Below are positions 1 to 8,213 of a DNA stretch of 8,213 nt, in pieces (the stretch's first letter is position 1; each line of letters opens with the position of its first letter). Origin of the DNA: Microcaldota archaeon (GTDB lineage: Archaea; Micrarchaeota; Micrarchaeia; Norongarragalinales; UBA8480). The notes under the pieces were generated by a model that saw nothing but the letters and a program-made list of their open reading frames with translations, was not told the DNA's origin and made no database searches. The position numbers and the translations under genes are program-made. The stretch is from positions 1 through 8,213 of the forward strand of contig JAHFHC010000032.1 of NCBI GenBank assembly GCA_023247085.1, given 5' to 3'.

Positions 1-247
1 ATTTTTCTTCTTCACTACGCTAGCAATTGGCTTTCTCTTACTTGTTGTTTCCCTTTCGGAACCCGCTGCAGCTAAACATGAAGAAAAAAGCGGTGGTTCA
101 CTTTACCCTGAAAAAATGGAAATAAAAATCAGCGGCGATAGTCACGATAGTGGCAATGGCCAAAAAGAACTAGGCGAAAGCGTTGGCGGATTCGTAAACT
201 TCATAGGTGATTTAGCTTTTAGAATATTGCCAAAACATAAAAAATAA
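1..247 (+). CDS. C-terminal part of a small secreted or membrane-anchored protein (5' end outside window)
   Basis: An open frame enters from the left edge (first full codon at base 2) and stops at TAA 245-247, giving 81 visible residues. The visible part begins with a strongly hydrophobic stretch (FFFFTTLAIGFLLLVVSL), followed by an Ala-rich EPAAAK segment, a Gly/Ser/Asp-rich linker, and a short amphipathic segment (FVNFIGDLAFRILPKHKK). This could be a signal peptide with a small exported domain, or the last membrane helix of a protein that starts upstream. The order hydrophobic helix, SLS, His/Gly-rich linker, amphipathic segment, basic residues matches the next gene, so the two are probably tandem paralogues. 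The frame ends in a run of six A bases, and a lysine-rich open frame continues in the -1 frame beyond it, so the stop may be a frameshift product. I do not recognise the family. Confidence 0.75.
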   Translation, partial: FFFFTTLAIGFLLLVVSLSEPAAAKHEEKSGGSLYPEKMEIKISGDSHDSGNGQKELGESVGGFVNFIGDLAFRILPKHKK

Positions 248-357
248 GACGAAAAAACCACACAATCAAAAATAAAAGTAAAATAAAGAAAAAAGTAAAA
301 CAGAGAAAAAGCAAAAAAATTAATAAAGAAAAAATAGACAAAAAAACAAAAGAGTGA
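241..357 (+). other. A-rich, lysine-rich open frame: possible frameshifted tail of the preceding gene
   Basis: The roughly 110 bases between the two small membrane-protein genes are almost all A on this strand. They are closed by several stops in two frames but fully open in the third, from 241 to a TGA at 355-357. That frame encodes about 38 residues, mostly Lys/Arg/Asn/Ile/Glu, and has no ATG. It is reached from the upstream gene by a -1 step within the A run 239-244, just before that gene's TAA. The TGA falls 10 bases before the GTG start of the next gene, normal operon spacing. Either the upstream protein really carries a basic tail (indel in the homopolymer, or programmed slippage), or this is A-rich intergenic DNA that is open by chance. 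Confidence 0.3.
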
Positions 358-367
358 ATGCGATTTA

Positions 368-856
368 GTGTCTTCAATGCAATCTGCTTATTTCCTCGTC
401 GCAACTTTCATACTAGCTGCCTTTATATTGAACATCCAGTGGCTAATGCTTTCCATGCTCCTTTTACTAGCTGCTTTGCTCGTAGCTGGTTCACTTTCAC
501 AAAGCAGTGGATCACACGTGCATGGCGATGCAGGTCACCATGGCGCGCCAGAAAAAGCTGCAAAACCACAGCCTCCCTTTATGGATGTACTATTAGCTAG
601 TTTGATAACAAACGAACATAGAAACCAAAAAGAAGCAGCTAAGACCGAGCATGGCGACGACGACAATGACGATAAATCCGATGAGGAACACGAAGAAAAA
701 CACGACAAGCCAAAAGAAGAACACAGCGAAAAACATGAAACTAAAACAGAGAAAAAACCAGATTCACATGCGCCTGCACATGGCAACACGACGAAATCCG
801 CGAGCCACGCTAATAAAAAAACTGCAGAACACAGTAACCATGGCGGACACCATTAA
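368..856 (+). CDS. Small membrane protein with histidine-rich charged tail, function unknown
   Basis: This is a 162-residue protein. Residues 6-22 and 25-43 form two hydrophobic helices, likely a membrane hairpin. A Ser/Gly/His linker follows (SGSHVHGDAGHH, about 47-58), then a short amphipathic segment (PFMDVLLASLI, 70-80), and then a low-complexity tail of Glu, Asp, Lys and His that ends in NHGGHH. All 17 histidines lie from residue 50 onward and there is no cysteine, so the tail could bind divalent metal ions; that role is inferred from composition only. The GTG at 368 is preferred because a GTGA element at 354-357 lies 10 bases upstream; ATG 377 is the alternative and would remove three residues. 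It appears to be a paralogue of the gene just upstream. It is probably a cell-envelope protein; no family is recognised. Confidence 0.75.
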   Translation: MSSMQSAYFLVATFILAAFILNIQWLMLSMLLLLAALLVAGSLSQSSGSHVHGDAGHHGAPEKAAKPQPPFMDVLLASLITNEHRNQKEAAKTEHGDDDNDDKSDEEHEEKHDKPKEEHSEKHETKTEKKPDSHAPAHGNTTKSASHANKKTAEHSNHGGHH

Positions 857-857
857 C

Positions 858-874
858 GTTTGATACTCGCAAAC
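858..874. terminator. Small hairpin between convergent genes
   Basis: GTTTG (858-862) pairs with CAAAC (870-874) around a 7-base loop in the 44-base gap between two convergent genes. On the minus strand it is preceded by a moderately T-rich stretch (TAATTTTGTTT). It is short and could be chance; archaeal termination depends mostly on U-tracts rather than hairpins. Confidence 0.2.
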
Positions 875-900
875 AAAATTAGTTACTGGTTTGAAATTAT

Positions 901-1344
901 TTAGAATATCTTTCCAAGTGCTGGCTTTTCGCTTTCTTGCTTTTTGTTTAATTTAACCAATAAATCCCGGTTTGTCTCCAACACTTTCTTGTTCAATTCT
1001 TGCAATGCCTTTAACAACGCTATAATTTGATCAAGTTTATCTTCAAGCGCATCTGCATCGTTGATATTAGTGCGGCTAACTGTTTTCATTAATTCGGATT
1101 GCTTTTCGTCCCCGCCGTTAATTATTTTACCAATATCAACTGTCTTCTCCCCTTCACTGTCAATTTTAGTAATTTGAATCCCATCTTGTTGCTTTCCTTC
1201 TCCTTTTTCGCTGGATTCTTGCAATATAGCTTTAACTTGCTCTGCTGCGTTTTCAATCCCAAGTTCATTTAAATTAGCAATTATGTCCGTTTGACCCATT
1301 CCGGCTTCTTTCATTTGCCTTACTAATAACTTAACATCCGCCAT
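901..1344 (-). CDS. Small helical / coiled-coil protein of unknown function
   Basis: This is a 147-residue, cysteine-free protein. Residues 3-42 look like a compact helical domain (VKLLVRQMKEAGMGQTDIIA, then a second helix around ENAAEQVKAIL). The repeated pattern of helix, Gly turn and helix resembles small UBA-like or other helical domains seen in many archaeal hypothetical proteins. Residues 45-95 are polar and probably flexible. Residues 99-137 carry regular Leu/Ile spacing (LEDKLDQIIALLKALQELNKKVL) typical of a coiled coil, so oligomerisation is likely. The ATG at 1344 is supported by an AAGGT a few bases upstream and by a TATA-like box near 1384. It is divergent from the HerA-like gene and convergent with the His-rich membrane protein. 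No function can be assigned. Confidence 0.8.
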   Translation of the reverse strand: MADVKLLVRQMKEAGMGQTDIIANLNELGIENAAEQVKAILQESSEKGEGKQQDGIQITKIDSEGEKTVDIGKIINGGDEKQSELMKTVSRTNINDADALEDKLDQIIALLKALQELNKKVLETNRDLLVKLNKKQESEKPALGKIF

Positions 1345-1380
1345 GCCTGAAAAACCTTATAGCGTTTACGTTTTTCCCTC

Positions 1381-1388
1381 TTTTAAAC
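1381..1388 (-). promoter_or_regulatory. TATA-like box for the coiled-coil gene at 1344
   Basis: On the minus strand this reads GGTTTAAAAG, centred about 40 bases upstream of the ATG at 1344. With the usual archaeal spacing the transcript would start near 1358, leaving a leader of about 13 bases that contains AAGGT. This is motif inspection only. Confidence 0.4.
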
Positions 1389-1401
1389 CTCGCTTTTTGC
1401 A

Positions 1402-1426
1402 TTTACTATAGTCGGCTTTTTTATTG
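1402..1426 (+). promoter_or_regulatory. Possible promoter region of the HerA-like gene
   Basis: Two overlapping TATA-like candidates precede the ATG at 1450: TTTACTATA (1402-1410) and TTTTTTATTG (1417-1426). The second lies about 28 bases from the ATG and would give a leaderless mRNA, which fits the absence of a Shine-Dalgarno sequence before this gene. Which one is used cannot be decided. Confidence 0.25.
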
Positions 1427-1449
1427 TCAAACTTCGTAATACAAACTAT

Positions 1450-2808
1450 ATGCTTGAACTCCCGCAGTGGAAAAAACTAGTTGACGTACAAAACGGAGAC
1501 CACCCGTTTATGTTATTCGAAAAAGAAAATACTGTGTTGATGTTACTTGCAGAAAAACGACTTGACAAAACAATTGGATACACTTGCTCGGCTTGCAAGC
1601 CAATTCTTCTAGAAGGCGATGCAGCTAAAATTGAGTCACTTGACATTCCTGAAGAATTACCCGTTGTAAAAAAATCCGCCGGCACTGGCTCCAAAGCTTT
1701 TCTAATAACCTCCACTAATTCAAGTTACGTGCAGCCATCTCAAAAGTCAGTAATCATCGCTAGTAGACAACACGAAAAACATTTAGCTTCAATTCACCAA
1801 GAAGTAACTCAACTCGCAACTGATGTAACGCTAGTTGAACCGCCAACTGGACAAAACCCATTGCTAACTGATACCTCTCTTTTATTTTCTTATTTGCACT
1901 CCTTAAAAACAACCCAAAAACACAACCTGCACCCCGCCCAAAGCTTGATTGGCAAAGATAGAAACGGCGACGCGGTTTACTGTGCTGTACCTTCACTTAA
2001 AAAAGGAGTTGTGGTTGGCGGAACGCGACAACAGCGATTACATGTACTGCATTTGTTAACTGAAGAGTTATTGCAACAGAACACAAACGTTGCCATTCTA
2101 GACTCAACTAATAGCTTCCTTGGCTTGTCCAAACCAAATAATTTAGAAGTAGCGGATTACGCTGCTTTTTCCCTGCCGGGTCTTTCAACCGGATTTTCAA
2201 TGCGCGAATTAACTCCCGGCAAAAACGCGTTTGTTTCGCCCATTCATTTTTCTGCTGATTTTTTCGTCTCCGCTTTTGGTTTAAAAGATTCTGAACTCGA
2301 AGCCTATTTTGCCAAAGCAATAGAAGCCGGCGGAATTGACAAAGTAAACGAAGCTAAAGCCAACCAGTTCACTCAACTTCAACTCGCTAGAATAGCTAAA
2401 TTAATTCACTTGTCACTCCAAGGCATTTTTTCGCACACTAGCAGTGGTGAAAGTTCATCTCAACTCGGAAAAGCTATTCACGTGAATCTCTCTAAATGCA
2501 CTGAAGAAGCAGCTGCGTTTTTCACAATTGGATTCCTTGAACAAATAGACAAAACTAAACCGCTCTTACTAGTTTTTGAACAAGATGATAAAAAAGTACG
2601 GCCGTTGCTTGAACTAGCTGCTTCAAAATTCACTGGTTCAAACATTTCTATTTTATGCCACGCTGAACACGAAAAAGATGTACCATTTTACAAAACAGCA
2701 GATTTCCAAATTGAAATGCTTGCAAATGACGCGGTAATTACACAAAAAGGTAATGCGCCACAACGAGTAAAAATAAGACCAACTTACTCAGCATGCAGCG
2801 AAAATTAG
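1450..2808 (+). CDS. HerA/DUF87-like P-loop ATPase homologue with degenerate catalytic motifs
   Basis: This is a 452-residue protein. Residues 1-130 have no recognised domain. From about 165 the pattern follows the HerA/VirB4/FtsK-type core: IGKDRNGDAVYCAVPSLKKG, then VVVGGTRQQRLHVLHLLTEE (187-206) where the Walker A P-loop should be, then NVAILDSTNSFLGL (213-226), the equivalent of the usual DxxGEYxGL strand. Later come a strand like the usual DLS element (HVNLSKC, 344-350), a Walker B-position strand PLLLVFEQDD (371-380), and the SNISILCHAE strand where active enzymes have a TQ sensor. The Walker A lysine and Ser/Thr are absent (GGTRQQRL instead of GxTGSGKT), and the Walker B DE is replaced by FEQ. 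Family members are hexameric DNA translocases; this copy probably does not hydrolyse ATP and may be structural or regulatory. A T6 run just after the stop (2811-2816) may terminate transcription. Assignment rests on reading motifs by eye. Confidence 0.75.
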   Translation: MLELPQWKKLVDVQNGDHPFMLFEKENTVLMLLAEKRLDKTIGYTCSACKPILLEGDAAKIESLDIPEELPVVKKSAGTGSKAFLITSTNSSYVQPSQKSVIIASRQHEKHLASIHQEVTQLATDVTLVEPPTGQNPLLTDTSLLFSYLHSLKTTQKHNLHPAQSLIGKDRNGDAVYCAVPSLKKGVVVGGTRQQRLHVLHLLTEELLQQNTNVAILDSTNSFLGLSKPNNLEVADYAAFSLPGLSTGFSMRELTPGKNAFVSPIHFSADFFVSAFGLKDSELEAYFAKAIEAGGIDKVNEAKANQFTQLQLARIAKLIHLSLQGIFSHTSSGESSSQLGKAIHVNLSKCTEEAAAFFTIGFLEQIDKTKPLLLVFEQDDKKVRPLLELAASKFTGSNISILCHAEHEKDVPFYKTADFQIEMLANDAVITQKGNAPQRVKIRPTYSACSEN

Positions 2809-3302
2809 CGTTTTTTAGAGGCGCCGAGTCGACGAATTTTAAGTTGATTTTTTCTAAAACCGGTAAGTAGTTGTGGATTTAACATTAAATATGATTGGCC
2901 TTTAAAATTTTGAGTTACTGTTTTTAATTCGTGAACTGCGTCTTGCTGTTCAGACAGTGAGCGTCCAAATTTATCAGGGTCAAGCGACCAAAGCGGAAAC
3001 TGAAGGTGAGTTACAGCTCGATCTAAAATGCCTCCCACTTTCCGCTGGAGACCACCTCGAAATTTGTATGTACTCCCATCAAGTTTACTAACTGCTCTTA
3101 ATGCACTGCCGTGTGGGCCGTCAAAAACTTTTTCTCCAAAAACCGACTTAAGCAATAATTCTGCTACTGCCCGTTTTCTAGCTAATGCCCTTTTCTTGCT
3201 TGCCCCGGAAGTTGAACTTGCTAAAGCTGCCTTTCTAATTAATGCAATATGTTTTGGATGAGTTAGAAACGCCTCTATCTCTGCATGTGAGCGCATTTCC
3301 AT
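2805..3302 (-). CDS. Basic protein of unknown function
   Basis: This is a 165-residue, strongly basic protein without cysteine or membrane segments. The N-terminal half is helical and rich in Ala, Lys and Arg (ASKKRALARKRAVAELLLKS, about 34-53). The middle holds GSTYKFRGGLQRKVGGILDR (76-95), and the C-terminus ends in KNQLKIRRLGASKKR. High charge and Arg/Lys clusters would suit nucleic-acid binding, but no motif proves it. The ATG at 3302 has a TATA-like box at 3328-3335, about 30 bases upstream, so its own leaderless transcript is possible. It also lies only 34 bases downstream of the coiled-coil gene on the same strand, so co-transcription is equally plausible. Its stop codon overlaps the convergent HerA-like gene by four bases (TTAG, 2805-2808). 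Confidence 0.75.
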   Translation of the reverse strand: MEMRSHAEIEAFLTHPKHIALIRKAALASSTSGASKKRALARKRAVAELLLKSVFGEKVFDGPHGSALRAVSKLDGSTYKFRGGLQRKVGGILDRAVTHLQFPLWSLDPDKFGRSLSEQQDAVHELKTVTQNFKGQSYLMLNPQLLTGFRKNQLKIRRLGASKKR

Positions 3303-3327
3303 AATTTGTAAACCCGCGTGTCTCTTG

Positions 3328-3335
3328 TATTTTTA
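3328..3335 (-). promoter_or_regulatory. TATA-like box for the basic-protein gene
   Basis: On the minus strand this reads TAAAAATA, centred about 30 bases upstream of the ATG at 3302, which places the expected transcription start at or next to the start codon. It lies in the 34-base gap after the coiled-coil gene, so it could be an internal promoter of a two-gene unit. Confidence 0.35.
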
Positions 3336-3336
3336 C

Positions 3337-3762
3337 TTACTCTTGTTTTTCTTTCTTTGCAGCTGTTTTTTTCTTCATTTCTTCAAGCTTTTGTTCCATT
3401 CGCTCATCTACCATTTCATTAATTTGTCTTACAGTTACAAATTCAAGCGGGTTAATCAAGCCAATTGTGTACTTCAAATTGTACAATTCGGTTTTAATAG
3501 CTTCATTTTCCGTCATTGCTTTTTCAAACTTATCGCGTAAATTTCCAATGTCTTGGCTTTGTTCAACGTCTACATGTGTAGAATTCCCGTCACGGTTATC
3601 TTCTAATTTCTTTAACCGTTCAGTGAGCTTGAACAAGGAATTAGCAATAGTTAAGTTCTGGCCTTCTAAACCCTTGATTTTTTCAGCTAGTAAATTTATT
3701 TTTGAGTCAACGCTTTTAACTTCAGCTCTAATTGCGTCAACTGTGCGTACTTCTGCGGGCAT
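3337..3762 (-). CDS. Coiled-coil protein of unknown function, divergent from polB
   Basis: This is a 141-residue protein made almost entirely of heptad-like helix. Residues about 6-56 (VDAIRAEVKSVDSKINLLAE onward) and 72-100 are predicted coiled coils separated by a polar break (NRDGNSTHVDVEQSQ). After the second coil comes a non-coil turn, LINPLEFVTVRQINEMVDER (102-121), followed by a Lys/Glu-rich tail (KKKTAAKKEKQE). The NPLEF turn between helices is the most family-specific part visible; it is loosely reminiscent of coiled-coil archaellum accessory proteins, but that link is weak. The gene reads away from polB with 64 bases between start codons. A TTTAAA at 3787-3792 is at the right distance for a leaderless mRNA. 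Its stop lies 34 bases before the next minus-strand gene, suggesting a two-gene unit. No role is assigned. Confidence 0.78.
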   Translation of the reverse strand: MPAEVRTVDAIRAEVKSVDSKINLLAEKIKGLEGQNLTIANSLFKLTERLKKLEDNRDGNSTHVDVEQSQDIGNLRDKFEKAMTENEAIKTELYNLKYTIGLINPLEFVTVRQINEMVDERMEQKLEEMKKKTAAKKEKQE

Positions 3763-3786
3763 ATTATTACAAACTACCTCTAAAGA

Positions 3787-3792
3787 TTTAAA
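3787..3792. promoter_or_regulatory. Palindromic TTTAAA element between divergent coiled-coil gene and polB
   Basis: TTTAAA reads the same on both strands. Its centre is about 28 bases from the minus-strand ATG at 3762 (expected start of a leaderless mRNA) and about 38 bases from the polB ATG at 3827 (leader of about 12 bases). It could serve as TATA box in both directions. A second A+T element for polB, TTTTAATAT (3804-3812), lies only about 19 bases from the ATG, too close for a conventional TATA box. Confidence 0.4.
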
Positions 3793-3826
3793 CGTTGCCT
3801 GCCTTTTAATATGTGTACTTGTTTAA

Positions 3827-6232
3827 ATGTCAAAAGCTTTTTTACTTCACATTGACTACGCCGCTACAAAAGGGGCAGTTTTGCGTCTAGTGCTAAAACG
3901 TCAAGATAACGGAAAAGTGTTCAGGTTATTTGACAATTCAGCCAAACCCTACTTTTACTTAGTTCCAAATAGCGATGATGAAAACGTAGAGGCAAAAGTG
4001 CTTAAAATTAAAACTTTTTATCAAGGTACCGAAGCCAAGCCAGTGTCAATTGAAAAAGTGAAGAAAAAACTAAACGGCAAGGAGATAATTGTACTAAAAG
4101 TAATTTGCAGTCACCCTGGTCACGTACCCTTAATTGCTTCTGAGTCAAAACAATTTGGCCAGCCTTTTGAACACCAAATCCCGTTTATTTTGCGTTATTT
4201 GCTTGACCGAAAATTAACTCCAATGGATTTAGTTGAAGTTAAGTATAACGGAAACTTAGTTGAATCAATAGCTCCAGTAAATTCAGTTGAATTACCGCCA
4301 TTGCGAGTGCTTGCATTTGACATTGAAACTTATAATAAAAATGTAAAAAGCGACCCAAAGCGAGACCCGTGCTTAATGATAAGCTATGCAACTGCAAAAC
4401 GCTCCGGCGTTTTAACGTACGGTAAAAAATTTACTGAAAAATACGTTGAAGTATTAGCAAACGAAAAGAAGATGCTTGAAAGGTTTTGCGAAATCGTAAG
4501 GGAAAACCATGCAGACGTAATTGCAACTTACAATGGCGACGAATTTGACTTACCTTTCTTAACCGAACGCGCCAAAATGCTAAAAGCAGACTTCAGGCTA
4601 GGTAGAGATAAAGCGTTGCCTAAATCACGCAAAAAAGGAATTAGATTCGCTAGCTCTATAGGTGGAAGAATACACTTTGACGCTTATCCCGTAATCGCTT
4701 TTCTTAATTTCATAGGCGCATTTAAACTAGAGCGAATGCGTTTACAAGACGCTGCACTTGCAATTACTGGCAAAAACTTAAAAGCCGATATTGAAAAAAA
4801 AGATATCCACAAAATGTGGGATCACGGCACACAAAAAGAACTTGACTATCTTGCTCATTATAGCATAAACGATTCAATTGCGTGCCTTGCAATTGTTCAA
4901 AACGTGCTGCCACTGCAAATTGAACTTGCAAAACTAACTGGCAATTTAATGTTTGATTCCTCGCGATTAAGTGCAATGCCACTTGTTGAGCCGTTCATAA
5001 TGAAAAAATCGCTAGCAAGAGGAGAATTAATCCCAAGCAAACCCTCTTACAGTGAAGTGTCAGGCCGCGACCAAGCGCCAGTTGAAGGTGCATTTGTAAA
5101 AATTCCAGATCCGGGTGTATATGAAAAAATTGCGGTGCTTGACTTTAAGTCACTTTATCCTTCAATTATAATATCGCATAATGTTGGATCTGACTCTTAC
5201 AATTGCCAATGTTGTACGCAAGAGGGTTTTGTTTCTCCACAAGGCCACCGTTTCTGTAAAAAACACAAGAGTATAATTGCGGATACTTTGGAAGATATAC
5301 TTGATTCTCGTTTTGCAATACAAAAAACAATGAAAACAATGGCGAGCAAAGAAAGCGAGGAGTACAAGCAACTCTATGCCCGCCAATGGTCGCTTAAAAT
5401 TCTCGCAAACAGCGTTTATGGCTTAACACTTAACCCGCGATTTAGGTGGTACACGCGCCAAGGCGGCGAAGCAACAACTGCATGGGCAAGACAATTTATT
5501 CAAGAAGTTAACAAAAAATCTGAAGAAGCTAAATTTACTGTTTTATACAATGACACAGACTCGATTTTTTTACAGTATGAACATGAAAAAGATGTTTTGA
5601 AATTTCGCGAGAAGATCAACGAATCTCTTCCAGCGCGCATGGAACTTGAACTTGAAGATTTTTATCCTAGGGGTATATTTGTTGCAAAGAAAGGCGATAG
5701 TAAAGGGGGTGCAAGGAAGAAATATGCGTTGATAAACCGAGAAGGAAAAATTAAAATCCGCGGTTTTGAACTTGTGCGTAGGGATTGGAGTAGAATAGCT
5801 CGGCGAACACAACGAAGCGTATTAGAAATTTTGCTTAAAGAAGGAAAAGTAGATGAAGCGGTTACGCTTGTGCGTAACGTTGTTGCTGAGTTACAAAGCG
5901 GCAAAGTGCCACTAGACGATCTAGTAATAGTAACGCAGTTGCGCAAAAAACCAAGTGAATACGAAATCAAAAGCCCCGAAGTAAGCGCATACGAAAAAGC
6001 AATTAAAGCTGGTTTACAAGTGCCAGAAGCCGTTGTATCATATGTAGTAACTTCTAAAGGCAAAACAATTTCAGAAAAAGCCTATGTAAGAGAAATGGCA
6101 AAAGACTACGATGCTAATTACTATCTAAACCATCAAATCCTGCCTTCAGTGCTAAAAATACTCAGCGAATTAGGAATAACTGAAGACGATTTAACAACAA
6201 ACTCAAAACAACACACTCTAGGAAAATGGTAA
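3827..6232 (+). CDS. polB: Family B DNA polymerase (replicative, with 3'-5' exonuclease)
   Basis: This is a complete 801-residue archaeal family B polymerase, slightly longer than the roughly 775 residues of Pyrococcus enzymes. The N-terminal domain keeps residues that in Pyrococcus form the uracil read-ahead pocket (Y11 in HIDY, P41 in KPYFY, V100 in HPGHVPLI). Exonuclease motifs are intact: DIE 165-167, YNGDEFD with D241, and YSIND with Y345 and D349. Polymerase motif A is LDFKSLYPSII (D439), motif B KILANSVYG (524-532), motif C YNDTDS (D576, D578). A KKY segment follows at 631-633 and RGFELVRRDWS at 645-655. The C-terminus ends in QHTLGKW, a PIP box matching the QxxLxxW pattern through which archaeal PolB binds PCNA. 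No intein is present. A Cys/His cluster (C460, C462, C463, C477, H480) lies after motif A, near cysteines present in euryarchaeal homologues. It synthesises chromosomal DNA with proofreading. ATG 3827 aligns with the start of known family members. Confidence 0.97.
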   Translation: MSKAFLLHIDYAATKGAVLRLVLKRQDNGKVFRLFDNSAKPYFYLVPNSDDENVEAKVLKIKTFYQGTEAKPVSIEKVKKKLNGKEIIVLKVICSHPGHVPLIASESKQFGQPFEHQIPFILRYLLDRKLTPMDLVEVKYNGNLVESIAPVNSVELPPLRVLAFDIETYNKNVKSDPKRDPCLMISYATAKRSGVLTYGKKFTEKYVEVLANEKKMLERFCEIVRENHADVIATYNGDEFDLPFLTERAKMLKADFRLGRDKALPKSRKKGIRFASSIGGRIHFDAYPVIAFLNFIGAFKLERMRLQDAALAITGKNLKADIEKKDIHKMWDHGTQKELDYLAHYSINDSIACLAIVQNVLPLQIELAKLTGNLMFDSSRLSAMPLVEPFIMKKSLARGELIPSKPSYSEVSGRDQAPVEGAFVKIPDPGVYEKIAVLDFKSLYPSIIISHNVGSDSYNCQCCTQEGFVSPQGHRFCKKHKSIIADTLEDILDSRFAIQKTMKTMASKESEEYKQLYARQWSLKILANSVYGLTLNPRFRWYTRQGGEATTAWARQFIQEVNKKSEEAKFTVLYNDTDSIFLQYEHEKDVLKFREKINESLPARMELELEDFYPRGIFVAKKGDSKGGARKKYALINREGKIKIRGFELVRRDWSRIARRTQRSVLEILLKEGKVDEAVTLVRNVVAELQSGKVPLDDLVIVTQLRKKPSEYEIKSPEVSAYEKAIKAGLQVPEAVVSYVVTSKGKTISEKAYVREMAKDYDANYYLNHQILPSVLKILSELGITEDDLTTNSKQHTLGKW

Positions 6233-6365
6233 AGCAGATAAGGGTATGGTAATAACGAGCGGAACTTTTAGTAGAGAAGCTATTGAATATGCAAAAGAAG
6301 TTGGAATTGACCTAATTGATGGTAGTAAGCTAAAGAAAATTTTACAAGCAAAAGCGTTTGCTTAA
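6231..6365 (+). pseudogene. C-terminal remnant of an Mrr-type restriction endonuclease
   Basis: Starting within the polB stop codon, in a frame +1 to polB, the sequence reads KADKGMVITSGTFSREAIEY, followed by AKEVGIDLIDGSKLKKIL and a TAA at 6363-6365. This is the characteristic end of the Mrr catalytic fold: a hydrophobic strand with VITSG, FS.EAIEYA helix, I.LIDG strand and final helix. The catalytic part (the D...ExK/QxK core) is missing and no upstream piece is visible. The frame is open only back to a TAG at 6219-6221. An ATG at 6246 could start a 39-residue peptide, but it has no spaced ribosome site and would lack the active site. It is most likely the end of a gene whose 5' part was deleted next to polB; an assembly join or a frameshifted fusion to polB is less likely. 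Confidence 0.7.
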
Positions 6366-6369
6366 AATA
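6362..6369 (+). promoter_or_regulatory. TATA-like box for the lipoprotein gene
   Basis: TTAAAATA overlaps the stop of the Mrr remnant and is centred about 26 bases upstream of the ATG at 6392, consistent with a leaderless transcript; no Shine-Dalgarno sequence precedes that ATG. Confidence 0.35.
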
Positions 6370-6371
6370 GC

Positions 6372-6391
6372 TTTATTTGTTATTTTTATTG
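6372..6391 (+). terminator. T-rich tract downstream of polB / Mrr remnant
   Basis: This 20-base stretch is almost all T with scattered A and G (TTTATTTGTTATTTTTATTG). Archaeal termination commonly uses such U-tracts, so it may end the polB transcript just before the lipoprotein gene. It is also part of that gene's upstream region. Confidence 0.35.
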
Positions 6392-7279
6392 ATGAATAAG
6401 CTGTTTGCCGTGTTCTTGGGTTGTACATTTTTGCTTCTTGGTTGTACTACTTCTCAAACCTCGCTTAATCAAACTATTGAAGTAAATAGTGTAAGTTTTA
6501 AGGCTGTTGCTTGGGGTTTCGCACCAGAATGGGGGGCTTGGAGACCTGTGGAAGGTTCAAAGGTTCTTTGGATTCGCGTAGTTGGGAAAAATATTGGCGG
6601 TGTGCCTCAAGATTTACCAAATGACTTTTCTTTAAAATATAGAAACACTAATGCTCAAACTCCCCCTCACGAAGCTTATGAAGAAAGCGCGGATTTGTAT
6701 AGCGCATGTGTCGGTTGTTACGTTTATCCTGGCGTCAGTAGAGAAGGCTATTTACTTTACGAAGTACCGGAGAACTTAGTTGGTGGAGAAGCTGCTTTAT
6801 TTGTCAATGTGGTAGGAAAAGCTTACTACTTGCAATTAGAGAATCCAGAGTCATATTTAGACAAAAAAGTTTCAGTTTTAAATGCAACACTAGACTGTAG
6901 CTATGGAGAATATGCTGGAAATAATCGTCAGTATGAGTGCGATTATCTCACGTTATTTTTAGGTAATATTCGCTCACATGTTCCTATTCACGATTATTAC
7001 GCCAAACTTGATTTAGTTTTGGATGGACGTAGAATTATAGAAAATCATAATGTTGAGATAAAACTAAAACCTAAACAACAAGTAGACTATAAAACCGAGG
7101 TTAATTGGAAGTTCGATAGGCAAAGAAACTCATATTTTGAAGATGTTGGTTTGCTTCGAGATTATTCAAAGGAGATTAGTGTTCCTGGCAGGTACATTGC
7201 TGAAGTGATAATAAAAAGTTCAGAGGGGGTAATTCTAGGAAATGACAATGTGAGTCTAGTTCTGCCTTCACCACCTTAA
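6392..7279 (+). CDS. Lipoprotein with Ig-like (DUF4352-type) domain, function unknown
   Basis: This is a 295-residue protein from ATG 6392. The N-terminus MNKLFAVFLGCTFLLLGCTT is a lipoprotein signal peptide: two basic/polar residues, a hydrophobic core, and a lipobox LLGC, with Cys18 as the predicted lipidated residue. A further in-frame TTG at 6377 would only add MLFLL in front and is not needed. Residues about 28-135 are beta-rich and resemble DUF4352-type Ig-like domains: a VLWIRVVGKNIGG strand, a FSLKYRN strand, and late GYLLYEVPENL followed by AALFVNV, the usual G.L.FEVP close. Residues 150-290 form a second beta-rich region with two cysteines (C169, C182), with no recognised name. It is exported and membrane-tethered on the outer face. 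It sits beside a restriction-endonuclease remnant, and its DNA looks richer in GT-type codons (GGT, TGT, TTG) than polB, which hints at acquisition. Confidence 0.75.
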   Translation: MNKLFAVFLGCTFLLLGCTTSQTSLNQTIEVNSVSFKAVAWGFAPEWGAWRPVEGSKVLWIRVVGKNIGGVPQDLPNDFSLKYRNTNAQTPPHEAYEESADLYSACVGCYVYPGVSREGYLLYEVPENLVGGEAALFVNVVGKAYYLQLENPESYLDKKVSVLNATLDCSYGEYAGNNRQYECDYLTLFLGNIRSHVPIHDYYAKLDLVLDGRRIIENHNVEIKLKPKQQVDYKTEVNWKFDRQRNSYFEDVGLLRDYSKEISVPGRYIAEVIIKSSEGVILGNDNVSLVLPSPP

Positions 7280-7355
7280 GAAATGTGCTATAAAATCAGC
7301 TTATTAATTAAGTTCCTCAAGGTGATTGACTAATTTTAGCTAGAGTGGCGTTTGA

Positions 7356-7365
7356 CTTTATATAT
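7356..7365 (+). promoter_or_regulatory. Orphan TATA-like box in the lipoprotein-tRNA gap
   Basis: CTTTATATAT is the best TATA-like sequence in the 248-base gap 7280-7527, which contains no supportable protein gene. Expected transcription would begin near 7387, upstream of two possible hairpins (7403-7432 and 7436-7465) and a T5 run at about 7493-7497. It may drive a short RNA, or be chance in A+T-rich DNA. Confidence 0.25.
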
Positions 7366-7527
7366 CTAACAAAATTTTGGACGAAAAAGGAGTTTGGCAG
7401 AGAAGGGAAAAATACACATAAAGTTTTACCTTGGGACTTTTGGGCGTGGTTTTCACTAAAAAAGTGCTATCACAACAAGCATACGGGGTGACATTTTTGC
7501 CTTTCTGTTATAATCCCTTGAATTTAA

Positions 7528-7661
7528 CGAGCCCTGAGGGATTCGAACCCTCGGCCTATTGGTGTCTCCCGTTTTTCACTGGATCGAAGCTTCGATTTCC
7601 CAGCGAAATAAAATTTTTTCGACCGGAACCAATCGCTCTATCCAGGCTGAGCTAAGGGCCC
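7528..7661 (-). tRNA. tRNA-Arg(CCG), intron-containing
   Basis: Read on the minus strand, the acceptor stem GGGCCCT pairs with AGGGCTC (one G-U pair), followed by discriminator G; CCA is not encoded. The D arm is GCTC-AGCCTGGATA-GAGC. The anticodon stem ATTGG/CCAAT is split by the intron. The loop TTCCGG-A gives anticodon CCG (bases 7624-7626), reading the arginine codon CGG. The variable region is AGGCC and the T arm is GAGGG-TTCGAAT-CCCTC. The mature length is 75 bases after removal of a 59-base intron at the canonical 37/38 position. A20, C35 and G73 agree with arginine identity. A possible TATA-like sequence (minus strand TATTAAAAAAA, 7687-7697) lies about 30 bases upstream. Confidence 0.95.
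7564..7622 (-). other. Archaeal tRNA intron (37/38) with bulge-helix-bulge splice motif
   Basis: The 59-base intron lies between G37 and A38. A canonical bulge-helix-bulge can be drawn: tRNA bases 32-35 (UUCC) pair with intron GGAG near its 3' end; the 5' bulge is G36-G37 followed by intron U1; the 3' bulge is intron AC followed by A38; and the inner helix starts with intron C2-G3 against CG. This is the substrate of the archaeal splicing endonuclease. The intron body carries a strong hairpin: a perfect 14-base palindrome (7583-7596) flanked by CTGG/CCAG (7579-7582 and 7600-7603) with a three-base bulge. It is too short for a homing endonuclease. Confidence 0.88.
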
Positions 7662-7686
7662 TTTAATTGAAATAATTTGGAACGCG

Positions 7687-7697
7687 TTTTTTTAATA
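7687..7697 (-). promoter_or_regulatory. Possible TATA box of the tRNA-Arg gene
   Basis: On the minus strand this reads TATTAAAAAAA, centred about 30 bases before the tRNA 5' end at 7661, a normal distance for an archaeal tRNA promoter. It is low-complexity sequence, so the call is tentative. Confidence 0.3.
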
Positions 7698-7738
7698 AGG
7701 TTTTTCTTCACGCGTTTTCGTTTATATTAGCCGGAGAA

Positions 7739-8213
7739 TTAGTTTCTTCGCAGTGAAGCGTAATAAGCCACTAGTCCAATTAACAAAATGGCTAGTGCAG
7801 CTATTAAAGCAGTTTCCACGTTCACTTCGCCGTTGCCTAGTGTAAATAAGCCAGTTAATCCAATTCCGCCATTTGCTCCGCTTCCAGTGTTTAATGTTAT
7901 TAGTGGGATTCCTGGTATTGTTACGCCTGGAATTGTTCCAAGCATTGGGGCAGCTAGTTGTTGTGACTGGGTTTCAAGTGACTCGAGTATTTGAATTGTT
8001 ACTGTGTTGCTAACGCTGGAGTTTACTACTGTTGCACTAACTTGAACTGAGCCTGGCTCGCTTCCAGTTAATACGCCGTTTGAATCAATTGTTGCATAGT
8101 AAGTGTTTGAAACATTCCAGTTTACTTCTGGAGTTGATATCTTGTTTCCAAATGCGTCAAATGCGGTTATTACAAACGCAATGTGATCGCCTGGTCTAAT
8201 TGATGCTGTGCTT
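7739..8213 (-). CDS. C-terminal part of a membrane-anchored surface protein with Ig-like repeat (5' end outside window)
   Basis: An open frame runs from the right edge (first full codon ends at 8212) to TAA at 7739-7741, giving 156 residues. The first part is a bacterial-Ig/invasin-like repeat: GDHIAFVITAFDAFGNKIST, WNVSN, ATIDSNGVLTGSEPGSVQV, and SATVVNSSVSNTVTIQI. The DAFGN and TIDSNGVLT elements are typical of such domains. A Gly/Pro/Ile-rich linker follows (GTIPGVTIPGIPLITLNTGS), then a transmembrane helix (ALIAALAILLIGLVAYYA) and a short basic end (SLRRN). This orientation anchors the protein with the Ig repeats outside the cell, as in archaeal S-layer-like or adhesin proteins. The true start lies beyond the window; the internal ATG at 7945 gives only a fragment and is not the start. 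The tRNA-Arg lies downstream on the same strand. Confidence 0.85.
   Translation of the reverse strand, partial: STASIRPGDHIAFVITAFDAFGNKISTPEVNWNVSNTYYATIDSNGVLTGSEPGSVQVSATVVNSSVSNTVTIQILESLETQSQQLAAPMLGTIPGVTIPGIPLITLNTGSGANGGIGLTGLFTLGNGEVNVETALIAALAILLIGLVAYYASLRRN

Follow-up and report, generated by a model that had tools for sequence, protein, structure and literature searches.

Pseudo-ATPases as such are well known, and degenerate ATPase domains are found inside secretion motors; in EccC and EssC, some of the ATPase domains are naturally degenerate. The closest match to the protein described here is HerA, the HAS domain of which contacts and docks NurA (PMC12977600). In Sulfolobus HerA, the P-loop mutation K154A led to the loss of nucleotide binding and disturbed dsDNA binding (PMC5715905). 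The gene compared with these systems lies in a window of 8,213 nucleotides, i.e., the whole stretch of DNA that was analyzed, located on contig C12 of a Micrarchaeota genome of 0.89 Mb and 36 contigs. It encodes a HerA-like protein lacking the catalytic motifs, hereafter pseudo-HerA, and the features of the locus are listed in Table 1. The frame, intact as the original prediction had held, starts with ATG and is open throughout, and all the segments quoted in that prediction were present within it. Single-protein searches of Pfam, NCBIfam, PADLOC, PHROGs, and PDB sequences with pseudo-HerA returned no credible match. In the case of Pfam DUF87 (PF01935), the window copy gave no match, and 2 of the 21 family members matched weakly, with a best E of 0.07. 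As pseudo-HerA is invisible to Pfam and NCBIfam, its annotation would read hypothetical.

Table 1. Features of the pseudo-HerA locus, in window coordinates
Feature	Position	Strand	Basis
c3: 147 aa, UBA-like start, amphipathic C-terminal helix	901..1344	-	divergent neighbor of pseudo-HerA
Divergent intergenic region c3/pseudo-HerA, candidate shared promoter region	1345..1449	.	sequence; same arrangement in relatives
Pseudo-HerA gene	1450..2808	+	intact ORF, 452 aa; orthologue in 26/29 order genomes
N-terminal domain, residues 1-155	1450..1914	+	AlphaFold2 pLDDT 86.7 when modeled alone
Predicted HerA-like RecA core, helical insertion, C-terminal strands (residues 160-452)	1927..2805	+	Z 21.3 to 4d2i; hhalign E 6e-9
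Degenerate Walker A, G190-GTRQQR196-L197	2017..2040	+	aligned with GMSGSGKS of HerA; conservation in homologues
D218 after the next core strand, equal to D201 of the HerA alignment	2101..2103	+	in 24/25 homologues; invariant in HerA
Four helices (269-275, 284-292, 296-301, 306-322), R314 invariant	2254..2415	+	model secondary structure and conservation; place of HerA helical bundle
Degenerate Walker B, LLLVFEQD (372-379)	2563..2586	+	HerA alignment, conservation
HAEHE (404-408) where HerA has SQRP	2659..2673	+	alignment with HerA; REGRK segment preceding it missing
RVKIRPTYS near the C-terminus, invariant R443, counterpart of HerA invariant Arg R469	2764..2790	+	alignment with HerA, conservation
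c1: 141 aa coiled coil, INPLEFVT motif	3337..3762	-	27/29 order genomes
Family B DNA polymerase (PolB), divergent from c1	3827..6232	+	PF00136 E 4.9e-53

Two further features were observed at the far end of the window. A tRNA gene on the minus strand (7528-7661; Rfam, 50.5 bits) was not found by ARAGORN, and its length of 134 bases suggests the presence of an intron of approximately 60 bases. The same strand carries, at 7739-8212, the C-terminal part of what is probably a surface protein, in which an Ig-like Big_2 domain and a hydrophobic segment at the C-terminus were observed.

The fold of the larger, C-terminal part was evaluated at the levels of profile and structure. When the family alignment of 21 sequences was compared with that of 15 intact HerAs from the same order using hhalign, a single colinear alignment of 294 columns was obtained with an E of 6.2e-9, while the best of 40 column-shuffled controls gave 0.042 and the reversed control gave 0.63. 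The AlphaFold2 model derived from the family alignment showed a mean pLDDT of 80.5, and its top PDB fold was HerA (Foldseek E 1.5e-10). On structural comparison with Sulfolobus HerA (4d2i) using VIA-align, residues 161-452 of the model gave a Z of 21.3 with an rmsd of 3.0 over 263 aligned residues, and the scores were lower for VirB4 (18.6), TrwB (13.9), and EccC/EssC (approximately 13.5). The family profile touched EssC/EccC weakly (E 0.12), and its next best matches in the genomes were genuine HerA-type ATPases in which Walker A was intact (E 1e-8 to 1e-5; G003:C4, G021:C49, and G011:C65). The model is that of a monomer, in which a brace across a neighboring subunit would not be visible; its helices and C-terminal strand align with HerA. 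Computation thus showed a HerA-type fold for residues 160-452, as predicted from the model and profiles, at a core identity to HerA of only about 14-19%. The order of segments had been read beforehand as that of the HerA/DUF87/VirB4 core, and this reading held against the shuffled controls as well as in the predicted structure.

The catalytic motifs were then read from the alignment with HerA. At the Walker A site, the Lys was replaced by Arg196, a conserved K-to-R change, and the Ser/Thr was replaced by Leu, which agrees with and refines the prediction of a GGTRQQRL without Lys or Ser/Thr. Among the 25 homologues covering the site, G190 was invariant and R196 was found in 22, and GxxxxGK[ST] was found at this place in none. 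In Walker B (LLLVF-E377-Q378-D379), E or D was present at 377 in 19 of 25 homologues while 378 was variable, the alignment here being uncertain by one residue, and the catalytic Glu pair of HerA was not conserved among the homologues. As a correction to the earlier statement that Walker B lacks DE, one acidic residue is left at 377. The SQRP and REGRK motifs were absent from pseudo-HerA in the same alignment. The retained positions, namely, G190, E205, D218, R314, F327, and R443, are structural. By computation on the aligned sequences, the motifs expected for ATP binding and hydrolysis were shown to be lost family-wide; the loss was common to all homologues and was not peculiar to the window copy. 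As the single K154A change ends nucleotide binding in Sulfolobus HerA, the loss of ATPase function in pseudo-HerA can be safely inferred from these alignments.

The N-terminal domain consists of a beta-rich part followed by a long helix (98-122), and its best-conserved family positions are W7, G43, K75, D141, and P142, the last of which is Thr in the window copy. Its model had no Foldseek match in the PDB below E 0.001, and the best VIA Z was 7.2, which leaves the domain unassigned. As this value was within background, resemblances to YbjN, to type III chaperones, and to similar proteins were dropped. The hhalign alignment with HerA started only at residue 157, and the fold list of the N-terminal model contained no HAS domain, which excludes nothing. 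By these computations, the N-terminal part of pseudo-HerA appears to differ from that of HerA.

Orthologues were found in 26 of the 29 genomes of one Micrarchaeota order, to which the window belongs, including all 8 genomes of >90% completeness, and none were found elsewhere among the 301 phylum genomes searched. Beyond the order, just one of these 301 genomes gave a match better than E 1e-10 (G137:C1); this match was rejected as an orthologue, being an ATPase whose P-loop is intact (GGSTGTGKT, IDEAH). Weaker matches outside the order (G108:C44 and G039:C4) were read and were likewise ATPases with intact P-loops. A degenerate-pattern scan of the genome contigs derived from the single protein gave no matches. 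With a four-sequence alignment as the query, homologous loci were found in the public Candidatus Micrarchaeota records MNVG01000016.1, JACCLL010000085.1, CAINOH010000024.1, and MNVH01000031.1.

Selection on the gene was estimated as dN/dS (NG86); in more distant pairs, dS is at or close to saturation. The values were 0.055-0.10 for L019/L024 (86% identical), 0.10 for L006/L009, 0.13 for L021/L022, and 0.16 for the window copy against G001, and no stop codon was found in any homologous frame. Pseudo-HerA is under strong purifying selection, as shown by this computation. As dN/dS in the closest pairs is low (approximately 0.05-0.16) and retention is order-wide, the gene is old and functional, and the motif loss is older than the diversification of the order. 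The original prediction of a retained pseudo-ATPase was borne out on both counts: homologues share the same degenerate motifs, and purifying rather than relaxed selection was seen in close pairs. Neither a missing match to the HerA/FtsK class nor homologues with intact Walker motifs beside a relaxed window copy, either of which was to speak against that prediction, was observed.

Two observations on related ATPases in these genomes are added here. A HerA-like protein with an intact GRKGSGKS (L058:878-2272 and L099:1459-2349) resembles pseudo-HerA around the P-loop and may represent the active parent type. Relatives also contain giant open frames (3,271 to 12,373 codons), near 135400-135657 of G015:C12, 35800 of G015:C14, 122700 of G012:C5, 142300 of G007:C17, and 8900 of G029:C6 (loci L104, L131, L132, L133, and L074). 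The family match on G029:C6 sits inside such a frame. In the two frames scanned with Pfam (L131 and L132), a DUF87 HerA/FtsK-type ATPase domain with an intact P-loop was found toward the C-terminus of the portion read.

The neighboring genes c1 and c3 showed nearly the same distribution. c3 was present in exactly the 26 genomes with pseudo-HerA, divergently adjacent to it in 17, and was found nowhere else in the class sample. c1 was present in those 26 genomes and in G022, as a convergent gene close to pseudo-HerA in 12; outside the order, just two weak coil matches to it were obtained, and the sample held no credible relatives of c1 or c3 there. As the genes are adjacent and the assemblies are incomplete, the fact that the same three genomes lack both pseudo-HerA and c3 is not independent evidence, while the restriction of c1, c3, and pseudo-HerA to the order and their common locus are independent evidence. 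The linkage of c1 and c3 to the pseudo-HerA gene was not seen in every family. c1 and PolB form a divergent pair in 12 loci across three families, and c3 lies 0.7-5 kb from MCM in family f7. In relatives, frames that look intein-bearing were seen for PolB (approximately 1,200 codons) and, once, for MCM (1,676 codons), at L064:9379-13041, L122:36-3614, and L124:3-5030.

The archaellum profile FlaC_arch (FlaC/ArlC) was matched weakly by 6 of 7 c1 members (best E 0.021), as by many coiled coils, and no genome of the order had a FlaC_arch match over the cut-off. On comparison with anti-phage HerA systems, the PADLOC models gave no match for three family members, and just weak coil-type matches for the neighbors. 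A run of small hydrophobic membrane proteins was observed at 2-247 of the window and, upstream of c3, as clusters 4, 5, 6, and 15 in relatives (L062, L067, L070, and L128); its synteny extends across several families of the order, and Pfam matched none of the proteins scanned. c3 was linked with the proteins of these clusters in several families, with cluster 4 also in f7.

On this evidence, we favor, at a probability of about 0.55, the reading that pseudo-HerA is an old derivative of the HerA/FtsK translocase class which, catalytically dead and fixed in one Micrarchaeota order, acts as a non-catalytic scaffold or adaptor. Pseudo-HerA would no longer translocate DNA, while its RecA-like body with the helical insertion and C-terminal strand would keep a HerA-type surface for self-association or docking. 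The N-terminal domain would hold partners, most likely c1 and c3, both coiled-coil proteins. A location close to replication or chromosome handling is weakly indicated by the linkage between c1 and PolB and, in one family, that between c3 and MCM. A more specific version, which we offer only tentatively, is a three-protein Micrarchaeota assembly of the dead HerA-fold body, c1, and c3 on the replication machinery (PolB, MCM) or in chromosome handling, in which the former motor would be a static clamp or scaffold. A DNA-binding ring is not favored by the mild acidity of the protein (pI of 6.4 in the window copy and 5.3-5.9 in other members), and the disturbed dsDNA binding of the Sulfolobus HerA K154A mutant is to be counted on the same side. 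The membrane-protein neighbors of c3 are equally compatible with a membrane role. The finding points to a limited set of co-distributed genes, open to testing, in tiny archaea that are uncultivated.

The strongest rival explanation, albeit an unlikely one, follows from these membrane-protein neighbors: the dead HerA/VirB4/EccC-type domain and the small membrane proteins flanking c3 would form a membrane machine with pseudo-HerA as its adaptor. The linkage of c3 to those proteins in several families, the places of VirB4 and EccC after HerA in the fold ranking, and the weak touch of the family profile to EssC/EccC are consistent with such a machine. However, no transmembrane segment was present in the pseudo-HerA model, no secretion core gene was recognized among the neighbors scanned, and in f7 and g11 the pseudo-HerA gene lies away from these membrane genes. 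Somewhat less probable still is a sensor without hydrolysis, in which a nucleotide or another anionic ligand would be bound via the conserved G190...R196 loop. The conservation of this loop and the large retention of D218 and of the acid at 377 would fit a sensor, but of the P-loop residues, the second Gly, the Lys, and the Ser/Thr have each been lost, and the Arg is missing in three homologues.

The original prediction had also proposed a structural or regulatory partnership with an active HerA hexamer. In this genome, an intact, active HerA is encoded on a different contig (C35), approximately 20 bp downstream of nurA, and DUF87 was matched in 21 of the 29 order genomes; together with the retained HerA-type helical insertion and C-terminal Arg, this would allow a mixed ring with pseudo-HerA as a regulatory or structural subunit. 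However, the pseudo-HerA gene was not paired with nurA and was never linked to herA-nurA in the loci seen, and the HAS domain was not detectable. Moreover, DUF87 HerA and NurA were both undetected in three carriers of pseudo-HerA, namely, G010 (90% complete) and G026 (71%), which belong to one genus (g7), and G028. An obligate HerA partnership is therefore unlikely, although assembly gaps could explain some of these cases, and the low core identity makes a shared pseudo-HerA/HerA interface doubtful. Accordingly, the proposed partnership was not supported, and we consider a mixed ring improbable. A decaying pseudogene, to which the lost catalytic motifs might point, was rejected with near certainty given the order-wide retention, the unbroken homologous frames, and dN/dS far below 1.

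The scaffold or adaptor reading can be set against the known systems. To our knowledge, a catalytically dead HerA that is free-standing, present across an order, and apparently fitted with another N-terminal domain has no precedent, and no inactive HerA from Micrarchaeota was found in a search of open literature, which leaves out most subscription journals. The ATPase domains of EccC/EssC in type VII secretion, which are FtsK-class, belong to the same broad class, but there a single polypeptide also carries further ATPase domains and a membrane anchor, whereas pseudo-HerA is free-standing with an unrelated N-terminal part. The coupling ATPases VirB4 and TrwB share the fold class with lower scores than HerA, and no conjugation gene was found among the proteins scanned from the pseudo-HerA locus. 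Unlike HerA, pseudo-HerA lacks the Walker A Lys/Ser, the conserved Glu pair, SQRP, REGRK, and a detectable HAS barrel, is not linked to NurA, and lies below Pfam detection. What it shares with HerA (PF01935; Sulfolobus 4d2i and Thermococcus 9x1m) is the RecA-like core, the order of elements, helices where HerA has its four-helix bundle, and the C-terminal strand with its invariant Arg.
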